Below are positions 1 to 64,000 of a stretch of DNA of 64,000 nt, piece by piece. Origin of the DNA: Haloferula luteola (lineage in GTDB: Bacteria; Verrucomicrobiota; Verrucomicrobiia; Verrucomicrobiales; Akkermansiaceae). The notes under the pieces were generated by a model. It did no database searches. It had not been told where the DNA came from and worked only from the letters and a program-made list of their open reading frames with translations. The stretch spans positions 1-64,000 of the forward strand of contig NZ_JACHFD010000022.1 in NCBI RefSeq assembly GCF_014201715.1, given 5' to 3'. The stretch's first letter is position 1. Every line of letters starts with the position of its first letter. The position numbers and the translations under genes are program-made.

Positions 1-359
1 GCATCCATCATCGGCACCGGAAACGCAAGGCAGATATCGAGCGCCGATGGAACGGACGGACCGGAATTCCCACCAATTTAACTAAGTAGAACTAAGTGGA
101 ATGAGGAAGAGTTGGGATGGGATCGCCCTGATCATTCCTTCGAGTTGCGGGCGTGGAGCGACCAGTTCTACCAAGCTCTCAAAATCACGTCACCCACCCC
201 CTGTCACCCATCACGATGCAACATGGTGGCCCGAATAAGAACATAGGCATTTCAAATTCCAAGGGGATGATTCATGGGGTCACTAGGCTTCGCTAGCGTG
301 GAAATGATAACGCGTTTTGGAATGGACAAAGGAGAGATTCATTTTGGAGGATAGTTGCG
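1..359. other. gene-free left edge
   Basis: I see no convincing coding region here. Two copies of AACTAAGT lie close together near 79-96, and a short CTAG-based inverted repeat lies near 281-298. Either could belong to the end of a gene outside the window. The last 15 bases hold the ribosome-binding site of the next gene (GGAGG, 346-350). No clear promoter boxes were recognised. Confidence 0.5.
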
Positions 360-662
360 ATGTTGGATCGAGATCCAGATAAAGACAAACCCGATTGGGA
401 TTCCTTTGAGTGTTGGAACGGGGATGAGCGAAAGGAGCGATGGACCGACCGCTGGATTCACGGGGTGATGGTGGTGGTGGCTCTTGCGTTGGTCTTTTTC
501 GTCACGGGCGTGCTGGGGATGCTGATGGGGCAACGACATCTATCGATTGAGCAGGTCATGAATGATACTTCATGGACGTTTTGGAGTAGGTTTGTGATCA
601 GTGGCTTGGCAGGGGTGATTGCGACGATCTGGATCTATTTCCGTAAGATTGGGAGCTTTTGA
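360..662 (+). CDS. small two-TM membrane protein, unknown function
   Basis: A 100-aa protein that I do not recognise. The first 30 residues are very acidic and basic (many D, E, K, R, W) and should be cytoplasmic. Two hydrophobic helices follow, at about residues 35-55 and 75-92, joined by a short loop. The start is supported by a strong GGAGG nine bases upstream. The gene stands alone, with 63 bp to the next gene on the same strand. Two-TM proteins of this size in Verrucomicrobia are usually annotated only as hypothetical, and nothing in the sequence allows a functional assignment. Confidence 0.7.
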   Translation: MLDRDPDKDKPDWDSFECWNGDERKERWTDRWIHGVMVVVALALVFFVTGVLGMLMGQRHLSIEQVMNDTSWTFWSRFVISGLAGVIATIWIYFRKIGSF

Positions 663-725
663 ACCTCCCCGATCGGAGGGGAATGAGTCGTGGACGGTTG
701 AGGTGAGGCGCGGCATGCTGCGTGC

Positions 726-2069
726 ATGACTCGTTGGATTCTCGGATGGTTGGTGGCGCCCTGGTCGATGGCGCAGCCGGTGGAAATCGCGCCGGATGGG
801 GCATGGACGTTTTTCAACGATGAACGGGGCGTGTTTCACGAGGGTCTGCTGTATTTGGGATACGTGAAGGGTGATGGTGATGTGGGGGTGACTCGCTTTG
901 ACCCGAAGTCGGGGAGTGCTTCTCATGTGGTGTTGGGAAGTGAGGCGGCCCGGCAGCGTGACGATCACAACAATCCATCGCTGACGGTCATGCCGGACGG
1001 GCATTTGTTGGCGATGTATGCCCGACATATTGCCGACCCGTTCTATTTTCATCGGCGCTCCAAGGTGAGTTCGCCGGTATCGCTTGAGGACTGGGGGGAG
1101 GAAATGCGCGAGCCGGTTGCGGACAAGGTAACCTATTCGAATACGTTCTTTCTCAAGGATGAAGGTCGGGTGTGGGATTTTCAGCGCAGCCTGAATTTCA
1201 ATCCGGCTTATACAACCAGCGAGGATGGAGGGCGAAGCTGGGCAACGGTGAAACCCTTGGTGAAGACTGGCGGTGGATCTGTGAGGCCTTACTTTCACTA
1301 CAGTTCCAATGGCTTGGGTCGGATTGACCTCGCCTACACGGATGGGCATCCGCGGAACGTGAAGAATTCTCTTTACCACATCTACTATGAGAAGGGTGCA
1401 TTTCATCGCACGGATGGGACCGTGATCAAGAAAGAGGAAGAGTTACCTCTGGACCATGACGGGGGTGAACGAGGGACGGTGATCTATTCCTATTTCGAAG
1501 GAGAGGAACCGGAATCACGGGACGAGGGTGTGGCCAATGGTCGCGCATGGGTTTGGGACTTGGAATACGATGCAGAGGGGCATCCGGTGTGTGTGTTCCA
1601 GCTGCATCCCCACGCGACGAATGATTTTGATCGAACGATTTCAGGGTGGCCGGACAGTCGGATCCGCTACTATTGGGCCCGTTGGGACGGCTCGGGATGG
1701 CAGGTCCACTTCATTGCGGAGGCAGGGCGTGGGAAATATCGGAATGAGGACGACTATGCCGGCGGCATCTGTCTCGATCCGGAAGATCCTCGCGTGGTGT
1801 ATTTGTCGTCGAATGCACAAAAGCCCTTTGATCTGAATCAGCAAGAGGTGCCGCTGTCCGCCCACGATCGCTACGAAATCTATCGGGGAACGACTAGCGA
1901 TGATGGAGCAACCTTTTCCTGGGAGGCATTGACGGAGAACTCGTCGGAGGATCACCTGCGCCCGTTCGTCGCCAAAGGGCATCCGGGCAAGCGGCACGTG
2001 GTGTGGTTCAGCGGCGATTACCGCACGTACATGGACTACCGCTGTCGCGTGCTAGGGATTTTTGAATGA
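726..2069 (+). CDS. secreted BNR_4-type beta-propeller protein (putative polysaccharide-active)
   Basis: A 447-aa protein with a short hydrophobic N-terminus (residues 1-17, possible cleavage after SMA). The body matches the BNR_4 pattern: an early RDDHNNPSL segment, TYSNTFFLKDEGRVWDFQR in the middle, repeated Asp-box-like turns such as TSEDGGRSW and TTSDDGATFSW, and a C-terminal HVVWFSGDYR. The fold expected is a seven-bladed propeller. BNR_4 proteins include ulvan lyases (PL24/PL25-type) and many uncharacterised polysaccharide-utilisation proteins, so a role in degrading a sulfated or rhamnose-rich glycan is plausible but inferred. It precedes an AEC transporter by 63 bp on the same strand. 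No good Shine-Dalgarno sequence is seen. Confidence 0.8.
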   Translation: MTRWILGWLVAPWSMAQPVEIAPDGAWTFFNDERGVFHEGLLYLGYVKGDGDVGVTRFDPKSGSASHVVLGSEAARQRDDHNNPSLTVMPDGHLLAMYARHIADPFYFHRRSKVSSPVSLEDWGEEMREPVADKVTYSNTFFLKDEGRVWDFQRSLNFNPAYTTSEDGGRSWATVKPLVKTGGGSVRPYFHYSSNGLGRIDLAYTDGHPRNVKNSLYHIYYEKGAFHRTDGTVIKKEEELPLDHDGGERGTVIYSYFEGEEPESRDEGVANGRAWVWDLEYDAEGHPVCVFQLHPHATNDFDRTISGWPDSRIRYYWARWDGSGWQVHFIAEAGRGKYRNEDDYAGGICLDPEDPRVVYLSSNAQKPFDLNQQEVPLSAHDRYEIYRGTTSDDGATFSWEALTENSSEDHLRPFVAKGHPGKRHVVWFSGDYRTYMDYRCRVLGIFE

Positions 2070-2132
2070 GGAGATCGCTGGGTCGGTGGTCGCACTCTCG
2101 ACAATTGCAGGCAGCGGGCTAAGGCTGGCGAT

Positions 2133-3071
2133 GTGTCCGCATTGGAGGTACTCACGCAGGTTTTCCCGGTCTATCTACTCATCATTGGGGGGGCACTGGC
2201 TCGGTGGGTGGGCTTGGTCAAGCGGGGGAATGACGATGCGATCCTGCATCTGGTTTTCCACGTGATGTATCCCTGCTTCATCCTGGATAAGGTGCTGGGA
2301 TCGGACAGTGTGCGGGACTTCGGCTCGGTGGCCTGGGGTCTGGGGATGGGCTTCGGGATGACGGTCGTGGGGTTCGGGATTGCCTGGCTGGCAGCCAGTG
2401 CTTTGCGCTACCAAAAAGGCCATGGGAAGCGGACCTTCGCGGTGGGGGCCGGGGTGCAGAATTTTGGGTACACGGCGATCCCAGTGGTCGAACGCATGTG
2501 GGCGGGAACGGGTGCCATTGCCATGCTGTTCGTGCACAACCTTGGAGTGGAGCTGGCGGTGTGGTCGGTGGGGGTGATGCTGATGTCTGGAGATAAGCGG
2601 GTGCCTTGGCGGCGTATCGTCAATGGTCCGACGGTTTCGGTGGTGGTTGGATTGACGTTGGTGGGACTGGGCTGGGATCGTGAGGTGACCGGGCCACCGA
2701 GAGAAGCGATGAAGTGGCTGGGTGCTGGGGCCTTTCCGTTGGCGATCTTTGTGACGGGTGCGGTGATGATGGATTTGATCGGCAAGGAGCGGCCCACGTG
2801 GAAAGCTTCGTTGGGAGGATCGGTGGTGAGGTTGGCGCTGGTGCCCGTGGTGATGTTGGCTGCAGCGAAGTGGCTGCCGCTGCCGGTGACGTTGAAGCAA
2901 GTGATGGTGGTTCAGGCGGCGATGCCGGCGGCGATGACGCCGATTCTTTTGGCGAAGCTTTATGGGGGGCGCCCGGCGGTGGCCGTGGAGGTGGTGGTGG
3001 CGACGACTCTGGCGAGCCTCATCACGCTGCCTTTCGTTTTGCTATGGGGACGAGCATGGGTGGGTTTGTAG
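2133..3071 (+). CDS. AEC family transporter (auxin efflux carrier-like permease)
   Basis: A 312-aa integral membrane protein with about ten hydrophobic helices in the AEC/MleP arrangement: two halves separated by a hydrophilic stretch near residues 150-165. Family hallmarks visible are the N-terminal PVYLLIIGGALARW, the NFGYTAIPV segment in the fourth helix and the AMPAAMTPILLAKLYGG segment near the C-terminus. The family exports or exchanges small carboxylates and similar solutes; the substrate here is unknown. Translation should start at GTG 2133, preceded by AAGG about nine bases upstream; an ATG two bases earlier is in another frame. It converges on the next gene with 18 bp between stops. 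Confidence 0.85.
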   Translation: MSALEVLTQVFPVYLLIIGGALARWVGLVKRGNDDAILHLVFHVMYPCFILDKVLGSDSVRDFGSVAWGLGMGFGMTVVGFGIAWLAASALRYQKGHGKRTFAVGAGVQNFGYTAIPVVERMWAGTGAIAMLFVHNLGVELAVWSVGVMLMSGDKRVPWRRIVNGPTVSVVVGLTLVGLGWDREVTGPPREAMKWLGAGAFPLAIFVTGAVMMDLIGKERPTWKASLGGSVVRLALVPVVMLAAAKWLPLPVTLKQVMVVQAAMPAAMTPILLAKLYGGRPAVAVEVVVATTLASLITLPFVLLWGRAWVGL

Positions 3072-3089
3072 CGTTTTCAGGGCGGCTCG

Positions 3090-3725
3090 TTAGGAGATCA
3101 ATCGTTGGCTAGCAGCGCAATGAGGATAGCGTCTTGCCTCGATGCGGTAGTAGGCTTTCAAGAGATCGATCTCAAGGTTCACGGCCTGGCGCACTTCACG
3201 CAGAGGGAGGTCGAGGAGAGGTTGGAAATCCACCTCTTCGAGCGGCAGACAATCGGAGACGTATGCGAGTGCGATGGCATCCTTGAAGACCCTCGCGCCA
3301 TCTTCGGTGAAGCGATAGGGCTTTGGGTAGAGGAATTGATTGATGAGGTTGAAGAGGGAGCTTTCCTGAGTGGAAACTCGATCCGTGGTGCCCATGGTGA
3401 AGCCTAAGACAAAGGCTTCATCCATGAGGGTGAGGCCACGGCCGAGGAGGATGTGGATGTAGTCGTGCTGCTCAAGCGTGACGCGGCCTTTGAAAAACCC
3501 GAATCCGCCGAAGTGAAATTTCGGGTTTTCAGTGAGTTGGACGATGAGAGGGACTTGGTCCTGCGAATTGCCGATTTCCATGAGGCTCTCGTAGGCCTCC
3601 CGCAGGGTTTTCTGGTCGTCGTCCAGATAGGTGATCCAAGTTTTCAGGAACTCACTGAATTTCTTCTTCTCCGGAATGCCGGGGCGTTCGGCGGGGTTCG
3701 AGGAGTCGTCGCAGGAATCAGTCAT
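3090..3725 (-). CDS. conserved protein with a COQ4-like HDxxH-x11-E metal motif
   Basis: A 211-aa soluble, mostly helical protein without signal peptide or membrane segment. The segment H87-D88-x2-H91-x11-E103 reproduces exactly the spacing of the HDxxH-x11-E zinc-ligand motif that defines COQ4, a protein of ubiquinone biosynthesis. A glycine-rich turn and a hydrophobic helix follow, as in COQ4. Overall similarity outside the motif is not obvious, and Verrucomicrobia typically use menaquinone, so the match may reflect a COQ4-like fold with another job. The C-terminal region is rich in charged helices. It is transcribed convergently with the AEC gene and divergently from the nine-gene envelope locus. 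Function unknown. Confidence 0.7.
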   Translation of the reverse strand: MTDSCDDSSNPAERPGIPEKKKFSEFLKTWITYLDDDQKTLREAYESLMEIGNSQDQVPLIVQLTENPKFHFGGFGFFKGRVTLEQHDYIHILLGRGLTLMDEAFVLGFTMGTTDRVSTQESSLFNLINQFLYPKPYRFTEDGARVFKDAIALAYVSDCLPLEEVDFQPLLDLPLREVRQAVNLEIDLLKAYYRIEARRYPHCAASQRLIS

Positions 3726-3955
3726 GAGATTTCGGGCAGGTGGAACGATGAGTTTGACCTACCACGGAGCCTCACTGGAGTGAAGGAAATGCATCGCTAT
3801 GGGCGCTCCAATCGCCGTCGAATGCTGTAATGGCAGTTGGCGGAGATTTTTCCCAGATTCGCCACCGTGTCATCCCGCCAGCCCGCCCGATTTTGGTTTG
3901 TTTTCGATGCGGATCCCGATTGGGTGGGGTGAAAAGTTTGAGACAAACGAAAGCC

Positions 3956-5704
3956 ATGAATATCCCGAACCTTCCTGTGGCCCTCTTGGCCCTGCTCGGT
4001 GGTGTCGCCACCTTGTCCGCTCAGCAGGCCGAAATCCTGACTTACAAGCCTTTGGCGGAGGCGGTTCCCGCTCGTTTGAAGCCGGTGGGTGATGCGCATC
4101 AGATCCCTGTGATTGCCTGGGGGGCGGATGTGGCGACTCAACTGGCGGCGATGGAAGGTTGGTTGCCCGGGGCGAAGCTTGAGCGGGAGGATAATTTTCC
4201 GAAGCAGGTGGAAGCCTGTCTTTCCGGGGAGAGCCCCTATCTTCGTGGTACTCTGCCGATGATTTTACAGGCGCGGAAGGCGTTTCAAAGTGCGGGGACG
4301 GATCTGGCGGTGATTTATCAACTCTCTTGGAGCAACGGTGGGGATTGTTTGGTGGTCCGTGACCGCGTGAAATCGATCCGTGATATCAAGTCGGTGGCGG
4401 TGCAACTGTATGGTCCCCATGAACATCCGGCCATCAAAGTGTTGCAGGACGCCGGAGTGAATCCGGCTGAGGTCAAATTCTTCTACTTGCCCGAGCTGGC
4501 GGCTCCGGTCGATGGAAAGGGTGACAAGATCGCGTCACCGCCGGAGCTGTTCGAAGCTCGTGAGGATGTGGATGCGGTGTGGGTGATCTCTCCCGATGCG
4601 GCTGCGTTGACCGAGGGTGACTATGCGGTGAAAGGCGCGAGGGTCTTGTTCACTTCCAAGCAGGCGAGCCGGATCATTCCGGATGTGTATGCGGTGCGTA
4701 AGGACTATTTGGACGCCCACCGCAAGGAGGTGGAATCCTTCGTTTCCAGCTTGTTGAAAGCGGAGGAAGCATTGCGTGATCGGGTGGCGAAAAAAGATGA
4801 ACAGGCGGCGGAGTTCCGCAAGTTGATGGCGTCGTCCGCCGAGTTGTTGCTAGGGGATGCTGGTCTCGTCGGTGATACGGAGGGCATGCTTTCTGAAGCT
4901 GAGCTGGTCGGCCATTCGGGGAACGTGGCATTTTTCACCGGTCAGGGGACGACCCGCAGTCTGGAAACGCTGACGGAGGAAATTGAGGTGGCCTTTGAAA
5001 AGGCAGGCCGTGGAATCGGTCGGTTCGACATGCCGACGGCCGGATGGGACTGGGTGAAGCTTGGTGCGGGCTTGCGATATGCCGGCGAGGTGAAGGTGGC
5101 CAAGTCGGTGTTCAAGTCATCGGAACAGGCACAGCAAAAAGTGGAGGAGTTTCTGTTGGAGAACCCGGAGTTGAGCGAGCGCGACACGGCCTTGTTTGAC
5201 TTTACGGTGCCCTTTGAGGCGAATCAGGACGACTTCGATCTCAACGATGCCGGACTGCAAAGTTACTTCGGTCACGCCATGGAGATGGTCGATGCATACG
5301 CGGGGACGACGATGATCATTGAAGCGCACGCCGACGGATATTTGCTGATGCGACTCCGTGAAGCTCTGGTGAGCAATGATCGGGAGTTGTTGGGCAAAAT
5401 CCAGAAGGTGCTCCGGCTTGGAGCTTCGCCGACCCAGCAGACGGCGACCTTGTTGGAGCGATCCTTGAAGACCAAATCGGCAGAGCGGGCGGAAGCTCTA
5501 CGGAATGCCTTCATCCGTTTTTGTGATGGCAAGGGACTGAAGCTCGACGAGAACCGCATTGTAGCGGTGGGGCGTGGGTCGACTGCTCCGATTTATGAAA
5601 ATGCGGACACGCCTCAAAAGCGCGCTGAGAACCGCCGTGGTGTCATCATCCTCGAACGGCTGGAGGTGCTGGAGGTCGGGGATGATGTGAAGATCGATTT
5701 CTAA
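3956..5704 (+). CDS. periplasmic solute-binding protein fused to an OmpA peptidoglycan-binding domain
   Basis: A 582-aa protein, first gene of the locus. Residues 1-24 are a signal peptide (hydrophobic PVALLALLGGVATL, cleavage near SAQQ). Residues 25-340 resemble NMT1/THI5-type type 2 binding proteins, with a central YGPHEHPAIKVLQDAGVNP stretch. A helical linker (350-430) leads to a C-terminal OmpA-like domain (about 425-570). This keeps the peptidoglycan-contacting Asp (D460, in EAHADG) and Arg (R511, in KSAERAEAL). They are 51 residues apart instead of the usual 15, so the domain has about 36 extra residues. The reading frame extends upstream to 3830, but ATG 3956 starts the signal peptide. 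Inferred role: a binding protein tethered to the cell wall, serving the ABC transporter encoded downstream. Its ligand is unknown. Confidence 0.82.
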   Translation: MNIPNLPVALLALLGGVATLSAQQAEILTYKPLAEAVPARLKPVGDAHQIPVIAWGADVATQLAAMEGWLPGAKLEREDNFPKQVEACLSGESPYLRGTLPMILQARKAFQSAGTDLAVIYQLSWSNGGDCLVVRDRVKSIRDIKSVAVQLYGPHEHPAIKVLQDAGVNPAEVKFFYLPELAAPVDGKGDKIASPPELFEAREDVDAVWVISPDAAALTEGDYAVKGARVLFTSKQASRIIPDVYAVRKDYLDAHRKEVESFVSSLLKAEEALRDRVAKKDEQAAEFRKLMASSAELLLGDAGLVGDTEGMLSEAELVGHSGNVAFFTGQGTTRSLETLTEEIEVAFEKAGRGIGRFDMPTAGWDWVKLGAGLRYAGEVKVAKSVFKSSEQAQQKVEEFLLENPELSERDTALFDFTVPFEANQDDFDLNDAGLQSYFGHAMEMVDAYAGTTMIIEAHADGYLLMRLREALVSNDRELLGKIQKVLRLGASPTQQTATLLERSLKTKSAERAEALRNAFIRFCDGKGLKLDENRIVAVGRGSTAPIYENADTPQKRAENRRGVIILERLEVLEVGDDVKIDF

Positions 5705-5728
5705 CTACCTAACATTTTTTCAACGATC

Positions 5729-6478
5729 ATGTGCAAAACCATTTGTTTCATGACCCTTGTGGCGGTCTCCTTGGGGGTGACCAGTTGCGACCGTCCGCGC
5801 AGTGGAGCGAATCCACCCCCATCGCGGGAGCAAGATTTTGCCAGCCCGTTGGTGTCTTCCGAGGTCTCGGGAAAGGGGGATCCTGAACCGATTCCCAGCA
5901 CTACGCCGCCGGGATCGCATATGGATCCAAGTTCGAATGCTTACATTGTCTTCGATGGGAGCGGTAGCATGGCAGGGGAGCCGATTGAGGAAGCGAGGCG
6001 TGCTGTGACAGCTTTTGTTCAGGCGGCACCGACCGATTTGAATTTGGGACTGTATGTTTTTGATCAGAACCACCAGGGAGGTTCGGAGTTGGTGCCGCTG
6101 GGCCGTGGAGAAAAGCAGCGTGCGCAGCTCCGCCAGCAAATTGCGGGGATCTCCGCCGGCGGAGGCACTCCTCTCGGCGCTGCATTGCGTGCGGGGACCG
6201 AGTCGCTGATGGCTCGCTTCCAACAGCAGCTGCGCTATGGAGACATTCGCCTGATTGTGGTGACGGACGGGGAGGCCACCGATCCACGAACTTTCGACAA
6301 GAGCATCCGCTACGCCCGGGATTACCATGTGCCGATTTACACGGTGGGCTTTCGAGTCCGAGAGGAACATGCATTGCGGCGTTTCTCCGAGGCCTATCTG
6401 ACGGCCAATGATGAACAGCAGCTGCTCAACGCTATGCAGGAAACGCTGGCCGAGCTGGACGACGATGCGGATTTTTAG
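5729..6478 (+). CDS. VWA-domain lipoprotein
   Basis: A 249-aa protein. Residues 1-20 are a lipoprotein signal ending in VTSC with C20 as the lipidated residue. The residue after it is Asp, which in enterobacteria retains lipoproteins in the inner membrane. A Pro/Ser-rich linker runs to about residue 70. A von Willebrand factor A domain follows with a complete MIDAS: D76-x-S78-x-S80 (FDGSGSM), T147 (GGGTPLGAAL) and D180 (VVTDGEATD). It should bind a divalent metal and a protein ligand. VWA proteins are often paired with AAA+ ATPases, and one is encoded at the end of this locus. It lies 24 bp after the first binding-protein/OmpA gene and 24 bp before the second. Confidence 0.88.
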   Translation: MCKTICFMTLVAVSLGVTSCDRPRSGANPPPSREQDFASPLVSSEVSGKGDPEPIPSTTPPGSHMDPSSNAYIVFDGSGSMAGEPIEEARRAVTAFVQAAPTDLNLGLYVFDQNHQGGSELVPLGRGEKQRAQLRQQIAGISAGGGTPLGAALRAGTESLMARFQQQLRYGDIRLIVVTDGEATDPRTFDKSIRYARDYHVPIYTVGFRVREEHALRRFSEAYLTANDEQQLLNAMQETLAELDDDADF

Positions 6479-6502
6479 CCATCCTCCGACTGACGAAGCG
6501 AT

Positions 6503-8101
6503 ATGAATGCGGCCACCAAGCTTGCCATCCTGCTGTTTGCGGTTTGCGCCGTGATTGCCGGAGCATGGTTCGCGCTCAAGCCGATGTTCCATGAACATCA
6601 GCAGGAGGAAGCTCGTCGCAAAGCCGAAGCTTTTGAGCGTGAGATTTCGGAGGCCAAGGTGGATTCGACCCTGCGGATTGCTGGTGATGGCTATCTTGGG
6701 TATTTCTTTGCGTCGTCTTTGGAGACCCGAAAGCTCGCGGTTCGCCAAGGAGTGGGAGTCGAATGGGTGGACGATGGAGGCACGATTTCTGATCGGGTTG
6801 AGAAGCTCGCTTCGGGAGAGTATGACATCATCGCGATTCCAGCTGCGGAGTATCTCGTGCAAGGACAGCGCACGGGGTTTCCGGGAGTCATTGCGGTGGC
6901 GATTGCCCGTTCCAATGGTGGGGATGGGGTTCTGGCCCGTCGCGACGTGTTGACATCGGGGAACGTCTCGGACCTCAACGACGCTTCTTTGAAATGGGTG
7001 TATACCGGAGGAAGTCCGAGTGAGTTCCTCGTCGAAATCACGGTCAAAGACCTCGATTTTTACCAACTGCGTGGGGCGGATGAGTCGGCGGGAGGCTGGC
7101 GAGTGCCTGTAAATTCGTCGGAAGAAGTTTATCGGCGGGCGATGAATGGCCGCGGAGATGTTTTCGTGCTCTGGGAGCCCGACATTTCCCGGGCGCTGAA
7201 GGAGAATCCGAATCTGACGTATGTGTGGGGATCGGACAAATTTGCTGGCTACATCGTTGACTATTTTGTGGTGAACAAACGCACCTTGGCAGAGCGAGAA
7301 GGGGAGGTGTTGGACTATTTCAAGGCCTACTTCCGGGCCTTGGATCATTACCGTCGGAATGCGTCGGAATGCATCGCCGAGATGGCTCGTTGGGGGGGAG
7401 TCAGCCGCGAGGCAGTCGAGGAGATCGTGAATCAGCGAAAGATCGACTGGATCGACCTCAGTGACAATTGCCTTCAGCAGTTTGGAATCGAAGGGGTCGA
7501 CGATGCGGTGCCCGCGCAAGAAGGTGTCATCGACACTCTCCTGTCGTGTGCCGATGTGCTTGCGGATACGGGAAAGCTAGGAACTGGAGACCTGCGGGAT
7601 CCCTATCGTCTCATCAACACCTCGGTTTTGCAGGCGCTGAAAAACTCGGCTCCACGATCGCTCGGCCAAAGTGATCATGGAGCAACGGACTTCGAGGCGA
7701 TGACCGAAGCGCAATGGGCTCAGCTCCGGGAGGTGGCCAAGTTGCAGGTGAGACCGGTTCGGTTTCGCAATGGCACCGAGCTGGAAGTCGGAGCGGCAGA
7801 GGAAATCGACAAGATCGCCAAGTTGCTTTCTGTCAACTACCCCAACTACCGGGTAAAGATCCGGGGTCATACTGGTGGCGAAGACACCGAGGCGAATCGT
7901 GAGCTTTCGAAGCTGCGTGCGGAGGTTGTTCGCAAGCGATTGGTGCTGGTCCACGGCTTTGACGAGGATCGCCTGCAAGTTGAGGGGGTGGGTTCCTCCG
8001 AGCCGCCTGAGGTGCGACCGGGGGAGAATCCTCGTTCGCGTGCTTACCGAGGTCGTGTGCCCCGGGTGGAGGCCATTCTTCTGGAGCGAGGAGGACTTTA
8101 A
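6503..8101 (+). CDS. membrane-anchored solute-binding protein with degenerate OmpA-like domain
   Basis: A 532-aa protein with an uncleaved-looking N-terminal helix (residues 5-26) followed by a short charged helix, then an NMT1-like binding domain (about 50-330; landmarks YDIIAIPAAEYLVQG, VYTGGSPSEFLVEI, DVFVLWEPDISRAL). The C-terminal 100 residues are OmpA-like (VRPVRFRNGTELE, then GHTGGEDTEANRELSKLRA). Glycine 458 stands where OmpA domains have the peptidoglycan-binding Asp, and the spacing to R472 is one residue short. The final NRR motif is also altered (RGRVPRVE). It may therefore bind the wall weakly or not at all. It is not a close copy of the first fusion protein, so the two probably arose by old duplication or separate fusion. 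Neighbours lie 24-25 bp away on each side, consistent with one operon. Confidence 0.8.
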   Translation: MNAATKLAILLFAVCAVIAGAWFALKPMFHEHQQEEARRKAEAFEREISEAKVDSTLRIAGDGYLGYFFASSLETRKLAVRQGVGVEWVDDGGTISDRVEKLASGEYDIIAIPAAEYLVQGQRTGFPGVIAVAIARSNGGDGVLARRDVLTSGNVSDLNDASLKWVYTGGSPSEFLVEITVKDLDFYQLRGADESAGGWRVPVNSSEEVYRRAMNGRGDVFVLWEPDISRALKENPNLTYVWGSDKFAGYIVDYFVVNKRTLAEREGEVLDYFKAYFRALDHYRRNASECIAEMARWGGVSREAVEEIVNQRKIDWIDLSDNCLQQFGIEGVDDAVPAQEGVIDTLLSCADVLADTGKLGTGDLRDPYRLINTSVLQALKNSAPRSLGQSDHGATDFEAMTEAQWAQLREVAKLQVRPVRFRNGTELEVGAAEEIDKIAKLLSVNYPNYRVKIRGHTGGEDTEANRELSKLRAEVVRKRLVLVHGFDEDRLQVEGVGSSEPPEVRPGENPRSRAYRGRVPRVEAILLERGGL

Positions 8102-8126
8102 CCTTGGATCGGATTTTGCCCAACGC

Positions 8127-9020
8127 ATGAGCCCCGAAAATGGTCGACCGCCCCGCCTGAGTTTGCAGGACCTCACTGACGAAGAAGCCATCTTTCAAGC
8201 CGTCCGTAATCAATGCATTCAATCCCCTTTTACCATTCTGCCTTTGGCCTTGGCGGCGGGAATGTTGCTGCTGACGGGAGCTTTCAGTTGGGGCTTCTTC
8301 GGGGTTTTTGCTGCGGTGGTGCTGGGAGTCGTGGGAGTGGCTGCTTTCGTTTTCAATTTGTGGATCCGCGGCGAAACGTTGGCCAGGCGGCACGTGAAAG
8401 GCCTGATGGAGCGGATGAAGAACGAGCGGCAAGCGGCATTGAGCGACGTCGAAAACATGTGCGCGAGCATCGGGCTGGGCGAGGCGGCCAAGGAGGCGCG
8501 GGAACTGGGCGAGGCCATCGCGCTGTACACCGGATTTCTCGAAACGCGAGCTGGAGCCACGCTGGGCGATGCCGTGGGCCAACGTTTGGAATTGGTCGAG
8601 TCCGCGCGGGCGGCAGGTGTGGCGCACTTGCGAAGGGCTGCCGAAATTCACATGGCGCTCCGTGGCATCGACATGGCTCAGTTGCGAGCGGAGGTGACCG
8701 AGTGGGAGGCAGCACTTCACTCGCCATCCGCCCATCGTTCGGTGCTGGAAAGCAAGTTGTTTGCCCATGCTCAGCAGATCGAGCGGTATGGAAAATTGTC
8801 CGGCGTCAGGGACGAGCTGATTGCGCGTTCCAACGAGCTCGAGGCGGCGATCAAGAATGCGTATTTGTCGGATGCCGGCCGTTCCGATCTTACCCGCGAT
8901 GGGGAAATCGACAATCCCGCCCATCGCTTGTCGCGAGTGATCTCCGCCGCCGAGGTGGCCGAGGCGGAACTGCGTGAGTTCCTCCACGAAACCTCATCTC
9001 TCTCCCACGAAAGTACCTAA
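8127..9020 (+). CDS. two-TM helical membrane protein of the envelope locus
   Basis: A 297-aa protein I cannot assign to a named family. The first 30 residues are cytoplasmic and charged. Two adjacent hydrophobic helices (about 35-54 and 55-78) form a hairpin. The remaining 220 residues are almost entirely predicted helix, rich in A, E, R and L with heptad-like spacing, typical of a coiled-coil domain. The frame is open upstream to 7875, but that would overlap the preceding gene by 226 bases. ATG 8127 gives a 25-bp gap like the others in this locus. It lies 12 bp before the PspA-like gene, the tightest gap here apart from those at the ABC ATPase gene, suggesting that the two coiled-coil proteins work together. 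A role as membrane partner or adaptor of the PspA-like protein is inference. Confidence 0.7.
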   Translation: MSPENGRPPRLSLQDLTDEEAIFQAVRNQCIQSPFTILPLALAAGMLLLTGAFSWGFFGVFAAVVLGVVGVAAFVFNLWIRGETLARRHVKGLMERMKNERQAALSDVENMCASIGLGEAAKEARELGEAIALYTGFLETRAGATLGDAVGQRLELVESARAAGVAHLRRAAEIHMALRGIDMAQLRAEVTEWEAALHSPSAHRSVLESKLFAHAQQIERYGKLSGVRDELIARSNELEAAIKNAYLSDAGRSDLTRDGEIDNPAHRLSRVISAAEVAEAELREFLHETSSLSHEST

Positions 9021-9032
9021 CCCACCAACGAT

Positions 9033-9863
9033 ATGGACCTGTTCAAAGCAATCGCCCGGTTTTTCACCTTCAAATGGCTGTGGGCCGGCGGCAAGGTCAA
9101 CAAGGCTGCCGAAGAGACCTTCACCTCCTCTGCTGAGGGAGTGGGGATGGCCTTCGACATTCAAAAGGACAAGGAGATCAAAGACCACGCCGAGTTCATC
9201 AAGGCGGTGGCGACCTTGGCTGCCAATGTCGAATCTTCTCGCGAGCGCTTGGAAGAAAGCCTCGAGCGTGAGGAAGCTGCCATCAAGATGCGCGATGCTG
9301 CCAAAATTCAGCTCGCTAAGGTGCTCAAGTCTGCAGGGCTTTCCCGCGAGGAAGCGCAGACCCACCCAGAGGTGATGAAGTGGCAGCAAGCTTTCATCGA
9401 CTACCAGGGCAAGATTCGAACGGAAGATGAACTTCAGGCACGATTGGAGCCGGAGCTAGCCGAGCGCCAGGCGCGGCTCGATCAGCTGAAAACTCAACTC
9501 GCGAAGCGGCAGCGGGAGATCAAAGGGCTCGACGATCAAAAAGCTCAAGCGATTGCCGACTTTGTCGATGCCAAGACGACCTCTGAACTCATGGATCGAC
9601 TCAGTGGTCTTGAGGCCTCCTCGGACCGCTCGGCGATCAACACGGTGACCTCGCGGATTTCCCAAATGAAGCAGCAAGCCCGTATCAAGTCCGAGCTTGA
9701 AGGGGCATCTGCCGATTCGATTGAAGTCGAGTTGGAGAAGACCCTGGCTGATCAGGCAGGTCTTGATTTGCTCGACGAAATGCTCGCTGCGGACACTCCG
9801 GAATCCGTTTCCGACAAAGCGGCTGCGGACCAGCCCGATTCCGAAGGCGAACTCAAGGCCTGA
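9033..9863 (+). CDS. PspA/IM30-like coiled-coil protein
   Basis: A 276-aa protein without signal peptide. The N-terminal segment (MDLFKAIARFFTFKWLW) looks like the membrane-binding amphipathic helix of PspA/Vipp1 proteins. From about residue 60 to 175 it is a long charged coiled coil (RERLEESLEREEAAIK; ERQARLDQLKTQLAKRQREI). A shorter helix pair follows (residues 190-225, SRISQMKQQARIKSELEG), then an acidic disordered tail. This order matches the ESCRT-III-like layout of the PspA/IM30 family, which binds stressed membranes from the cytoplasmic side. Sequence identity to classical PspA is low, so PspA-like is a structural call. Position next to a two-TM helical protein and in an operon with an AAA+ ATPase supports a membrane-maintenance role. 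Confidence 0.65.
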   Translation: MDLFKAIARFFTFKWLWAGGKVNKAAEETFTSSAEGVGMAFDIQKDKEIKDHAEFIKAVATLAANVESSRERLEESLEREEAAIKMRDAAKIQLAKVLKSAGLSREEAQTHPEVMKWQQAFIDYQGKIRTEDELQARLEPELAERQARLDQLKTQLAKRQREIKGLDDQKAQAIADFVDAKTTSELMDRLSGLEASSDRSAINTVTSRISQMKQQARIKSELEGASADSIEVELEKTLADQAGLDLLDEMLAADTPESVSDKAAADQPDSEGELKA

Positions 9864-9900
9864 GTCGCGGCACTCAACCCACTCTCAAATCCAGTAACTC

Positions 9901-10941
9901 ATGAAATCCACTTTTGCATCCCTCGCTTTGGCGGCGGGCCTGTTGACCCCTGCGGTTGCTTCGGCTCAGGCCGATGGAGAATACACCTTCGGTTGGAGCA
10001 ACTACATTGGCTGGTGTCCGGTGAAATACCTCGCTGATACTGGACTGCTCGAAAAGCATGCGAAGAAGAACGGCATCTCCATTCATGTGGAGGAGTTCGG
10101 CTATGTTGCGTCGATTGACGCATTCAAAGCGAAGAGCATCGACGTGGTGCCCGTCACAACGATGGATGCCCTGACTTTGATCAGCCAGGCGGGCATCGAT
10201 ACTTCATTCTTCGTGGTGGGTGATTACTCGAACGGCAACGACATGTGGCTCGCGAAAGGGGCACGCTCGGTGGCGGACCTCAAGGGAACGACGGTTTACG
10301 GGGAAGAGTTCACGGTCAGTCACTACTTGGTTTACCGTGGTATCGTGCTCGGAGGGCAAAAGGAATCGGACTACAAGTTTGCCCACCGGGCAGAGAAAGG
10401 GATCGTGAGTGGATTTACCACCGATGATGCTGCGAAGAAATCGACGGCGACCTGGAATCCTCATGCCCTAGGCTTGCTGCAGCAACCCGGGGTGGTTTCG
10501 GTCTTCGATTCCTCGAAGATTCCGGGGGAGATCCTGGATGGATTCGTGATGCGGAGTGATTTGCTGAAGGCCGATCCGAAGCTGGCCACGGCGATATCAG
10601 GGGCGTGGTTTGAGGCCATGGCAACTCTGAGCGGCGGCGGCCAGGACGCGGAGGATCTTATTGCCACGATCGCGCAAGCCGCGAATGTCACGGTGGCGGA
10701 GGCCAAGGCGCAGTTGAAGACCACCCACTTCTACACCACTCCAGAATCGATGACGGCTGAACTGAAATCGAAGGCTCATCAGCAAGCGACGACCTTGGTG
10801 CGGGACTTCTGTTTTGATCAGGGACTGCTCGGTGAAGATGCCGAAGAGGCAGGATACTTGGGCATCCAATTCGCCGACGGGAAGGTCCTTGGTGATTCAG
10901 GAAATGTGAAACTCCGATTTCAGCCGGTGGCTGCGGAGTGA
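9901..10941 (+). CDS. ABC transporter periplasmic binding protein (NMT1/THI5-like, urea-carboxylase-region type)
   Basis: A 346-aa protein with a clear signal peptide (residues 1-22, cleavage after ASAQA or ASA). The mature part follows, from memory, the pattern of the binding-protein family named after urea-carboxylase gene clusters (TIGR03427). Landmarks are WSNYIGWCPVKYLAD at the start, VVGDYSNGND, TVSHYLVYRG, TTDDAAKKSTATWNP, KIPGEILDGFVMRSDLLK and the terminal GDSGNVKLRF. No urea carboxylase or allophanate hydrolase is encoded here, so urea as ligand is not supported; the family name reflects context only. It precedes the permease by 37 bp. It is the only one of the three binding proteins in the locus without an OmpA domain and is the best candidate for the transporter's soluble receptor. 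Confidence 0.88.
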   Translation: MKSTFASLALAAGLLTPAVASAQADGEYTFGWSNYIGWCPVKYLADTGLLEKHAKKNGISIHVEEFGYVASIDAFKAKSIDVVPVTTMDALTLISQAGIDTSFFVVGDYSNGNDMWLAKGARSVADLKGTTVYGEEFTVSHYLVYRGIVLGGQKESDYKFAHRAEKGIVSGFTTDDAAKKSTATWNPHALGLLQQPGVVSVFDSSKIPGEILDGFVMRSDLLKADPKLATAISGAWFEAMATLSGGGQDAEDLIATIAQAANVTVAEAKAQLKTTHFYTTPESMTAELKSKAHQQATTLVRDFCFDQGLLGEDAEEAGYLGIQFADGKVLGDSGNVKLRFQPVAAE

Positions 10942-10978
10942 GCGTCCCATTTGAGTTCTCTCCAGCCCGATCACTCGC

Positions 10979-11827
10979 TTGAATTTTCTTCGCACTGATG
11001 CCCGCATTCCCTGGTACGGGCGGCTTGCCTTGATGCTGCTGCCCGTGCTGCTGCTGGGGTTCACCTATGTCCGGAAATCAAGCGAGCTGGAGGCCACCGA
11101 TCGCGCCCGCCTGATGCCAACCGTGGATAAGTTGGTGGATGCCGCCAAGAAGGTCGCATTGCCGATTCCTGCTCCGGATCGAGAAAGTGAGCGGCGCAAA
11201 GAGCTGCGCTTGGAGCGGCAGTTTCTCATCTATAAGGATACGGTTGCCAGCTTCAAGCGGATGGGTTGGGCCGCGATGGTGATTCTCCTGGCCGTGCCGA
11301 TAGGGGTGATGATGGGGAGCTATCCCTGGGCGGAGAATCTGGGTCGGACGGTGATGGTAATCCTGAGTATGATCCCGGCGCTGGCCCTGCTCTCGATCTT
11401 GTTTCTGACCCTTGGCACGGGAGAGGTCGCCAAAGTGGCGTTGATCGTTCTAGGTGTGTTTCCTGTGGTTTGTTTGGACACCTATCTGAGAGCTAAAGCT
11501 TTGCCCCGGGAGCAATTCTTCAAGGCGCAGAGTCTCGGTGCCTGTGAGCTGGAGCTTCCCTGGAGGGTGGTATTTCCGCAGATCTGGCCGGAAGTGCTCA
11601 ATACGATCCGGCTCAATTTGGGAGTGATGGCGGTGTTGATGATTGCCGGGGAATCGATCTCTGCCGAGGCGGGAATCGGCTATCGGATTTTCATCAAATT
11701 CTATCGGACGACAGCGATGAATTCGACGATTGTCTATGTGATCTGGCTCACTCTTCTGATGTTTCTCCTCGATGCGGCGATCAGCCAGTGGATCAAGCAA
11801 CGATACAAATGGCTGGCGGGGCAATGA
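10979..11827 (+). CDS. ABC transporter permease (SsuC/TauC-type)
   Basis: A 282-aa inner-membrane protein starting at TTG 10979. ATG 11030 is an alternative that would trim 17 residues. The first helix (about 12-30) is followed by a charged extracytoplasmic or loop segment of some 55 residues (31-85), longer than in typical SsuC/TauC permeases. Four to five further helices follow. The EAA-type cytoplasmic loop that docks the ATPase is visible as KAQSLGACELELPWRVVFPQ. The family forms homodimers with a nitrate/taurine-class ATPase. The stop codon overlaps the start of the ATPase gene in an ATGA arrangement, so translation is probably coupled. No strong ribosome-binding site is seen upstream of the TTG. 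Confidence 0.86.
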   Translation: MNFLRTDARIPWYGRLALMLLPVLLLGFTYVRKSSELEATDRARLMPTVDKLVDAAKKVALPIPAPDRESERRKELRLERQFLIYKDTVASFKRMGWAAMVILLAVPIGVMMGSYPWAENLGRTVMVILSMIPALALLSILFLTLGTGEVAKVALIVLGVFPVVCLDTYLRAKALPREQFFKAQSLGACELELPWRVVFPQIWPEVLNTIRLNLGVMAVLMIAGESISAEAGIGYRIFIKFYRTTAMNSTIVYVIWLTLLMFLLDAAISQWIKQRYKWLAGQ

Positions 11828-12789
11828 GTGATCCGATCGAACGCAAAGTGGTGGTGGAAATCCGCGACGCGGAAGTGACCTACCGATCGCGCCCCAAGTT
11901 CCGGTGGCGGGATGGGCCAGGAATCGAGCGAGAGAGCTTCACGGTGTTCAGAAATCTGAATCTTCGGATTCGTGAGGGAGAGTTCGCGACGATTGTCGGC
12001 CCGAGTGGCTGCGGGAAATCGACGCTCTTCCGCTTGATTCTCGGGTCCCAGTTTCCCACGGCGGGAGAAGTATGGGTGGATGGGGAGCCAGTGCGGCATG
12101 TGACTCCGAAGACGGGCATCGTTTATCAGCGGTATTCGCTGTTTCCTCATCTTACGGTCGCGGACAATATCGCTTTGGGTCCTTTGCTGCGACAGACCGG
12201 GCCTCTGGAATCGACGGTCCGTGGTCTTGGCCCGCGGTACCGGAGGGTGCAGCGTGAAGCACGCGCCGAAGCCCGTGGATTGCTCGGGCGCATCGGTTTG
12301 ACGAACAAGGATGGGGATAAGTATCCGCAGGAACTTTCCGGTGGCATGCAACAGCGGGTGGCCATTGCTCAGGCCATGATCGTGAAGCCCAAGGTACTGA
12401 TGATGGACGAGCCCTTCGGTGCGCTGGATCCAAGTACTCGCGAGGACATGCAGCTGTTCATTCTGGAGCAAGCGGCGGCGCACGGTCTGACGGTGATTTT
12501 TGTGACCCATGATCTCGACGAGGCGGTGTTTTTGGGCACGCGTTGCATCGGAATCTCCCAGTACTATACTTGTCGGGATAACGAACCTAAGGTGGGAGCG
12601 AAGATCGTCACGGACCGGGATATCTCGGCGGCACTGGATCTGCCCCATCCCCGTCCACCGAAGGTGGTCGATTCTCCAGCTTTTCGGGAGCTTCGAAGGA
12701 AGATTCACGAGGATGTTCTCGATCCTGAAAGGTGTCAGAGGGTCGACGCCTTCGATCACGATCATCCCGACAGTCAGCCGATTCATTGA
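11824..12789 (+). CDS. ABC transporter ATP-binding protein (NrtD/TauB-type)
   Basis: A 321-aa cytoplasmic ATPase with all motifs: Walker A 59-66 (GPSGCGKS), Q-loop Q102, signature LSGGMQQ 171-177, Walker B with D195-E196 (VLMMDEP) and switch H229 (VTHD). Two features are unusual for the nitrate/taurine class. There is a charged insertion before Walker A (residues 20-40) and a second of about 20 residues between the Q-loop and the signature (near 122-145, PLESTVRGLGPRYRRVQ). A C-terminal extension of about 80 residues follows the nucleotide-binding core. It overlaps the permease gene by four bases and ends two bases before the AAA+ gene. It energises the transporter formed by the upstream permease; the substrate is unknown. 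Confidence 0.9.
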   Translation: MSDPIERKVVVEIRDAEVTYRSRPKFRWRDGPGIERESFTVFRNLNLRIREGEFATIVGPSGCGKSTLFRLILGSQFPTAGEVWVDGEPVRHVTPKTGIVYQRYSLFPHLTVADNIALGPLLRQTGPLESTVRGLGPRYRRVQREARAEARGLLGRIGLTNKDGDKYPQELSGGMQQRVAIAQAMIVKPKVLMMDEPFGALDPSTREDMQLFILEQAAAHGLTVIFVTHDLDEAVFLGTRCIGISQYYTCRDNEPKVGAKIVTDRDISAALDLPHPRPPKVVDSPAFRELRRKIHEDVLDPERCQRVDAFDHDHPDSQPIH

Positions 12790-12791
12790 TC

Positions 12792-14615
12792 ATGCATGAC
12801 ACGACGCCGGGGCCGACGCCCCCATTCATGGAAGCCCTGGTCGATGGGGTGAAGTTCCGCGGTAAGCGGGTATTTGTCCTCACCGGTGATACTCTTGGGA
12901 CTTTTCCTAACCGGGATGATGCCGGGTACTCCACGCTGGAGGAGCGGCTTTGCCAGAGTTTTGGTGAAAGGTTCACGATGGTGAGGCTCGATCTGGCGAT
13001 GGGCGTCGGGTTCTACGACCGAGGTCAGCGTCGAGAGTTGTTCGACGCGATCGGATGGAAGTCTCCTGAGGAGGTTCAGACATCCGCAGACCCATTGGGC
13101 GGGTTGATCGACTTTGGCTCGGAGATGGTGAACCGCCATCTGCGTGGCCGCCAGGGCTCTCCGGCCCCTCCGCCTGCTCCGACACCGGCCCAGCTTCTTG
13201 AGCGAACACGCCAAAGGCCGGGAGCGGCATTGGTTTTGCTACGGGAGCTTTCGGAGTCGGTAAGAGAGGCGATGGACCGCGGAGTACGCGTGAAGCCGCT
13301 GGCAACGATCATCCGGCTCGCAGGGGCATTTTTTCCACCGGGGGAATTGGGGCGATTGTCGGAGTTGGATCGGAACCGGCTGGCGACGCTACTGAGTTGG
13401 ATGGGAGATTCCGGGTATGCGGCGGGGGGGCATGTGACGTTCCTGGTGGCGGATACTCGCGCGGAATTGAATACTCGGATTCCGGCGCTGCCTCTATGCC
13501 AGGTGGTGGAAGTGGGTTTTCCTGATGAGGCGACGCGACGCCATTTCATTGAGCAGTGGACGATTCCGAGCCGAGGGGAGGGTGAACTTTCGACTCCGAC
13601 GTTTGAGCGGGGGATGAACGACTTCATTGAGGAATCTGCGGGTTTAGGGCTTCCTGCGGTGGCTTCGTTGTTGGAGGAGAGCGCCAGTTCGGGGCGATCG
13701 GTGACGAGGGAGTCCGTCAGCCAATTGCTGAATGAGCTTTTGCGTGCGCAGTTGGACGGAGTGGTGACGATCAAACGACCCCGTCATGGCGATCGCGACC
13801 TTTGTGGTTATGGGGGCCAGAGGGAAGCGATTCGGCGAATTTTTCGTGATGCTGAGGATCCAGAAACCGCGATTGCTGCGTTTGTGGTTTCGGGACCGAA
13901 TGGAGTGGGGAAGACCTTCAATGTGGAAGCGCACGCCGCGGACTCGGGAAGAATTGTGATCGAGTTGTCGCGCATCCGTTCGTCGGATTTTGGCGGCACG
14001 GATCGATTGTTTGAGACGGTTCGGCGCTATGTGGAGATTTACGGGAAGGTGGCGATTTTGGTCGATGAGGCGCATGCTGCTTTCGGAAGCATCCACTCGG
14101 GTGATACCCACGAGACGGAGAAGCGATTGATGGCGAACATCATCAAGATGATGTCAGACAAGGATTTGCTTTCCAAGGTGGTGTGGTGCCTGATGACGAC
14201 GCGGCCCGACCTTTTGGATCCCGACGTGTTGAGCCGGGCGCCCAAGCAGATTCCCCTCTTTGATCTTGAGGGAGAAGAGCGGCAGGATTTTTATGCCGCG
14301 ATGTTGTCTCGGCGAGGAATCCAGGTGGAGGCCGGGGAACTGGAATCTGTCGTCGCGGCAACTTCTTGGTATTCGAATCGAGATCTCGATTCGCTGATTC
14401 GAGAGGTCAAGAGCATGCGGCGAGAAGATCCGGGGATTTCTTTGCTGGAGGTGCTTGAAACCTGGTCGGCTTCGAAGGGCATTGTGGCGAAGCGCGAGGC
14501 GCAAGCCTGGGTGGCAGCGGCGACGAGCAGCTATCCTGGCTTGGTGCCGGATCGGTTCAAGGTGCCCGATTTGGACGACCGATTGCGTCGGGAGAAGGGG
14601 GTATTGGGAGGCTGA
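12792..14615 (+). CDS. AAA+ ATPase with degenerate N-terminal half, last gene of the envelope locus
   Basis: A 607-aa cytoplasmic protein. The C-terminal half is a complete AAA+ module: Walker A 368-375 (GPNGVGKT, K374), Walker B with D425-E426 (ILVDEAHAAF), a sensor-1-like TTRPDLLDP and an LSRA segment where an arginine finger is expected. The N-terminal half (VFVLTGDTLGTF; then GHVTFLVADTRAELNTRI) has an AAA-like layout but no P-loop, so it may be an inactive first domain or an adaptor. No GAFTGA loop is present, so it is not a PspF-type sigma-54 activator. The start at ATG 12792 follows the ABC ATPase stop by two bases; a longer frame from 12732 would overlap that gene. With the PspA-like protein it could form a Vps4/ESCRT-III-like pair, or a MoxR-like pair with the VWA protein (inference). 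Confidence 0.82.
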   Translation: MHDTTPGPTPPFMEALVDGVKFRGKRVFVLTGDTLGTFPNRDDAGYSTLEERLCQSFGERFTMVRLDLAMGVGFYDRGQRRELFDAIGWKSPEEVQTSADPLGGLIDFGSEMVNRHLRGRQGSPAPPPAPTPAQLLERTRQRPGAALVLLRELSESVREAMDRGVRVKPLATIIRLAGAFFPPGELGRLSELDRNRLATLLSWMGDSGYAAGGHVTFLVADTRAELNTRIPALPLCQVVEVGFPDEATRRHFIEQWTIPSRGEGELSTPTFERGMNDFIEESAGLGLPAVASLLEESASSGRSVTRESVSQLLNELLRAQLDGVVTIKRPRHGDRDLCGYGGQREAIRRIFRDAEDPETAIAAFVVSGPNGVGKTFNVEAHAADSGRIVIELSRIRSSDFGGTDRLFETVRRYVEIYGKVAILVDEAHAAFGSIHSGDTHETEKRLMANIIKMMSDKDLLSKVVWCLMTTRPDLLDPDVLSRAPKQIPLFDLEGEERQDFYAAMLSRRGIQVEAGELESVVAATSWYSNRDLDSLIREVKSMRREDPGISLLEVLETWSASKGIVAKREAQAWVAAATSSYPGLVPDRFKVPDLDDRLRREKGVLGG

Positions 14616-14636
14616 GCGAAGAGAAAGATCAGGGAC

Positions 14637-14672
14637 AAAAAAGGCCCCGGCGGATGGAATTCCGCAGGGGCC
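14637..14672 (-). terminator. Rho-independent terminator for the metzincin gene
   Basis: A GC-rich hairpin (GGCCCC at 14643-14648 pairing with GGGGCC at 14667-14672, extended by GCGG/CCGC) is followed on the minus strand by six T residues. It lies just past the stop of the minus-strand gene at 14691 and may act in both directions to close the nine-gene locus, whose last stop is at 14615. Confidence 0.85.
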
Positions 14673-14690
14673 GGTGCCGATAGGAGACGA

Positions 14691-16754
14691 TCAGGGTGTC
14701 TGACCGTTGATGGTGTAGGATCCGAGCGAACCATAATCGCTGTAACCGTTGGCGAGTGGATCTCCTTTGCCGACACCGCTCACGTGCAGGTAGTAGGTTC
14801 CGGGACCGAGGTTTGCGATAGGATGAGCGTAGGTGAGCTCACTGGGGTTGTCGCTGGTGACGAGGTTGCCCTGAGCATCGCGGATCTCGGCGAGGAGATC
14901 GAGATTGGTGCTGGGGAAGGCTCCTTCAATCAAGAACTCGGCGGTTCCTGTGGCGCCGACCGTGAAGCTGAAGACATCGACATCCGCGGTGGTTTGGAGA
15001 AGACCAGAGGCGGTGAGGGTTCCACCCTGGCTCTGCAGGGAGGTCGCGCTGGTCAAGGTGTCGCCATGGTCGTCGCTACGGTAGCTGAAGCCATTTTGGC
15101 CGGTGATGATGGCAAGGTCATCTTCAGGGTTGTCGGCATTCAGGTATTCGCCCTTCGACCACTGGGTTAGGGATTGGTAGTAGCCGACGCCCATGATCGG
15201 AGCCCAACCGGTTTCACCGTTGCCATGGCCCTGGTAGTAGCCTTCGACAGGATTGGTACGTCCATCGTGGCGAAGTCCCAAGGTATGCCCGATTTCGTGA
15301 GATGCTGCCTCTGCGATGTAGCGGCTGCTATTGGCCAACATGTCGGAAAAGATCCAGCAAGGAGTGTCGCCGGTCCAAGTGAAGGAGTTCACGTAGGCGA
15401 CTCCTCCAGCGCTGCCGTACCATTCGTTGTCGGGGGTGACAATGCATCGGATGCGGCGGTTTGAGGGCGCGGCGAGGTAGACATTTTCGTCGGTGGTGAC
15501 GTTGATCTGAAAGGGAGCGTAGTCTTCGACTACACGGGTCCAGATTTCGGTCATGGCTCCGGTGGAGAAGGTCTCGCTGATGCCCCGAGCGGTGATGGTG
15601 GCGCCGTTGGCCCAGTAAGTTCCCGAGACCGTCTGGCCGTCAAAGTCGAGGTAGGCCACCGCAGTGGCTCCGGGGAGACTATGAAGCAAGGGTATCTTGG
15701 AAGGCTCGATATCGTCGTTGAGAATGGTGCCGACGGCCGTGGCGTCTCCCAGGCTGGCGCCTGCCGGTTGGGATAGAGTCAGAGTGAGGGTCTCATCGGA
15801 TTCCAGCAAGGTGTCGCCGACCACTGGGACGCTGATGCTGGTGGAGGCGGTGTTCTTGGCGAAAGTGGCGACGCCTTGGGTGGATGCGTAGTCGCTGGGA
15901 CTGGTGGCGGAGCCATCGGACGTCGCGTATTGGACGGTAATGATGTTCTTCCGGTCTTTGGCGCTGAGGGTGAGGGGAAAGATGAGGTAGGTGGTTCCAC
16001 TTTGGCCTTCGGAGACGGTGGCGTCTCCGACAGAAATGGTGATACCGGAACCTCCGCTGGTGCCTCCGCTCCCGTCCGTGGTTCCTCCTCCTTTGCCTCC
16101 GCCGCTGGTTCCCCCCGTGGATCCGGGCTTGGCTTCTGCGATCTCCAATTGAGGCAGTCCCATGGCGACGGTGGTTCCGTGGTCTTCGATGGAGGAGCAG
16201 ATCAGATCGCTTACAGCGTGCCGTTCCGCGATGAGGTCGGAACCCGAGGGGCGGAATTCGTAGGCGATCGGTTCGCCCGGGTAGTAGAGCTGCGCGAGGA
16301 AGAAATCAGCTTCCGGGTTTTCCTGGATGAGGAGGTCTCCAGCAGGATCGCCTTCCAACTGGAGGTGCATCATGCGGGTGCCGTCGTCCTGCACGGCCAT
16401 GCGCGTGACCACTCCACGGAGGGTAGGAATGGAGCGTGCCAGAGAGAGGGAAATCCGATTTCCCTGAGTGGCATTGCGAAGAGATTCGAAGGCGTCCTTG
16501 CGAATCGGAATGGAGCTGCGGCGGGCTTCTCTGGGGTGGGTGGCCGTCGTTTCCCAAAGGTGACCTGTTGAGGTGACTTTGGTGAGTGCCTGGAGATTTC
16601 GAGCCGCTGTGTGGTTGATCGCTTGGCGAGCGGGGGGCGCGGTGGACACCTCTGGGGATTCAGTGGGCTGAGGTTGGAGGGATGTCGAGGCGATCCAAGT
16701 GGTCGCGACGAGCAGGCCTCCAGAGATCCAGAGCAGAGTTGGGCGAGTTTTCAT
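14691..16754 (-). CDS. secreted metzincin metallopeptidase with Calx-beta and pre-peptidase domains
   Basis: A 687-aa exported protein. It has a signal peptide (residues 1-24) and an N-terminal propeptide-like region to about 200. A Gly/Ser/Thr-rich linker (about 205-228) is followed by a Calx-beta domain (about 230-340, starting ITISVGDATVSEGQSG and ending GTILNDD). The catalytic domain has the extended zinc motif HEIGHTLGLRHD at 486-497 and a Met-turn-like APIMGVGYY. The C-terminal 110 residues look like a bacterial pre-peptidase (PPC) domain. The domain order and the sentence QSLTQWSKGEY after the active site are shared with the 1685-aa protein at 33898-38955, so the two are paralogues. 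A terminator follows the stop. Substrate unknown; extracellular protein degradation is the likely role. Confidence 0.88.
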   Translation of the reverse strand: MKTRPTLLWISGGLLVATTWIASTSLQPQPTESPEVSTAPPARQAINHTAARNLQALTKVTSTGHLWETTATHPREARRSSIPIRKDAFESLRNATQGNRISLSLARSIPTLRGVVTRMAVQDDGTRMMHLQLEGDPAGDLLIQENPEADFFLAQLYYPGEPIAYEFRPSGSDLIAERHAVSDLICSSIEDHGTTVAMGLPQLEIAEAKPGSTGGTSGGGKGGGTTDGSGGTSGGSGITISVGDATVSEGQSGTTYLIFPLTLSAKDRKNIITVQYATSDGSATSPSDYASTQGVATFAKNTASTSISVPVVGDTLLESDETLTLTLSQPAGASLGDATAVGTILNDDIEPSKIPLLHSLPGATAVAYLDFDGQTVSGTYWANGATITARGISETFSTGAMTEIWTRVVEDYAPFQINVTTDENVYLAAPSNRRIRCIVTPDNEWYGSAGGVAYVNSFTWTGDTPCWIFSDMLANSSRYIAEAASHEIGHTLGLRHDGRTNPVEGYYQGHGNGETGWAPIMGVGYYQSLTQWSKGEYLNADNPEDDLAIITGQNGFSYRSDDHGDTLTSATSLQSQGGTLTASGLLQTTADVDVFSFTVGATGTAEFLIEGAFPSTNLDLLAEIRDAQGNLVTSDNPSELTYAHPIANLGPGTYYLHVSGVGKGDPLANGYSDYGSLGSYTINGQTP

Positions 16755-16920
16755 GGGGATGGGGTTGGGGTGAGAACGAGTTCAAAATCCCAAAAGGGCT
16801 TTCGAAAATCGTCCTTTATCAACCTGATCTCCTCGCCCTTTCGCAATGGAAATGTGCGGTCCTCCCTCATCACGGGCCCGCAATTGGGGGGACCGGATTT
16901 CAGCTCGTGAGGGCAACGAA

Positions 16921-16938
16921 GCGGGTCTGTTAGGCCCG
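16921..16938 (-). terminator. possible weak hairpin at the end of the SulP gene
   Basis: GCGGGTC and GGCCCGC flank a short loop that includes the stop codon of the SulP gene. No T-run follows on the minus strand, so this is only a weak terminator candidate. Confidence 0.3.
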
Positions 16939-18507
16939 CGATTTCAGCCGAGCCACTGAGTAGGCAGGATCATCGGGGAGTACTTCGACCTGCACGATGG
17001 AGCCTGCGCGTTCCAGCATTTGGCGGCAGTCCGGCGAGAGGTGGCGGAGGCGCAGAGTCTTTCCTGCTTTGCGGTAGCGTTCGGCGAGGGAATGGAGGGA
17101 TTCCAAGCCAGAGAGGTCGCAGACCCGCGCTTTGGCGAAATCGAGAACGATCTCTGGGACGTCGGAGCGTGCCTGGAAGTGTTCGGCGAAATCCCGGACC
17201 GACCCGAAGTAGAGGAGGCCTTCAATCGAGTAGATTCTTTCGTGGCCGGTATCGTGGACGAGCTCGACGTGAACGTGCTTTGAGCTCTGCCAAGCGAAAA
17301 CGAGGGCGGAAACGATGATGCCGATGAAGACGGCGGTGGCAAGATCGTGGAGGAATACGGTGACGAGGGTGACGGTGAGAATCACCAGGACGTCGCTATG
17401 GGGGACCCGGCCAAAGGTGCGGAGCGATGACCACTCGAAGGTTCCGATGACGACCATGAACATGACCCCGACGAGGGCTGCGATCGGGATCTTTTCGATG
17501 ACCGGTCCGCCGATCATGATAAATAGGGCGAGAGCGACAGCAGCGGTGATGCCGGAGGTGCGACCCCGCCCGCCCGATTTGATGTTGATCAGGGATTGGC
17601 CGATCATGGCGCAGCCTCCCATGCCCCCGAACAGGCCCGAGAGGAAATTGGCGGATCCTTGAGCGACGCATTCGCGGTTGCCTTGTCCGCGGGTTTCGGT
17701 GATTTCATCGATGAGCTGGAGAGTCATCAAGGATTCGATGATGCCGACCATGGCGACGATAAAGGCCGTCTTGAGGAGGAAAGGCCACTCGGCTGCCCAA
17801 TCGATGCCGGTGGGCAGGTGAGGGAGAGGAAAGCTACCTGCGAGCTTGCCCTCGGGATTTCCTTTGGCCTGTGCCAAGACATCGGAGACGGTGGGGCTAT
17901 CCTTGAATACGAGGAAGGCGAGGAGCCCGACGCTGACGATGGCGACCAGCGAGGAAGGCACGGCTTTGGTAAGCTTGGGGAAGAATTGAATGATCGACAT
18001 CGTCAGAAGGACGAGTCCGACCATGATCGCCAGAGCTTGTCCGCTCAGCCACTCTCCGCTGGCAGGATTTCGAAAGGATGGAAACTGAGCCATCAGGATG
18101 ACGATGGCCAATCCGTTGACGAAACCGATCATGACCGGATGAGGGACGAGGCGGATGAAGCGTCCGAGTTTGAGCAGGCCGAATAGGATTTGGACTCCCC
18201 CGGCGATCATGATGACGGCGAAGAGGTACTGCAGACCGAGGCCTTCGCCGAGGGCGTCGCCGTGTTGGACGGCTTTGCCGACGACGACGGCGATCGCGCC
18301 CGTGGCTCCGGAGATCATCCCGGGTCGGCCCCCGAAGGCGGCGGTGATGAAGCCCATGAAAACGGCAGCCCAGAGGCCGACCAATGGATCCACCCCGGCG
18401 GCAAAGGCGAAGGCGATGGCCTCTGGAACGAGGGCGAGGGCGACGGTGAGGCCAGAGAGAAAATCGTCTTTGTAGGTGCCTTGCTTGCGCTGGAAGAGGT
18501 CGAACAT
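16930..18507 (-). CDS. SulP family inorganic anion transporter with STAS domain
   Basis: A 525-aa membrane protein. The N-terminal 390 residues form the SulP transport domain. The signature LSGLTVALALVPEAIAFAF sits near the start, with GGRPGMISGATGAIAVVVG and the NFLSGLFGGMGGCAMIGQS stretch further in. The last 120 residues are a STAS domain with VLDFAKARVCDLSGLESL, in which the D-L-S-G motif parallels the regulatory loop of anti-sigma factor antagonists. The family moves sulfate, bicarbonate or other anions, often with Na+ or H+; the substrate cannot be read from sequence. It is monocistronic, with 175 bp to the metzincin gene downstream. Confidence 0.92.
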   Translation of the reverse strand: MFDLFQRKQGTYKDDFLSGLTVALALVPEAIAFAFAAGVDPLVGLWAAVFMGFITAAFGGRPGMISGATGAIAVVVGKAVQHGDALGEGLGLQYLFAVIMIAGGVQILFGLLKLGRFIRLVPHPVMIGFVNGLAIVILMAQFPSFRNPASGEWLSGQALAIMVGLVLLTMSIIQFFPKLTKAVPSSLVAIVSVGLLAFLVFKDSPTVSDVLAQAKGNPEGKLAGSFPLPHLPTGIDWAAEWPFLLKTAFIVAMVGIIESLMTLQLIDEITETRGQGNRECVAQGSANFLSGLFGGMGGCAMIGQSLINIKSGGRGRTSGITAAVALALFIMIGGPVIEKIPIAALVGVMFMVVIGTFEWSSLRTFGRVPHSDVLVILTVTLVTVFLHDLATAVFIGIIVSALVFAWQSSKHVHVELVHDTGHERIYSIEGLLYFGSVRDFAEHFQARSDVPEIVLDFAKARVCDLSGLESLHSLAERYRKAGKTLRLRHLSPDCRQMLERAGSIVQVEVLPDDPAYSVARLKSRA

Positions 18508-18657
18508 AGGAGCGGTGAGGCGATTCAGGTCGACGGGGGGTTGGGGGAATCTGCGAGGAATGACAAGGAGGGAATCGGATTCCCTGGTCAGGAGGGCTCC
18601 CGGAAAAACGCCTCATTCCCTGAAAAATGGGAAAGGTTTCCCGCGTTACCGAGTTTC

Positions 18658-19911
18658 ATGAGTGGATCCAAAAACGCGGTGTTGCAGGGAGGCGGCATGC
18701 TGTTGGCCTTGGGAGCAGGGATCATCCTTGGCCGAGCAGGGAAAGGTGGCGCCGCCGACGATGCTGCGGGTGCGGGTGGAGAAGTTCCTTCGCGATGGGG
18801 CGCGAATGGTGGGGTGGCGGGGTCCGAGGGCGGACCCGGGGTCGGGAAGGTGAGTGCGCGGGATGGTGAAGGTCAGGGCTCCCTTGCGGGGCAGGGTCTG
18901 CAGTCGATTCTCGATTCCCCCAGTCGATTGGAGCGCATCCAACGATTGCTGGCGTACTTGGATCGATTGCCGACGGATCAGTTTGCAGAGGTGTATGCGG
19001 AGTTGGCGAATTCCCCGCAGGCGGATCTTCATGGATCCGAGCGTTCATTGATTTTGCAGGCCTGGGGTGAGCGCGATCCAGCATCGGCCATCGCTTACAT
19101 CCAGGACCACGAAGGCAATGACTGGGAGCGCGAGACGGTGCTTTCGAGTTGGGCGGCGATCGATCCTGAAGGGGCTTTTGCCTGGGCAGCGGGAGCCGAT
19201 GACGAAGGTCAGGTAAATAATTGGATTTTGGGAGCTTTGCGTGGTGTCGCGGCGACCAGTCCGGAGTTGGCACGGGATTTTTTGGTGGGATTGGAAGACG
19301 GGCGAACCCGGTCGCGGGCACTGCGGGATATCCAGCGCAACATCACCCAATTTGGATACGATTACACGGAGAGCTGGATCGGGGGAATCGGGGATGATGG
19401 GTTGCGCAATGAAGCGGCCCGTCGGATGGCAGGGGAAATGGCGGAGATGGATCCGGAGAGGGCAGCGGCGTGGAATACGGCGATTGCGGATCGCGACACC
19501 CGACGGGATGTTTCGGAGGATGTGTCCGACCGGTGGGCGCGGCAGGATTTGGACGGTGCCCGACAGTGGGTCGAATCATTGCCAGCGGACACCCAGAGTG
19601 AGGCGGCGGAAGGAGTGGCTCGGCAGTTTGCCAGGATGGATACGATTGGAGCTGCCGAATGGTTGGTCGGGCTGGGTGACAATCCGGATCTTGACGGGGC
19701 GCGGCAGGTCTACATTCAGGAAGCTTTTCGCGACAACCCCCAAGCTTCGCTTGAGTTTGTGGGATATCTTTCCGACGAGAGATCGCGGAATCGCAATTAT
19801 TTCCGGCTGATGCGGGACTGGATGCGACGTGATGAGGCCTCGGCTCGGGCATGGGCCTCGGCCAATGCGGATTATCTGCCCGAGCCTTTGGTGGAGCGGG
19901 TGCAGCGCTGA
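18658..19911 (+). CDS. helical repeat protein, Verrucomicrobia-type, unknown function
   Basis: A 417-aa protein with a hydrophobic N-terminal segment (residues 12-26) that can act as signal or anchor, and a glycine-rich linker to about 85. From residue 90 onward it is built from repeated helical units of about 30-40 residues. Their shared core is an aromatic or small residue, then D-P-x-x-A and a tryptophan, e.g. GERDPASAIAYI, AAIDPEGAFAWA, AEMDPERAAAWN, ARQDLDGARQWV, ARMDTIGAAEWLV, RRDEASARAWA. This looks like a TPR/HEAT-like solenoid, so protein binding is the likely role. The frame is open back to 18190, but only ATG 18658 avoids running antisense through the SulP gene. It stands alone between the SulP and hydrolase genes. 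Confidence 0.72.
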   Translation: MSGSKNAVLQGGGMLLALGAGIILGRAGKGGAADDAAGAGGEVPSRWGANGGVAGSEGGPGVGKVSARDGEGQGSLAGQGLQSILDSPSRLERIQRLLAYLDRLPTDQFAEVYAELANSPQADLHGSERSLILQAWGERDPASAIAYIQDHEGNDWERETVLSSWAAIDPEGAFAWAAGADDEGQVNNWILGALRGVAATSPELARDFLVGLEDGRTRSRALRDIQRNITQFGYDYTESWIGGIGDDGLRNEAARRMAGEMAEMDPERAAAWNTAIADRDTRRDVSEDVSDRWARQDLDGARQWVESLPADTQSEAAEGVARQFARMDTIGAAEWLVGLGDNPDLDGARQVYIQEAFRDNPQASLEFVGYLSDERSRNRNYFRLMRDWMRRDEASARAWASANADYLPEPLVERVQR

Positions 19912-19992
19912 GACTGGTTGGTTTTGTCAATGTTTTGCCCCAAGGATTCGATAGTGCGGATTCGTTCGCTGGGTGCATGATACCGGCGCAAA

Positions 19993-20952
19993 ATGAAGGA
20001 GAACGAACGGGTCGAGTTGCCGGACGGGCGCCACTTGGGATTTGCGGAATACGGGGATCCTGACGGGAAGCCGGTGATGTATTTCCATGGATGGCCGAGT
20101 AGTCGCTATCAAGCGGCGTTCACGGACGGTCCGGCGCGCGAGCGTGGCTTGCGAATACTTGCACCGGATCGACCGGGTGTGGGGTTATCGGATCCTCTTC
20201 CTGGTAGGCATTTCTCGGATTGGCCTGGGGACGTGGCGGCATTTGCGGATGCCCTTGGAATTGGATCGTTCTCGATTCTCGGGATTTCCGGGGGGGGGCC
20301 CTATGCGTTGGCCAGCTGTGTGGCGCTGCCCGAGAGGATTGAACGGGCGGCGATGATTTGTGGGGCGCCGCCTCTGGCGGAAAAGTCCGACCGCTCTCAC
20401 ATGCATTGGGCATACCGAAGTTTGGCGGGATTGAAGTCGTTCCGCCGCCATGCGGTGCCATGGGTGATTCCTTTGAGTGAGTGGATGATTGGACGCGGGG
20501 CTCAACACCCGCCGATGTCTTGGATGCTGAAGAGCGTGCCGCCACGCGATCGGGAGGCTCTCTTCACCAGTGGGGGCTGGGACATGGTCACGCGCAGCTA
20601 TCTTGAGGCTGTGAGAAATGGTTGCGACGCGATGCTCACCGAGGGAGAGCTCTATCTTGAGCCATGGGACTTTCGTCCGGAGGAGATTCGGGTGCCGATG
20701 GAGATTTGGCACGGAACCCAGGATGCGAATCTGCCGTGCGAAGTCGCTCAGCGTCTGTGTCAGAGAATTCCCACAGCCCATGGAAATTGGATCGAAGGTG
20801 AGGGGCATTACTCGATCGCTGTGTTCTATTCGAATGCTGCGCTCGATTGGTTGGCGGCGGGATCGGGAATCGTTTCTTTATCCGAGGGAGTAGGAGATGA
20901 GCCGGCATCTTTGGGGTCTGAAATGTCGGAGGTGGCCCCCATTTCCTCCTAA
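19993..20952 (+). CDS. alpha/beta-fold hydrolase
   Basis: A 319-aa cytoplasmic protein of the alpha/beta hydrolase superfamily. The oxyanion HGWPSSR motif lies at 32-38. The nucleophile elbow is GISGGG with S99, the acid is D244 (HGTQD) and the base is H272 (EGEGHYS). All three catalytic residues are in the usual order. The first 25 residues (VELPDGRHLGFAEYGDPDG) are typical of the MhpC-like branch of esterases and epoxide-hydrolase-like enzymes. The substrate is not predictable. The next gene starts 38 bp downstream on the same strand. Confidence 0.88.
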   Translation: MKENERVELPDGRHLGFAEYGDPDGKPVMYFHGWPSSRYQAAFTDGPARERGLRILAPDRPGVGLSDPLPGRHFSDWPGDVAAFADALGIGSFSILGISGGGPYALASCVALPERIERAAMICGAPPLAEKSDRSHMHWAYRSLAGLKSFRRHAVPWVIPLSEWMIGRGAQHPPMSWMLKSVPPRDREALFTSGGWDMVTRSYLEAVRNGCDAMLTEGELYLEPWDFRPEEIRVPMEIWHGTQDANLPCEVAQRLCQRIPTAHGNWIEGEGHYSIAVFYSNAALDWLAAGSGIVSLSEGVGDEPASLGSEMSEVAPISS

Positions 20953-20990
20953 GCGTCTTCCCGGCAGCTGCGTTACTGGGGGCGAATTCT

Positions 20991-22166
20991 ATGAGCATTC
21001 ACGCCCAGCAAACCCCCGAAGTTCTTCACAAGCTGAAAGCGCAGAAGCGCATGGCGACTTTCAGTTCGATCGGCATTGCGATCCTCGTGCTGGTCTTGGT
21101 GGGGTTGATTCTCGCCTTCTTCATGATCGCCCCTTTCCTCCGGGAAACGCCGGTGATCGTGACGTATGCCTCCCCCGCGACGGCGGAGCAGGACACGCCC
21201 AAGCCGGTGACGAAGATGACGCGATCGAAACCGCAGGCGCCATCATCGGCGGCGACCAAGGTGATCACGGCGGCGACCTCGGCACCATTGGCGATTCCCA
21301 CGGTGGATGTGGAGGTGGACATGCCGAGCATGGATTTCGGCTCAGGGGATGATTTTGGTGAGGGCTTGTTTGATTCTGGTGGTGATGGCGGAATGGGCGG
21401 TGGCGGTGGCAGCATGGGTTTTGGCAGTACGACACGGATTTCCGGGGCGCTGCGTGGCCATCTCTATGACTTCAAACAGAATCGCCGAGGTCGTGAAAGT
21501 GATGAGCAGGATCCGATGTTGTTCAGCGGCATCGTCGATCGCATCCAACGCCGGGATTTCTCGGAGGGGGTGCTGGGTCGCTATTTTCAGGCTCCCAATG
21601 AATTGTCGCTCACCAACTTGGCGATCCCGAGTCAGAATGCCTCGGAGGGTCCACGGTTTTTCGGTGCGGAGAAGGTGATGGAACCGAAGATGTGGATGGC
21701 GCACTATTCGGGAAATGTGGTCGCTCTTCAGCCAGGGACCTATCGTTTCGTGGCCATGGGCGACGACTATGTCTCCGTGTTTTTGAATGGGGATCCGAAG
21801 ATGATTGCCCACCGCCCGGACATGGGGAACGAGGTGCTGGGTAATTGGAAGCCAGCAGCGGAAAGTGGAAAATGGGCGGCACCTTCGGGGGGGATTCCCC
21901 TGGTGGTGGGAGATTGGGTGGAGTTCAAGGCAGGGGAGCCCCAAAAGCTCGACTTGGCGATTGGTGAGCGGCCGGGTGGCTATCTGTTCTTCATCCTGAT
22001 GGTGGAGAAAAAGGGTGAGACCTATCGCAAAGCCCCGGATGGGCGACCGATTCTTCCGTTGTTCACGACCTCGATGTTCTCAGACGAGGATAAGAAATCC
22101 ATTTCCGGTCGTTTCGGAGGATACGAGCTGGAGTGGGACAAAGTACCGGTGTTTCCGGCCCAATGA
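20991..22166 (+). CDS. single-TM protein with PA14-like domain, unknown function
   Basis: A 391-aa protein I do not recognise by name. Residues 1-26 are cytoplasmic and basic; a strong transmembrane helix spans about 27-50. A Pro/Thr/Ala-rich linker (55-105) and a glycine-rich segment (115-145, GGDGGMGGGGGSMGFG) precede a globular domain. This contains GTYRFVAMGDDYVSVFLNG, which resembles the core strand pair of PA14 carbohydrate-binding domains (DD followed by a small strand and NG/DG). A TonB-like layout (short cytoplasmic tail, one helix, long flexible linker) is visible but no TonB C-terminal domain. It converges with the next gene, with six bases between the stops. Confidence 0.65.
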   Translation: MSIHAQQTPEVLHKLKAQKRMATFSSIGIAILVLVLVGLILAFFMIAPFLRETPVIVTYASPATAEQDTPKPVTKMTRSKPQAPSSAATKVITAATSAPLAIPTVDVEVDMPSMDFGSGDDFGEGLFDSGGDGGMGGGGGSMGFGSTTRISGALRGHLYDFKQNRRGRESDEQDPMLFSGIVDRIQRRDFSEGVLGRYFQAPNELSLTNLAIPSQNASEGPRFFGAEKVMEPKMWMAHYSGNVVALQPGTYRFVAMGDDYVSVFLNGDPKMIAHRPDMGNEVLGNWKPAAESGKWAAPSGGIPLVVGDWVEFKAGEPQKLDLAIGERPGGYLFFILMVEKKGETYRKAPDGRPILPLFTTSMFSDEDKKSISGRFGGYELEWDKVPVFPAQ

Positions 22167-22172
22167 TGGATT

Positions 22173-23234
22173 TCAACCAGCAGCGGCGCGAATCGTTCGG
22201 TGGATGAAGCGAAGCTTTGCTTCGACTGGTTTCGAGAGAACGAACGGGTAGGCATCTTGGAGGCCCATGCTGCGATTGAGCGCATTCATCGCATAGGTCA
22301 CCGGAACCCAGCTTTCGATGAGGGTGCGGAAGGTGCTTTCGCTTGGATCGTCAGGAAGCTGGGTTGCTTCAAGGGACGGGCGGTTCACGTCGCTGGGCCG
22401 AAGGCTCAGCCCGCAGCTGGATGCCGTTTCGAGGACGGCAGACATGTGGAGGTAGTGCGCCCAAGTTTCGGCCCAGTCCTCCCATGGGTGGGAGGCGGCG
22501 TAGGGGCTGATGTGCTGATTTTCCCATCCCATTGGAGGCCCCGCGGCGTAGTGGCGTTCGAGGGCCTCGGTGTAGTCGATCCGTTCGTCTCCAAAGTGCT
22601 CGCGAAACGCGTCGAGCCGACCTCCATCGCGGATGATACGGTCCCAGTAGTAGTGACCTACCTCATGGCGGAAGTGCCCAAGCAAGGTGCGATAACGTTC
22701 GCCCATTTGTTCGCGGCGTTCTTCACGCTCGGCGTCGTCTGCCTCAGCGATGTTGAGGGTGATGATGCCATTTTCATGTCCAGTGAGGACGGTGCTGGTG
22801 GTGTCGGCAAGAAACCGGAAGGCGAGGCCGGATGCGGGATCGTCATGACGATCGGCGAGGGGCAGCTCCAGCCGGGTGAGAGCATAGAGAAGGCGGCGTT
22901 GGGCCAGCTGCAGGCGGCGCCATCGATCGAGGTTCTGGGGTAGGGATAAGTCAGGGATGACTTCGGTGAACAAGCACCAGCGGCAAAGGGAAGAAGAGGA
23001 GTCCGCGGGAACGGCCTCATTGCAGAGCGCGTGATCGACTCCATTTTGGCAAAGGCGATAGCCGGATGGAGAGGTCCGTTCGCGCGGCGAGCGCCAGAGG
23101 CCACCCTCCATGGGATAAAGGCTACCGACTTCCATGCGTTCGGGGAGGAACGCGAGGTGCGTGCCACAGGTCACACAGATGTCGTTCTCGAAGTAGACTG
23201 GAGAAGCGCATTCGTCGCATCGGAAGATTTGCAT
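22173..23234 (-). CDS. putative zinc-binding metallopeptidase (Peptidase_Mx-like)
   Basis: A 353-aa protein with no signal peptide. Residues 4-24 form a zinc ribbon (CDECASPVYFENDICVTCG), and further cysteines near 63, 71, 84 and 87 (LCNEAVP, LCRWC) could form a second metal site. The catalytic segment is H190-E-V-G-H194-YYW, and a downstream acidic DERIDYTEALERHY stretch supplies a candidate third ligand. This arrangement is that of the Peptidase_Mx family of cytoplasmic putative zinc peptidases, whose substrates are unknown. The gene ends convergently with the PA14-like gene and lies 57 bp downstream of a small membrane protein on the same strand. Confidence 0.85.
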   Translation of the reverse strand: MQIFRCDECASPVYFENDICVTCGTHLAFLPERMEVGSLYPMEGGLWRSPRERTSPSGYRLCQNGVDHALCNEAVPADSSSSLCRWCLFTEVIPDLSLPQNLDRWRRLQLAQRRLLYALTRLELPLADRHDDPASGLAFRFLADTTSTVLTGHENGIITLNIAEADDAEREERREQMGERYRTLLGHFRHEVGHYYWDRIIRDGGRLDAFREHFGDERIDYTEALERHYAAGPPMGWENQHISPYAASHPWEDWAETWAHYLHMSAVLETASSCGLSLRPSDVNRPSLEATQLPDDPSESTFRTLIESWVPVTYAMNALNRSMGLQDAYPFVLSKPVEAKLRFIHRTIRAAAG

Positions 23235-23291
23235 GCAGAACCCATTCTAACGCGAATTTGGCGTGTGGGAATCCGCATCTTTTCCCGGAGC

Positions 23292-23702
23292 TTAGCGCCT
23301 GAGGTGGTCGTCAAAGGGCGGCGAATAGAGCATCCAATGAAGCAGGGAGAGGACGGATCCAACCATGGCAACCACCACCACGATGAACCATGGAGTGACT
23401 GCAAGGGCATTGGAAGCGGGGGTCGGTGGGACGATGAAGGACATGGCCATCCAGCCGGCGAGGGCGAGGTAGTGGACCACGAACACCCAGTTGGCAGCCA
23501 CTCGGGCTCCGGGAAGACTGAGGAACAGTGCGATGCCCACTGGAAGAAAGAGGGCGCCAAGATGAGGGTGAATCTGTCCTCGGATGGATGAATTTAGGGA
23601 ATCGAATGCGCCGCCGATCCCCAGCAGGAGGATCATGGTGCAGGTGAAACACACGCGTATCGACATCGCTCTCAGTAAGGCTCGGTGCCAAACGATCGGC
23701 AA
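23292..23702 (-). CDS. small four-TM membrane protein
   Basis: A 136-aa protein with four hydrophobic helices (about 14-32, 47-64, 71-90 and 102-122) and short loops; the C-terminus is charged. No family was recognised. ATG 23666 (residue 13) is an alternative start. It lies 11 bp after the GH127 gene on the same strand and may be co-transcribed with it, but nothing ties it to sugar metabolism. Confidence 0.6.
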   Translation of the reverse strand: MPIVWHRALLRAMSIRVCFTCTMILLLGIGGAFDSLNSSIRGQIHPHLGALFLPVGIALFLSLPGARVAANWVFVVHYLALAGWMAMSFIVPPTPASNALAVTPWFIVVVVAMVGSVLSLLHWMLYSPPFDDHLRR

Positions 23703-23713
23703 GCTTCGGTGGA

Positions 23714-25546
23714 TTACGGAGCTGGTGACCTTAATGGAAAATAGACGGAGTAGCGTTCGTCCCCGACTTGGTAGAAGGGTTTGATTTCGATCTCTCCCTG
23801 GTCGGTTTTGAGCAAGGCGTGTCCTCCCTTGAGTGGGCGAAGTGCTACCCTAGGGTCATTCCGGGGAGTGAGGAGTCCCGGGGCCTTTTCGAGATCCATG
23901 CGCTTTCGTCCGAGTTGCTCGAAATCGACCTCTCCCCCGGCTCGAAAATCCTGCTTTTCCAAGTCCTGGTCGCCCAAAGGTGCGGCGAGGAGCAGGGGTC
24001 CGTCAAAGAAGGAGGCAAAGTGACCGCCTGGAGTGATGACGGATCGGAGGGAGGAGGGAAGGTGCAGTTCAATCTGGTCGCCCGATGACCAAAGGCGACG
24101 GATCTCCATGCGGTCACCATGGCCTGGGTCAATCTCCTGTTGATTGACACGGACCCGAACTTCTCCGGCCCAGAATGGTCGGCGGAGGCTGAGGGTGAAC
24201 TCCGCGGGTTGATCGAGCTTGAGGTCAAAGAGATGGAGGTCTGAGTCGGGGAAGGTGGATTTCTGGGTGAGAGTCAGGCCCTTTTCCGGCCACCGAGCGG
24301 CGGAATTGAGATAGAGATTCACCCAAAATCGATCGGAATCTTTTGCATAGGCGTCGCTGCCGTACCACGCGTGGTTTTCCATTCCGCTGCCGACGCAGCA
24401 CCAGAAGGCGTCGAAGGGGCGGGAGAAGCGACGGTAGTGTCCAGGTCTCGTGGGAGTGTAGTAGGTGAAAGCGCCCTGAGAGCGAATGGTGGTGAGGATG
24501 TGATTATGGAGGGCGAGCTCCATGTAGTCGAGGTAGCGTGGCTCGGGGTTGGCTTCCCACAGGGAGCGAGTGAGTTTGAGGAGATTGAAGGTGTTGCAGG
24601 TCTCCGGGCCACAATCATCGAGGAGTTTGGTTTCGGCTTCGGTTGGTGGGATGAAGGCCTCCCAGATGCTGTTTCCTCCGAAGACGAAGGTTTGGTGTTG
24701 GATCACTTCATTCCAGAAGTGGACGGCAGCGTCTTCCCAGACAGGGTTTCCGTCGATGTTGCCAATTTTGTAATACCCGAGAAATAGCGGAATCTCAGTA
24801 TTGGCGTGTCGGCCAGCGAGGATGTCGCCCTGGCCTGTGGCCAGGGAGTCTCGGGTTTCGAATTTGGTGAAACGCTTGGCAAGTTCGCCGTAACGAAGGT
24901 CTCCCGTTTGTCGCCAAAGATCGGCCAAGACTTCGCCGGGAGCTCCGAATTCTTTGGTGGTGAGTTCTTTCCACTGGGACTCAGTGAGCTTTGCGGTGAC
25001 GTCGATGCAGCTGTCGGCCAGACGTCGCAGGACTTCGTCCGCGGTTGGGTTGCCTGCGACCAGCCATGCGTCGCGCAGTCCAGCCATGGTTTTGTGGAGG
25101 GTGTACCAAGGCACCACGTTGGAAAGTCGGAGATCCCCGCGAGAGAGCGGTTCAAACCATTCGCGGCGCTCCCAGGGGGATGCAAAGAGGATCCCTTGCC
25201 CCGAGTGTTTCTGGTATTCTGCCATTTCTGCGACGATGGCATCGAGGCGTGCACGCAGGGCGTCGTCGCCGGTGGTTTGAGACATCCAGGCCAAGGCACT
25301 GAGGTAGTGGCCGATCATGCCGGATCCACGCTTCTCCCAGCCACCGTAGCGAGAGGCCTTCGGGTCGAGCCCGGCGGCCTCGCGCATGCCGGCGAGCAAT
25401 CGGTCGGGATCGAGCTCGTGGAGGAAGGCGCGATCCATTTCCTGGGCATCGAAGAAGGGGCCGGGAGTGAGTCGGACGTCTTCAGGGGGCAGCCAGGTGG
25501 CAGCCTGGAGGGCGCCCACAAGGAGGGTGAGGAAGAGACGAGTCAT
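23714..25546 (-). CDS. GH127-type beta-L-arabinofuranosidase
   Basis: A 610-aa protein with an N-terminal signal peptide (residues 1-16). The sequence follows the GH127 (former DUF1680) plan: LTPGPFFDAQEMDRAFL at the start, GHYLSALAWM, VPWYTLHKTMAGLRDA, then the zinc-cysteine site with E315, C317 (GPETCNTFN) and C383-C384 (FWCCVGSGMEN). In characterised GH127 enzymes these Glu and Cys residues bind zinc, and the last Cys is the nucleophile in removing terminal beta-L-arabinofuranose. The C-terminal 170 residues are beta-sandwich-like. The start overlaps the upstream glycosidase stop by four bases, so the two are translated together. Predicted substrate: arabinose-bearing plant or algal glycans. 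Confidence 0.9.
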   Translation of the reverse strand: MTRLFLTLLVGALQAATWLPPEDVRLTPGPFFDAQEMDRAFLHELDPDRLLAGMREAAGLDPKASRYGGWEKRGSGMIGHYLSALAWMSQTTGDDALRARLDAIVAEMAEYQKHSGQGILFASPWERREWFEPLSRGDLRLSNVVPWYTLHKTMAGLRDAWLVAGNPTADEVLRRLADSCIDVTAKLTESQWKELTTKEFGAPGEVLADLWRQTGDLRYGELAKRFTKFETRDSLATGQGDILAGRHANTEIPLFLGYYKIGNIDGNPVWEDAAVHFWNEVIQHQTFVFGGNSIWEAFIPPTEAETKLLDDCGPETCNTFNLLKLTRSLWEANPEPRYLDYMELALHNHILTTIRSQGAFTYYTPTRPGHYRRFSRPFDAFWCCVGSGMENHAWYGSDAYAKDSDRFWVNLYLNSAARWPEKGLTLTQKSTFPDSDLHLFDLKLDQPAEFTLSLRRPFWAGEVRVRVNQQEIDPGHGDRMEIRRLWSSGDQIELHLPSSLRSVITPGGHFASFFDGPLLLAAPLGDQDLEKQDFRAGGEVDFEQLGRKRMDLEKAPGLLTPRNDPRVALRPLKGGHALLKTDQGEIEIKPFYQVGDERYSVYFPLRSPAP

Positions 25547-27813
25547 GGCTCGATGAGCAAGGTGAGCTGGCCGGTGCCGGATGCCAGTTCGCGGCCCTCG
25601 GCATCGAGGATGGATCGGCGACCGTCCGATTGAATGAAAGTCAGCTCGCGACCCCCAGCCGGGACGTGCTCCAAGCGGAAGTTCTCAGAAGTGAAGGGGT
25701 CGAACCTCAATGCATCGCGGGCATCCGTGATGGATATTCCTGCCCAGAAGGAGAAGAGGGGATCAAGCCAAGCACTATGGAAGTAGTCGACAACCTGACG
25801 GCGGAAGTTGGAGCCATCGGTAGGACGAAGGTGCTCGAGTGCGCACGGAACGGAACGGTCTCCATAGATGAAATGACTGTCGGTCCAGCGGAGGAAAAAC
25901 TCAAGCCAGCCGGCTCGATATCGGCTGCCTTCATCGGTCGCGGCGACGGACCCGAGAGCGTTGGCCATGGCGCTGTTGTTGTAGTTCCACATGGGTCCAT
26001 TCCAGCAGCAGGGGTAGATGTGTGGATTTTCCACCGAGGCGGCCGTGGGTCCAGTCAGGCTGTTGCCGCTCCAGTACATGGGGCACTGCTTGGAAACCGT
26101 GGTGATGGGGAAGTCTGCCCAGAACCACTGGGGGTCGAAGAAACGATCGAAAGCGCGGAAGTACTGCGGTTCCTGAACCATGCCGAAGAGGAAGGGTAGG
26201 AAGCCATCGTAGCAGGCAGCTTGCTCGGCGAGGGCACCGGTTTCCGGATCGGAGGCGTAGAAGAATCCGTCCTTCCAGTGGTGAGATTCCAGGGTGGCGA
26301 GCATACGGTCCGCCTGGGCACGAGAGTCGTCAGCGCTGGCGATGTTTCCAGTTTCGGCCATGAGACGGGAGGCGCCGTAAAGGTTGGCGATGGTGAAGGC
26401 CGCCTTGTCGAGCCGGACGGATCGGGCGTAGGGGAAGCCCTCCTGATGGCCTTCGACGTCGTGCCGCCAGTCCCAGGGTTCCGGTTGGGTGAAGGCATAG
26501 AAGTTCGGCTGGTACTCCGCACCGGTGGGCCAGCTGCCTTCTTGAATGGGAAGTTCGGCCGAGCCATGAACGGGAACGTTTTTCCATGCTTCATCGGTGG
26601 CGGGCTGGGCAGCTGCGTCGCGAATCTCGGGATCGGGGTGGATTTTGTAGAAGTTCCAGATCGCTGCGGAAGTGAACTGCAGGTAGTCGCGGTATTGGTA
26701 GTGGGCATGGTCGGCCCAGTTGAGGATGTGGTTCTTCCCAGCCGTGACGTCGCGGGACCAGCGGATTTCCTGAATTTGCACGGGCACCGGAAGACCAATG
26801 ACCCCACAGAACCAATCGCCGATGGGGCTTTCGTAGATGGCGGGGCGTGGGTAGGGGTGTTGGGGAATGAATCGACCTGGATTGTGAACGGCCCGTTTGG
26901 TGAGGAACCATCGATAGTAGTAGAGTTTGGAGAGATCCGGATCTTCGGTGGTGAAGGCGGGTACGTTCGACTCGAACCAAGCATTGAAGGCTTTTTCGTG
27001 ATCCTTGAAGGGATGGTCGGACTGAAGGATCTGGGAGGTCCGAGTGGTGGCGTTGGTGGTGCCGACCTCGTCGACGGCAAACGCAAGGGTGAGGGTGGCG
27101 GTGTGATGGGGGGCGAGGGAGGTGGGAGCTCCGGGCGTCAGCTCTCCTTGGCTTGAGAGGGTGCCGGTGCCCTGGATCGGCCATCCTCCGTGGGGACCGG
27201 GAGCTCCGCCGGAGATGCCGCCGACATGGGTTTCAGCAGAGAAGGTGACTCGACCTCCGTCGGCCATGGTGAAAAACGGAGTCTCCATCTGGAGGATCAC
27301 TTCTGTGGCCTGGCGGGAATCGTTGGTGATCTCAAGAGTCGAAACAAAAACGTCGGACTCGGTGATCGTCTTGGTCTCTTTGATCGAAAGCGTTCCTGAA
27401 AACGGGTAAGTCCCGGGACGGCCGCTGGGGAGAGGTCGGTAATAGGTTTCCGTCCAGGCGGGCGTCCACTGATGGCGGGTGGGAACGAGGGTGAGGGGGA
27501 TGGCTTGGCCGTCGAGGGTTTGCAGGAGGCGAAGTTGGATGACGTTCTCCAAGGAGGTCTGGTGGCCAACGGCCCAGACGCCGGGCATGCCCAAGGCGGG
27601 ACGGGGCCAATTTTGGGCGGGAACCTGGGGGACTTCGGAGAGGTCGGGTTGAGAAACTCGGTCGTCGTGGATTTCCTTTTGGGTGGTCCACATGTCCCGG
27701 CCGATCAGATCGGTCCGAGCGGAGTTTGAGAGGAAGCGGTTGACGTTGCCGACGGGGTGACCGAGGGCGACGGAAAGTGGGATCGCAGAGGCGATCGCAA
27801 GCATGGGTTTCAT
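25543..27813 (-). CDS. secreted MGH1-like glycoside hydrolase, (alpha/alpha)6 barrel
   Basis: A 756-aa protein with a signal peptide (residues 1-18, cleavage near ALGH). Residues 60-270 are a beta-sandwich; residues 290-700 form an (alpha/alpha)6 toroid with landmarks YYYRWFLTKRAVHNPG, WSRDVTAGKNHILNWADH, GSWPTGAEYQPN, QPEPWDWRHDVEGHQEGFP and CCWNGPMWNYNNS. This is the layout of MGH1-like enzymes related to GH63 and mannosylglycerate hydrolases. The acidic residues around DWRHDVEG and the C-terminal ALEHLRP segment are candidate catalytic positions. The exact GH family and substrate are not certain. It is the first gene of the glycosidase pair; a near-perfect inverted repeat lies about 20 bp upstream. 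Confidence 0.8.
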   Translation of the reverse strand: MKPMLAIASAIPLSVALGHPVGNVNRFLSNSARTDLIGRDMWTTQKEIHDDRVSQPDLSEVPQVPAQNWPRPALGMPGVWAVGHQTSLENVIQLRLLQTLDGQAIPLTLVPTRHQWTPAWTETYYRPLPSGRPGTYPFSGTLSIKETKTITESDVFVSTLEITNDSRQATEVILQMETPFFTMADGGRVTFSAETHVGGISGGAPGPHGGWPIQGTGTLSSQGELTPGAPTSLAPHHTATLTLAFAVDEVGTTNATTRTSQILQSDHPFKDHEKAFNAWFESNVPAFTTEDPDLSKLYYYRWFLTKRAVHNPGRFIPQHPYPRPAIYESPIGDWFCGVIGLPVPVQIQEIRWSRDVTAGKNHILNWADHAHYQYRDYLQFTSAAIWNFYKIHPDPEIRDAAAQPATDEAWKNVPVHGSAELPIQEGSWPTGAEYQPNFYAFTQPEPWDWRHDVEGHQEGFPYARSVRLDKAAFTIANLYGASRLMAETGNIASADDSRAQADRMLATLESHHWKDGFFYASDPETGALAEQAACYDGFLPFLFGMVQEPQYFRAFDRFFDPQWFWADFPITTVSKQCPMYWSGNSLTGPTAASVENPHIYPCCWNGPMWNYNNSAMANALGSVAATDEGSRYRAGWLEFFLRWTDSHFIYGDRSVPCALEHLRPTDGSNFRRQVVDYFHSAWLDPLFSFWAGISITDARDALRFDPFTSENFRLEHVPAGGRELTFIQSDGRRSILDAEGRELASGTGQLTLLIEP

Positions 27814-27830
27814 GGGTTGATAGAAGCTTG

Positions 27831-27861
27831 GGTGGGCTTCGGAGCGCAGCTGCGCCCCACC
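27831..27861. promoter_or_regulatory. inverted repeat between the LplT-like gene and the glycosidase pair
   Basis: GGTGGG (27831-27836) and CCCACC (27856-27861) enclose the 12-bp perfect palindrome GCGCAGCTGCGC (27844-27855). The element sits 18 bp upstream of the glycosidase start and 100 bp after the transporter stop. It could be an operator for the glycosidase genes or a terminator for the transporter; a T-run is weak. Confidence 0.5.
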
Positions 27862-27961
27862 ATGAAACGTTGGAGTATGTTCGGATCTTACACGAAACCA
27901 AGGACTTGAGTGTCGCGATTTTACCCAAGTGGATGACGCTTTTCGCCATCCGAGGCGAGGG

Positions 27962-29230
27962 TCAAACGGCGTTGTCCGGATGGCGCAGACTTGGGTCGAT
28001 CAGCAATCGACGTAGGCGCCAGAGCAGGATCCCTGAGCCGAGGAATGCGAGGCCTCCGGCGATGAGGAAGATTCGGTTGGGTTCCATGCCGGCGAAGCGG
28101 CGGGCGAAAAGGTAGATGAGGTTGCCAACGCTTGAGGCGATGAATGAGAGGGCGTTGGCGGTGCCGAGGAAGCGGCCTCTTTCATCGGCGGGTGAGAGGT
28201 GCTGGAGGAGAGCTTGAAGGGGCACGATGTAGAAACCGGCGAAGAAGCCCGCTCCGGCGAGGAGGGAAGCAACAAGGCCGTAGTGGAGGGGGGTCAGGCC
28301 GAGGGCTCCGAGAAAAATTGCCAGTCCGACAGCTCCGACGGGGACGAGGCGAGGTTCGATGTGCTTTCCGGAGATGAGCCCGGCGGTCACACTTCCGATG
28401 CCGATGGCGATGCCCAGAATGCCGAGAAGAACACTGGCTTTGGTGGGGGTCACTTGGAGGAGGTCGCGATAATCCGGGAGGATCAGAATGGCGAGCATGC
28501 CAACGAGGTAGAATCCGGCCCAAGCGGTGGCGACAAGCAGGAGTGGGCCCCGAGCCATGTCACGCAGGGCGACCCAGTAGGTGTCGACGAGGTTGAAACT
28601 GAGTTTCACGGAGGGATCGACCGCTTTGAGTTTGGGGATGGGCAAGCTGGTGACGTAGCCGATGAGAGCCACGGTGAGGAGCGCGACCCCGGGAATCCAA
28701 GGGCGGGGTGCGGCACCATTTTCTGGAACCATGGCGGAGTAGACGGGTCCGGCGAGCAGGGTTCCGAAGATCACTGCTAGGTTGGTGAACATGTTGATGG
28801 TGCCATTGGCCTGGCTGAGCTGGGAGTCTTCGACCAATTCGGGGATGATGCCGTATTTGGCGGGGCCGAAGAAGGTGCTCTGAATCGCCAGCAATAGCAT
28901 GACGGCAAGGCCGAGCCAGAGGTTGCCGGCGAGGAAGGCGACGAGGCCGACGAGGGCGATGGCGATTTCTGCCGCTTTCATGGCGACGGAAACGGTGCGT
29001 TTGCTGGTGCGATCCGCGACTTGTCCCGCGAGGCCGGAGAGAAGAATGAAGGGGACCGTCAGGCAGAGGCCGACGTAGCTTTGGCCGCCTGGGCCTAATT
29101 TGTCCGCCCAAATGCCGCCGGTGGCGACGGCGAATGAAAGCACTCCTTTGAGGAGGTTGTCATTCACGGCTCCGAAGAACTGAGTGAACATCAGGGCGGT
29201 GAACCCCTTGTTGAAGACGCGCCCTGGCAT
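27962..29230 (-). CDS. MFS transporter, LplT-like (lysophospholipid transporter family)
   Basis: A 422-aa protein with about twelve transmembrane helices. The N-terminal FTQFFGAVNDNLLKGVLSF and the loop FFGPAKYGIIPELVED are hallmarks of the LplT branch of MFS transporters, which flip lysophospholipids across the inner membrane. In many bacteria this domain is fused to, or encoded beside, the acyltransferase/acyl-ACP synthetase Aas. Neither domain is present here or next to it, so the role is less certain than the family call. The glycosidase operon starts 148 bp downstream on the same strand. Confidence 0.82.
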   Translation of the reverse strand: MPGRVFNKGFTALMFTQFFGAVNDNLLKGVLSFAVATGGIWADKLGPGGQSYVGLCLTVPFILLSGLAGQVADRTSKRTVSVAMKAAEIAIALVGLVAFLAGNLWLGLAVMLLLAIQSTFFGPAKYGIIPELVEDSQLSQANGTINMFTNLAVIFGTLLAGPVYSAMVPENGAAPRPWIPGVALLTVALIGYVTSLPIPKLKAVDPSVKLSFNLVDTYWVALRDMARGPLLLVATAWAGFYLVGMLAILILPDYRDLLQVTPTKASVLLGILGIAIGIGSVTAGLISGKHIEPRLVPVGAVGLAIFLGALGLTPLHYGLVASLLAGAGFFAGFYIVPLQALLQHLSPADERGRFLGTANALSFIASSVGNLIYLFARRFAGMEPNRIFLIAGGLAFLGSGILLWRLRRLLIDPSLRHPDNAV

Positions 29231-29327
29231 GGCGAGGGATCTACCAGTGAACGGAGCCCATGGGGAGGCCGAAGAACGGAGAATTGGCGGGGGAGCTGGC
29301 GGAGGGAGTGCCGAGGGGAAATGAAAG

Positions 29328-29356
29328 GCGCCTGCATCCGTGGCGGATGCAGGCGC
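29328..29356 (-). terminator. strong hairpin after the discoidin-like lipoprotein gene
   Basis: A perfect 13-bp stem (GCGCCTGCATCCG at 29328-29340 and its complement at 29344-29356) with a three-base loop. On the minus strand it lies 36 bp past the stop of the lipoprotein gene and is followed by CTTTCATTTCC, a broken T-run. Likely an intrinsic terminator. Confidence 0.75.
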
Positions 29357-29392
29357 GAAAGTTGAGGAATGAATGGATCCTCGGACTCGAAA

Positions 29393-30112
29393 TCAGGGAG
29401 TTTCGGCGCCGAGAGCCTTACCGAAGACTTCCACTTCGATGTAGTGATTCATTTCGTCGGAGGTGTTGCCGTTCGAGTAGAGACGAACGTACCGGCCCTT
29501 GGTGTTTTGGCCATCGATGACTTTACCAAAGCGGGTCTCCACGTAGGGGCGATTGGAACCTTGGCCGATTCCGGAGGAGTTGTCGTAGTCGTTGTTGAAG
29601 ACGGTGGTGACTCCTTCATTGAATTCCGGATCGTCGGAAATCTGGACGATAACATCGTGATAGGCGCGCTTCTGGGAGTGGAAGTGCCAGACGTAGATGG
29701 CACTGATGTCCGCTTCCTGCTCGAGGTCGATTTGGATCCATTGGAGCTCATTGGTGAGTTCCAGGAAGTAGCCTTCGCCAGCTTGCTTGTCGCCGTCGGT
29801 GATCAGATCGAGGCTGCCGATGAGCGGGTAGGGATCGCTGGAGGTGACGGTTTTACCGGCGGAGAGCAGTTCGGTGCCCTCGGGGACGAGGAAGGTCGGA
29901 GCCTCGGTGGGAGCTTGCTCCAGGTTGGGAACTTGGATGGGCTTCGGTGTGCCTTCGATGAGTTCAGGCGGGAGCTCGGTGACGAGTGGAACGCCGCCGG
30001 GAGTGCCACCGGGGCCGGAACTGGCAGCGGAGTCGCTGGTGCCCTCTTTGCTGCCGCAGGAGGCGAGGAAAGCGGTGGCAGGAACGAAGAGAAGGAGGTG
30101 ACGGAATTTCAT
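29393..30112 (-). CDS. lipoprotein with discoidin-like (F5/8 type C) domain
   Basis: A 239-aa lipoprotein: signal with lipobox LASC, lipidated C19. A Ser/Gly/Pro-rich linker runs to about 75. The remaining 160 residues resemble a discoidin-like beta-sandwich: LGSLDLITDGD-type opening (here IGSLDLITDGDKQ), EADISAIYVWHFHSQKRAYHDVIVQIS in the middle (a DVxVQxSDD pattern), and GRYVRLYSNGNTSDEMNHYIEVEVFG at the end. Such domains bind sugars or membranes. It is the last gene before a strong hairpin. A second hairpin separates it from the upstream oxidoreductase gene, so it may be transcribed partly by read-through. Confidence 0.8.
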   Translation of the reverse strand: MKFRHLLLFVPATAFLASCGSKEGTSDSAASSGPGGTPGGVPLVTELPPELIEGTPKPIQVPNLEQAPTEAPTFLVPEGTELLSAGKTVTSSDPYPLIGSLDLITDGDKQAGEGYFLELTNELQWIQIDLEQEADISAIYVWHFHSQKRAYHDVIVQISDDPEFNEGVTTVFNNDYDNSSGIGQGSNRPYVETRFGKVIDGQNTKGRYVRLYSNGNTSDEMNHYIEVEVFGKALGAETP

Positions 30113-30131
30113 GGAATGAGTGCAAGTTGCG

Positions 30132-30155
30132 CGCCGGACCGGGTGAGGTCCGGCG
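30132..30155 (-). terminator. hairpin between oxidoreductase and lipoprotein genes
   Basis: A perfect 9-bp stem (CGCCGGACC / GGTCCGGCG) with a six-base loop, placed 7 bp after the oxidoreductase stop. No T-run follows on the minus strand, so it may be an attenuator or an mRNA-stabilising stem rather than a full terminator. Confidence 0.55.
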
Positions 30156-30161
30156 TCAGGT

Positions 30162-31490
30162 TCAAACAGTGAGGTGTTCTTCGGTGAGTTCGATGCGTTG
30201 TTTTTGGATGGCGGACGGATTGACCCAGTAGATGGGGGCCTCGCTTTCGAAAGCGTGGCGGGCGTCGCAATTCAGAGTGGCCTCACCACGCACCGAGGCG
30301 AAGAAGTTTTCGAGGTGGGGCTGGTGGGGCGGTTTGTTGAGATCGCCAGGGAGTTGGTAGACTTCCGGAGCGGCGGACTCGTAGGATTTGATCGCGTCGC
30401 CACTGTCGGCCTTGGCGGCCGGAGCGGTGCCTTTTTTGAGGTATCCTCGGGAGACGAGCTCGTCCCAGGAAGGGGCGGAGGATTCGCGGAAGATGTTGGT
30501 GTAGGCGGAGCGTTCGGAGATGTCGATGGTCGCCTCGGTGCCCATGAAGGACTCGAAGTAGCCACCGCCGGCGCTGGTGGTGGTGAGCACCTGATAGAAG
30601 GCGCGCACTTGACCCTGAGGGGTGTCGTAGTCGAAGAGCGCCATGACGTTGTCGAAGTGCTCCCGTTCTTTGAAGAAGGAGTGCCCCCCTGTGGCGAAGA
30701 CGGACTTGGGTGCGACACCGAGGAACCAGTTGAAAATATCGATCTGGTGGGCACCCAGGTCGGAGATGGGTCCGCCGGAGAGGTCGCGGTAAGTGCGCCA
30801 GTTCATGAACTGGTGCATGTTGGCGAATCCGTATTTTTCGAGGACTTCCGGGGCGATTGAGAGCTTTGGATTGTAGCCGATGTCTTGGGAAGCGGTGACA
30901 GCCCGGTTCCACTGGCCGTTGATGTTGACGATCTGGCCGCAGATTTTCTTGCCCTGAATGAGTTCGTGCAGGGTGTAGAGGTAGCGGGGATTGGAGCGCC
31001 GTTGGTGGCCGATTTGGCAGAGCTTGCCCGTACGTTCCATCGCGCGGACCATGTCTCGGGCGCCGTCGATGGTATTCGACATCATTTTCTCGCAGTAGAC
31101 GTTGAGGCCGGCTTCGAGGCATTTCACGGTGTGGGGTGAGTGCCAGAAGTCGGGAGTGGCGACGACGGCAGCATCGAGGCCCTTCTCGGTGGCGAGCATT
31201 TCGTCGATGTCCGAGTAGCCCTTGGGGACCGAGCCTTGGCGGGCGCGGACTTTGGCCATGGCGGCCTTGAGGTTGTAGTCCCAAATATCGCACACGGCCT
31301 GGAAATGGAGGCCGGGGATGTTGGACATTGCCTCGAAGAGGACCTTGCCCTGTTTGCCGAAGCCGACGAGGGCAACATTGATTTTTTGGGAACCTCCTTC
31401 GGCGGCCCGGAGAATCGCGGGCGCACCGAGAACGAGCCCGGCACCAGCGGTGCGGGTGAGAAAGTTCCGGCGATTGAGCGGTGCGTTCAT
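30162..31490 (-). CDS. Tat-exported Gfo/Idh/MocA family oxidoreductase
   Basis: A 442-aa protein. The N-terminus carries a twin-arginine signal (NRRNFLT followed by a hydrophobic AGAGLVLGAPAI and cleavage near LRA). The NAD(P)-binding Rossmann segment reads INVALVGFGKQGKVLFEA. The EKMMSNTIDGARDMVRAM stretch contains the EK dipeptide of the family, and GAHQIDIFNWFLG supplies the DxxxH-like region (SDLGAHQID). The C-terminal domain is the GFO/IDH/MocA alpha/beta type. Verrucomicrobia and Planctomycetes encode many such secreted oxidoreductases, probably acting on sugars; the substrate is unknown. Seven bases separate it from the DoxX-like gene upstream, so they form an operon. Confidence 0.9.
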   Translation of the reverse strand: MNAPLNRRNFLTRTAGAGLVLGAPAILRAAEGGSQKINVALVGFGKQGKVLFEAMSNIPGLHFQAVCDIWDYNLKAAMAKVRARQGSVPKGYSDIDEMLATEKGLDAAVVATPDFWHSPHTVKCLEAGLNVYCEKMMSNTIDGARDMVRAMERTGKLCQIGHQRRSNPRYLYTLHELIQGKKICGQIVNINGQWNRAVTASQDIGYNPKLSIAPEVLEKYGFANMHQFMNWRTYRDLSGGPISDLGAHQIDIFNWFLGVAPKSVFATGGHSFFKEREHFDNVMALFDYDTPQGQVRAFYQVLTTTSAGGGYFESFMGTEATIDISERSAYTNIFRESSAPSWDELVSRGYLKKGTAPAAKADSGDAIKSYESAAPEVYQLPGDLNKPPHQPHLENFFASVRGEATLNCDARHAFESEAPIYWVNPSAIQKQRIELTEEHLTV

Positions 31491-31497
31491 GGCAGGA

Positions 31498-32016
31498 TTA
31501 CCACTTTTTCAGGATTCGCAGGCGATCGTAGCGAACGAGCGCGAGTGCGGCGATGATGAGGATCATGTGGGCGGCCAACCAGGCGACGCCGCTGTCCTCA
31601 CGGATCAGAATGAGTCCCCAGGTGAGGCCGATGTAGAGGAGGCCCAGGGCGAAGAGGGAAATGCGGCTGGCAACGCCGAGCAGGATGGTCACCCCGAGCA
31701 AGATGAGGGCGGGGCCGAGGGTTTTGTCAAAAAGCTTGAGGGCCCAGCCGGCCATGAAGGGCTCTCCGGCGAATTTGTCGTAGAGGGCTGCCGGGACGCC
31801 ATGGTAGTTGGCGAGGGCATATCCCTTGGTGGCAGCCCCGTCCGTCAGCCCATAAGTGTTGGGCTGGCCGTTGATGGAGACGGCGGTTTCGGACAGGGTG
31901 GAGCCAGCGTATTTTTCAATCCCGGTTTGGATGGCGCGGGCTGCCAGCCAAAAGCGGGCGAGCATGGCGCCAAGGGAGAGGGCGAGGGTGTCAGGCTTGG
32001 GTTCTTCCGCGTTCAT
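31498..32016 (-). CDS. DoxX-like membrane protein
   Basis: A 172-aa protein with four hydrophobic helices: about 10-32, 90-110, 115-140 and 142-160. A long loop with many polar residues (35-88, INGQPNTYGLTDGAATKG) lies between the first two. The layout resembles DoxX/DoxD-like membrane subunits, which accompany oxidoreductases in several pathways. It is encoded 7 bp upstream of the Gfo/Idh/MocA gene. A pairing of a DoxX-like membrane protein with a secreted oxidoreductase suggests electron transfer to quinone, but that is inference. The family assignment is tentative because the first loop is longer than usual. Confidence 0.65.
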   Translation of the reverse strand: MNAEEPKPDTLALSLGAMLARFWLAARAIQTGIEKYAGSTLSETAVSINGQPNTYGLTDGAATKGYALANYHGVPAALYDKFAGEPFMAGWALKLFDKTLGPALILLGVTILLGVASRISLFALGLLYIGLTWGLILIREDSGVAWLAAHMILIIAALALVRYDRLRILKKW

Positions 32017-32084
32017 GAATGAGTTGATACGCCGAAACTACGGATGGGCCGGGCGCAGTCTCTCACGGAACCTGCCACGATGCC

Positions 32085-33293
32085 TCATTTCGCGGCTGAG
32101 CCAAGGTGAATTTCCACCGAGCTCAGCGCGGTGCGGTTGCCGGCGAGCAGGTTGAGATCGATCCAGATGCGCCCGTGGGCATCCGGCCAGAGTTGGGGAA
32201 GGATGCCGGTTTTTCCTGTTCCGGTTGCGAGAGAAAGTGTGTCGATCCCTCTGCCATAAGCAGTCACGTCGGTGACGGCATCGGCGGATCCCCCGTGACC
32301 GGTGAGGCGGATTTCGCAGGGCAGGGCAGGATCGAGCCCGGTGAGGAGGAATGCTCCGGGAAGGTCGTCGTTGCCGGCACCTTTCAGGTGATCGCCCGTG
32401 GAAAAAATGCCGGCACCGTCGGGATCGGAGTGAAAATCACCGGTGAGGGTGAGGCGCACCCCGGTGGGGTTTCCTTCGCGATCCACGAGTACGGCCTGAT
32501 GTTCGCCGGCGCGCAAGGTCGCCCCAGGGCGATCCGGGAACAGGGCGTTGCGGTGGGGAGTGTCGGTGGCGGTCGGTGGTGGACCGAAGTCGAGGTAGAG
32601 CGTGGCGCCCGGGGCGGGGGCCTCGGGATTGGAAAATGCGGGAAGGTTCGGTGCCACCGTGGCGGCAAGTTCTGGGGCCAGCATGCGGACCCATTCGGCG
32701 TAGCCATCGGGATTCAGATGAACGGGATCCACATAGAGGGCATCGAGGGTGGTGGGCCCCAGAGCATCGAAGAATGCAGGGAAGTCGATGAAGCGGGCGT
32801 GAGGATCTTTCTCCAGAGTTTCGCGGATGAGGCGATTGGCGGTGTCCCTGGCTGCCGTCGTGGAGCCATTGGCTGGAGTCCGAGTCATCCCGAGAAACAG
32901 GAACGGCAGCTCCGGTGAAGTTTGGCGCAGGAGTCGATGAAAGCGGAGGAAGTCTTCGTGGACCTCTTCTCCGCTGTGCCCGTTGGTAAGATCGTTGGTT
33001 CCGGCCCACATGACGATGGCCGACGGCTGGAGGGGAAAGAGGATGAACGGTGCGGCATCATCCATTTCCGCTAACCAGGAGCCCCCCCACCCGCGTTGGA
33101 CGATTCGGTATTGAGGGAAGTCCCGATGCAGGGATTCCCAGCGGCGGATGCTGGAGCTGCCGATGAAGACGACGGCACCCGGTTCGAGGGGATCCGCTTG
33201 GTCCTGCCGCACCCAGTCGGCGAGGTGGGCAGGAGGTTCCTGAGCGGCGAGGAGGGAAGTGAGAGAGGCTAAAGCGAACAGGGTGCGGGACAT
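32085..33293 (-). CDS. secreted SGNH/GDSL hydrolase with C-terminal beta-sandwich
   Basis: A 402-aa protein with signal peptide (residues 1-17, cleavage near LLAAQ). The SGNH blocks are present: block I IGSSSIRRW (nucleophile S47), block II around QRGWGGS (oxyanion glycine), block III AGTND (N100) and block V DPVHLNPDGY with catalytic Asp and His. The last 170 residues form a separate domain rich in Asp, Gly and Thr, typical of verrucomicrobial secreted enzymes. SGNH enzymes of this type are esterases, often deacetylating polysaccharides. It lies in a minus-strand run with 21-69 bp gaps, between a glutathione peroxidase and the DoxX-like gene. Confidence 0.88.
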   Translation of the reverse strand: MSRTLFALASLTSLLAAQEPPAHLADWVRQDQADPLEPGAVVFIGSSSIRRWESLHRDFPQYRIVQRGWGGSWLAEMDDAAPFILFPLQPSAIVMWAGTNDLTNGHSGEEVHEDFLRFHRLLRQTSPELPFLFLGMTRTPANGSTTAARDTANRLIRETLEKDPHARFIDFPAFFDALGPTTLDALYVDPVHLNPDGYAEWVRMLAPELAATVAPNLPAFSNPEAPAPGATLYLDFGPPPTATDTPHRNALFPDRPGATLRAGEHQAVLVDREGNPTGVRLTLTGDFHSDPDGAGIFSTGDHLKGAGNDDLPGAFLLTGLDPALPCEIRLTGHGGSADAVTDVTAYGRGIDTLSLATGTGKTGILPQLWPDAHGRIWIDLNLLAGNRTALSSVEIHLGSAAK

Positions 33294-33314
33294 GGAGCAG
33301 GCGTCGGGCGACGG

Positions 33315-33845
33315 TCATTGGAGGGCGGCCTCAATCGCAGAGGTGACCTCAGGTGAATCGGGGGTGGTGCGGGGTTCGAATCGTTGGAGCGGCTTCCCGT
33401 CCTTGGAAATCAGGAATTTGCCAAAGTTCCAGGCGACGTCGCCGGGGAAAGCTCCCTCTTTGCCGGTGAGGGCGGTGTAGAGAGGGTGTTGTTCAGGGCC
33501 CTTCACGTGGATTTTCTCCATGAGGGGAAAAGTGACGTCGTACTTCGTTTTGCAGAAGGTGACGATTTCATCCGCAGTTCCAGGTTCCTGGCCGGCGAAG
33601 TCGTTGCAGGGGAACCCGATGACGACGAGGCCTTGATCCTTGAAGCGCTGATAGAGAGCTTCGAGGGCTTCGTACTGAGGGGTGAGTCCGCACTTCGAGG
33701 CGGTATTGACGACCAGAACGACCTTGCCGTGGTAGGCGGCGAGGGAGGTTTCTTTGCCTTCGATCGTTTTGAAAGGGATCGCGGCGAGGTCGGCAGCAGA
33801 GGCGGGGATCACAGCGGCGGCAATGAGGGAAACGAGCGGTTTCAT
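33315..33845 (-). CDS. periplasmic glutathione peroxidase-family thiol peroxidase
   Basis: A 176-aa protein with a signal peptide (residues 1-17, cleavage after ASA), so it acts outside the cytoplasm. The glutathione-peroxidase tetrad is complete: C52 (NTASKCGLT), Q86 (GQEPG), W139 and N140 (VAWNFGKF). The second cysteine motif FPCNDF (C80) is also present. Cys in place of selenocysteine and this motif make a thioredoxin-dependent peroxidase the likely activity. An open frame extends to 33947, but ATG 33845 starts the signal peptide. Role: removal of peroxides at the cell envelope. Confidence 0.9.
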   Translation of the reverse strand: MKPLVSLIAAAVIPASAADLAAIPFKTIEGKETSLAAYHGKVVLVVNTASKCGLTPQYEALEALYQRFKDQGLVVIGFPCNDFAGQEPGTADEIVTFCKTKYDVTFPLMEKIHVKGPEQHPLYTALTGKEGAFPGDVAWNFGKFLISKDGKPLQRFEPRTTPDSPEVTSAIEAALQ

Positions 33846-33897
33846 CCCGCGCACCCTAGGTTCATTTCCCGGGTGCGCAAGATGTCCGGAGCGGGAC

Positions 33898-36800
33898 TCA
33901 GGGCAAGGGACCCTCGACGAGGCGGAAGAAGCGCCTGGGATCGTCAATCGTGGAGACCGGCCATTCGATCGAATGGATCGAGTTGGGAGCGGTGAATTCG
34001 GAGTCTTCGAGCGGTGCGAGGTCGGTCAGGCTGGTTCCGGCTTCGAGGTGGTAGACTGAGCCAATGAGAAGTCCGTCGAAGCCGAGGGTGATCGAATCAT
34101 GCGTTTCCGAAAGCGTCACCGAAACCGACCGCGGGGTCGCGGGGGGTGGCGTCGAGTTCGGGTCATTGGGATCTGTTCCTGCGAGGTATTCGTAGCCATC
34201 GCTGGCGCCATCGCCATCCGAATCCGGGTTGACCGGGTTGGTGCCGGTGGTGAGGTATTCCTCGAGGTTGGTGAGGCCATCGGCATCGGCGTCCCCGTCG
34301 GCGGTGAGATCGTCGAGGTTGTTGACGCCTGTGAAGGATAGTTCCCAAGCATCGTCGAGTCCATCCCCGTCGATATCGCCGGAAGGCATTCCTTGGCCGG
34401 CTTTGAAGTTGGCCTTGATGGTGGCGGTATCGAGGGTGCCGTTCCAAATCCGGAACTCCGAGATCCGACCGTTGAAGTCGGGATCGGTGAATTCGACCGA
34501 GGCGCCGAGGGCGAATTGGTTGATTTGGATTTCCTCCAGGGACATGCCACCGAGGGAGGTGGTGTAGGTGGACAGGGTGGATCCGGGGATACCGATGTGG
34601 AAGGTGAGTTCGTCGTTCACCGGGTCCCAGACGCCCGCCACGTAGTAGTTATTGCCCGTGGTAAGGGGGGCGTTGCGGTATTTGCCGGTGGCGTAGGCTT
34701 CGGTTTCTCCGTTGTTGAAGGAGATGCTGGTGCCGAGACCATCGGTGCCGCGACGTGGGGTGAGGTCGAGGTAACCTCCTCCGGCACCGTGGCCTGCCAT
34801 GAAGACCTTCGACCAGTTGGCGACATTGATCTGACTGAACCAAGCTTCGATGGTGATGCCGTAGGGGCTGCGCAGGGTGGTGGCGAGTTCGCTGAGGCCG
34901 GTGCCGGAAGCGGCAGCGTAGTTGGCGCGAATTCCGCCGCCGGGAAGCATGAGGTTGCCCGAGGCCAGGTAGGCATCGCCCACGAGGTTGAGGTTGGCAT
35001 GTCCCACGGAGTCGAAGGCATTGTCATCGAAACCCCAACGGTGACTCAGCACGGGATCGGGGATGGCAGGGATGCTGCCGGGATCGGTGGGATCGGATCC
35101 CTTTTCCACTTCGAATCCATCGCTGAAATTGTCGCCATCCGAATCCGCCTCCAGCGGGTTGGTTCCGGTTTGATATTCGACGAGGTTGGTGAGGCCATCG
35201 TTGTCGTCATCAATCCCCGGAGCGAGATCATCGAGGTGATTGACGCCGGTGAAGGAGAACTCCCAATCGTCGGGCATGCCGTCGAGATCGAGGTCGCCTG
35301 GAGGTTGGCCCGGTCCGGCGGCGAAGCTGGCTGCGATTTCTTCTTCAGAAAGGGCGCCGCTCCAGATGCGCAATTCGTGGATCCTACCATCGAAGTCGAT
35401 CTGAGAGGTGAGCTGAACGGAGCGGCCCAGGTAGAACTCGTTGATGACGAGATCGGAGAGCTTTTTGCCATCCATGCTCTGGGTGAAGCTTTGCAGCGGG
35501 GCACCCACATCGGCCATGTGGAGGGTCATTTGATCCCGCACCGGATCCCAAATGCAGGCGATGTAGGTATCTTGGTATTCGTAGTCGGGGTGGGTGAGGC
35601 CAGGGACAAAGGCTCCCATGAGCGAGGTCTCCGAGGTTCCATCTTGGATGGCGATGTCACTGAGGTTTTCCCCATCACCACGTTTCGGCGTCATGGAAAG
35701 GTAGCTGCCGTTGTAGCCGCGGCCTGCCATGAAGAGTTTCGCCCAATTCCGTGCCCAACCTTGCTGGACCCAGAACTCGATGGTCACGGCATAGGATTGA
35801 TTGATGGTAGCGGCGAGTTCCGTGAGGTTGGTGCCGGTTGCGGTGGCATAGTCGCGTTGATAGCCGGCACCGGGGAGGTCCAGAGAGCCGGAGTTGACGG
35901 AGGCATTGCCCACCAATTCGAAGTCGGCGGAGCCGACGTTGTCGGAGGTGTCGACGTCGAACGAGTAACGGTGGGCAAGCACCGCGCTGGGGACGCTATT
36001 TGGATCGGTCGGATCGGTGTTGCGAAGCCGTTCGATGTAATCGGAGAACAGATCGTCGTCGGTGTCAGTGTCGGTGGGATCGGAGCTGAGTTCTCCGTCA
36101 TTGTATTCGTCGGCGTCGGACAGGCCATCGCCGTCGAAGTCGCCAGTGCCCGGCCCCGGACCATTGCCGGCGGAAAGATTGCCATCGAGGTCGGCCAGTG
36201 AGGTGATGCCGTCGAAGGACAGCTCCCAGGCGTCGGGCAATCCATCGAGGTCTTCATCCCCTGGTGGATTGGGTCCTGCGGCGAAGTTGGCGGCGACGCG
36301 GTTGTCATCGAGGGCCCCTCGCCAGATGCGGAATTCATTGATCCATCCTTCGAAGTCTTGATCGTCGAAGGAAACGGCAGCGCCGAGGAGGAATTGATCG
36401 ATATTGAGATCTCCCAACTCAAGTCCGCCGAGGGAGCCAACGGGGAACTTGGAAAGGGTTCCGCCGACCGGGCCCATGTGGAGCACCAGTTGGTTGTCGG
36501 ATTCATTCCAGATGGCGGCAAAGTAGTAGGGGGTGCCGTCGGGCACGGTGGCCCCCGTGGTCATCACATTGGTTTCGGTTCCTCCGTTGGTGCGGAGGGA
36601 GATGCTGCTGACGTTGTCATTCGAGCCCCGTCGGGGGGTGAAGTCGAGGTAGTCGGCCGCATCGGCTTGTCCGGCCATGAAGACCTTGGCCCAATTGCGA
36701 GCAGCTGTTTGGTTGAACCAACCCTCGATGGTGATGGCGTTGTTGTCCGAAAGAGTCTCTGCCACGGCGGTCAGCGATTCGTTCTCGGCGGCTGCGTAAT

Positions 36801-38955
36801 GGGTGCGCACGCCCCCGCCGCCGGGAAGGTTGAGGTATCCATCGGCCACTGTCGCATTGCCGTGGAGGGTCAGCTCGGCGTCGCTGACCGTATCCGTGCT
36901 GTCTTCATTGAAGGAGAAGCGGTGGGCGAGGCTGACTGGAGGGCGAGCCCCGGTGTCGAGGACGGTGACGACGACTCGGATGGTCTCGTTGAGAGCGGCA
37001 TTGGTCGAGTCGGTGACAAGGACGTAGAATTCGAGCTCGGCAGGATCATTCCAGCCGGAGGTGAGGGCGGAGTAATCGATGACTGATGGCCGGGCGACGG
37101 TGATGATGCCATTGGCGTCGATCGCGAAGGCTCCATTTTCGTTGCCGGATGCGATTGAGAATCCAAGGGTGGCCGCGCCGTGATCGGCATACGGGAGGAT
37201 CTGACCCACGTCGGTGCCGATCGGCGAGAATTCGCCGACGCTGAAGCGTTTCGGAGCTAAAGCACCTTGGATCAGGCCGTTGATTTCGTAGTGACCGAGC
37301 GAGGCGTAGTCGGAGTAGCCGTTGCTGGGAGGGCTACCGAAGCCGACGCCATCGACATGGATGGTATAGGATCCGGCAGGCAGGACGTCCATGTAGAGCG
37401 TGGCACCCAGAGTGGTGGCTGAATTGGAGGTCAAGATGGCGGTGCCGGAGCTGTCTCGGAGCACCACGGAAAGATCGAGATTCGGCCCTTCCGCCACGGG
37501 GTTGATGACCAGATTCAGGCGGCCACCGGTGGTCGTGAAGGAGAAAACGTCGACGTCCGCGCGGGTCGTGATGATGCCGTCGTCATCGACGGCGGAGCCA
37601 TAGAGTTCGAGGGCGCTGGCAGCGGCCACCGTATCGCCGTGATCGTCAGCGCGCAGGTCGACGGCATTGAAAGTGTCCATCACGGCTAGGTCATCCTCGG
37701 TGTTGTTGGCATCGGGATATTCGCCCTTGGACCATTGGGTGACGTTTTCATAGTAGCCGGCACCCATGATGGGGGCCCAGCCGGTGTCTCCCGATCCGTG
37801 GCCGGTGTAGTAACCGACATCGGGGGTTTGGCCATCATGGCTGAGACCGAGAGTGTGTCCGATCTCGTGGGAAATCACCTCAGCAGAGGTTTTCCCCGTG
37901 GTATAGAAGGCCCAGCAAACAACCTCCGCAGCCGAGTTCCATGAACCGAGGTAGGCGACCCCACCAGCTGTCGGAGCAGCGGTGTTGGTGGGGGTGATCA
38001 TGATGCGCTGGCGATTGGTGGCGTTGGCGTCCAGGTAGACCTGGAGGTCAGTGGTCACGTTGATGTTGAAGGGCGCGAAGTCTTCGGCGACGCGGGCCCA
38101 AACTTGCATGATTTGGGCATTGCTGGCGCCAGAGGGTTCGGCATCGAAATCGCCCCAACCGTCGAAGGGGCCTTCTCCTCCATCGAAGTCGAGGTAGATG
38201 ACCCCGGCCTGGCCGGGCTGGCTGTTGAGAGGGATGACGCCATTCTGATAGGCGGGAATGTCGACGTCGGTGGGGTGCTCCAGCGGAACCAACGGTTCGG
38301 GTTCCCAATCGCTAGGTGCCTGAGGAAGGGTCACGCAGCTAACTTTATCAGCGGCGGCGAGTTGGAGTTGGGGCTCGCCATCGGGGCCTTCCTTGAGCAA
38401 CCAACCATCTTTCAGGGTGGGGATTCGGATCGCGCCTTCGTAGGCGCCGGAGGCAATGCCTTCGGGTTGTTTGACGAAGAAGAAGGTGCCTTCATCCGGT
38501 GCGACGACGGCGCCGGTGATCATTTCCCATGAGCCATCGGGCTTGGTCGTGGCTCGCTGGATGTGCAGCTGGGCGATTTTGCCGCCGGGAAGTCGGAGGT
38601 CCACAGTGCCTTGATCCTTCGCCCATCGATCGAAGGTGGCATCGTCGAAGCTGATCTTGGGCTCGCGGATGGCGACCGTCATGGGAAGGTCGGGACGATC
38701 ATGGAGTTTGCCAGGGGTGGCTGAGGTCGCCGCGGTGGATCCAGGGGGAGTCGTGTTTGTGGCAGGATTTGCTGGATCAGACTGCGAGGATCCAGACGCA
38801 CTTTCAGACGCCAAGTGAGGATCCGTCGAAGAGGTCTGGGACGGCGAGATGGAGGTCGTGTCTTGACGGGCTCCCCGATGGATCAGGGTGGGCACCGAAA
38901 CGACGCCGACTCCCAGCGCCGTGAGGGCAAGGAGAGAGGTTTTTTTGGAGGGCAT
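33898..38955 (-). CDS. giant secreted metzincin with three LamG domains and type-3 repeats
   Basis: A 1685-aa secreted protein and paralogue of the metzincin at 14691-16754. It has a signal or anchor helix (8-24) and a propeptide-like region to about 230. The catalytic domain has HEIGHTLGLSHD at 363-374 and a Met-turn-like APIMGAGYY. A PPC-like domain (about 450-570) and a cadherin-like domain (about 575-665) follow. Three LamG-type concanavalin modules lie at about 677-885, 993-1208 and 1303-1511. Each is followed by DxDxDGLxDAWE calcium-binding repeats of thrombospondin type 3. The C-terminus is a beta domain ending RRFFRLVEGPLP, the same style of end as the 4955-aa protein. The LamG modules probably bind glycans and target the protease. 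No sorting motif was seen. Confidence 0.9.
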   Translation of the reverse strand: MPSKKTSLLALTALGVGVVSVPTLIHRGARQDTTSISPSQTSSTDPHLASESASGSSQSDPANPATNTTPPGSTAATSATPGKLHDRPDLPMTVAIREPKISFDDATFDRWAKDQGTVDLRLPGGKIAQLHIQRATTKPDGSWEMITGAVVAPDEGTFFFVKQPEGIASGAYEGAIRIPTLKDGWLLKEGPDGEPQLQLAAADKVSCVTLPQAPSDWEPEPLVPLEHPTDVDIPAYQNGVIPLNSQPGQAGVIYLDFDGGEGPFDGWGDFDAEPSGASNAQIMQVWARVAEDFAPFNINVTTDLQVYLDANATNRQRIMITPTNTAAPTAGGVAYLGSWNSAAEVVCWAFYTTGKTSAEVISHEIGHTLGLSHDGQTPDVGYYTGHGSGDTGWAPIMGAGYYENVTQWSKGEYPDANNTEDDLAVMDTFNAVDLRADDHGDTVAAASALELYGSAVDDDGIITTRADVDVFSFTTTGGRLNLVINPVAEGPNLDLSVVLRDSSGTAILTSNSATTLGATLYMDVLPAGSYTIHVDGVGFGSPPSNGYSDYASLGHYEINGLIQGALAPKRFSVGEFSPIGTDVGQILPYADHGAATLGFSIASGNENGAFAIDANGIITVARPSVIDYSALTSGWNDPAELEFYVLVTDSTNAALNETIRVVVTVLDTGARPPVSLAHRFSFNEDSTDTVSDAELTLHGNATVADGYLNLPGGGGVRTHYAAAENESLTAVAETLSDNNAITIEGWFNQTAARNWAKVFMAGQADAADYLDFTPRRGSNDNVSSISLRTNGGTETNVMTTGATVPDGTPYYFAAIWNESDNQLVLHMGPVGGTLSKFPVGSLGGLELGDLNIDQFLLGAAVSFDDQDFEGWINEFRIWRGALDDNRVAANFAAGPNPPGDEDLDGLPDAWELSFDGITSLADLDGNLSAGNGPGPGTGDFDGDGLSDADEYNDGELSSDPTDTDTDDDLFSDYIERLRNTDPTDPNSVPSAVLAHRYSFDVDTSDNVGSADFELVGNASVNSGSLDLPGAGYQRDYATATGTNLTELAATINQSYAVTIEFWVQQGWARNWAKLFMAGRGYNGSYLSMTPKRGDGENLSDIAIQDGTSETSLMGAFVPGLTHPDYEYQDTYIACIWDPVRDQMTLHMADVGAPLQSFTQSMDGKKLSDLVINEFYLGRSVQLTSQIDFDGRIHELRIWSGALSEEEIAASFAAGPGQPPGDLDLDGMPDDWEFSFTGVNHLDDLAPGIDDDNDGLTNLVEYQTGTNPLEADSDGDNFSDGFEVEKGSDPTDPGSIPAIPDPVLSHRWGFDDNAFDSVGHANLNLVGDAYLASGNLMLPGGGIRANYAAASGTGLSELATTLRSPYGITIEAWFSQINVANWSKVFMAGHGAGGGYLDLTPRRGTDGLGTSISFNNGETEAYATGKYRNAPLTTGNNYYVAGVWDPVNDELTFHIGIPGSTLSTYTTSLGGMSLEEIQINQFALGASVEFTDPDFNGRISEFRIWNGTLDTATIKANFKAGQGMPSGDIDGDGLDDAWELSFTGVNNLDDLTADGDADADGLTNLEEYLTTGTNPVNPDSDGDGASDGYEYLAGTDPNDPNSTPPPATPRSVSVTLSETHDSITLGFDGLLIGSVYHLEAGTSLTDLAPLEDSEFTAPNSIHSIEWPVSTIDDPRRFFRLVEGPLP

Positions 38956-39111
38956 CTTGGGTGGATTTTTTATCGTCCGAATTTTTTCTTACAGCTGTTA
39001 GGAAATAAAACCGGGCTCATCTTACGTAGACCGCGGCGAAAACCTTGTGTGAAAATTGCCTCAGATGAGGAATGTCACCGAATGCAATTCCATGGATAGT
39101 GGATAAGGGAT

Positions 39112-39576
39112 TCATTTCAAATGACGTAATGCGTCAGCCACGGCGATAGGGAGGCTGACAGGTCCTTGGCCACCGAGTCGATGGTCGATTTCTTCGAGGC
39201 GCTGGATCAGATCGCGGACGTCATTTCGCTTCGCGGGTCCACCGGCTGCTGGGCAATAGTGGGTGCGACAGCCGAAGGGTCGGCCTTCGTAGATGCGACA
39301 ACGTGCGGTCCGCGGATCGAGGAAAGGGCAGGCGCCGTCGGGAGGGTTTTCCAGAGTTTTTCTTCCGGCGGCTCGCCACGCTTTGGCGGCAACAAAGGCT
39401 TCGCCACGAGTGAGATAGGGGGTGTGCCCGACGAGGCGAAAGCGGCAGCAATCGGCCAGGCCGGTGCATTGTCGTTCGATGGGACGCTGCTGCCACTCGG
39501 CATAGATTTCACGCACTTCGCGGAGTGCTTGGGGCAGGTCAGGATGGCGTTTCATGGCATCCACGGAGTTCCCCAC
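39112..39576 (-). CDS. YkgJ-type cysteine-cluster protein
   Basis: A 154-aa cytoplasmic protein with a Cys pattern of the YkgJ/CxxxxxCC family: CTGLADCC, then CPFLDPRTARCRIYEGRPFGCRTHYC. The eight or so cysteines probably bind zinc or an Fe-S cluster. Function of the family is unknown. The GTG at 39576 gives the longest form; ATG 39555 (MKRHPDLPQ) is an equally good start. It is followed on the same strand, after 156 bp, by the LamG metzincin gene. Confidence 0.85.
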   Translation of the reverse strand: MGNSVDAMKRHPDLPQALREVREIYAEWQQRPIERQCTGLADCCRFRLVGHTPYLTRGEAFVAAKAWRAAGRKTLENPPDGACPFLDPRTARCRIYEGRPFGCRTHYCPAAGGPAKRNDVRDLIQRLEEIDHRLGGQGPVSLPIAVADALRHLK

Positions 39577-39632
39577 TCTCGGATCGAAGACAAGTTTTCA
39601 AACATGGAGATAAGGGCGTTGATCCGAGTTAG

Positions 39633-39654
39633 GGACTTAGGGATAGGGAAGTCC
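39633..39654. repeat. short hairpin next to the long one
   Basis: GGACTT (39633-39638) and AAGTCC (39649-39654) form a 6-bp stem with a ten-base loop, seven bases before the long hairpin. Confidence 0.5.
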
Positions 39655-39660
39655 AAACGG

Positions 39661-39717
39661 ATCCTCGGAATCACCTTGCTTCCAAGGAACCTTTCTTGGA
39701 ACCGAGGTGATGAGGAT
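39661..39717. repeat. long segmented hairpin, 57 nt
   Basis: Three successive arm pairs are perfectly complementary: ATCCTC/GAGGAT (6 bp), ATCACCT/AGGTGAT (7 bp) and TTCCAAG/CTTGGAA (7 bp). A three-base bulge (GGA) separates the first two, a 3x3 internal loop (TGC/CCG) the next, and an eight-base loop closes the hairpin. The total of 20 base pairs is far more than expected by chance. It could be a terminator-like structure, a small RNA or a dispersed palindromic repeat. Confidence 0.7.
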
Positions 39718-39917
39718 TCGAGTGATGATGGAGTGCCCTATCGTTGCCATGTTTCCCCGGTTTCTAGAGACGCGGGTGGGCGGGATTGATCGAATCCTTT
39801 GGCTTGTTTTCAGAGGGTGAAAGTGTTGGGGGTCTGACGGTTGGATCGGGTGTGCGGAGATCGGGTCGTGAAGCTCTTCTTATGCATGATCTTGGGGGGA
39901 ATCGTGATGGGTTCGCT

Positions 39918-40466
39918 TCATTCGTGGTCCTGTAAATCTCTCTTTGTAAAGGAAATCGGAGGATTTTGAAGGGTGCCGTGGGTGGAGTTGGGTGACGGGG
40001 AAGAAACCGGAGGGGATAGACTGAGCTGGCTTTTCCAGTTTTTGAAGACGTAGAAATGGATGCGTTTGAGCCCAAGGGAAAAGCCCCATTCTTTGATCAG
40101 AGAAAAGGGAGAGGTGGCTTTGAGTTGGGTGGAGCGGGTGACGCGAAGTCCATGGGACAGGGGAATGATGTGAAAGGTCTCGCGGAGTGATTGAACTTGA
40201 TGGGCCCAGCAGTGATCGGTGGAGACCATTTCGAAGGTGAGTCGGGATGGCGGTGACCACTCGGTGATGCGCTGAATGATGTGGCCTCGGTCGGAATGGC
40301 AGTGCCGTATCGATCCCACGCCACCCTCAGAGTCGGGGAGTTCGCAGGAGAGAGGTTGTGGAAGCCCCAGGCAGAAGCATCCGGGGAGGTTCATCGAAGA
40401 TCGGGTGAGGAGCGGCCAGAGCTGCTCAGGGGAAGCGGGAATGGTGATGGCGGTTTGGATGCGCAT
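39918..40466 (-). CDS. SRPBCC (START-like) family protein
   Basis: A 182-aa cytoplasmic protein. The N-terminus (QTAITIPASPEQLWPLLT) is the typical first strand and helix of the SRPBCC superfamily. A TEWSPPSRLTFEMV strand and an LRETFHIIPLSHGLRVTRST pair fit the antiparallel sheet. The fold forms a hydrophobic cavity for small ligands; the ligand is unknown. The last 35 residues are Pro/Ser-rich and irregular. It is 27 bp downstream of the exonuclease gene on the same strand and may belong to its operon. Confidence 0.72.
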   Translation of the reverse strand: MRIQTAITIPASPEQLWPLLTRSSMNLPGCFCLGLPQPLSCELPDSEGGVGSIRHCHSDRGHIIQRITEWSPPSRLTFEMVSTDHCWAHQVQSLRETFHIIPLSHGLRVTRSTQLKATSPFSLIKEWGFSLGLKRIHFYVFKNWKSQLSLSPPVSSPSPNSTHGTLQNPPISFTKRDLQDHE

Positions 40467-40493
40467 CCGAGGATCTCCGGGTGGGAGGGTGGT

Positions 40494-41168
40494 TCAATTG
40501 AAGGGAAGATCGCCGAGAACGAGGTCGCGGCCGAGCTTTCGACGCAGGCGGGCGCAGAGGAGAAGGAAGATTTGGGCGGTGGCGAAGGTGTCGCCATCTG
40601 CGGTGTGGCGTTCCCAGATCGAGAGTCCGAGGTGGGCGCACACTTCATCGAGTCCGGGAGGGCGTTGGTTCGAATAGCCGGTGCGGCGGAAGGCATCGAG
40701 AACCCGCATGGAGAGGAGCGCGGTGTCGAGGGTTCGATTGCGCAGAGGGGTATGAAAGTGTCGGCGCATGGCAGCGTTGAGCATGCCGATGTCGAAGCCA
40801 ATGTGATGGCCGACGATGAGGGCTCCGGTCGCTGCGGGGAGGAGTTCTTGAAGGACCTGTCTTTCGGGGGTTCCCCCTACGGAATCGGAGGGGAGAATGG
40901 TGTGGATTCGCGTGGCGGCGGTGATTGCGACGTCGGGTTGGTGGAAAAGCCAGGAGCGCAGCCCTCCCGCTTCCGCACGGCCGTGGCGGACGGGCATGGC
41001 GGCAACGGAGAGAAGCCGGTCGGTGGAAAGGTTGAAGCCGGTCGTTTCCGCGTCGAGGACGAGGAAGGAAAGTTCAGAGAAAGGGGTGTTTCGGGAAAGG
41101 CGGCGCGGGGTGCCGGCGAGGTAGCGGGCGACTTCGGGCTCCGGATGTTGGAAGAAGGGCCATTTCAT
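40494..41168 (-). CDS. DnaQ-type 3'-5' exonuclease (DEDDh)
   Basis: A 224-aa protein with all DEDDh motifs: Exo I D39-x-E41 (LDAETTGF), Exo II D126 (GHHIGFDIGML) and Exo III H188-x4-D193 (ERHTADGD). This is the fold of the proofreading epsilon subunit and of oligoribonucleases and other cellular exonucleases. The first 30 residues are an extension before the first strand. Its start overlaps the stop of the cNMP/CBS/DUF294 gene by four bases, a pairing seen in many bacteria, so the exonuclease is probably regulated together with or by that protein. No polymerase domain is attached. Confidence 0.88.
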   Translation of the reverse strand: MKWPFFQHPEPEVARYLAGTPRRLSRNTPFSELSFLVLDAETTGFNLSTDRLLSVAAMPVRHGRAEAGGLRSWLFHQPDVAITAATRIHTILPSDSVGGTPERQVLQELLPAATGALIVGHHIGFDIGMLNAAMRRHFHTPLRNRTLDTALLSMRVLDAFRRTGYSNQRPPGLDEVCAHLGLSIWERHTADGDTFATAQIFLLLCARLRRKLGRDLVLGDLPFN

Positions 41169-43153
41169 CGCAGGCGGAGTTCGAGGCCAAATTCGGTGCG
41201 GACTTGGTTTTGGACCATACGGATGACATCGAAAACGTTGGAGAGCCGGGCGCGGTCGAGCTTGGTGAGTTTTTCAGGATCGACGAAGCGGCCGGAGTCG
41301 CCGTTGGCGAGACCATTGAGGACACGCATGCGCATGAGTTCGTCGTAGCTCTGCCGGGCGAGTTGAGCGAGTTCGGCGAGTTCAGGGACGTTGTTTTGAA
41401 GGTCGACCCAACGGGAGCCGGTGGAATAGTGATGGCTGAGGCCGTGTTTGAGGACCCAGAGGCGTGCCGCATCGCGAAGAGGGGCGATGGCGCGGCCTTT
41501 GAGGTCGAATTCTTCTTCTTTGCGCCCTTTGCGTTCGATGACGAAGCGGCCGGAGAAGTTGAGTGGAGGCTGGGCGTTGACGACGAGTTCGGCGAGGCGG
41601 CGCATCACGCCCGGGGACTTAGGAACCCGGGTGAAGATGGTTTCACGGAGCGGCCCGACGAGGGATTCATCGCCGGAGACGAAGCGCATGTCGTAGAGGA
41701 CGATGGCGCGCAGCATGGTGGCGGGGGCGGGATTGAGTTCGGCGAGCTGAAGTTCTTCGAGCCATTCGTCGAGGGAACGGCACCAGCGGGGATTGGAGGC
41801 CATGACGCCGCCTTGGCAGCGGGAAATGCCGCAATCGACGAGCATGGCGACGACACGTTGGGTGAGGCGAAGGAGTTTCTCGCGCAGGGCTTCGTCGTGT
41901 TCCGAGTCTCCGGTTCCAGCAAAGACGATGGCATTGTCCATGTCGGTGCGGAGAATCTGCTCGCGGCGGCCGTCGCTGCCGACGGAGAGCCAGGCCCAGC
42001 GGACGTCATCGTAGTTTTCGCCGCCGCGGGCGAGTTCGGCCAGGGCGAGCTGAAGGAGACGGTGGAGGAGTTCGTCAAAAAGTTCGGCGCAGATTTGGCC
42101 GACGACGACGGAGGAAACTCCGGCGCTGAGGTACAGCCCGGCGAGTCGTTCGATTTCGTCGGAGAGTTCGCGGGCACGGCCGAGGGTGGTGACGTGGCCG
42201 AGGTCGCGCATCAAGCCGGCGGGGTGGTAGCCGCTTTGTTTCATGAGGGCGCGGTCGGACCAGATATCGAGGACGGGGCTGTTGGTGGTGCCGTCTTCGG
42301 TGATGCAGAGTTGCGGTACGCGTTTTTGCATCATGAGAAGGGTGGCCGCGATGGCGCTGGAGAATTCGGGCACGGCGAGGACGGGCGAGGACATGATGGC
42401 CTCGACCGCGGTGGAGGGGGGTAGGCCATCGACGAGGATGTGGCGAACCAAATCCGTGGCGTGGACGAAGCCGAGGGGATGCCGGGACTCGTCGATCACG
42501 ACAATGGACTCGAGCTGATGATGGGTCATCAAGGTGGCGGCCTCGGTGGCGGTGGCGGAGGGGGCGCAGGTGACGAGGTTGTGATTGCGGGCGACGACGA
42601 CCTGCGCGCTGTCGAGATGGGCTTGAAGGATGCCTTTGGCGCGGCCTGCGGAGCCCGCAGGGGTGGTGACTCCATCGGCGGAGGTGGCTGGGGTGATGGC
42701 GGTGCCGACGCGGGTCAGCCAAAAGAGGTGGCGGCGCACGTAGTTGCGGGCGTCGTCGGCATTTTCAATTTCGGCCCCCACCTCCTTCCATGGAAGCGAG
42801 TAGATGAGGCAATCGTCGGCGGCGATGGCCGAGACTTGATAGGGGACCCCTTCGGCCAGGGCAGTCAGACCGAGGAGATCGCCGACGTCGCGGACATCCA
42901 CCAATTCGGAGTGACCTTCCCGATTCCAGTGGTATTCGACGCGCCCCTTGGCGAGGAAGTGGAGCTGGCCTTCGGGGATGACGCCTTGGCGCCAGATGGC
43001 TTCGTTTTTGACCCAGACCTGCACGGTCGCGTGGGTGGCGAGGGAGGCGACGACGTCGGGATTGAGGAGAGAAAAGGGGGGGAATCGCCGGAGTTCCTCG
43101 GCGATGCGGAGGGGGATGCGGTTGACCGGTTCAGCAGGTTGGGACGGTTTCAT
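41165..43153 (-). CDS. cNMP-binding / CBS / DUF294 nucleotidyltransferase-like regulator
   Basis: A 662-aa protein. Residues 15-135 are a cyclic-nucleotide-binding-type beta roll (QGVIPEGQLHFLAKGRVEY). Residues 180-320 are a CBS pair (ATLMTHHQLESIVVIDESRHPLGFVHATDLV). Residues 340-480 are a GlnD-like nucleotidyltransferase (DUF294) with GSDGRREQILRTDMDNAIVF, keeping GS and the D-x-D. Residues 510-655 are the DUF294_C helical domain. The architecture suggests a sensor of a nucleotide or adenosine ligand controlling a transferase. It is the first gene of the pair with the exonuclease, with a four-base overlap. It is transcribed divergently from the tandem nucleotidyltransferase gene. Confidence 0.9.
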   Translation of the reverse strand: MKPSQPAEPVNRIPLRIAEELRRFPPFSLLNPDVVASLATHATVQVWVKNEAIWRQGVIPEGQLHFLAKGRVEYHWNREGHSELVDVRDVGDLLGLTALAEGVPYQVSAIAADDCLIYSLPWKEVGAEIENADDARNYVRRHLFWLTRVGTAITPATSADGVTTPAGSAGRAKGILQAHLDSAQVVVARNHNLVTCAPSATATEAATLMTHHQLESIVVIDESRHPLGFVHATDLVRHILVDGLPPSTAVEAIMSSPVLAVPEFSSAIAATLLMMQKRVPQLCITEDGTTNSPVLDIWSDRALMKQSGYHPAGLMRDLGHVTTLGRARELSDEIERLAGLYLSAGVSSVVVGQICAELFDELLHRLLQLALAELARGGENYDDVRWAWLSVGSDGRREQILRTDMDNAIVFAGTGDSEHDEALREKLLRLTQRVVAMLVDCGISRCQGGVMASNPRWCRSLDEWLEELQLAELNPAPATMLRAIVLYDMRFVSGDESLVGPLRETIFTRVPKSPGVMRRLAELVVNAQPPLNFSGRFVIERKGRKEEEFDLKGRAIAPLRDAARLWVLKHGLSHHYSTGSRWVDLQNNVPELAELAQLARQSYDELMRMRVLNGLANGDSGRFVDPEKLTKLDRARLSNVFDVIRMVQNQVRTEFGLELRLR

Positions 43154-43335
43154 GGTCGGGCAGAGACACTCCGATCATGAATCGTGCCATGGGGAAAGAC
43201 GGATCCCCTATGCGAAGGATTGAAAAGGGTCGCGAGGAAGCCAGGTGGCGGATCGGACGGGAGGGCAACGGAGACGGGCGAGGGGCGAGGGTTCGGGCTT
43301 CCGATGAGGCGAAAGGTGGTGAAGGATCGCTGGCG

Positions 43336-45174
43336 ATGCAGGTAGGGGAGATTCGTCGGCGCTTGGAGGAGATCGAAGCAGAAGAAGGGGTGCGGATTGT
43401 GTATGCATGCGAGTCGGGGAGCCGGGCTTGGGGATTTGCCTCGCCGGATAGCGACTACGATGTGCGGTTTTTGTATGTGAGGGGGGAGCGGAGTTATGGA
43501 TCGTTGCGGCAGGCCGCCGATACGATTGAGCGACCCGTCGACGGCGATTTCGACGCAGGAGGTTGGGATGTTCGGAAAGCGGCGGCGTTGCTGGGTGTTT
43601 CGAATGGTGCGTTGGTAGAATGGTTGCATTCTCCGTTGGTCTATCATGCGGTTCCAGGCTTCTTGGACCGATGGAGGGAGGTGGCGAGGCGGGTGTTTGG
43701 GCCGAAGGCATCGGCCAACCACTACCGTGGGCTGGCGAAGCAGATGGTGCATGGGAAGTTGGTGGGTGATGCCGTGCGGGCGAAAGACTACCTGTATGCG
43801 CTGCGGGCATTGTTGTGCGCTCAGTGGGTTCTGGAGGGTCGCGGGATTCCCCCCGTGCGATTTGAGGAATTGCTGGAGCTGATGCCGCCAGCGGTCGGAG
43901 CTGCGATTCCGGGGTTGCTGGACCACAAGGCGTCGACGGGTGAAGGCCAGAAGATGGAGCGCTGGCCGATGATCGATGGGTGGATTGAGGAAGGGCTCGA
44001 TCGATTGGATGGAGCCTTGGCAGAGCTCCCGAAGGTTCATCCTGACGTGGATGGGCTCGATCGGCTGTGGCGGGGCGAAGTCCGGAGGTCCGGACCGAAG
44101 TTGCGGGCGGTTGATTTCACGCTTCAGCGCATCCGCCAGCCGGATTGTTTGTTTTTTGACGCTGTGGCAGGGAGCCGTGCCTATGGAACAGCGATTGAAA
44201 GATCGGATGAGGATCGGCGGGGGGTTTTCGTGGTACCTGCTGGGTTTCTAGGAGGCTTGGAAAAGATCGAGAGGGTGGCGGATGAGCGGAATGACCAAAC
44301 GTATGAAGAGTTGGGGCGGTGGTTTGAGCTGCTATTGAAGAACAACCCTCACGCTCTTGAGCTGTTGGGCATGCCGGAGGATTGTGTGCGCTGGAAGCAC
44401 CCTTTGTTTGATCGCGTGAAGCCGGAAGATTTTCTGTCGAAACGGTGCGCCACGACGTTTGGGGAGTATGCGATGGCTCAGGTTCGGAAGGCCCGGGGAT
44501 TGAACAAGAAGATCGTGAACCCCCAACCGGAGATCCGCCAATCGTTGCTGCATTTCTGTCGGATTCTCGAAGGTCAGGGGAGTGTGCCGGTCGAGGACTG
44601 GCTGAAGGCACGGAGTTGGCGCCAGGAGGAGTGTGGGTTGACGGCCATCCGGGGTGCAGTGGGCCTCTATGCCCTCTATCACGATGGGGGATCGGAGGGG
44701 AAAGGTCTGCGGGGTTTGATTTCGGCCAAGGATCCGGGAGCCTTGGTGACCAGCAGCGTGGCGCGGAATGAGCGGCCCGTGGCGTGGCTGTCGGTCCATC
44801 ACGATGCCTTTCAGGCCCATTGCAAAGCCCACCGGGAGTATTGGGAGTGGGTGGAGCTTCGGAACGAAGAACGCTATGCGACGAACGCGCAGCATGGGCG
44901 CGGGTATGATTCGAAGAATCTGCTCCACACCTTGAGGTTGTTGGACATGGCCGAGGAAATTGCCCGGGACCGAGTGATTCAGGTGAGGCGTCCGAATCGG
45001 GATTTTTTGCTGAAGGTGCGCGCCGGCGAATTCGAGTATGAAGACCTCGTCGCCCGTGCAGAGGACAAGCTGGAATCCGTGAAGGCGGCATTTGCGGCCT
45101 CCGCGCTTCCCCATTTCCCCGATCGCGATGCGGCGAGTGAGTTGCTGCAGGAGTTGAGGTCGGAGTTCGATTGA
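43336..45174 (+). CDS. protein with two RlaP-type nucleotidyltransferase domains
   Basis: A 612-aa cytoplasmic protein. The start at ATG 43336 is preceded by GAAGGA; a longer frame to 43177 adds an unstructured Arg/Gly-rich tail. Two nucleotidyltransferase modules follow one another. The first has GSRAWG at 28-33 with D40-x-D42 (SDYDVRFLY). The second has GSRAYG at 279-284 with D291-x-D293 (SDEDRRGVFVV). Each is followed by a helical segment of the RlaP (RNA-ligase-associated pol-beta) type. The substrate is probably RNA or a small molecule. Both active sites look complete. Divergent from the cNMP/CBS gene and 263 bp before the giant gene. Confidence 0.85.
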   Translation: MQVGEIRRRLEEIEAEEGVRIVYACESGSRAWGFASPDSDYDVRFLYVRGERSYGSLRQAADTIERPVDGDFDAGGWDVRKAAALLGVSNGALVEWLHSPLVYHAVPGFLDRWREVARRVFGPKASANHYRGLAKQMVHGKLVGDAVRAKDYLYALRALLCAQWVLEGRGIPPVRFEELLELMPPAVGAAIPGLLDHKASTGEGQKMERWPMIDGWIEEGLDRLDGALAELPKVHPDVDGLDRLWRGEVRRSGPKLRAVDFTLQRIRQPDCLFFDAVAGSRAYGTAIERSDEDRRGVFVVPAGFLGGLEKIERVADERNDQTYEELGRWFELLLKNNPHALELLGMPEDCVRWKHPLFDRVKPEDFLSKRCATTFGEYAMAQVRKARGLNKKIVNPQPEIRQSLLHFCRILEGQGSVPVEDWLKARSWRQEECGLTAIRGAVGLYALYHDGGSEGKGLRGLISAKDPGALVTSSVARNERPVAWLSVHHDAFQAHCKAHREYWEWVELRNEERYATNAQHGRGYDSKNLLHTLRLLDMAEEIARDRVIQVRRPNRDFLLKVRAGEFEYEDLVARAEDKLESVKAAFAASALPHFPDRDAASELLQELRSEFD

Positions 45175-45437
45175 CGCTCGGTGAGGTGCAGAATGATTCG
45201 GGGTGATTAAGTATTTTCTCGCAGCATTTTTTCCGAATGAACGAGAGAGCGAGCGTCGACGGTTTGCCGCACTTTCACGCCCGAGGTCGAGAGATAAGTC
45301 GTGCTTGATAAGCTGCTTAAGCGGGGAGGTGAGTTGGGAATCTCGCCTCGGGAACACCACAGGCTTACGTAATATCATGAAGGTTCGATCCGGAATGGAT
45401 TGAATCGGCCGCCGACTCAGATTGAAGACTCCTTGCA
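45175..45437 (+). promoter_or_regulatory. intergenic region before the giant gene
   Basis: A 263-bp stretch without a gene, probably holding the promoter of the giant secreted-protein gene. It is locally AT-richer than its surroundings (around 45205-45235, with runs of T) and contains the GCTTAAG-type sequence AAGCTGCTTAAGC near 45309-45321. No confident -35/-10 pair was recognised. Confidence 0.4.
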
Positions 45438-48400
45438 ATGAGACATGTTTCGCGCACTTGCCTCTTGGCCGCAGCGACGGCGGGCCTTTTGTTGTCGAGA
45501 GGATACGGCCAGCTGCCCGTGGCCGATCCGGAGGTGTGGCTTAGGGCCGATGTCGGGGTCGTAGAGGACGGCGCGGGGGGGATCGAACGGTGGGAAGACC
45601 AATCGGGGAATGGGCATGATTTCGAGCAAACCCAAGCGGACAAGCGTCCGATTCTTGAGGCGGAAGGGTGGATCTTGGGCGAGGGAGAGTTGGTGGGGTT
45701 GGAGCCGCTTAGGAATGGCAATTCGACCTATTCAGGCGTGCTCTCGATCGATTTCGTGGTGGATGAAGAAGTCGAGATCCGTGAGTTGGCGGCCTTCGAT
45801 CATTTGCGGGATGGGATCACCGGTGAAATTACGGTGAAGCTATGGAGCCGCCCTGACAACGGCACGCCCCGTACGGCGGAGGATGACTTGGAGGGAACGG
45901 TACTGGAGCAGCTCACCTTCAATGCGGGAGATCCGGGAGAGTTGATCGGGAGCTATCGGTGGAAGCCGTTGGCGGCTCCGCGAACTTTATCGCCAGGTTC
46001 CTATTCGCTCACTGCATCAGGCTTCACCGGATCTGATTATTACTATTCGACCACGAGTTCGACTGGAATTCACGGTCCGACTTGGCGTGGGATCCAGCTG
46101 CCGCCGCAGACACGTTACGGTTCGAATGCAGGGGCCTGGCCGACGACTTTGACGTCTCCGGGGTTCCGTTATGGAGGATCTGCGAATCTACGGTTTTCTC
46201 CGACAGGGGACACACCGGATCATCGGCCAGCGGTGGTGTTCGATGGGGTGGACGATGGCCTGCTGGGAGGGGAGACTCTGAACCTCGCGCGGCCGAGTAC
46301 GGTGTGGGTGGTGAGCCGGATCGACGATAGCAGTTTTGGCTATCTTCTTCAAAACACGTCGGGGAATCCGTGGACTATTCGGAGTGATGGCTACTATTCG
46401 CAGGGTTGGGTGAGGTTCTCTGCGCCGGGCTGGGGAGTCCCCTGGGTGGCGGGAATGGTTTCCACGGCCACGGATACGCGGGCGATTTGGAATCTGGATG
46501 ATGTGACGAGCGGCGAAGGCTTGGTGAATGCGAATCCGGGGCGGTTGGCACTGGGGGGAGGAGAGGGCCGATCGAATGATCCGGTGGCGGCACGAGTGGT
46601 GGAGGTGGTGGCCTTTGATCGACAGTTGTCGACGGCAGAGCTGCGCTCGATGCAAAAGTATTTCGGGGATCGATACGGGATCTATGAGACTCCTGCGGCG
46701 ACGCCGGAAATGGTTCCCCCAGGGGATTTTGGAACGGGGGACGTCGATGTGACGCTGAGCTCGGACACTGTCGGGGCTGAGATCCGCTACACGCTGGATG
46801 GCAGTGATCCGGATGGATCGTCGGCATTGTATGGGGCGGCGATTCGTGTGCCACGAGGGACCGAAGTGCGTGCGCGGGCCTATCTCGCCGGGACGGAAGC
46901 TAGTGGAGTGGCTGCGCAATTTTATGGAGACGAGGGCTCTGGAGACCTGCCTCCTGGAGATCCGGTGGCTTGGTTGAAGGGGGATTCCGGCTTGGCACTC
47001 GATTCTTCAGGAGGGGTGCTGCGATGGAGTGACCTCACGGGAAATGGCAACGATTTCCTGCAAGGTACGGCCTCGGTGAGGCCAAAAGTGGAAGGCTTAA
47101 GCGGTTCGGATGGTGTCGCCATTCGGACCATCCATGGGGATGAAGGCAGCTACAATCACACGGGGACGCTGGGATCGGATTTTGTGGTGACGGAGGAGAT
47201 CGAGGTGAGTGCATTGGCGGCTTTTGACCATCGGAGCGATGGTTTTGCGTCTCCAGTGACGGTGCAATTGCTCGTGCGGGACGATCACGGAACGCCGGTG
47301 ACGCCGGGAGATGACTCGCCGGGAACGGTCTTGGCGGAAATGGAATTTAGTCCATCCGAGCCGGGTGACCTGAGCGGACCCTTTCGGGTGAAGTCGTTGG
47401 CGGCTCCAGTGACGCTGGCTCCCGGGAGTTATTCGATTCTCGCCTGGGGGTATACCGGTGCCAATTTCTATGCAAATTCGAGTGATGGCGGATGGCGCGA
47501 AGATGGGATCGAGTTTGTCCAACAGTCCCGATATGGATCGACCCCCGGAGTGTGGCCGACGAGTTTGGATAGCCACCCGGTGAAGTACAATGGAGCGGGC
47601 AACTTCGTTTATCAACCGACGGCGGGATCGAGCTCGCTGCCTGCTGTTTCGTTTGACGGAACGGACGACGGAATGCTCGCGCGGGCGACTTCGGTGGTGG
47701 GGCGACCGTCATCGGTTTTCTTCACGTTGGAATATGAGGATGACGGGCGATTTTTGCAGAGTGCATCGGGGAGTTGGTGGGTTCGAGGCACGGATCGATA
47801 TGCCAATGGAACGGTGAGCGGCGTGGATCTGCCGCGCTTCCGGACCTTGGTGGGTGGGATGACAAGCAGTTCCGAGGGAACGCGCTTTTACGTCGATGGT
47901 GAAGAATGGACGGAAAACCCAGGGCTGACGACTCCGGACCCGGGCCGCTTGGCTCTCGGTGGAGGCGTGGGATATGGGTTTGATCCGGCAAAGGTGCGAA
48001 TTGCGGAGGTGTTGGCTTATGAACGGGTGCTGGATGCAGGCGAGCGGTGGGAGGTGCAGCAGTATTTGGCGGAACGCCAGGGTCAGCCCGTGGTTCCACT
48101 GCCGGAGGTGGCGATTGAGCCCCCTTCCCATTACGGGACCGGAAATGTGACGGTGAGTCTGGATCATGCCGTCGAGGGGGTTGAAATTCACTACACGCTT
48201 GATGGTACCGCGCCGACGGTGGGGTCGCCGCTGTTTGGTAGTTCGTTGGAGGTGCCTCGTGGAACTCGAGTGCGGGCTCGGGCCTATGCTGCCGGAGGCG
48301 AGGCGAGTGGCATTTCGGAGGCTTTCTACGGTTTGGCGGAGGGCGAGGATGATCTTCCTGTCGCAGGGGCGGGCTTGTGGTTGCGGGCTGATGCTGGGGT

Positions 48401-51400
48401 GACGACTGATTCGGAGGGGCGAGTGGCTCGATGGGCAGACCTTTCGGGCGGGGGACGAGATTTGGTGCAGACGGTGTTGTCGAAACGTCCGGCGATGCTG
48501 GCGGAACCGATGGCACGAGGTGTGGATCAGGCGATCGTGATCGACGACATTGCCGGGGCGTCCACTTGGGCGGGAACCCTGGGCGAAGATTTCGTCGTCG
48601 AGGCGGAGCTCGAAGTCACTCATCTTGGAGCCTTTGATCATTTGAAGGATGGTTTTGCAGGCACCGTGACCGTGGAGCTTTGGAGCCGTGACGATGGAGG
48701 CACCCCCCAAACACCTGGCGACGATTCTCCGGGGGTGATGTTGGCGCAGCGAATCTTTACCCAAGGGAATTCGGGGGAGCTTTCGGGCGGGATTCGATAT
48801 CAGGCGCTGGATGCTCCGATCTCCCTGGAGCCGGGAGACTACACCGTGTTGGCCTACGGTTATAGCGGACAGGATCTGTATCGTGAGGGCAGCTACAGCG
48901 TGGCAGGCGGAGATGGGAGATTTGAATTTGTGAATGTTTCGCGCTACAGTACTTCGCTGGGAAGTTGGCCCGGATCTCTTGACAATCGGGCTCTCGACTA
49001 CACGGGCGCGGCGACGTTCCGATTCACTCCGGTGGTTCCCACGGCAGCTGGCGTGGTGGCTTTCGACGGAGTGGACGATGGGATGTTGGCGGTCGATTCG
49101 GTGAACTTCGGGCGGCCCTCCACGGTGTTGATGGCGTTCGAGTTGGCAGGCTCACAGTTCGGCTACTTGCTCCAAAATCAGGTGGGCAATCCCTGGCAGC
49201 TTCGCACGGATGGGTACTATGTGAATGGTTGGGTTCTATATGAGAATTTTGGTTTCGGGCACCCGTTGATTGCCGGAGTCGTGAATGACGGTACCGAAAC
49301 ACGGGTTTACCGAAATGGGGACGAGGTGACCGTTTCTCCGAGTTTGGTGAATGCGAACCCTGGTCGCTTGACATTGGGAGGCGGAGAGGGGAGGAACATC
49401 GATCCTTCCAGTCTACGGGTGGCCGAGGTGATCGCCTTCGATCGGGTGTTGGATGCGGAAGAACTGGAGAGGATGAGTGCGTATCTGAGCCGTCGCCATC
49501 GCAACGAGGTTCCGATGGCACCGGAGCCGAGAATCGATCCGCTATCCAACTATGGCAGCGGCGAGGTGACGGTCACGCTTTCGACTTCGTCTGATTCCGT
49601 TCAGATTCGCTATACCACTGACGGCGGTGAGCCTGACGGTTCTTCTTCCCTGTATTCGGGGCCGTTTGTGGTGGCCCGTGGGACGGAGGTGAAGGCGCTG
49701 GCGATGGGTTCAGGTTGGCAGCCGAGTGATACGGTTTCCACCTACTATGGAGATGCGAGTCAACATCCTTTGCCGGTGACGGATCCCGGCTTTTGGATCC
49801 GTGCAGACCGGGGCATCGAGCTCGATGGAAATGGAGGTGTTCGGAGGTGGCGCGATCTTTCTGGTCACGGGAGGGACGTGGTGCAGGCCGATGGTGGACA
49901 AGCTCCCCGGTGGGTGGAGCATGGGTTTGGCGGCTCGGAAATTGAAGTGGCCCCCAAGGAATCGGGGAGATCGGTGACAGGGGTCTACTCGGGCTGGATT
50001 GGGACGGATTTCATCGTGGAGGAAACCATTGAGCTGATGGGGTTCTCTGTGTTTGACAGCGCGGGCGACGGATTCGCGGAGGACATCGTGGTCCGACTCC
50101 ACCGCTTGGATGATGGAGGCACCCCGGACCAGCCGGCGGACGACTCGAGCGCGGAAGTGATGGCGACGCTGACGTTTACTCCTGGAGAGCCTGGGTTCCT
50201 GGATCGAGGAAAGCGCCGATTGAATTTCGGATCTCCCCTAAGCTTGGTGCCGGGGAGGTATTTCCTGGAGTCGCAAGGGTGGAACGGAGCGAATACCTAC
50301 GAAAGCTCCGAGAATTTCTCAGTGGCGTTGCATCCCTCTCTAACCTTTCCGGCCGTCAGCCGCTACGGGACGAGTACGGCGATTCCGGGAAGTCGGGTGG
50401 GCGACAATCGATACTTGGGCTCGGCGGGTTTTGTTTTCCGGGTTCCGGGAACCGATGACCCTGCGGTGCCCAGCGTTCGATTTGATGGTGACGACGACGG
50501 GATGCTGGGTCCGGTGGATTATCTGGTGGGGCGACCGTCTACGGTCTTCATGGTTTATCAACAGGCCCCGGGAACACGTGGGCGGTTGTTGCAAAGTGGC
50601 TCGGGAAACAACTGGCTGCTTGGGCTCCATGGAAGTCCGCAGGGTTACTATGCGGATGGTTGGATCACCCAGCATTCGATCCGCGCGAACGTGCCGTCTT
50701 TGTCCGTGGCCGTTCAGGAGACTTCGGATTCTCGGTATTTTTACAATGGAGTGGATCTGACGACGGATGCGAATCCGTTGGGGAATCTAGGCAGGATTGC
50801 GGTGGGGGGGGGTGAGGGGACCTACTTCCAGCCGACCGATGCGGATTTGGTGGAGTTGATTGTTTATGATCGGGTGCTCGAGCCGGAGGAGAGACAAGCG
50901 GTGTCGGCTTCGATCGGCGTTCGCTACGGTCTGTCCGGTGAGCCGCTTTTGCCGGTAGTGATGTCGCCTGCTGGGGGTTTGTTTGCTTCTGGGCGGAGTG
51001 TGACGCTAAGCCACCCGACGCCGGGGGTAGAAATCCGCTACACGTTGGATGGTAGTGATCCAGATGAATCCTCTGCTCTGTATGGAGCTCCTTTCTTGGT
51101 GAATCAGGATCGTCTGGTGCTGGCGCGGGCATTCGCCCCCGGTCAAATCGCAAGCGAGATCACGGAAGGTGCGTTTTTCATCGATGCTGGTGCTCCGACT
51201 CCGCCGCAGCGGGAGTCGATGCTGGTGTGGTTGCGTGGGGCGGTCGGTGCAGAAGTGGATGGATCTTCGGGCGTCGAAGTATGGAGGGATTTGTCCGGGA
51301 AAGGTCACGATGCGGCTCAATCGGCGGAAGCCCAGCGACCACTGTGGATGGTGGACGGAGTTGGTGGGGCTCCCGGGTTGGAGTTCGACGGCGCCAACGA

Positions 51401-54400
51401 TTTTCTGCAGCTGCCCGAGGGTTTTGATGACTTCGACGATGGATTCACCGCGATGTTTGTGGTGAGGCCAAATGAAGTGGGCAACTGGCAACGGTTTGTC
51501 GATCTGAGCCGGGGGGTGAACTTCGCCAATATTTTTGTCGGGAGGTACGGAACCACCGGGGATTTCACTTATGATCTCCGTGGAAGTAATGGGTCGGGCA
51601 ATCTTCGGGCCGCGGACACCATTCAGCCTCTGGGGAATGCGATCTTCACGGTGAGTCAGCTAGCTGATGGGTCGGTGAAGCTTTATAAAAATGGTTCTCT
51701 GGTGGCAGAGGATGCGACTTTTCCCCTGCCACAGAACATCCTGCGGACCGTGAACCTGATCGGGAAGAGTCCTTGGAGTTCCGATGCCTACTATTCGGGA
51801 ACGATGGCGGAGGTTGTGATCTACCAAACGGCGCTTGGGGATCTGGAGCGGGAAACCTTTGAGCAGGAGATTCGGGCAGTGTATGGCATTGCTAGTACCT
51901 CGGCAGGCACGGTGGCGTTCTCCCCGTCTCCTGCGAGCTTGTATCCAAGTGGTGTGGAGGTGGTTCTGAGCTCAGTGACGGAGGGTGCCGAGATCCGCTA
52001 CACACTGGACGGGAGTACGCCCGATGAGTTATCGGCACTCTATGTTGGCCCGATCTCCTTGAGTGGATCAGCGAGGGTTCGTGCAAGGGCGTTTGCGGAG
52101 GGATTCAATGCGAGCGCATTCAGTGAAGCGACTTATCTGATCGGCCAGCCTCCCTCGAGTGGCGATGGATTGCTGGGGACTTACTTCGATAATGAGGATT
52201 TCACGGGCTCATCGCTGACCCGGGTCGATCCGAATATCGATTTTGCATTTTCGACGGGGTCACCGGATCCGGCGATCCAGCCGGATACGTTCTCGGTTCG
52301 CTGGACGGGGAGGTTGATTCCGCGTTTCAGTGAGGATTACACATTCTTTACCTCTCAGGACGATGGCATGCGGGTCTGGGTGGATCTCGATCGCAGCGGA
52401 ACGTTTGAAGACGGGAGCGAGTTGCTGATCAATGATTTCAATGCCGGTGGGACACGGGAGCGGGTTTCGGCAGCCGTGGCGTTGGAAGCGGGCCAGCTCT
52501 ATGAGGTGAAGGTGGAGTATTGGGAAAGCACGGGAAATGCTGTCGCGAGGTTGCTGTGGAGTTCGTTCAGCGAACCGAAGGCGGCGATTCCGCAGAGCCA
52601 GTGGTTCTCGGATGCAGAGTTTTCGCAAACGGTTGCGACTCCGGTGATCACCCCGACGGCGGGCACTTACAATGAAGCGGTGGAGGTTTCCATGGCGACG
52701 GCGACGAGTGGTGCGACGCTTTACTTTACGACGGATGGGAGTGAGCCGACCACGGCGTCGCAGGTTTACACGGGATCTTTCATGGTGGGAGCGAGCACCA
52801 CGGTTCGCGCTCGCGGGTTCAAGGCGGGTTTCAACCCGAGTGGCGTGGCGAATTCCGCGTTCACGATCGATGCTCAGCCGCCAGTCATTGAGACGTTCAC
52901 GTGGGATGGGATTGAAATCACGCCGGGGGAAACATTTACGGCAGCGGGAGTATTGGAAACGACGGCCACGGACAATCAGGGCGTGGTTTCGGCATCGTTC
53001 TACTATCTTCCGGAGGGAACGAGCACGCCGATCCTGATTGGCACCGATACCAGTCCGTCGAATGGACTGCGGGCGAGTTGGAACATCGGGAACGTTTCCG
53101 ATGGTTCCTACTCAGTGCGGGTTCGTGTCTACGATACTTCTGGGACTTTCTCTGAGGTGACGCGAGCTGTGGACGTGGCCCTGGCGGTGCCGGATGCTCC
53201 GACGATCACGGAGCCGCTCACTGGGGTGACGATTGAGGAGCCAGTGGTGAATTTGCGAGTGAGTTCGCTTCCGAATGCCAACTTGAGGGTTTACCGCGAC
53301 GATGTCTTCCTTTTCTCGGGATACGCCAATAGCTCGGGGGTGATGACTTACGCGGCTTCGTTGCCCACCGGTACGAGTCAGTTCCACGCAGTTGCTCGCA
53401 ATCGTGCGGGGAATAGCGATGCCTCAAATCGGGTGCAGGTGACCCGTGTTCGGGAGTTCCCTGCCTTGGGCTTGAGTTTCGACAACAACACGGTGGGCGA
53501 AGGCGTGCCGGTGACGGGGACGGTGTCGATTCCGGTGGCGGAGGCCAGTGATGTGACAGTACAGATCACGACGAGCATTCCTTCGCGAATGGAAAGTGTT
53601 CCGCCAGTGGTGATCCCGGCAGGTTCCACGCAGGCAAATTTCACGTTGGTGGGCCGTGTGGATGCGGTGATTCAGTTGTTGCCCACACTGTATGTCACGG
53701 CGACGGCGTCTGAGCACCAGGATGCGGTGGCTGCTTTGTATCTCGCCGATTCCCCGTACCCGGAGATTTCTCTGGAGCTGGATGAGGTGTCGGTATCTGA
53801 GGATGTTGGATCGGTGATTGGCCGAGTGCGGAGAGCGGCGGTGCAAAATGTTCCACTGCGGGTCTATCTGACTCGTACGGGGACTTCGAAAGTTCAGGTC
53901 CCGAGCTATGTCACGATTCCTGGGGGAACGACGGTGACTTCGTTCACGGCTTCGATCACGGACAATGCGATGTCGGATGGGAATGCGACCGCGACGTTGG
54001 GTGCAGAGGTGCGGGTGGGGGACACGGCAGTGGCGGCGGCGACGACCGTGTCTCTGGAGGTCCGCGATGATGATGGGCCCGTGCTGAGTTTTGCATCGCC
54101 GAAGCCGTTGTTGAATGAAGGAGCGGCGGTGAATTTCACCCTCCGGCGGCAGGGTGGGGATCCGACCTCGGGGCTCACGGTGAGCCTTTCCCAATCCCCG
54201 GGGAGTGATTTGAGTTTGCCTGCATCGGTGCAGTTTTCCGCGAATGTGACGGAGATGCAGGTCCCGGTGAGTGTTCCGGTTTCGAGCACTTCGGGAACTC
54301 GCCTGGTGACGGCACGGGCCTCCGCAGCGGGGTATGTCGATGGACTGGCACAAGTTTCAGTGAGCGATGTGGGCTTGCCGGATTTGGTGCCGGCGGCCTT

Positions 54401-57400
54401 GAGTGGTCCGACTCGGGTGCTTACGGAGCAAAGTTTCACCGTCAATTATACGATCCACAATTACGGGCCGGCAGCGATTGAGCAGCCGTTCTTGGAAAGA
54501 GTGTTGCTCTCCCTCGATCCCACTCCGAGTGCGGATGATATTGTCGTGCGGCAGGTGGAGCAGAATGGGACGGTATTGGCGGAGGGAAGTTACGGCCGGA
54601 ACCTATCGATTTTCGCGCCTCGTGCCGTGGGTGACTACTATCTGGTGGTGACAGTGGATCCGGGGCTCTCGGTGACGGAGATTTCCGAGACGAACAACAC
54701 CGCGGTATCGGCGTTGCCGATTCAGGTGAGGGCGGCGTATTCCGCGACGGTTCAAACGGATGCTGAGGTGATTCCTGCAAACACGCCGGTGACCTTTTAT
54801 GGTTCAGCGACGAAGGACGGTGGAACTCCTGCGGCGTTTTCGATGGTCAACATTCACATTGAGAGCAACGGCACGGAGCGGGTGATTGCCGCAGTGACCA
54901 ACTCGCTGGGTGAGTTCTCGACCGTTTGGAATCCGCTCCAAAATGAAGGCGGGCTTTACACCATTGGAGCGAGCCATCCGGGTTTGCCTTCCGCCCCTCA
55001 ACAAGACCATTTCGAGATCCTCACTATGGGCTTCGATCCACCGGGGACAGTGCGGTTGAATGAAGGGGAAACGGTGGTGGCGAATGCGGTGGTGCGCAAC
55101 CCGAACGGTCGAGACCTCACGGACCTTCAGGTGACTCTTGGGGATTTGCCAACGGGGTTGACGGTGACTCCTCAACTTACGGCCACGACGGTTCCTGCGG
55201 GCGAGGAGTTGGTGGTGCCCCTGACGATTTCGGCGGCAAATGGCTTCTCAGGGAGTGGCCGTTTCCCGCTGACGGCCACCACGGACGAAGGCGTATCCCT
55301 GACGGTGGGGCTGAGTGTTCGGGCAGATCTTTTGGTGCCCGTATTGTCCATCCAACCGGGTACTTTGACCGCATCGGTGTTGCGTGGAGGAACTCAGTCG
55401 GTGAGCTTCACGGTGACGAATACTGGTGGGTTGGCGTCCGGATCGATTCAGGTTTTGTTGCCTGACATTCCATGGATGTCACTTGCGTCTTCCGCGACGC
55501 TTCCTTCGCTGGCTCCGGGTGCGACGGCGGGGGTCTCCTTGCAACTCGCCCCCGGTTCGGAAGTCGACCTGACCCAGTATTCTGGCAACTTGGCTTTGAA
55601 TGCGCAGAATGGAGGATCACGGTCGATTCCGTATCGATTCCGGGTGGTGTCGGATTTGACGGGCGACCTTCAAGTCAAGGTGGTGGATGAGTTGTACTAT
55701 TTCACGGAGGCAGCACCGGCCTTGGAGGGTGCTGAGGTGGTGCTGAGGGATGCGATCTCCTCGGCAGTGGTCGCGAGGTCGACGACGGGAGTCGATGGGA
55801 CGGTCCAGTTCGACGATGTGCCTGAAGCTTGGTATCGGCTCGAGGTGAGTGCTGATCGGCACGATCGCTACTCGAACAACTACTTCTTGATGGCGGGCGA
55901 GCAGAGTGAGGAGTTGGTGTTTATCTCGAAGCAGCTGGTCAACTACACTTGGACGGTTGAGGAGGTGGAAATCGAGGACGTCTACCGGATCACCGTGGAG
56001 ACGACGTTTGAGACGAATGTGCCGGCTCCTGTCGTGACGATTTCGCCGGCTCGGATCGATGTCGATGATTTGGTGGCCTTGGGTCAGAGCAAGGTCGTTA
56101 ACCTCACATTGACGAATCAGGGGTTCATTGCGGCGAATGAAGGTCTCCTCGATTTCTCCGATCATCCGTTCTACGAGTTTACGCCTTTGGTCAAAAATGT
56201 GGGAACGATCCCGGCGAAGAGTTCACTGGTGGTGCCAGTGACGATTCGGAGAGTGGGGGTCTTCGACGAAGAAGGAAACATCGTGTTGCTTCCCGAGGGT
56301 GCAAAGACGGCAAAGGGAGCTAAGCTGGTTACCAAGGCAGGAGGTAGCGTGCCTTGTGGTGCGGGCGGGAAATTCAATTATTCGTATCCTTGTGGTCCGG
56401 AGAACCCGTCGAAGAGCGCACCCATTGCGGTGAGTGGGGTGCAGGGGAATTGCGGTGGCTCGGGTGGCTCGAGCGGCGGCTACATTGGTTTCCACGGCGG
56501 CTACTTCAGTGGCGGTGGTGGCGGCGGTGGTGGTGGAGGGGGGAGCGCGAGTGGCAGCGCGGTGTCGTTTGCGTCGGCGGATGCGTGCGATCCGTGCGTG
56601 CAACAAGCCATTTTGGAGTGCCTCATTGGATTCACTCCCCTTGGGTGCCCTTACAGCATCGGCAAGTGCATCTATCAGACTGGAGATGCGGTGTTTGGTG
56701 ATGGGAAAGGTTCGGATGCGGGGAGCACTTGTTTGGAATCTGCGATCGGATGCGCGGCGGATGCGGTGCCGATTCCCGGGCTCGGCGCCGCGGTGAACGG
56801 CTTCTTCTGTATCAAGGCGGTGATGGGTTGTGGTACGGGAGGAGGCGGAGGTGCCGGCGGCGGGGGAGGAAGTGGAGGAGATGGAACCCGCTCGAAGGTA
56901 GCGAAGGAGGACGCGAATGATTTGTTCTTCGTGATTGGATCCCCTTGGACGGAAGCCTTGAGCACGGAAGTGCGAAGCTATGCGGCTGAGGTGGCCCCTG
57001 CGTTGTCGCGGTCCGAGGCGATCCTCGATTATTTTGCGGTGATCTTTGGGACACGTGAGCGCCTGTTGTTGGTCGAGCACGAGGAGGTGCAGCTTTGGGG
57101 TCAGCAATTCTTCGCGCGGGCGTTGGCATCGAGCGAAGGAGGCATCCGCATTACGGCAAATGAGCGAATCGATCTGGAAACCTTTGCCTCCATGCTGGAG
57201 GCAGATCAGCAAGCGCTCTTGGGATTGGTGGTGGAGCGCTGGAATCGCACCCTCGATTACGCAGAGCTGGGGATTTATGAAGTGGACGATGTCCCTGAGG
57301 GTGGAGATCTGGATTTCATTCAGGATTCTCGCTTGAAGCTGGCGGCGGAGAAGATGGTCTCGGCCTACGACACCAGTCGAGAGTTAGGGTATGCGGATCC

Positions 57401-60305
57401 GATGGAAGAAACTGGTGTGGCGATCCGGGCCTTCCAACAAACGATTTTGGAAGGGCAAGGTGGCGTGTGTTCGCGCGTGAAGATCGAGATCAGCCAAGAT
57501 CTCGTGATGACTCGGACGGCCTTTGATGCGACCTTGGTTCTTGAGAACGAGCGCGACGACGTGGGGGTCAGCGAGATTGGTTTCGACCTGCAAATTCGCG
57601 ATGCGAATGGGCTGCCATCGGACGACCTCTTCAACATTCAGGTGACGAAGCTGGTGGGTCTGGGCGCGATTGACGGCACGGGGAGCCTAGATGCGGCGAC
57701 CACGGGGAGTGCGAAGTGGACGCTCATTCCTCGGGACACGGCGGCACTCACTGAAGCCGTGCAGTATACGGTGGGTGGGGTGATCACTTACACTCAGGAT
57801 GGGACCGAGTTCATCATCCCGGTGGAGAATGTTCCCATCACGGTGCGTCCGGATGCTTCGCTGGCATTGAAGTATTTCCACCAGCGCGATGTGTTCAGTG
57901 ATGATCCCTATACCGACGCGATTGAACCGGCGATTCCCTACAAGCTGGCGGTGATGGTGGAGAACCACGGTTTTGGTCCGGCGCGGGATCTGAAGATCAT
58001 CTCAGGTCAGCCGCAGATCGTCGAAAACGAGAAGGGCCTGTTCATTGACTTCAAGATCATAGGCACCGAGGTGGATGGGCAGTCACTGTCTCCATCTCTG
58101 ACTGCGGAATTTGGAGATCTCGAGCCGGGCGATCGTAGCATCGCGACGTTTTACATGACGTCGACGTTGCAGGGGCTGTTCATCGACTACGATGCGACCT
58201 TTGAGCACGTCACGGGTCTTGGAGATCCGCGGATTTCCTTGCTGGAGAGCGTGGAGATCCACGAGATGATTCACTCTGTGTATGCCTTCGATGGAGGCCA
58301 TGACGACAGTTCTCCGGACTTCCTGACCAACGATGTGGCGGATGTGAACGACTATCCGGACACTATCCATTACAGTGATGGAGGAACGGACCTCGTTACG
58401 GTGAAGGAGTCCGGGACATTCGCGGGCACCTTGGGGGGAGGCAGTCTCACCCTCACTCTTGATGTCGGTGCCTTCACAGGCTGGACGTACATTCGTGTGC
58501 CGGATCCTGCGCAAGGTGCTTATCGACTCGCATCTGTGGAGCGTGCAGATGGCCGGATGCTGCCGATAGATTTCAATGCCTGGCAGACGGATCGAACCTT
58601 CATTGGTGCCGGCCGCCGGCCGATTTATGAACACATTCTCCATCTTGCGGATAGTGAGAGTAGTGGTGTCTATACCTTGACGTATCAACCGAAAGGGCCG
58701 GCGGATGTGACGGCGCCCACCAGTTCGGTGATGGCACTGGCGGCGCAAAGTGTGCCGGAAATTCCAGTTTTCTGGACGGGGAGCGATGATCAAGGCGTCG
58801 CGTTCTACGATGTGTATGTTTCTGCGAATGGGGCTCCCTTTACCTTGTGGCGGAGCCGGGTGACGGAGACGGCGGGCATTTACCCGGGCACTCCAGGGGA
58901 AACGTACGCGTTCTATTCGGTGGCGACTGACTCGGCGGGCAATCGGGAGACGAAATCGGCGGTGGCGGAAGCGACGACCACTGCATTGGCGGAAAATGCT
59001 CCTCCGGTGATCGCCTCGATTCCGAATCAGAATGTTGCTGAGCGCTCGGTGTTCACCTATCAAGCGACGGCGACGGATCCTGACGGCGCGGGTTCGCTGA
59101 TCCGGTGGTCGCTAGGTTCCAGTGTGCCGGGAATCACGATTGACCCGGTGACGGGCCTGATTCGGTGGAATACGGGAGAAACCGATGGCGGGCGCTCGGT
59201 TTCGGTAGTCGTGGTTGCGACCGATGCCGGGTCGCCCCCGGCCGTCGGGAATGAAGGATTCCTGCTCACGGTGTCCGACGTGAATGATCCGCCGGTGATT
59301 TCGCAAGTGGGACCGCAAACTTTGCAAGCGGGTGGGGTGCTGATTGTGGATGTGGATGCAACGGATGGAGATTCGCCGCAGCAATCGCTCACTTATTCAT
59401 TGGTGGAAGCGCCTGTAGGGGCTTCGATTCACCCTACGACGGGGGTGATCCAATGGTCGGCAGGAGAGATTTCGGAAGAGGAAACGCATCTCTTCCAGGT
59501 GGCGGTGTCCGATTCGGGGTCTCCCCAACAGTCGGCAGTGATGAGTTTCTCCGTGGTGGTGCAGCCCTCGGAGGATACGGATTTGCCTCCTGCATTCACT
59601 CAGGTGCCCGTGGTCCTATGGGTGAAAGGGTCGGTCTATCAGGTGAATGTGGTCGCGGTGGATCCGGATGGAGATGCGGTGAGTCTATCCGCTCAGGTGT
59701 CGACGACGCCCGGTGGAGTGTTCGCAGATCTTGGAAGTGGTCAGGGGCGATTTTCGTGGGACACGACGGAGGTGGATGCAGGGACCTATCAGGTGCCGCT
59801 CACGGCGACGGCGAATGGGAAGTCGGCGAGTGCGGTGTTGCGGGTGAGGATTGCCGAGGACGAGCTTTACTGGAACTGGGTGAAGGAGAGCTTTGGGGAT
59901 TTGGCGGAGGATTTCGACCTCGCGTTGCTCGAGATGGATGCGGATCCGGATGGAGATGGACGGACGAATCTTCACGAGATGGTGTTCCTGACTCAACCGT
60001 TGGGGGCCGATGCGATTCCGTTGAGGTTTGGGCATGTGATGCAGCCGCCCTTCATCACGACCACGATGAGCGTGCATCGTCGGGTGGGTTCCGATGCGTA
60101 TGTGCAGATCTATCCGCGATGGGGTGATTTGCCCGGGCCATGGCAGCGGGTCCCGGTCACGGACTATTCGGCGACCATTGATGCGGATGGCGATGACGAT
60201 GGTCGCCCGGAATCAGAGCGCATCGACTTCCAGCTCTTTGAATACTTCCCTGACGGGTTGCCGGCTACCCGTTTTTATCAGGTGGAGTCGGTGGAGAACC
60301 CCTGA
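45438..60305 (+). CDS. giant secreted multidomain protein (4955 aa), LamG / chitobiase-C / PA14 / CARDB / cadherin-like
   Basis: A single 14.9-kb reading frame. A signal peptide (1-24, ends GYGQ) is followed by four tandem units of 469-478 residues and a shorter fifth. Each full unit holds an opening WLRADxG...RWxDLSGxGxD segment, a beta-rich module of unknown type, a LamG-like module and a CHB_HEX_C_1 domain (core YTLDGSDPDGSSALYG). Then come two more chitobiase-C copies (near 2185 and 2430), PA14 (about 2243-2390), three Calx-beta-like domains (2675-2980), CARDB (2980-3100) and NEW3/Ig-like modules. A Gly- and Cys-rich segment (3635-3825), three cadherin/He_PIG-like domains (4519-4810), a DxDPDGDG repeat (4833) and a final RFYQVE-type domain complete it. 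Adhesion or glycan binding at the surface is likely; no enzyme domain was recognised. Confidence 0.88.
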   Translation: MRHVSRTCLLAAATAGLLLSRGYGQLPVADPEVWLRADVGVVEDGAGGIERWEDQSGNGHDFEQTQADKRPILEAEGWILGEGELVGLEPLRNGNSTYSGVLSIDFVVDEEVEIRELAAFDHLRDGITGEITVKLWSRPDNGTPRTAEDDLEGTVLEQLTFNAGDPGELIGSYRWKPLAAPRTLSPGSYSLTASGFTGSDYYYSTTSSTGIHGPTWRGIQLPPQTRYGSNAGAWPTTLTSPGFRYGGSANLRFSPTGDTPDHRPAVVFDGVDDGLLGGETLNLARPSTVWVVSRIDDSSFGYLLQNTSGNPWTIRSDGYYSQGWVRFSAPGWGVPWVAGMVSTATDTRAIWNLDDVTSGEGLVNANPGRLALGGGEGRSNDPVAARVVEVVAFDRQLSTAELRSMQKYFGDRYGIYETPAATPEMVPPGDFGTGDVDVTLSSDTVGAEIRYTLDGSDPDGSSALYGAAIRVPRGTEVRARAYLAGTEASGVAAQFYGDEGSGDLPPGDPVAWLKGDSGLALDSSGGVLRWSDLTGNGNDFLQGTASVRPKVEGLSGSDGVAIRTIHGDEGSYNHTGTLGSDFVVTEEIEVSALAAFDHRSDGFASPVTVQLLVRDDHGTPVTPGDDSPGTVLAEMEFSPSEPGDLSGPFRVKSLAAPVTLAPGSYSILAWGYTGANFYANSSDGGWREDGIEFVQQSRYGSTPGVWPTSLDSHPVKYNGAGNFVYQPTAGSSSLPAVSFDGTDDGMLARATSVVGRPSSVFFTLEYEDDGRFLQSASGSWWVRGTDRYANGTVSGVDLPRFRTLVGGMTSSSEGTRFYVDGEEWTENPGLTTPDPGRLALGGGVGYGFDPAKVRIAEVLAYERVLDAGERWEVQQYLAERQGQPVVPLPEVAIEPPSHYGTGNVTVSLDHAVEGVEIHYTLDGTAPTVGSPLFGSSLEVPRGTRVRARAYAAGGEASGISEAFYGLAEGEDDLPVAGAGLWLRADAGVTTDSEGRVARWADLSGGGRDLVQTVLSKRPAMLAEPMARGVDQAIVIDDIAGASTWAGTLGEDFVVEAELEVTHLGAFDHLKDGFAGTVTVELWSRDDGGTPQTPGDDSPGVMLAQRIFTQGNSGELSGGIRYQALDAPISLEPGDYTVLAYGYSGQDLYREGSYSVAGGDGRFEFVNVSRYSTSLGSWPGSLDNRALDYTGAATFRFTPVVPTAAGVVAFDGVDDGMLAVDSVNFGRPSTVLMAFELAGSQFGYLLQNQVGNPWQLRTDGYYVNGWVLYENFGFGHPLIAGVVNDGTETRVYRNGDEVTVSPSLVNANPGRLTLGGGEGRNIDPSSLRVAEVIAFDRVLDAEELERMSAYLSRRHRNEVPMAPEPRIDPLSNYGSGEVTVTLSTSSDSVQIRYTTDGGEPDGSSSLYSGPFVVARGTEVKALAMGSGWQPSDTVSTYYGDASQHPLPVTDPGFWIRADRGIELDGNGGVRRWRDLSGHGRDVVQADGGQAPRWVEHGFGGSEIEVAPKESGRSVTGVYSGWIGTDFIVEETIELMGFSVFDSAGDGFAEDIVVRLHRLDDGGTPDQPADDSSAEVMATLTFTPGEPGFLDRGKRRLNFGSPLSLVPGRYFLESQGWNGANTYESSENFSVALHPSLTFPAVSRYGTSTAIPGSRVGDNRYLGSAGFVFRVPGTDDPAVPSVRFDGDDDGMLGPVDYLVGRPSTVFMVYQQAPGTRGRLLQSGSGNNWLLGLHGSPQGYYADGWITQHSIRANVPSLSVAVQETSDSRYFYNGVDLTTDANPLGNLGRIAVGGGEGTYFQPTDADLVELIVYDRVLEPEERQAVSASIGVRYGLSGEPLLPVVMSPAGGLFASGRSVTLSHPTPGVEIRYTLDGSDPDESSALYGAPFLVNQDRLVLARAFAPGQIASEITEGAFFIDAGAPTPPQRESMLVWLRGAVGAEVDGSSGVEVWRDLSGKGHDAAQSAEAQRPLWMVDGVGGAPGLEFDGANDFLQLPEGFDDFDDGFTAMFVVRPNEVGNWQRFVDLSRGVNFANIFVGRYGTTGDFTYDLRGSNGSGNLRAADTIQPLGNAIFTVSQLADGSVKLYKNGSLVAEDATFPLPQNILRTVNLIGKSPWSSDAYYSGTMAEVVIYQTALGDLERETFEQEIRAVYGIASTSAGTVAFSPSPASLYPSGVEVVLSSVTEGAEIRYTLDGSTPDELSALYVGPISLSGSARVRARAFAEGFNASAFSEATYLIGQPPSSGDGLLGTYFDNEDFTGSSLTRVDPNIDFAFSTGSPDPAIQPDTFSVRWTGRLIPRFSEDYTFFTSQDDGMRVWVDLDRSGTFEDGSELLINDFNAGGTRERVSAAVALEAGQLYEVKVEYWESTGNAVARLLWSSFSEPKAAIPQSQWFSDAEFSQTVATPVITPTAGTYNEAVEVSMATATSGATLYFTTDGSEPTTASQVYTGSFMVGASTTVRARGFKAGFNPSGVANSAFTIDAQPPVIETFTWDGIEITPGETFTAAGVLETTATDNQGVVSASFYYLPEGTSTPILIGTDTSPSNGLRASWNIGNVSDGSYSVRVRVYDTSGTFSEVTRAVDVALAVPDAPTITEPLTGVTIEEPVVNLRVSSLPNANLRVYRDDVFLFSGYANSSGVMTYAASLPTGTSQFHAVARNRAGNSDASNRVQVTRVREFPALGLSFDNNTVGEGVPVTGTVSIPVAEASDVTVQITTSIPSRMESVPPVVIPAGSTQANFTLVGRVDAVIQLLPTLYVTATASEHQDAVAALYLADSPYPEISLELDEVSVSEDVGSVIGRVRRAAVQNVPLRVYLTRTGTSKVQVPSYVTIPGGTTVTSFTASITDNAMSDGNATATLGAEVRVGDTAVAAATTVSLEVRDDDGPVLSFASPKPLLNEGAAVNFTLRRQGGDPTSGLTVSLSQSPGSDLSLPASVQFSANVTEMQVPVSVPVSSTSGTRLVTARASAAGYVDGLAQVSVSDVGLPDLVPAALSGPTRVLTEQSFTVNYTIHNYGPAAIEQPFLERVLLSLDPTPSADDIVVRQVEQNGTVLAEGSYGRNLSIFAPRAVGDYYLVVTVDPGLSVTEISETNNTAVSALPIQVRAAYSATVQTDAEVIPANTPVTFYGSATKDGGTPAAFSMVNIHIESNGTERVIAAVTNSLGEFSTVWNPLQNEGGLYTIGASHPGLPSAPQQDHFEILTMGFDPPGTVRLNEGETVVANAVVRNPNGRDLTDLQVTLGDLPTGLTVTPQLTATTVPAGEELVVPLTISAANGFSGSGRFPLTATTDEGVSLTVGLSVRADLLVPVLSIQPGTLTASVLRGGTQSVSFTVTNTGGLASGSIQVLLPDIPWMSLASSATLPSLAPGATAGVSLQLAPGSEVDLTQYSGNLALNAQNGGSRSIPYRFRVVSDLTGDLQVKVVDELYYFTEAAPALEGAEVVLRDAISSAVVARSTTGVDGTVQFDDVPEAWYRLEVSADRHDRYSNNYFLMAGEQSEELVFISKQLVNYTWTVEEVEIEDVYRITVETTFETNVPAPVVTISPARIDVDDLVALGQSKVVNLTLTNQGFIAANEGLLDFSDHPFYEFTPLVKNVGTIPAKSSLVVPVTIRRVGVFDEEGNIVLLPEGAKTAKGAKLVTKAGGSVPCGAGGKFNYSYPCGPENPSKSAPIAVSGVQGNCGGSGGSSGGYIGFHGGYFSGGGGGGGGGGGSASGSAVSFASADACDPCVQQAILECLIGFTPLGCPYSIGKCIYQTGDAVFGDGKGSDAGSTCLESAIGCAADAVPIPGLGAAVNGFFCIKAVMGCGTGGGGGAGGGGGSGGDGTRSKVAKEDANDLFFVIGSPWTEALSTEVRSYAAEVAPALSRSEAILDYFAVIFGTRERLLLVEHEEVQLWGQQFFARALASSEGGIRITANERIDLETFASMLEADQQALLGLVVERWNRTLDYAELGIYEVDDVPEGGDLDFIQDSRLKLAAEKMVSAYDTSRELGYADPMEETGVAIRAFQQTILEGQGGVCSRVKIEISQDLVMTRTAFDATLVLENERDDVGVSEIGFDLQIRDANGLPSDDLFNIQVTKLVGLGAIDGTGSLDAATTGSAKWTLIPRDTAALTEAVQYTVGGVITYTQDGTEFIIPVENVPITVRPDASLALKYFHQRDVFSDDPYTDAIEPAIPYKLAVMVENHGFGPARDLKIISGQPQIVENEKGLFIDFKIIGTEVDGQSLSPSLTAEFGDLEPGDRSIATFYMTSTLQGLFIDYDATFEHVTGLGDPRISLLESVEIHEMIHSVYAFDGGHDDSSPDFLTNDVADVNDYPDTIHYSDGGTDLVTVKESGTFAGTLGGGSLTLTLDVGAFTGWTYIRVPDPAQGAYRLASVERADGRMLPIDFNAWQTDRTFIGAGRRPIYEHILHLADSESSGVYTLTYQPKGPADVTAPTSSVMALAAQSVPEIPVFWTGSDDQGVAFYDVYVSANGAPFTLWRSRVTETAGIYPGTPGETYAFYSVATDSAGNRETKSAVAEATTTALAENAPPVIASIPNQNVAERSVFTYQATATDPDGAGSLIRWSLGSSVPGITIDPVTGLIRWNTGETDGGRSVSVVVVATDAGSPPAVGNEGFLLTVSDVNDPPVISQVGPQTLQAGGVLIVDVDATDGDSPQQSLTYSLVEAPVGASIHPTTGVIQWSAGEISEEETHLFQVAVSDSGSPQQSAVMSFSVVVQPSEDTDLPPAFTQVPVVLWVKGSVYQVNVVAVDPDGDAVSLSAQVSTTPGGVFADLGSGQGRFSWDTTEVDAGTYQVPLTATANGKSASAVLRVRIAEDELYWNWVKESFGDLAEDFDLALLEMDADPDGDGRTNLHEMVFLTQPLGADAIPLRFGHVMQPPFITTTMSVHRRVGSDAYVQIYPRWGDLPGPWQRVPVTDYSATIDADGDDDGRPESERIDFQLFEYFPDGLPATRFYQVESVENP
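45513..51200 (+). repeat. four tandem 1.41-1.43-kb units inside the giant gene
   Basis: Units begin at 45513, 46947, 48354 and 49770, each with a codon pair for Leu-Pro; a divergent fifth begins near 51201. Unit lengths are 1434, 1407, 1416 and 1431 bp, all multiples of three. Copies are alike at protein level but clearly diverged at DNA level, so the duplication is not recent. Confidence 0.85.
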
Positions 60306-60328
60306 TGCAGCTCAACGGAATCCCTGAC

Positions 60329-61093
60329 ATGAAAACACGCCTCACACCTGCCATTCTAGGTTTTGTAGTTCACGGCAGTCCATTGATGGCTGCGGCGATG
60401 GAAACGGACTGGTTGGATTTGCGGCCGGGTGGCACTCCATCATCCTTCGAGCTGATGGATGATGGCGGTCAAACGCAAGCGGTGGGTCAATGGTCGGTAA
60501 CCACGGGGATGGGATTGGTGTTTCCCGGGTATCCGCGGGACCGGACCTTGGAGGCAGGTTCGTGGAGTACGATGCTGATGTTTCAAGACTCCCTGACAGG
60601 CGATGGAACGGTTCAGGGGATCGATCTGCGGGTGGCTCCTCAAGCCTCGATGGCGGTGTATGAGGTGAGCTTCGAGTTGGTAGGAGGTGCGGAGTACTAC
60701 CTCGCGGTGGGGGGCTTGTTTCGCGATGCCGTGGATGCGACCGGGAGCGTGGTGATTTCGCTCACGGATGGAGGAGGGTCCCGTACGATTGCCATGGCGG
60801 AAACCGCCGCATGGGATGACGGGGTGAGCTCGTATGATCAGGCACTCGACTGGGACGCTGGGAGTGGCACTTTGGCACCAGCACTGTCGGCGGATGGGAA
60901 TTCCGGTTTTGCTTTCTTCGATCTTGGGCTTCTGAACGGTCCGGCAACGCTCACCTTGGCGGTGCCGGACGGGTATGGCTTGAGTGCCGGCGATGAAATC
61001 TCTCTGGCTTTGGGAGTGGCGGTGCCTGAGCCGACTGGTTGGTTGCTTGCCGCTGTGGGTTTGGCAAGCGGTGGGTGGCGGCGGAGGCGTTGA
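60329..61093 (+). CDS. PEP-CTERM sorting-domain protein
   Basis: A 254-aa secreted protein. Residues 1-24 are a signal peptide (MKTRLTPAILGFVVHGS start, cleavage near MAAAM). The body is beta-rich with no recognised enzyme motif. The last 25 residues are a PEP-CTERM signal: VPEP, a hydrophobic helix (GWLLAAVGLASG) and a terminal arginine cluster (WRRRR). Such proteins are processed by exosortase in exopolysaccharide-producing bacteria; no exosortase gene is in the window. An upstream ATG at 60305 overlaps the giant gene stop (TGATG), so the two are probably translated from one mRNA. ATG 60329 has a better leader. Confidence 0.85.
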   Translation: MKTRLTPAILGFVVHGSPLMAAAMETDWLDLRPGGTPSSFELMDDGGQTQAVGQWSVTTGMGLVFPGYPRDRTLEAGSWSTMLMFQDSLTGDGTVQGIDLRVAPQASMAVYEVSFELVGGAEYYLAVGGLFRDAVDATGSVVISLTDGGGSRTIAMAETAAWDDGVSSYDQALDWDAGSGTLAPALSADGNSGFAFFDLGLLNGPATLTLAVPDGYGLSAGDEISLALGVAVPEPTGWLLAAVGLASGGWRRRR

Positions 61094-61096
61094 CGG

Positions 61097-61873
61097 TCAA
61101 CGGATCCCCAGGTCTTTGCGGAAGGCTTCGACCATTTTGAGAAAACGCATGTCGTTCTTCTTCGACGACTCGTTGTCAAAGTTCAGACCGTAGGGCCAGA
61201 AGTGCATGCGATCGGCGTGGAGAACGGCGTCGGGACCGTCAAACTCCTTGAGCTGAGCCACGGCGTGTTTGCCGGTCCATTGGCCGTCTTTGATGTGCTT
61301 CTGCCAATCCCAGTGGGTTCCGATTCCCAGAGTGTGGGCAATTTCGTGAAGCGCGACGCGGCGGCTGATGCTGCCCCCCCAATTGATCCATCCGTCGTAG
61401 TTCGCGTCGGCGGTGGGAGTGCCTGGGCTGTTGTTGGCGGTGACGTGTTTTTTGAAATCGGCGTTTTCGTTGAAGTAGGCGACGGCTTCCTCCATGGCTT
61501 TGACGATCATGCGTTTGCGATCTTCTGGCCAATCTTCGGAGCCTTGGGAGAGGGAAAAGGTGAGGGGGCCATCGAGCGACTTCTTTTTCTTCTTCTCCAG
61601 CTCCGCAGCTTTGGCCTCGGCGATGGAGGCTTCGACCAATTTCGAGGCAAAGATGATGTCTTCACCTGCCAGTTGATCGACAGGAATTTCGACCGTGGTG
61701 CCGTTGGGTCGGCGGATGGTGATGGAGAGGGCCTCTGGATCGGCCGACACGAAGGTACCGAAGAGGGTACGACCGTCTTGAGAGTTCCAATGACGGGGGC
61801 CGGTTGAGGGAGCTGCTGCCGCATGGAGCACCAAAATGGCGCTGAGCAGGGCGAGCAGGGAACGAAGTTTCAT
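61097..61873 (-). CDS. SHD1-domain secreted metallopeptidase
   Basis: A 258-aa exported protein. Signal peptide at 1-20 (LLALLSAILVLHAAAA). Residues 25-80 match the SLA1 homology domain 1 pattern frequent in Planctomycetes and Verrucomicrobia (RHWNSQDGRTLFGTFVS...TTVEIPVDQL). A lysine-rich linker follows. The C-terminal half is a zinc metallopeptidase domain with H176-E-I-A-H180 in the sequence LHEIAHTLGIGTHWDW. The third ligand could be the His after GIGT or a distal residue, so the subfamily is unclear. ATG 61873 starts the signal peptide; the frame extends further upstream without support. It converges with the PEP-CTERM gene (three bases between stops). Confidence 0.82.
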   Translation of the reverse strand: MKLRSLLALLSAILVLHAAAAPSTGPRHWNSQDGRTLFGTFVSADPEALSITIRRPNGTTVEIPVDQLAGEDIIFASKLVEASIAEAKAAELEKKKKKSLDGPLTFSLSQGSEDWPEDRKRMIVKAMEEAVAYFNENADFKKHVTANNSPGTPTADANYDGWINWGGSISRRVALHEIAHTLGIGTHWDWQKHIKDGQWTGKHAVAQLKEFDGPDAVLHADRMHFWPYGLNFDNESSKKNDMRFLKMVEAFRKDLGIR

Positions 61874-62049
61874 GTCGGTGATCAGAGGTTTTGAGGGGTT
61901 CGATGGCGGTTTCTTAACCGTCGTCCGAAAGGAAGGTTTCGCAGGAAGCGTTTCATAGGCCAGAATCGTCTTTTCTTGCGGAGCATTCCATGGCTTTTCC
62001 GTAAGTTTTTCTTTCCGAGCATTGCGCCTCAATTCGAGTTTCACACCTG

Positions 62050-63105
62050 ATGAGTTTGGATTCATCCCAAGGCAAAAGGGTCACGCGACGCGTGCGCCTC
62101 AAGGACGTCGCTGAGCGAGCGGGCGTCGCGGTCAACACAGCTTCGACGATTCTCAATCGACGTCCGAATTCATGGGCGTCGAAGGCGACGATCGACCGGG
62201 TCTTCGCCGCGGCGAAGGAGTTGGGCTATCGTCCGAACCGAGCGGCCGTCGCGCTGCAATCGGGTCGTTTCAACACGGTGGGTCTATTGATTGCCGATCT
62301 TAAGAATCCTTACTTTACCCACATTGCCTCGGTTTTGGGGGTGGAGTTCGAGAAACGTGGCTACGATCTGGTGATCGAAAGTTGGCGGAACGACACCGAG
62401 CGGGAGAAGAAGTTGTTGAGGGATTTTGTCGATCGAAACGTTGATGGGATGCTGTGCTTCTTCAGCGACCTGGATGCGCATCGCGATTTCCTGGAAAAGC
62501 AATCCAGCTCGGGACCACCGATCGTGGCCTTGGCCATGGCGGGGACGGGACCGTCGCCGGTGGACAAGGTGATGGCGGACTTCGGAACTGGGATGCGGCA
62601 GGCGGCGAGCCAGCTGTATGCCGATGGCCACCGCAAGTTCGCTTTCCTCGCGGCCCGATTGAAGGGGCACCGAGTTGGGCGTCGTCCGGGATTGTTCCAG
62701 CAGATTGTGAGCGAAATGGATGGGGCGGAATTCCGGATGATCGAGTGTGGAACGGAGATTGCCGAAGCTCGGGAGGCTGCGGCAGCGGTGTTTGCATCGG
62801 ATGATCGGCCGACGGCTTTCATTGCGCTCAATGATCTAACGGCGGTGGGCGTGATCCGTGCCGCGGCTGATGCGGGTTTGCGGGTTCCTGAGGATGTCTC
62901 GGTGGTCGGGATCGACGGCGTGCCGTTGTCGGAATTCCTTACCGTATCGCTCTCCACTGTGGCCCAGCAGCATGATGCGATGTTGTCTCAAGCCGTGGAG
63001 TTCTTGATGGAGCGGATTCACGGAGAAGATTGCGAACCGCGTGAAGCTTTGCTGGAGACGGCCTATGTGGCCCGCGAGTCGAGCGGGCCCGCTGCGAGCC
63101 ATTGA
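62050..63105 (+). CDS. LacI-family transcriptional regulator
   Basis: A 351-aa protein. Residues 17-37 form the LacI helix-turn-helix (LKDVAERAGVAVNTASTILN) followed by the hinge helix region (RPNRAAVALQSG). The rest is a type 1 periplasmic-binding-protein-like effector domain, with VGLLIADLKNPYFTHIASVL, a FIALNDLTAVGVI segment and DVSVVGIDGVPLSEFL. Such proteins repress sugar-use genes and are released by a sugar. It is transcribed convergently with the L-rhamnose isomerase gene, so rhamnose is a possible effector, but this is inference. A terminator follows. Confidence 0.92.
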   Translation: MSLDSSQGKRVTRRVRLKDVAERAGVAVNTASTILNRRPNSWASKATIDRVFAAAKELGYRPNRAAVALQSGRFNTVGLLIADLKNPYFTHIASVLGVEFEKRGYDLVIESWRNDTEREKKLLRDFVDRNVDGMLCFFSDLDAHRDFLEKQSSSGPPIVALAMAGTGPSPVDKVMADFGTGMRQAASQLYADGHRKFAFLAARLKGHRVGRRPGLFQQIVSEMDGAEFRMIECGTEIAEAREAAAAVFASDDRPTAFIALNDLTAVGVIRAAADAGLRVPEDVSVVGIDGVPLSEFLTVSLSTVAQQHDAMLSQAVEFLMERIHGEDCEPREALLETAYVARESSGPAASH

Positions 63106-63113
63106 GGGGCGGA

Positions 63114-63180
63114 GAAAGACCTCCGTGCGTGGGAAGGGGGCTCCCTGGTCTCCCATGAGACGGAGGAGGCTTTCTTTTTC
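63114..63180 (+). terminator. terminator after the LacI gene
   Basis: GAAAG-A-CCTCCGT (63114-63126) pairs with ACGGAGG-AGG-CTTTC, and the stem is followed by TTTCTTTTTC. The long inner loop contains smaller stems (GGGAA/TTCCC-like, GGAG/CTCC). A good intrinsic terminator for the plus strand. Confidence 0.7.
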
Positions 63181-63261
63181 TGATCTTTTGGCGTTACCGG
63201 AGTTCTCGTCCTCGGACGGAGCGAGAACCCCGAGACAGTGTCTTTGGTAAGGTCGCCTGGG

Positions 63262-64000
63262 TCAGCGTTGTGAAAGCACGTCGTTTTCGTATTGGCGGAC
63301 TTCGGAGATCCATTGAGGTCCGACGGGAACGTCGTTGCGGCGACAAAATTCATCCCAGACGGCACCGAGCGGGAAGGTTTTCATTTCTTCCTGAAGGGCG
63401 AGACGGGTGGTGAAGTCCCCTTCCATCTCTGCTTGGCGAAGCTGGGCGGTGGGCTCCAGCAGTCCGGCGAGCAGTGCGCGCTGGGTGTTGCGGACGCCAA
63501 TGGTCCAGGCGGCGACGCGGTTGATGGAGGCGTCGAAGAAATCGAGTCCGATGTGGACGCGATCCTCGACTTGATGGGAGACGATTTCACGGGCGATGGC
63601 GTAGAGTTCGTCGGAGAGGGTGACGACATGATCGGAGTCCCAGCGGACGCCGCGGGAGACGTGGAGAAGAAGCTGGGGGAGGAACAGGAGGCATGAGCTG
63701 ATTTTCTCGGAGATCATTTCGGTGGGGTGGAAATGGCCGGCATCGAGGCAGAGCAGGATTTGCTTCTGCATGGCGTAGCCCATGTAGAACTCGTGGGAGC
63801 CGGTGACGTAGGCTTCGGAGCCGATTCCAAAGAGCTTTGACTCGACGGCATCCAGATTGTGAGGAGTCGGCACGGCGAGGATTTCATCGAGCGCGTCCTT
63901 GAGCCTTTGGCGAGGAGCCATGCGATCTGCCGGGGTGTCTTTGTAGCCATCAGGCACCCAGATGTTGGTGACGGTGGCGCCGCCGAGTTGTGCGCCCATA
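63262..64000 (-). CDS. rhaA: L-rhamnose isomerase, 3' part (cut by window edge)
   Basis: The last 245 codons of a gene whose 5' end lies outside the window. The first Met of the visible frame is internal: it aligns with about residue 176 of a 419-aa RhaA. The segments [72 protein letters not shown] and [20 protein letters not shown] match the class I L-rhamnose isomerase active-site region, with its metal-binding Glu, Asp and His residues. The enzyme converts L-rhamnose to L-rhamnulose. It lies convergent to a LacI regulator. Kinase and aldolase genes would be expected beyond the edge. Confidence 0.95.

Follow-up and report, generated by a model that had tools for sequence, protein, structure and literature searches.

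The closest described counterparts of the locus reported here are the operons that, in the main text of Ravi et al. 2024 (PMC11237479), combine PspA, TM-Snf7, a double-AAA+ ATPase, ABC genes and a PBP-OmpA protein, and that are read there as a means of ATP-dependent membrane remodelling tied to solute transport. According to the same text, the way in which PspA homologues that lack an AAA ATPase partner control their assembly is unknown, and in a paper on the structure of PspA (PMC11746142) chaperones or PspF are merely suggested for the role of Vps4. The initial annotation of this DNA knew of no functional description of the gene set, a statement superseded by the main text of Ravi et al., in which the operon class is already described and interpreted. 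Individual parts are also shared with eukaryotic and archaeal ESCRT-III and Vps4, with the canonical Psp/Lia systems and with the ABC transporters associated with urea/guanidine carboxylases.

The locus lies within the window, i.e. the whole stretch of 64,000 nucleotides of Haloferula luteola that was analysed. The nine co-directional genes first recognized at positions 3956-14615 were confirmed, with gaps or overlaps of -4 to 37 bp (24, 24, 25, 12, 37, 37, -4 and 2 bp from g1 to g9), as were a permease, an ABC ATPase and an AAA+ ATPase (g7, g8 and g9, by domain scan) and three solute-binding modules, two of them with OmpA-like domains (g1, g3 and g6, by domain matches that are weak for the OmpA part of g1 and the solute-binding part of g3). 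The genes, together with one neighbor, are the following:

g1, 3956-5704, + strand: secreted solute-binding protein (SBP) of SsuA/NMT1 type, with a C-terminal OmpA-like domain and a conserved acidic-aromatic C-terminal tail
g2, 5729-6478, + strand: VWA domain protein with MIDAS-type motifs, probable lipoprotein
g3, 6503-8101, + strand: SBP with an OmpA-like domain, membrane-anchored as judged by eye; the canonical wall-binding Asp is replaced
g4, 8127-9020, + strand: protein with a two-TM hairpin and a cytoplasmic helical part, family unnamed
g5, 9033-9863, + strand: divergent PspA/Vipp1-like protein (ESCRT-III superfamily) with a C-terminal tail
g6, 9901-10941, + strand: free periplasmic SBP, TIGR03427-like
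g7, 10979-11827, + strand: ABC permease (BPD permease family), start called as TTG
g8, 11824-12789, + strand: ABC ATPase
g9, 12792-14615, + strand: classical AAA+ ATPase, the N-terminal AAA half degenerate (P-loop lost), the C-terminal half retaining Walker A and B
g0, 3090-3725, - strand: small protein with an HDxxHx11E motif, neighbor of the cassette in some cases

The last of these, g0, probably lies outside the core of the cassette. A single transcript for the nine genes is assumed from their spacing, promoter- and terminator-like patterns at the locus being no commoner than in shuffled sequences, and an Rfam scan of the window gave no match. On the basis of their predicted parts, the products of g1 to g9 are predicted to span the envelope.

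As in the operons of Ravi et al. (PMC11237479, main text), a PspA-like protein, an AAA+ ATPase with an inactive N-terminal AAA copy, an ABC ATPase, a permease and a PBP-OmpA protein are found together. In contrast, that main text has one PBP-OmpA protein and no VWA protein, whereas here two PBP-OmpA proteins, a VWA protein and a free SBP are encoded, and g4, the candidate for the TM-Snf7 of that class, has a TM hairpin with helices and no detectable relation to PspA. Two features go beyond the same main text, namely the optional nature of the ABC module and the tail of g5. The locus resembles canonical Psp/Lia systems in having a PspA-superfamily protein in an envelope setting, but no PspB, PspC, Toastrack-type or PspF-type family is found in the nine genes and the four scanned neighbors. 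Likewise, g6, g7 and g8 are homologous to the SBP, permease and ATPase of the urea/guanidine-carboxylase-associated transporters (TIGR03427), yet g6 scores just under the curated cut-off (324.3 against 333.9 bits; four orthologues reach 111-153 bits) and no carboxylase genes adjoin it. Guanidine or urea transport as the function of the locus was rejected, since carboxylase-type operons, recognized by eye, stand apart from it in two genomes (G023 and G210). Other sets of SBP, permease and ABC genes are found elsewhere in the own genome and also in those two, where they lie beside genes of urea-carboxylase-associated type (by eye).

The neighborhood search proposed in the initial annotation, for the binding-protein/OmpA fusions together with the PspA-like and AAA+ genes, showed that they do co-occur elsewhere: among the matches listed, the exact nine-gene order is present in 20 of 44 informative loci (loci whose upstream sequence is long enough), spread over several phyla, and the arrangement is far beyond chance. 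These counts describe a sample of 80 out of 246 confirmed loci. Among the same matches, 20 more of the 44 (19 from Poribacteria and one from Thermoanaerobaculia) hold the PspA-like and AAA+ genes without ABC genes. Furthermore, three separate searches recovered near-full-length orthologues of g1, g5 and g9 in the same 6 of the 288 genomes of the window's phylum. These observations support the nine genes as one co-inherited unit, in which the most stable pair is the PspA-like g5 and the AAA+ g9.

Taken alone, the window's g5 matches Pfam PspA_IM30 with an E-value of 8e-4, below the Pfam cut-off, and a PspA match at E<=0.01 is obtained for 12 of 31 family members; thus, the PspA-like character claimed at the outset did not stand on a single-sequence score but did stand on profiles, the g5 profile aligning with that of canonical PspA over 212 columns (hhalign, probability 95.3%, E 2.1e-8). 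The predicted helices (residues 2-18, 34-101, 112-196, 199-224 and 227-253) follow a plan like that of Vipp1, and the first four Foldseek rows are Vipp1 (top E 2.6e-3, none under 0.001). VIA-align was dropped as proof of the helix alpha0 plus hairpin fold, because its Vipp1/PspA rows (Z 10.8-11.3) are level with those of unrelated coiled coils (best 12.0) and not ranked above other long ones. By its sequence-profile relation, g5 is a divergent ESCRT-III/PspA-like protein.

The pairing of an ESCRT-III-superfamily coiled-coil protein with a classical AAA+ ATPase recalls eukaryotic and archaeal ESCRT-III and Vps4. The C-terminal tails of ESCRT-III proteins are recognised by Vps4, and g5, as ESCRT-III does, ends in a short conserved tail that is preceded by a linker. 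In 55 of 65 PspA-like ORFs, a set that counts one record twice (L023 = L035) and excludes 8 ORFs shorter than 240 aa, all from Poribacteria loci, the variable linker is followed by Leu-Pro-Glu/Leu/Val, a tail found in 0 of 9 canonical PspA proteins; among 45 representatives, Pro occupies position -2 in 36 and Leu position -3 in 37. The ten sequences without it comprise the four of the window clade, which end in Leu-Lys-Ala (LKA), three extra copies from Poribacteria, and L105, L108 and L111, the last two being IPE variants. The LPx tail is put forward as a candidate docking tag for the AAA+ protein, a role of which no description was found in the literature searched, including the main text of PMC11237479.

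The putative partner, g9, belongs to the AAA family by domain scan, its nearest solved relatives being VCP/Cdc48, with Vps4 lower in the list. Walker A and B are present in the C-terminal half of 83 out of 83 proteins, and the P-loop is missing from the N-terminal half of all 83 (0/83) as well as from the window clade (0/4). When the two halves were compared (hhalign, 24 sequences), they aligned over 162 columns of the AAA core with E 3e-4 and a probability of 40%, a moderate support for a degenerate AAA domain. The pore loop reads WFG in 65 and YYG in 13 of the 83, and SDFG in the window clade (4/4), where SRAPKQ stands in place of the RRPGR motif present in 58 of the 83 others. Judged by these motifs, g9 carries an active-type classical AAA domain with an aromatic pore loop, as does Vps4. 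Unlike in ESCRT-III/Vps4, one AAA half is degenerate in the g9 of the window, an N-terminal MIT domain is missing (no Pfam match at E<=0.1), and extracytoplasmic receptors are attached to the system; with MIT absent and an N-terminal half that resembles a degenerate AAA domain, its assignment as Vps4 proper was rejected. The product of g4, a coiled-coil protein, has two TM helices and is otherwise helical, without a family match in the domain scan, without a detectable link to PspA or to g5 (hhalign against canonical PspA, 0.1%) and without a Foldseek match under E 1, which is not proof of a new fold.

On the outer side, the SBP domain of g1 is SsuA-like (E 4e-8) and its OmpA match is weak in the window protein (E 0.03, below the Pfam cut-off), with Asp460 and Arg511 invariant in 15 out of 15 orthologues. 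The conserved Asp and Arg of OmpA-like domains bind diaminopimelate. In g3 the SBP domain is the weak one (SsuA_fam, E 1e-4) and the OmpA domain is clear (E 1e-13); there the wall-binding Asp is replaced by Gly in the window and by Arg in 15 others, and Arg472 is kept in 16/16. The C-terminus of g1 is DF in 31 of 32 orthologues and DFNF in the remaining one. In g2 the VWA domain (E 1e-16) retains the DxSxS motif in 32/32 orthologues and matches a Thr pattern in 20/32; the sets for both genes include one record counted twice (L023 and L035). Its description as a VWA lipoprotein holds for the VWA domain and is probable for the lipid anchor: by eye, the hydrophobic N-terminal start leads to a Cys in the window protein and in those of three close relatives, but the lipobox pattern is matched in only 1 of these 4 and in 1 of 27 elsewhere, and the N-termini of other lineages resemble ordinary signal peptides (by eye). 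The SBP domains of g1, g3 and g6 keep family-specific invariant residues, which suggests genuine ligand binding.

The gene content and order, the co-occurrence, the optional ABC module, the conservation of motifs for catalysis, for binding and in the tail, and the superfamily relations lead us to read the locus as a self-contained envelope machine, in which an ESCRT-III/Vps4-like pair is controlled by wall- and membrane-anchored solute sensors (probability of about 0.5). We infer that g5 would polymerize, coating or remodelling the inner leaflet as a PspA/Vipp1-like protein may do, and that g9, as a Cdc48/Vps4-class ATPase, would grip its conserved tail and extract subunits from the polymer, with g4 as the putative membrane anchor of the pair. 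Outside, the secreted wall-binding g1, the membrane-anchored g3, a related SBP, and the VWA protein g2 may form a sensor or tether responsive to a ligand or to the wall, and the importer g6-g8 would be an add-on, probably importing the same kind of ligand. A more detailed version, of an envelope-spanning bacterial ESCRT gated by ligand, in which receptors and VWA protein act through the TM partner to switch the polymer, the LPx/LKA tag is read by the dedicated double-AAA+ protein and the importer is accessory, is tentative and regarded by us as possible rather than probable.

The importer is indeed optional within the cassette. Two loci, L020 and L022, are without ABC genes and keep the receptors, the VWA protein, g4, g5 and g9, and L022, a close relative, is sister to the ABC-bearing L035 (SH-aLRT 100). 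In three Poribacteria chromosomes, which give no g6 match at E<=1e-10, the core is split, the receptor and VWA genes lying at one locus and the PspA/AAA genes at another, with g4 at either one. In the tree, ABC genes are present in 45 of 74 scored rows, three of them outgroup rows; 15 of the 89 rows are unscored, several others are short contigs, and L108 is labelled ABC-less only because its locus ends early. Since these carriers keep the core without the ABC module, the wall-tethered receptor proposed in the initial annotation as a link from the ABC transporter to the PspA/AAA+ pair was not upheld in that form; the co-inherited unit, its predicted span of the envelope and the stable g5/g9 pair are supported. 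The same losses, in which the other six genes are retained, and the fusion of OmpA-type domains to two of the SBPs count against a primary solute importer, in which three SBPs would feed one ABC transporter maintained or assembled in the membrane by the PspA-like/AAA+ pair. This account, which we consider rather unlikely, draws on the members of all three SBP families that match SsuA_fam or TIGR03427, on the ABC genes, which g5 and g9 flank in 20 of the 44 loci (among the matches listed), on the distant tier B loci, where SBP-OmpA proteins also accompany permease and ABC genes, and on the link to solute transport proposed in the main text of Ravi et al. 2024 (PMC11237479). Transport may nevertheless be central in ABC-bearing carriers. 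A phmmer search of g6 against PDB sequences gave no match.

The likeness of g9 to Cdc48/VCP, the Asp/Arg kept in the OmpA-type domain of g1 and the conserved DxSxS motif of g2 would also fit a quality-control or disassembly system, in which g9, using g5 and g4 as its adaptors, would pull damaged proteins out of the membrane and the periplasmic components would respond to gaps in wall or membrane and not to a solute. This we regard as improbable, as the invariant SBP residues suggest real ligand binding and none of the nine genes matches a protease family in the domain scan; one of the four scanned neighbors is metzincin-like but convergent. Still less probable, to the point of being very doubtful, is a Ter/TelA-type stress or defence locus, with SBP-VWA and coiled-coil membrane proteins acting against toxic agents or phage. 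This reading draws on a presumed analogy with Ter and on L080, where an SBP_bac_11-VWA fusion lies upstream of the g5-g9 pair; against it, PADLOC is silent on the cassette genes at E<=1e-4, save for ABC-type matches of g8, and the XpaC family occurs in 0 of 145 genomes of the phylum.

On this reading, the nine-gene block, which distantly related bacteria also keep together, would give bacteria an equivalent of the ESCRT machinery found in human cells. For the question of how bacterial ESCRT-III proteins are disassembled, the locus supplies a co-inherited g5/g9 pair and a candidate recognition tail, and the variants that occur in nature, some with ABC genes and others lacking them, and with LPE, LPL or LKA tails, are ready-made controls. 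If the envelope machine controlled by solute sensors is true, it would mean that the sensing of a periplasmic ligand controls an ESCRT-like machine.

The nine-gene system at 3956-14615 is real, widely conserved and little studied; comparative genomics has recorded systems of its kind before. As the initial annotation had proposed, the nine genes are co-directional, lying on one strand and separated by 2-37 bp except where two overlap by 4 bp, and Pfam and NCBIfam give the following assignments.

3956-5704 (+), g1: solute-binding protein (SBP) with a weak OmpA domain
5729-6478 (+), g2: VWA
6503-8101 (+), g3: weak SBP with OmpA
8127-9020 (+), g4: no family assigned by Pfam or NCBIfam
9033-9863 (+), g5: PspA_IM30, E 8e-4, below cut-off
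9901-10941 (+), g6: SBP near TIGR03427
10979-11827 (+), g7: permease
11824-12789 (+), g8: ABC ATPase
12792-14615 (+), g9: AAA

Promoter- and terminator-like patterns at the locus did not exceed shuffled-sequence counts. A convergent gene follows (14691-16754, -; Calx-beta domain, weak metzincin and PPC matches), and the divergently transcribed g0 (3090-3725, -) encodes 211 aa with no Pfam match and an HDxxHx11E pattern, which we take to resemble the Coq4 zinc motif. g0 is present in 2/194 phylum and 13/254 family genomes, 10 of the 13 being without the cassette's g5; it adjoins the cassette in genome G277, immediately follows g9 in locus L042 (6610-7185), lies about 1 kb past g9 in L065 and is found away from the cassette in G347.

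The sole PspA-family match in the window's own genome (E<=0.001) is g5, and an alignment of 31 g5 members compared with a nine-member profile of canonical PspA scored 95.3% (E 2.1e-8) over most of its length, whereas the coiled-coil g4 scored 0.1% with no alignment. In the AlphaFold2 model of g5 (mean pLDDT 80) a helix at the N-terminus precedes a long hairpin, after which come two more helices; Vipp1 structures fill the first four rows of a Foldseek search with it (best E 2.6e-3), and VIA-align did not separate Vipp1 from other coiled coils. Canonical PspA is itself scarce in the phylum (5/115 genomes, E<=1e-12). The C-terminal half of g9 is a classical AAA domain, nearest to VCP/Cdc48 with Vps4 lower in the list, and retains Walker A and Walker B in 83/83 orthologues; the N-terminal half, which can be aligned with it across the core of the AAA domain (E 3e-4, probability 40%), has a P-loop in none of the 83. 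This agrees with the ATPase of Ravi et al. 2024 (PMC11237479), described there as having two AAA+ domains with an inactive N-terminal copy. In the window clade (the window and three close relatives), g9 carries SDFG at the WFG-type pore loop and SRAPKQ in place of RRPGR, present in 58/83 others, and because of these substitutions its activity may differ.

In the ESCRT-III/Vps4 system, the ATPase takes hold of the C-terminal tail of ESCRT-III, and by analogy the C-terminal tail of g5 is a candidate, and likely, hand-hold that g9 would grip. Among proteins that run to a stop codon and reach 240 aa, 55/65 end in Leu-Pro-Glu, Leu-Pro-Leu or Leu-Pro-Val after a variable linker, in which no residue is shared by half of 45 representatives at positions -6 to -30. 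In the window clade the last three residues are Leu-Lys-Ala (4/4), two other proteins carry Ile-Pro-Glu variants at their ends, and the motif occurs in 0/9 canonical PspA sequences. Shorter, tailless extra PspA-like copies, one to three per locus, were found in the Poribacteria loci L084, L087, L092, L096, L097, L099 and L106, and may be mere truncations; in Poribacteria loci with several copies, exactly one carries the tail (7/7 loci).

On the extracytoplasmic side, g1, g3 and g6 are related SsuA/NMT1-class binding proteins, each with distinct invariant residues. The OmpA-type Asp and Arg are conserved in g1 (15/15), whereas g3 retains the Arg (16/16) but not the Asp, which is replaced by Gly in the window and by Arg in the 15 others; by eye, its N-terminus is an uncleaved-looking TM helix. 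An acidic-aromatic tail closes g1, ending in DF in 31/32 sequences and DFNF in the remaining one, with the pattern DF[DNE]F in 26/32, and the DxSxS of the g2 VWA is intact in 32/32. Because both features are conserved, a MIDAS-Asp contact between the g1 tail and the g2 VWA domain is conceivable.

Three whole-genome searches, with g9 (E<=1e-49), g1 (E<=1e-130) and g5 (E<=1e-60), returned orthologues in the identical six of 288 phylum genomes (G000, G277, G210, G132, G023 and G189), which include two pairs of close kin and are thus not fully independent; in G132, g1 and g5-g9 lie on different contigs. A more distant tier holds weaker relatives of g9 in 11 further genomes and of g1 in four, and three of its members (G118, G165, G162) carry SBP-OmpA/permease/ABC/AAA+ loci with a VWA gene nearby. 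All nine genes are also found in the window's three relatives (L019, L119, L120). Since g5 occurs in only 4/260 genomes of the family, the unit is patchy.

Contigs of named genomes were scanned with a g9 alignment, the matches listed comprising 80 loci of 246 confirmed; in 44 of these 80 the sequence extends 8.6 kb or more upstream of g9. Among the matches listed, 20/44 loci have the exact order SBP-OmpA, VWA, SBP-OmpA, TM-coiled-coil, PspA-like, SBP, permease, ABC, AAA+, another 20/44 have PspA-like and AAA+ without ABC genes (19 Poribacteria, 1 Thermoanaerobaculia), and 4/44 are arranged otherwise. Record titles, on which the taxon spread rests and behind which MAG binning errors are possible, place the exact-order loci in Verrucomicrobia, Victivallales, Acidobacteria, Proteobacteria, Desulforapulum, Hydrogenedentota, CSSED10-310, Sedimentisphaerales and unplaced MAGs. 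Across the 20 loci the nine families correlate in their protein distances (r 0.51-0.94), in keeping with a single co-evolving unit, though shared ancestry alone would explain part of the correlation. The window clade stands apart in all nine families, with a mean identity of 16-38% to others and 63-87% within the clade.

The ABC genes g6-g8 are optional to the system. Loci L020 and L022 keep g1-g2-g3-g4-g5-g9 and lack g6-g8, and the g9 tree places L022 as sister to L035, a locus with the full set of nine (SH-aLRT 100); on this tree ABC presence needs 6 changes, against a shuffle mean of 23. The sole g6-like genes found in the L020 and L022 genomes (E 4e-31 and 5e-39) belong to carboxylase-type operons, whose other genes are by eye of the urea-carboxylase-associated type and the biotin-carboxylase type, and not to a displaced ABC module. 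The window's genome holds a second SBP/permease/ABC set (L149, 6378-9742, contig C4), and similar sets in G023 and G210 lie, by eye, beside urea-carboxylase-associated-type genes (L147, L148). Three Poribacteria chromosomes gave no g6 match (E<=1e-10) and carry SBP-OmpA/VWA/SBP-OmpA at a second locus; in two of these split systems g4 follows the receptor/VWA genes (L144, L145), and in the third it lies at the PspA/AAA locus (L087). Proteins of about 600 aa, with starts alike by eye and no Pfam match in the two scanned, occur at both kinds of locus (L144 13946-15742, L145 15409-17205, L096 8046-9833). The Thermoanaerobaculia locus L080 (5427-9930) repeats the theme of receptor and PspA/AAA with other parts and another SBP class: its PspA-like and AAA+ genes are preceded by an SBP_bac_11-VWA fusion, a protein judged by eye to be a TM protein and another without a Pfam match. 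The L041 and L080 genomes yielded no g1 match, and therefore the PspA/AAA pair can occur without these receptors.

The initial annotation knew of no functional description of this set, which needs correction, and its remark that PspA beside AAA+ or transport genes appears in comparative genomics holds: Ravi et al. 2024 (PMC11237479) describe operons of PspA, TM-Snf7, a double-AAA ATPase, an ABC ATPase, a permease and PBPB-OmpA, a binding-protein/OmpA fusion, and propose for them an ATP-dependent membrane remodelling tied to solute transport. Neither vWA nor von Willebrand appears in the main text of that paper, and among the papers listed by the literature searches there was no further description of the nine-gene set or of the g5 tail. 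The present analysis adds the complete nine-gene order, including the VWA protein and two receptors, and the agreement of the phylogenetic profiles; it also adds that the ABC module is dispensable, that some loci are split, that g5 and g1 carry tails and that the window clade is divergent. The main interest of the system lies in its ESCRT-III/Vps4-like pair, apparently under periplasmic receptor control, a mechanism that we infer.
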